This document shows, one piece after another, positions 1 through 10,736 of a stretch of 10,736 nucleotides of DNA. The DNA lies in the NCBI GenBank assembly GCA_027604185.1, contig JADGKB010000213.1, positions 1 to 10,736 of the forward strand. Direction: 5' to 3'. Positions within the stretch are counted from its first letter, which is position 1, and each line of letters begins with the position of its first letter. The notes beneath the pieces were generated by a model. It saw only the letters and a program-made list of their open reading frames with translations. It did not search any database and was not told the DNA's origin. The stretch comes from Boothiomyces macroporosus. Lineage: Eukaryota; Chytridiomycota; Chytridiomycetes; Rhizophydiales; Terramycetaceae. The translations under genes were made by a program, and so were the position numbers.

Positions 1-39
1 CTGTTTTTCATCTGCTTGCCTCTGGACAAAAAATCCCAT
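1..39 (-). CDS. possible start of a gene running off the window
   Basis: An ATG at 39-37 in an A-rich context (AAAATGG) opens a frame that stays open for all 13 codons to the window edge (MGFFVQRQADEKQ). It lies 54 nt past the stop of the kinase gene on the same strand, close to the other same-strand gaps here (53 and 60 nt), and a TA run sits just upstream. Thirteen codons are too few to assign a family, and chance openness is quite possible. Confidence 0.35.
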   Translation of the reverse strand, partial: MGFFVQRQADEKQ

Positions 40-52
40 TTTAAAAATTTAT

Positions 53-66
53 TATATATATATATA
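53..66 (-). promoter_or_regulatory. TA dinucleotide run, possible TATA element
   Basis: Seven TA repeats lie 14 nt upstream of the possible ATG at 39, between it and the kinase stop codon. This could act as a TATA element for the gene leaving the window, or as the AT-rich 3' end of the kinase transcript. It is short for a microsatellite but could be length-variable. Confidence 0.3.
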
Positions 67-93
67 AAAAATAAACAAGATTAAATAATATAT

Positions 94-989
94 TTACAAT
101 AGCCATGGATGAGATTGAACTTGAGCAATTGTGATTCGCTTCTTTGGATCCAATTCAAGCATCTTTGACAGCAAATCCATCAATTCTTCGGAGCGGTTAA
201 TCTCTGTCTCTTGGTATTTTCCTTCAATGATGTCTTGCATGCTTTTAAATGGTATTGTAGAAAATGAGAGAGTATATAGCAGCACACCTAAACACCACAC
301 ATCCACACTGAAGCCGTCATGTTTGTAATTTGGATCGTTGACCAATTCCGGTGGAGTATAATGCTTGGTTCCTCTGAAGCCTACAATCGAACCCGTGTCG
401 CTGCTTCCAAAATCAACCAGTTTGGCGTTAAATTCAGAGTCAATCACAATCTAAAAATTAACAAATATTTACATTCTCATCCTTGATATCACCGTGAATT
501 ATTTCCTTTTCATGCAGATAAGATACGCTCTCTGCTACTTGTTTGAAAATGTGTTTAATTCGAGTTTCAATGAAATTTGAATTTGAAATCAAGTCAAACA
601 AATCAAAGCTACTCCTGCGCTTATTTTCGCTTCCAACAAATTCCATAACGAGGTAGAAATAATTCAAATCTTCTAGGAATTCTATAAATTTAACTATCCC
701 TGGAAAATCAAGGCGCTTGAGAATAAAGACTTCCATCGGCACTGTAGTCCCCAGAGATCTATCATATTTCCACCGATAAATAGTTCCAGAGTTCTACATT
801 AGTAATAATTACTTTGGGAATGATTTTAATCGCCGTTGGTAAATTATCACTAATTCTGACAGATTTATAAACCGTCCCAGAGACGCCTTGTCCAAGCACT
901 CTTTCCAAGTTATATTTTTGCAGCAAAATATTCTGAGCAGTGTCTGGTATTTCAAACAAGTGTCGTTTAGGCATGCGAACTGTCTTCAT
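94..989 (-). CDS. PAS-kinase-type serine/threonine protein kinase, catalytic domain only
   Basis: Three exons (989-813, 793-473, 450-94) encode 284 residues; introns are 794-812 (19 nt) and 451-472 (22 nt). The glycine loop GQGVSG is near residues 33-38, the ATP lysine in AIK is K55, the helix C glutamate is E80, the catalytic loop HGDIKDEN is 159-166, and DFG is 179-181. The stretch around residues 67-80 (W, D, R, LGT, VPMEV) and the GDIKDEN loop resemble PAS kinases (yeast Psk1/2, human PASK), which link nutrient state to sugar and glycogen metabolism. Both exon joins restore family-typical sequence. The first ATG is used; an earlier TTG-led extension is discounted. Odd points: there is no PAS domain, and the HRD arginine is glycine. 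It could instead be another CAMK-group kinase such as a PIM-like one. Confidence 0.85.
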
Positions 990-1025
990 TTTGGAAACGT
1001 TTCTGAAAAACAAAAATGACTAGCC

Positions 1026-1034
1026 TTTTTTATA
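1026..1034 (-). promoter_or_regulatory. TATA box of the kinase gene
   Basis: TATAAAAAA on the minus strand lies about 37 nt upstream of the kinase ATG. That would put transcription initiation roughly 10 to 15 nt before the start codon, implying a very short leader. It also argues against upstream exons encoding a PAS domain. Confidence 0.45.
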
Positions 1035-1243
1035 TTAGTCAGGTGGTGTTGCAAAGCCATACACCATGTTTCAAAAAAAAATATAAACACAATGGAAATA
1101 AATATTTGGATAAGTATTTGATAGAAATATGAATATGAATCCTTGTTATACTCTTGCGGTGTTTTTTTCTTTTTTCTTTTGATTAACTGGTTATGGTTAA
1201 CGCATCATCTGACTTGTGACTCAGTAGGAGATTAATACAATCA

Positions 1244-1252
1244 CAGTCTGTT
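1244..1252 (+). repeat. left terminal inverted repeat of the candidate element
   Basis: CAGTCTGTT is perfectly inverted at 1693-1701 and directly abuts the left copy of the flanking 9-bp direct repeat. Confidence 0.5.
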
Positions 1253-1692
1253 GACAGGATTAGAAAAACATAAAGAATACCTACGAATATAGTATTATTT
1301 AGTTTATAGTATCCCGGAATAGTTTTGCGGGCTTGCAAGGTGGGTGCCTACATTTTTGCGGTTCCACAAGCCCATCCACCTCAAATATAAAAACAGTGAT
1401 TTTCAAGTTGAGGAATAATAATATAATTTTATGAAACCAGTATTCTTGAATCCTTGATACGTGTGAAGTGTTGCCGTGTGGCAGACGACATTCTCCCAAA
1501 TGAAGGGAATCATGTGGGTGTTTTGGATGGGGAACCGCGTCAGAAGTAACGGACAATGGGTTTCAATGATGATCTCATGTCAAAGGACATAAGTTTGAGT
1601 GTGTATCAACATTGAATTCATTTGGGATACTTATCAGCTGATCGTACCGTGTGAGAAAAGTTAATATTTCCTGCCTATCCAAACGAGGATCT

Positions 1693-1701
1693 AACAGACT
1701 G
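1693..1701 (-). repeat. right terminal inverted repeat of the candidate element
   Basis: AACAGACTG is the reverse complement of 1244-1252. The right flanking repeat ATACAATCA follows after CT. Confidence 0.5.
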
Positions 1702-1748
1702 CTATACAATCAATATAATATCTTTATTCCTTGGTAATATGGTTACAA

Positions 1749-3380
1749 TCAAGATCTATTAACACTGCCAAATTCACTCTCAAACCGCTTGTACAAATCA
1801 AGATCTCTTTCAGACACACTTGCACGCACTTGAGTTAAAGCTTCCAAAAAGTCACGTTTAGTAATTGGTCGCACATCCTCAACGCTGATACTGGATATAT
1901 CAACTATATCTCGAATTGGCCCAAGCGCAGCTTCTCTAATTAGTCCATCCATATCGGACCCGCTATATCCTGGTGTTTTTTCAATAATTTCGCAAATATC
2001 GGCATTTGATAAATTGTGATGCTGCTTGGATAATAAAGATCGTATAATCGAAGAGCGCGCTTCAGGTTCTGGCAGTGGTACATACAGCTTTTTTCTAAAC
2101 CGTCGTCTGGCAGCTTCATCTATTTCATGTGGTCTGTAATCAAGTCCAGTTACCTGTTAGTTGCACCAATCATTAGTATTCGGTCTTCACTACTTGTTCC
2201 GCATCCATCAAACTGAACTAGAAATTCTGTTTTGATCCTACGAGTGGCCTCTTGCTCACCATCGGTTCTTTGTGTTAATAAAGAGTCAATTTCATCTACA
2301 AATATTACAGATGGCTGCTTGGCTCTTGCAACTGCAAACAGTGCTCGCACCATCTTTTCACCATCTCCGACCCATTTGGAAGTAAGGGATGATGAAGATA
2401 TCGAAAAGAATGTGGCATTACATTGACTAGCAATACATTTTCCAATCATTGTTTTACCTGTACCTAAAGTTAATGAAAAAATACCTGGCGGGCCAAACAA
2501 TAGTAGTCCTTTCGGAGGTCCACGAATCCCATTAAATATATCTGGTCGCAACTATTGTTAATAATACCAACCATTGGCCAAACCACAATTTCCTTAATAG
2601 TCGCTTTTGCATGCTCCAGTCCAGCTATTCGTTATATCAAAGATACCTGGTATTAACAATTCAATTACCTATATCGTCCCAGCTGACTTGGGTAACATTG
2701 GACACGATTTCATTCATTATAGTTTCCACCATAACTGGATCTATATTTTTCAATTTATCATCATTCATCGGAACAGGTTTTGATTCATTTGTTTCCTTGC
2801 GAATCATTGGAGAAACAAACCCTCTGTTACCAAGTCTCTTTTTTGGTTGTTCATTCTTTTTCCTATTGTCCAGCATCAATTTGTCGCTTGCAGACATGAA
2901 ATCTGGATGGTCAATAGACCTTTTCTGCGGTATCTGTTGTTCCACTTCCTGAGTATCTGCCCTACTGGATGACTCTATTGATTTTGCAGACTGCCAGTTC
3001 TCTTTATTTGTTGAAACGGCTTGAAGAGGATTTTGATTGACGAATCGATTTGATTCAACTAATTTAGGGTCTACTATATTGCACTGGACACCGACTGTCT
3101 TTCTTGCTGGCCGAACCACAAAGTCGCTTCCATCTTCGTAGTCTGACTCACCCAAGTCATCTTCCACACAAAATTCCTGCAAATCATCAGCTTTAATAGC
3201 AGACTTGATGGCAAATGGTTGGAAATTCCTCTTTCTTTTCTTTTCCATAATCATCTTGACTTGAGCCAGAGTATCATCCTGTCCAACTGGGAAATTTGTT
3301 CCATGCTCATAATTCAAGTACAGCAATCCTAATTTACTCGCCTTTCCTGCCTGGATATCCATTAAATTAAATCCCTCCAT
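1749..3380 (-). CDS. FIGL1: fidgetin-like AAA ATPase FIGL1/FIGNL1
   Basis: Exons 3380-2669, 2624-2572, 2551-2485, 2463-2154 and 2133-1749 encode 508 residues; introns are 44, 20, 21 and 20 nt. FIGNL1 is a meiotic-clade AAA ATPase that dismantles RAD51/DMC1 filaments in homologous recombination. The disordered N-terminal half has an FMSA motif at 161-164 followed by DKLxLDxRKK, matching the RAD51-binding FxxA region of FIGNL1, and then NRGFVSP, matching its conserved FVPP stretch. The AAA module has [21 protein letters not shown] (two short runs, 234-242 and 243-254), Walker A GPPGTGKT 275-282, Walker B FVDEID with D334-E335, sensor GATNR, the arginine run RRRF and a C-terminal VPS4-type helix. 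It is shorter than the human protein (674). The first ATG lies 33 nt from the divergent STIMATE start; a second ATG six codons in is possible. Confident. Confidence 0.96.
2464..2484 (-). other. 21-nt stop-free intron inside the Walker A codons
   Basis: This intron splits the Walker A glycine codon between GPP and TGKT. Its length is a multiple of three and it contains no in-frame stop, so retention would insert seven residues (IFSLTLG) into the ATP-binding loop rather than truncate the protein. It has donor GTATTT, branch-like TTAAC and acceptor TTTAG. Confidence 0.85.
2625..2668 (-). other. 44-nt intron, probably two abutting 22-nt introns
   Basis: All 44 nt must be removed to join WDDI to AGLEHAK in frame. 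The segment divides exactly in half. The 5' half (2668-2647) has donor GTAATT, branch-like TTAAT and acceptor ACCAG. The 3' half (2646-2625) has donor GTATCT, branch-like ATAAC and acceptor GAATAG. Each half is a complete intron by this genome's own pattern, with a zero-length exon between them. Confidence 0.6.
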
Positions 3381-3413
3381 TTGGCTGATGTCCAGAGAAA
3401 AAGTTTGCAATTT
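3381..3413. promoter_or_regulatory. 33-nt divergent intergenic region, FIGL1/STIMATE
   Basis: Only 33 nt separate the two outward-pointing start codons. No TATA box is visible on either strand. Either initiation regions overlap the neighbouring coding sequence or both transcripts have almost no leader. Confidence 0.6.
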
Positions 3414-4193
3414 ATGGACAACAAAAAGTGCGAGCTGGTCGACTCATTCGCCATCCTGGTTCAGATACTTATGGCTTCGTTAGCATTGGCATCTCTATTG
3501 TACAAGAGATCTATAGAGACACCGCAAAGACCGATGATCATTTGGGCAATGGATACCGCCAAACAAGCTATTGCGGCATCACTGATACATTTCGCTAATA
3601 TACTGCTGTCTTACATTACATCGGTATTACCGCAGCAACCGAATAACCCTTGTGTATGGTACTTTTTGAATCTGGCGTTGGACACTACTGTTGGCGTATA
3701 TATTTTGTACATATTTCTCAGTGGCATTCATTCCATCGCAGACTACTTTAAAATTAAAGATATTGAAATGGGACACTACGGAAATCCCCCAAGAGTAGTT
3801 TATTTTAACCTAGTTTACTCCATGGATCAAACAACTTGTGCTATTTCTGATCGCGTGGTTCTTTGTAAAATTGATTGTTACGGTATCGCTCGTACTGGTT
3901 CCAATCTTTGGAATCATTGCTACTTGGATCTTGTCGCCTCTTCAGGATGAAAGATATCAAGTGATATTCGTCATGTTTATATTTCCATTGATTATGAATA
4001 TCGTACAAGGTAATTTGAATTAATATCAGCTTGGCTTATTGATAAAGTAATCAAGGGAAAAGTGGGGTATATCCAAGTGGAAACAGAGGATGAGGAATTC
4101 AGCCCGGATTCTGAATCCCCTTTGCCTGCTGCTCCTCCTCCATCTTTGGCCGTCCGAGTCGCCAGACTGTTTGGAAGAACACATGTACCATAA
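3414..4193 (+). CDS. STIMATE/TMEM110 (yeast YPL162C) family membrane protein
   Basis: Exons 3414-3794, 3814-4009 and 4030-4193 encode 246 residues; introns are 3795-3813 (19 nt) and 4010-4029 (20 nt). Family features seen: DSFAILVQ (10-17), the signature W-x2-DTAKQ-x7-HFAN (44-62), LDTTVG (89-94) and GHYGNPP (120-126). About five hydrophobic helices (roughly 11-30, 51-70, 82-102, a long segment after residue 130, and one before QAWLIDK) suggest a multi-pass protein, with an acidic, proline-rich cytosolic tail. In animals STIMATE is an ER protein that promotes STIM1 activation of store-operated calcium entry; the yeast relative is a vacuolar membrane protein. Both exon joins recover family sequence. 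It is divergent from FIGL1 and convergent with the SARAF-like gene, 29 nt from stop to stop. The family call is firm; the role in a fungus is inferred. Confidence 0.92.
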
Positions 4194-4222
4194 ACATTAT
4201 TTTAAAGGTTTCTCACGCCCAT

Positions 4223-4900
4223 CTATTTTCTTTTATTTAATCCAGCCCGTTCTTCCTTTTCTCTCACCGCATAACTTTCCTGCATCAACCCCACCGATTC
4301 ATTCTTTGAGCTCCTAGTAAAATACCTGTACATATGCACCAAAGGTCCTGATCGTTGAATTTCGCGTGGTTGCGGGAATCTGGGAGTAGTAGACGGAGCT
4401 ACATTAAAAATAACGTACTAAGCGGTTCCTGCTCTTCCGGAAACCCAAAGTTTTCAATTCCAAAGAAAGTCGACAAGACGTAATTAGCAAGCACAACCAG
4501 CACTACAAACACAAATAATGCAACAGACATGTATGCTAGCGGAGTAATGAACTTTTCGAAATTACTAGATTAATTGTAATTACACTTCTTCGTTGTACTT
4601 GTCACTAAAGTGTAATTCAAAAGTAGCATGGCAACTCTCATCCAGCTCTTTTCCATTTTCATATTCACATATTACATGGACATTTCTGATATCGGTCTTG
4701 CCAAATCCACTGGTCTTTGGTTCGCAATCCCATCCTGTTTCTTGTTGTGTGCAAGTAAGTTTCCCAGGATAGCTTCCGTACATGTACTTGGCATTCCCTC
4801 CACTGCAAGTAAGTTGACTGCCGCCAGACACCGTGAGTTGCTTTTCATTAAATATTAGAGTCCTTGCTAGTACGAGCGGCAAGAGAGCAAGTATCTTCAT
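4223..4900 (-). CDS. SARAF/TMEM66-like ER membrane protein
   Basis: Exons 4900-4584, 4564-4419 and 4398-4223 encode 212 residues; introns are 4565-4583 (19 nt) and 4399-4418 (20 nt). A signal peptide (about 1-12, likely cut after VLA) leads into a cysteine-containing luminal domain (C32, C50, C59, C78, C90) with the SARAF pattern L-x-C-SGG-NA, KLTC, GWDCE, VICEYEN and ESCHATFEL. One hydrophobic helix follows (about 112-135), then a cytosolic tail rich in proline, serine and charge. In animals SARAF restrains store-operated calcium entry by inactivating STIM1. If the last intron were not spliced, a TAG within it would cut the tail to about 13 residues after the helix; the intron signals and the 58-codon open frame beyond support splicing. 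Its start lies 53 nt after the ERG24 stop. Confidence 0.85.
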
Positions 4901-4953
4901 TTTTCAAAAGATTTTCGACGCCTTTCACGAGGAGAAATTACTCATTGTTTATT

Positions 4954-6298
4954 TTAGAAAATCCCTGGAATGAAGGTGTAAGGAACTTTCTCGCAATACA
5001 CATCCCAATCCTTTCCGTATTTTTTGCGACAGAGTTCGTCATCTCTGTGAGCGCGATGGACGAGCAGAATCAAGAAATAGATTGCGTAAAAGTACGGAAT
5101 AACAGAGTCAAATCCGCATGGTAAGCACCAAGATACTGCCATCAACCAGTCGCCTATAATTATATCTATTTACCGGTGTAGTTTATCTTTCTCGCCATGC
5201 CCCACCATCCAGAAGTCAATAATTTTGTTCCTCTAGCAGTATTTATATATTTCAAATGAGCAACTGCTGGATGGCTGGGATCAGTTCGGAACTGATTCTT
5301 TTCAGAGTTTGAGCTGCGGAACACATATAATCCAAACAGATTCAGAGCGCAAATAAATACAAAGAACTGAGTTGATAGTTCCAAAGGAAACATGGATAGA
5401 TATCTAGCTTGGAGACTGTAGGTGAATGGAACCCAAACTAGATCTGCCATTAGAACAGAATACCTCCAAATACAAGCATGAACCCAAATCCATCAGTGGT
5501 GATATCCATTGTAGTAAGAATAGCGCTTTCATTCCACAACGCATCAATGACATAGTATCCCTGTCCAAGCAAAACCAAAACCATAGAGTTGGTGATACTG
5601 TTTGTGTTTTGATACTGACGAGCTGCCAAGGATAAATTCAAAACGAACCATCCAATAAGTCCAGGACGTAGTTCGCATACATATTTCAAGTCAATTCCAA
5701 ATATTCTTGGGTTGAGTTCTCGTCCCATCCAAAAGTCATAAATTGGATATCCCGAATTGCCGCATACTGAAACTACAACTTGATTAGATCTGAATGAGCG
5801 CAAATATAGTGCTAATGAAAGTGTGAAACTGAAAATGATTCCTGCAATTGCCAGTTGAACATAGTGATCTGCGATCCAAAGTAATGGCTTGAGGCCATGT
5901 TTGTAAACCAAGGAAAGCAGCAAGGACATTGTGACTAGAAACGAATTGAATCCATTAATCTTGTAATTTAATCTTTTACCATCAGGTGTGATTGTTCCTT
6001 GTACAGTTTGGCCAGGAGTAGCGACTGAAAGCGCCAAGTGGAATGCAATCCATCCAATATAAGCTTTGAATGCCACCCGATCATACACAAACCCTGTAAA
6101 ATCAATTTCGCTAAACTTGAGCGATAACAAGGCACTTGGAGGACAGCCATCTTGTGAACAGCCAAAGTAAAGACCAAGTACAGTTAACGGTAGTAATAGG
6201 ATTGTAAATATCGATCCATGCGGCCCCAAAAACTCAAAATTCGTAGTTACCAGTTGTTTGTAATCGGTTTTCACCGTTTTGGCTCCAAATCTTGACAT
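4954..6298 (-). CDS. ERG24: delta(14)-sterol reductase (sterol C14 reductase)
   Basis: Exons 6298-5464, 5443-5174 and 5153-4954 encode 434 residues, close to yeast Erg24 (438); both introns (5444-5463, 5154-5173) are 20 nt. The enzyme uses NADPH to reduce the C14=C15 double bond left by lanosterol 14-demethylation, in the ER membrane. Family signatures seen: LNYKINGF (110-117), GNSGYPIYDFW (180-190), GRELNPR (192-198), ELRPGL (209-214), TMDITTDGFGFML (263-275), WVPFTYSLQARYL (282-294), RGTKLLTSGWWG (349-360), NYTGDW (366-371) and a C-terminal HR-x2-RDDELCRKKYGKDW stretch. Several hydrophobic helices run throughout. It resembles the sterol-reductase half of lamin B receptor but has no Tudor or chromatin-binding N-terminus. 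It lies between PEX11 and SARAF on the same strand with 60- and 53-nt gaps. Confidence 0.97.
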
Positions 6299-6358
6299 TA
6301 ATTTTCTAAATTATTTTCCGCGTGAGTTTCATTTAAGCTCAATTAACAGTGGATTTGT

Positions 6359-7189
6359 TTATTTATGCTTCACATACAATTTGTAGGTTCCTAATACAGC
6401 AGCGATGAATCCGGAAATATGTTGGTAGCCTTCAGATACTTTATCGCCCATTTCAAATACATCAATAGTACAAAACACAAAGTCGGCCAACAGCTTCGCC
6501 AATGACACTCGCTGCATAAAGATTTTCTGTTGCAGTTTTTGGCGACTTTCAGGGTCTTTAGAATTGGCCAACTTTTTGATCAATTCATTCGTGTCACAGA
6601 TATTAGAATGCACGTCAATGAATATTCCAGAGTACCATAATCTATCAGAGTAAGGCGTCATTGTTTTTGCCCATGATTTGTCCAATATGCCCAATTTCGA
6701 CAAGCAGATAATGTCATCAGAGATATCATTACAGATTCCAATTACTACATTCAATGGCGCCAATTTTTGCTGCAAGGTGTCGAATTGCTTTTCTTTTACA
6801 ATTTCCAATCCATCGTTGAACGGCTCCAAACAGTGCGCAAGACGAATTACTTTACGAACAAGAGAAAAGTGAGAAGCAAGTTGCTTTGCCCTGGTTTGAT
6901 TAACTCCCTTCTCTACCAGTACCAACCACAGGAGAATCTTTGAAGAATACTGCGCAACTTTCATAATCTTGTCCCTTCCATCGTTCAACAATAATATTTT
7001 TCTAAAAATTAGAATTTGAACTATGAAATTGTTGAGAAGCGAGGTTTTTGGTGGAGTGGTCCGCTTCGCAGGAATTGATTCCGGGATAACAATGCTAGGC
7101 TTTCTCGCCGGAACTGGTAGATTTGAAGTAGGAGATTTTGGAACGTTTGCAGGCATTTTTTGTTTTTCTTCTACCTCAGTAATTAACAT
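6359..7189 (-). CDS. PEX11: PEX11 family peroxisome proliferation protein
   Basis: A single exon of 276 codons. PEX11 proteins sit in the peroxisomal membrane, bend it through an amphipathic helix and promote elongation and division. The family hallmark is seen at 71-92: GRDKIMKVAQYSSKILLWL, followed by RKVIRLAHCLEPF (102-125 region), D-x2-WYSGI in the middle and a C-terminal hydrophobic stretch before KLYVKHK. The first ~50 residues are proline- and lysine-rich and look disordered, as in fungal PEX11C-like forms. A second ATG at 7156 has a better context (AAAAAATG), would give 265 residues and may be the true start. An intron-like 20-nt string at 7002-7021 is not spliced, because removal breaks the frame. 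It diverges from a peroxisomal-signal kinase gene. Confidence 0.9.
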   Translation of the reverse strand: MLITEVEEKQKMPANVPKSPTSNLPVPARKPSIVIPESIPAKRTTPPKTSLLNNFIVQILIFRKILLLNDGRDKIMKVAQYSSKILLWLVLVEKGVNQTRAKQLASHFSLVRKVIRLAHCLEPFNDGLEIVKEKQFDTLQQKLAPLNVVIGICNDISDDIICLSKLGILDKSWAKTMTPYSDRLWYSGIFIDVHSNICDTNELIKKLANSKDPESRQKLQQKIFMQRVSLAKLLADFVFCTIDVFEMGDKVSEGYQHISGFIAAVLGTYKLYVKHK

Positions 7190-7241
7190 ATAAAAGGAAA
7201 GAGATCTCCAGCCACTTTGTTAATAAACGTCACCGCCTTTC

Positions 7242-7271
7242 AATACTAATAATAATATTATGATTAGTATT
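7242..7271. repeat. 30-bp near-perfect palindrome
   Basis: Outer arms AATACTAAT (7242-7250) and ATTAGTATT (7263-7271) are perfectly complementary and enclose ATAATATTAT (7252-7261), itself a perfect palindrome. Only the pair 7251/7262 (A and G) fails to match. It could be a dimer binding site or simply a cruciform-prone AT sequence. Confidence 0.8.
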
Positions 7272-7300
7272 ATAGTGATATTGGTGATTTGAAATTATTT

Positions 7301-7332
7301 GGCCGATCATGCCACCACTCTAAAGTTCGGCC
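7301..7332. repeat. inverted repeat GGCCGA/TCGGCC in the divergent promoter
   Basis: GGCCGA at 7301-7306 and TCGGCC at 7327-7332 are perfect inverse copies with a 20-nt spacer, ending 16 nt before the kinase start codon. The CCG/CGG halves point outward (everted), unlike the inward CGG...CCG oleate response element of yeast, so I do not claim that match. Zinc-cluster regulators do bind CGG-type half sites. Confidence 0.5.
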
Positions 7333-7348
7333 GCGAAATAGTTTGCAA

Positions 7349-8527
7349 ATGTCCAACAAACCACCAGCTGATGGTATTCCCTCTATAACACCTAGGCCAA
7401 AGCACTGAAGGATTAAGAGCCGGTGTTACAATCGATCTTGAGCTCTTGGGAAATTACATTAGTTCCAAGCTGCCAGCATTCAAATCTCCCTTCACAGTCA
7501 AGCAATTCAAATTAGGACAATCAAATCCGACATTCTTGCTGATTGACAGCAACAATAAAAAGATTGTTATTCGCAAGAAACCTCCAGGATCTCTTCTCTC
7601 CAAAACCGCTCATCAAATAGAGAGAGAATATGCAATCTTGAAAGCGTTGAGAGCAAATACTACAGTACCAGTACCGCAAGTGTATCTATTCTGCGAAAAT
7701 TTGGATATCTTGGGAACACCCTTTTATGCGATGGAGTTTCTTCAAGGAAAGATTTACCCTGAAAACACTCTGCACGATGTCGCTCCAGACCAGCGAATTC
7801 ATTATTTCGAATCAATGATTGATGCTGCCGCAAAGTTGCATTCCGTTGATTATGCAAAGATTGGATTAAAGAACTTTGGAAAAGAAGGTGGGTATTATGC
7901 CCGTCAATTGAACACCCTGTACAAAGTTTCGCAAGCACAAGCTGCTGTGACTGATAGTAACGGAAACAAAGTTGGTGAATTGTACAGACTGCCTGACTTG
8001 ATGCGGTACTTGTTGAACAATCAAGTAGAGGACATGGTCACCCTGGTCCACGGTGATTTCAAAGTAGACAATGTAGTCTTTAATCCAAAGACGCAAAAAG
8101 TAATTGGGATGCTGGATTGGGAATTGTAATTAATTTTTAATCCTAGGTCTACTATTGGACATCCATATGCGGATTTAGCTAATATGCTGTTGTGCTGGTA
8201 TGTTCCTTCTTCAATGAAAGGTCCACTGGAAGCCTTTCTTGACGCTCCAAGACCCCTTCCGGTTCCTGAAGCCGATACTCTATTAAAACTGTATTGCACC
8301 AAACGAGGGCTCCAATATCCCATTAAAAATTGGGATTTTTGTGTGGCATTTGCATTCTTTAGGGTAAATAATTTTTTTAATATTAGCTGGCTGTTATCAC
8401 TCAGGGTATTGCTGCGCGAGTAGCTCGAAACCAAGCGTCTTCTGGTTTTGCATCTGAGGTCGCCAAGCTTTTCCAACCATGTGCCAAGCGAGTATATGAA
8501 ATTGGATACACCGAAGCGAAATTATAA
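7349..8527 (+). CDS. ACAD10/11-type APH-fold kinase with peroxisomal C-terminus AKL
   Basis: Exons 7349-7373, 7396-8125, 8147-8363 and 8387-8527 encode 370 residues; introns are 22, 21 and 23 nt. The protein matches the aminoglycoside-phosphotransferase-like domain found at the N-terminus of animal ACAD10/ACAD11, which phosphorylates 4-hydroxy acids or their CoA esters so the acyl-CoA dehydrogenase half can complete their breakdown. Seen: GQSNPTFLL (49-57), VIRKKPPG (66-73), REYAILKAL (85-93), GTPFYAMEF (115-123), catalytic HGDFKVDN (227-234) and metal-site LDWE (248-251), ending in FFRLAVITQGIAARV and a terminal AKL. The dehydrogenase half is absent here. AKL is a canonical PTS1, so peroxisomal import is expected. 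The tiny first exon is supported by phase, an intact donor and acceptor, and removal of an in-frame stop. It diverges from PEX11. Confidence 0.92.
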
Positions 8528-8876
8528 TATATCAATATTGTAATTTAGAATTTAAAATTTAAATTGTTTTGATATTGACTTGCTGTTCTTACACTTTCAA
8601 CATGAACCAACTGGTGGTGAGTATGCGAAACATAAAGAGAATTAACACCTTTAAAAAATAATAAATTTATTCAATCTGCTTGAATCTTTTCAAATTTTGC
8701 ATTGCTCTACAATTTTTCAGTAATTTTAATGCAACCAGTTCAACACAGCACGGCATCAAATTCAATCAACAACTACCCTCCTAGTAAACACCAATGCTTA
8801 TTGATATCGCCTGACTAATTTACTCTAAGCCTCAGCTTGTTACATCATTTCTCTTCAGAAATTCTTTACGCGAAAT
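8528..8876. other. AT-rich intergenic stretch, possibly with unresolved 5' exons
   Basis: The first part is AT-rich and probably the 3' end of the upstream gene. The later part may hold 5' exons of the F-BAR gene: from 8819 one frame is open and reads EILYAKYVQQLE at 8858-8893, resembling the F-BAR YAK-x-L core. A pyrimidine-rich acceptor-like TTTCTCTTCAG ends at 8858. I could not join these to the downstream frame with a convincing short intron. A 20-codon frame from 8602 shows no family. Confidence 0.4.
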
Positions 8877-9981
8877 ATGTTCAGCAACTTGAAGGTAGCT
8901 TCAACTAATCATAGATTTACAACCAATGCAAAAAAATCTGGCAAAATTGCTCAGAATTGTTGAGTGAAATGGATGCAACCGTACGAAAAACCTGCGATCA
9001 AATGGTAGATCTTGCTAACATAGAAAAAGCGAGTCTTGTTTGGTGTAAAGCCTGCCAATGTAGACCTTATCTACGAATTGGTCCAGATTGAACTAGCTGC
9101 TCAAAAAGACTCTCTGTTCAATGGCGACTTGAAGATGTTGAAACAAGAAGAAATGAAGCTCAAGATTGCCACTGAAACTGTAAAGAAGCAAGAAGCTACT
9201 TGCATGAAAGTATACTCCACAAAAACCAAAGATGCCGCAAAAGTAAACCTTTATTCACCCTAGCACTTTACTCTCAAAGCTAAAAAGGAAGCTGCAGGTA
9301 GAAATACCACTAACAAAGAAAACTCTTACAGAAACAGCGTGGTCCAAGCCAACAAACAACACGCCTCACTAGCTACTACATTTGACCGTGTTACTACCAA
9401 TGCCACCAGGTTTGCACAGGAATTGAATACCTTTAATGCACTTCTCTACCGAAAGCTTAACGTCCCTTTGGACGAGGTACGTGTTACGATGCAACCATCG
9501 GAATACCTGCCTAAAGTAATCCAGTATCTTGAATATCCATACATGCTACCAATCGATTTGGTATTTGGCGTACCATTGGAAATGTCTTACAATGGCTCTC
9601 CTGAAGTGATTCTCAATCAATTATATGCCAAATTAGAAGAAAAAGGTATCTTTTATTTTACATAAAGGATCAAGACAAGAAGGCATATACCGCACATCTG
9701 CCAAGCCATCTGATATTGAATTCTTCAAATCCAGAGTTGAATCTGCTGGTGAATGCCCAATCAACTTTGTTGCAATCCATTGTGATTCTGTCGCTGCCAC
9801 TATCAAGACCTTCTTTAGACAACTACCAAAAGATCTTGTGGCGTATCCTGCAGTAGAGAGAATCCAAAACTCTGCTCTCCCTGTTGCAGACCGCATTGCT
9901 CGCATCAAAGAGAAATTGGAGCGTTTACCAGATCTCAATGCCAAAATATTAAAAGATTTACTCCACCACTTGAAAAGGTAA
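8877..9981 (+). CDS. F-BAR plus RhoGAP protein, RhoGAP domain cut short at a Tc1 element
   Basis: Model exons 8877-8894, 8915-9004, 9024-9242, 9264-9297, 9319-9645 and 9668-9981 give 333 residues. Introns are 20, 19, 21, 21 and 22 nt; the last two end AAAG. Residues about 15-165 are helical, charged and coiled-coil-like, with KKQEATCMKVYSTKTKDAAK, KAKKEAAENSYRNSV and TTFDRVTTNATRFAQEL, as in the second half of an F-BAR membrane-curving domain. FGVPLE (203-208) opens a RhoGAP domain with the arginine finger in EGIYR (R238) and K276 in IKTFFRQLP. Rgd1-like fungal proteins combine these domains to switch off Rho GTPases at the cortex. The frame ends at HLKR-TAA, lacking roughly the last third of RhoGAP, including its conserved asparagine. 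The Tc1 element starts right there, so the gene is probably broken. The true N-terminus may lie upstream. Confidence 0.78.
9298..9318 (+). other. 21-nt probable intron with AAG acceptor
   Basis: Donor GTAGAA, branch-like CTAAC and ending AAAG. It is a multiple of three and stop-free, so it could instead be seven codons of exon. Splicing gives KKEAAENSYRN, the usual spacing for an F-BAR helix, which favours the intron. Confidence 0.55.
9646..9667 (+). other. 22-nt intron with non-canonical AAG acceptor
   Basis: Unspliced, the frame hits TAA inside this segment. Removing exactly these 22 nt gives LEEKGSRQEGIYR, the correct RhoGAP spacing. No TAG or CAG acceptor gives the right phase, and the next in-phase AG would delete conserved residues. 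The donor is GTATCT. Confidence 0.75.
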
Positions 9982-10011
9982 TATATAGTCTGTCAACCGC
10001 ACTTGTACCGC

Positions 10012-10034
10012 AAAAAAATTTTTTTAAAAAAAAA
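10012..10034. repeat. A7-T7-A9 homopolymer block
   Basis: Seven A, seven T and nine A lie in a row between the terminal sequence and the transposase start. The A7/T7 part is self-complementary. It is prone to length variation and sequencing error and may affect element transcription. Confidence 0.7.
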
Positions 10035-10041
10035 CAATTAA

Positions 10042-10736
10042 ATGGAGGATTGGCAAAAGAGAGCAATACTAAATGCTAAAAATTTCACTGAAATCTCTTG
10101 GAACGATATAGGTGCGATTGTCGAGCAAGATCCGGAGACATGTAGGAAGTTTTATCAAAGAGAATGCAATAAAAAGGATCTCCCACCAAAAGTCGTGATT
10201 ACAAAAAATCAAAAGATTACAGGCCATGTTGGACTTGAATTGAAGAAAATACAAACAGAGAATCCAAAAATGAGTTTAAGGAAGTTGTCCGGTGTAATCA
10301 ATGAGAAATTTGGGGTATCTTTGTCCGCAGAAGCAATCCGGAAATACTTCAAAAAACAAGAATGGATTATTACAGAAATGGCATATAGGATTCAATTAAG
10401 ACTGGAGAATAAAATGAAAAGATTGGAGTTTGCGAAAGTGTACCAGGGGGATTCAGATATCTTGGAACGCGTTTTGTGGTCAGATGAAACATCAATTACA
10501 GCGATTCCTCAACACCGAAAAATTACTGTAAGAGTCCACCAGTCTTGTAGGAGTGCAGAATTGCCATTTTTACCAAAGGTTCAGAAAGGAGGTTTCAGTG
10601 TAATGTTTTGGGGTTGTTTCTCGCGTCACGTGAAAGGACCATTAATCGTTGTTGACGGAAGTATCAATGCCAAGAAGTACTTGGAATTGGTAAAAAAGGA
10701 AGTAAAACCTTTGTTAGATGGGTCAGACGAAGATTT
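10042..10736 (+). CDS. Tc1/mariner DDE transposase, N-terminal 231 residues
   Basis: An uninterrupted frame of 231 codons from an ATG in context TTAAATGG to the window edge. DDE transposases of this family cut the element out and insert it at TA. Residues about 1-105 form the DNA-binding part: a first helical region (6-43) and a second helix-turn-helix around MSLRKLSGVINEKFG and SAEAIRKYFKKQEW (77-108). RLEFAK (127-132) is typical of the linker. The first catalytic aspartate is D148 in VLWSDETSI. VMFWGCFS (187-194), KGPLIVVDGSINAKKYLELV (198-217) and VKPLL (221-225) match the family core. The second D and the final D/E lie beyond the window. No stop or frameshift is seen, so the copy may be young. 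No introns are needed, unlike all but one (PEX11) of its gene neighbours. Confidence 0.93.
   Translation, partial: MEDWQKRAILNAKNFTEISWNDIGAIVEQDPETCRKFYQRECNKKDLPPKVVITKNQKITGHVGLELKKIQTENPKMSLRKLSGVINEKFGVSLSAEAIRKYFKKQEWIITEMAYRIQLRLENKMKRLEFAKVYQGDSDILERVLWSDETSITAIPQHRKITVRVHQSCRSAELPFLPKVQKGGFSVMFWGCFSRHVKGPLIVVDGSINAKKYLELVKKEVKPLLDGSDED

Follow-up and report, generated by a model that had tools for sequence, protein, structure and literature searches.

Can one intron end and the next begin at the same point with no exon between them, and if so, how would such a structure be spliced? The question is raised by a 44-nt intervening sequence in the soil chytrid Boothiomyces macroporosus (Rhizophydiales, Terramycetaceae). 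It lies in the window, by which we mean the whole 10,736-nt stretch of DNA analysed here, which is the entire contig C213 of the assembly (15.2 Mb, 216 contigs). The original prediction described positions 2625..2668 as two complete 22-nt introns joined by a zero-length exon, and proposed that recursive splicing of the pair could act as an on/off switch. Its coordinates and sequence for this feature proved correct, and the gene lies on the minus strand, where it encodes a FIGL1-like AAA ATPase (Pfam matches AAA, AAA_lid_3 and Vps4_C). Our preferred reading, which we rate at roughly two chances in three, is that two introns are arrayed in tandem here and would each be removed individually as a compact module.

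Anatomy and reading frame of the FIGL1 array

The features of the FIGL1 gene are as follows:

2625..2668, minus strand: composite 44-nt intervening sequence in FIGL1, phase 1 (sequence and homology)
2647..2668, minus strand: unit 1, 22 nt, complete intron, GTAATT...TTAATACCAG, splice-matrix score 5.6
2625..2646, minus strand: unit 2, 22 nt, complete intron, GTATCT...ATAACGAATAG, score -5.4, branch spacing atypical
2669..3380, minus strand: first exon, start MEGF (the deposited model begins at 3362)
2572..2624, minus strand: exon of 17 residues immediately 3' of the array (homology)
2552..2571, minus strand: ordinary intron, 20 nt, WPM/LRP (homology)
2464..2484, minus strand: ordinary intron, 21 nt, GPPG/TGKT (homology)
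2134..2153, minus strand: ordinary intron, 20 nt, ATNR/PHE (gene model or homology)
1749..2551, minus strand: AAA, AAA lid and Vps4_C region, containing the 21-nt and the last 20-nt introns (Pfam)

Read along the minus strand, GTAATTGAATTGTTAATACCAG (2668-2647) is directly abutted by GTATCTTTGATATAACGAATAG (2646-2625). The insert is placed between ...WDDI and GLEHAK..., where it interrupts an alanine codon between the first and second bases. Removal of the 44 nt together with the three ordinary introns (20, 21 and 20 nt) gave a product of 508 aa, within which the deposited 502-aa B. macroporosus protein HK103_003046 was contained at 100% identity. The joint region (22 residues) aligned without gaps to the solved FIGL1 chain 8r64 (E 4e-129). 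Each unit carries a GT donor, a branch-like TAA motif and an AG acceptor, as GT-AG spliceosomal introns do, and taking the array out restores the conserved protein. The description as two complete introns around a zero-length exon was therefore borne out by sequence, FIGL1 homology and frame. A DNA search of the genome returned no second FIGL1 copy, i.e. the locus is single copy.

The two units differ in quality. The branch spacing had been said to match that of other introns, and this held for unit 1, whose TAA lies at the common position of -9, but not for unit 2, whose TAA lies at -10, a spacing seen in 8/253 introns. Likewise, the splice-matrix score of unit 2 (-5.4) fell below the minimum of 172 standard introns (-2.8). 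Both the internal acceptor (that of unit 1, score 5.6) and the internal donor are good, and the low-scoring final acceptor is needed on either splicing path. As also predicted, removing one half alone broke the FIGL1 frame: retention of unit 1 led to an immediate stop, of unit 2 to a frameshift and stop, and of both to a stop.

The remaining introns placed by a gene model or by FIGL1 homology, in those genes of the window that were annotated, measured 19-22 nt. The gene model missed the array and two of the three other FIGL1 introns, and these were placed by homology. Deposited FIGL1 models of Boothiomyces sp. JEL0866 and Terramyces are without the exon that adjoins the array here, which may be a fault of annotation or prediction; arrays may explain gene-prediction errors such as the loss of the post-array exon in these two relatives. 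Elsewhere in the window (10042-10736, plus strand), the end of the contig cuts off a Tc1/mariner-like transposase frame (HTH_Tnp_Tc3_2).

Intron length and abutting introns across the genome

Across 200 kb of contig C1, the spacing between GTA and the end of TAAY...YAG peaked at 19-22 nt (counts of 56, 83, 38 and 21) over a background of ~12 per length, and in the same count distances of 38-46 nt did not rise above background. A small de novo gene model was run on 260 kb, made up of the window, six AAA loci, 30 kb of C2 and the 200 kb of C1. Of its introns, 172/199 fell within 19-22 nt under a flat length prior and 253/259 under a peaked one, and in 195 of the 253 the TAA started at -8 or -9. 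The six introns outside the range measured 23, 25, 43, 45, 62 and 63 nt, the first two having good splice sites. The 43-nt call probably reflects a 22-nt GC-AG intron (C1:183921-183942) that a GT-only model misread.

These lengths bear on the alternative that the 44 nt of FIGL1 are spliced in one step that pairs the first donor with the last acceptor, the internal AG|GT being a relic of duplication or insertion, or mere chance. Only 4/259 gene-model introns exceeded 25 nt, including the misread GC-AG intron and the 63-nt one, which is doubtful. By a base-composition estimate, an AG|GT at the only position that splits 44 nt into two standard 19-22-nt units has a probability of ~0.0035 (about 0.4%). 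On the other side, the introns of 45 nt (C1:109915-109959) and 62 nt (L001:702-763) are undivided, have coding flanks that share one frame and look real. Such undivided long introns were about as numerous as arrays (Rpt1 and FIGL1) in the 260-kb sample. The original prediction had counted an abundance of 40-50-nt introns lacking an internal AG|GT as evidence against itself; no such abundance was seen, yet these undivided examples stand. The 45-nt intron resembles an 18-nt unit ending in TG rather than AG, followed by 27 nt, and is perhaps a decayed array.

Abutting introns were not confined to FIGL1. A single exon of zero length emerged unaided from the gene model, between introns of 21 and 20 nt in Rpt1 on contig C137; otherwise the minimum length among 156 internal exons was 38 nt. 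The genome-wide hunt for paired units suggested by the original prediction showed that the arrangement recurs, with 30 matches to a strict pattern of two abutting introns versus 2 for the reversed pattern, and 52 versus 9 for a laxer pattern. By our own count, the 30 strict matches represent 25 distinct arrays. The strict pattern is expected to catch ~35% of standard intron pairs, from which we infer a genome total of ~65 arrays; the FIGL1 pair escapes this pattern because the TAA of unit 2 lies at -10. The FIGL1 pair is thus one of dozens of zero-exon arrays that form a genome-wide class. Some stretches of the assembly are present twice (C166/C189, 3393 identical bases), and identical pattern matches occurred between C49/C100, C74/C106 and C1/C173 and within C2, C10, C20 and C48; these doubled stretches are recent duplications or uncollapsed haplotypes.

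We examined 32 arrays: all 25 strict ones, six hand-picked from the gene model or looser searches, and that of the window, a set that leaves aside most arrays matched by the lax pattern alone. After extension, 23 arrays had two units, five had three, three had four and one had five; the internal signals were required by the patterns and the extension rule, and their presence is partly by construction. Removal of the whole array fitted the flanking frames in 27 of 29 decidable arrays, compared with a chance expectation of one third (9.7), and with 5 when the first unit was kept, 4 when the last was kept and 11 when nothing was removed. This figure depends on an extension rule that was loosened after failures had been seen, the result moving from 23/26 to 25/29 and then 27/29. 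Loci L041 and L066 did not fit, and the frame was undecidable at L037, L048 and L060; at L037 the final rule drops a third unit that had been added under the previous rule, where the frame agreed.

Homology spanned the joint in genes for an SPX protein (4 units, 80 nt), Rpt1, RAD50, GID8 and FIGL1, and Pfam domains did so for ING (5 units, 101 nt), BRE (two 3-unit arrays) and GH63N (2 units). At L035 the joint encodes HNAWDNVEF, which we take to be a METTL2-type motif; Pfam gave no match for L035 or L062. The BRE-like gene (C8:114397-114820) carries its two 3-unit arrays separately, and the first contains two identical 19-nt units.

Recurrence this far above the reversed-pattern control, in arrays of up to 101 nt and five units, argues further against one-step removal, although that route would give an identical mRNA and is compatible with the sequence alone. 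On balance, we consider it unlikely, though by no means far-fetched.

Exons of zero length were over-represented among short gaps. Searches allowing 0-30 nt between two introns returned 79 matches versus 5 reversed when the first unit was 20 nt, and 44 versus 8 when it was 19 nt. Leaving out contig C103 and repeats, 16 gaps were zero (two in one C8 array) and 76 were 1-30 nt (mean 2.5 per length). The zero gap was therefore ~6 times the mean of the 1-30-nt gaps (Poisson, P = 1e-8), the runner-up being 3 nt (n = 7), and gaps of 1-3 nt gave 10 candidates. Candidate exons of 2, 1 and 1 nt lie between short introns at C25:33718-33757, C41:74826-74864 and C104:35552-35590, the first of them just before an AAA-domain match. 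Two proline-rich loci on C103, L053 (2301-4500, minus) and L054 (30051-31550, plus), had 36 and 31 predicted introns of ~20 nt, counted in pieces of 2.2 and 1.5 kb. Between them, 26/65 inter-intron gaps measured exactly 3 nt. Most of these read ACC and represent a proline codon that is split, which gives the impression that introns and codons were duplicated as one; L054 continues into an FH2 domain, which marks it as a formin. It seems that B. macroporosus can handle very short exons in general.

Removal and origin of the units

Individual removal of the FIGL1 units is favoured because nearly all introns keep to the length window and because long inserts divided into standard units occur far above chance. 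We propose that the spliceosome mostly recognises a compact module of 19-22 nt in total, made up of a GTA donor, a TAA-type branch motif starting 8-9 nt from the module end and an AG acceptor. Such a module would be read across the intron, so the length of the neighbouring exon would hardly matter and introns could abut or flank a single codon. Each unit would then most likely be excised separately, whichever came first, and after both excisions FIGL1 would have one continuous reading frame. The arrays as a class suggest that these tiny introns are self-contained modules, each excised on its own.

Recursive, two-step splicing of the FIGL1 array, as first suggested from the donor regenerated at the junction, is plausible. 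That regenerated donor would, however, be unnecessary, because each unit is a complete intron and either one could be excised first. A stronger version holds that regulated two-step splicing switches FIGL1 on and off, and it draws on the fact that the frame is lost upstream of the AAA domain whichever unit is retained. Retention of single introns proved equally disruptive, with a stop or frameshift in 253/253 cases, a result that for 21-nt introns follows from the workings of the gene model. The arrangement also recurs in unrelated housekeeping genes (Rpt1, RAD50, GID8, ING, BRE, SPX), and every complete route, including a jump from first donor to last acceptor, would give the same mRNA. The switch thus found no support and we regard it as very improbable. 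Since all complete routes would lead to one mRNA, extra units could instead be tolerated as nearly harmless.

Where the units came from was approached through their similarity. Adjacent units scored a mean of 5.59, against 4.69 +/- 0.39 for units of other arrays, a value reached in 17/1000 draws. The excess comes from the array on C8, in which two units are identical and another is a near copy, and from that on C92, with three similar units; judged by this resemblance, these two arrays, only 2 of the 32, evidently grew by tandem duplication. In most arrays, that of FIGL1 included (P = 0.96), the units were not detectably similar. Similar 19-nt units on C6 and C30 were considered as copies in related genes and ruled out, their flanks encoding unlike proteins.

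Tandem copying of entire introns would accordingly account for at least some of the new units, and a competing origin needs to be weighed against it. According to the proto-splice-site idea, introns insert at AG|G-like sites, and the edge of an existing intron could offer such a site to a second unit that is not a copy of its neighbour. The enrichment of zero-length gaps speaks for independent insertion, as does the finding that similarity between neighbours is in most cases no higher than between units from different arrays, although an old, diverged duplication would look the same. Against it, two arrays are clearly duplicated, and the FIGL1 units are without a convincing source copy elsewhere: the genome held no other copy of unit 1 within 3 mismatches and a single 3-mismatch match to unit 2, which ends in AC. 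We see independent insertion as a serious contender that still falls short of an even bet.

More broadly, the spliceosome of this species may work almost solely on a fixed 19-22-nt cassette, independently of exons. Introns would then be interchangeable modules that multiply by tandem duplication into zero-exon arrays of up to five units, or alternate with single-codon exons, and are removed singly in any order. We offer this generalisation tentatively, at slightly less than even odds. Whichever view prevails, the arrays provide a natural system in which exons are as small as they can be (zero, with candidates of 1-3 nt) and introns are near-minimal. It can be used to test how the spliceosome pairs sites without an exon, whether the order of removal matters and how introns are gained through duplication of whole introns.

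Relation to known systems

Among the open-access papers listed, as far as titles and opening abstracts show, none described tandem ultra-short introns or the introns of Boothiomyces; subscription papers lay outside this scope. Introners are introns that multiply. Multiplication is a point of likeness with the arrays, but the FIGL1 units are without the many similar genomic copies that mark an introner.

A narrow class of ultra-short introns is shared with ciliates, where, in the available text of PMC5014332, Paramecium introns form a length class near 25 bp. The words 'double', 'twice' and 'tandem' do not occur in that text, and 'two introns' occurs once, in a methods sentence. For UBC, the portion of PMC10809524 available to us describes AGGT as a dual-specific splice site within coding tandem repeats that give variable isoforms. 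The FIGL1 joint resembles it in that AG|GT is usable as both acceptor and donor and in the link to tandem repeats; here, however, the repeated units are introns and the mRNA would be constant.

Drosophila ratchet points, as outlined in the accessible part of PMC8605326, juxtapose an acceptor and a donor around an apparent zero-nucleotide exon within long introns, and their recursive splicing requires a cryptic exon at the ratchet point. The FIGL1 array likewise has an acceptor directly followed by a donor and could be removed stepwise (cf. PMC8605326). In contrast to that system, it has neither a long host intron nor a cryptic exon, spanning 44 nt in total, and unit 2 itself takes up the 22 nt that follow the joint; a two-unit array of 19-22-nt units would leave no room for a cryptic exon of the Drosophila type.

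Fungal stwintrons, in the excerpts of PMC5639578 and PMC12403724 available, consist of one intron interrupting a splice element of another and are removed by consecutive reactions. They share with the present arrays their occurrence in fungi and the presence of two introns at one place, the stwintron pair being excised consecutively (PMC5639578, PMC12403724). Unlike the interrupted introns of those accounts, both FIGL1 units are complete and lie side by side, and arrays of this kind reach five units.
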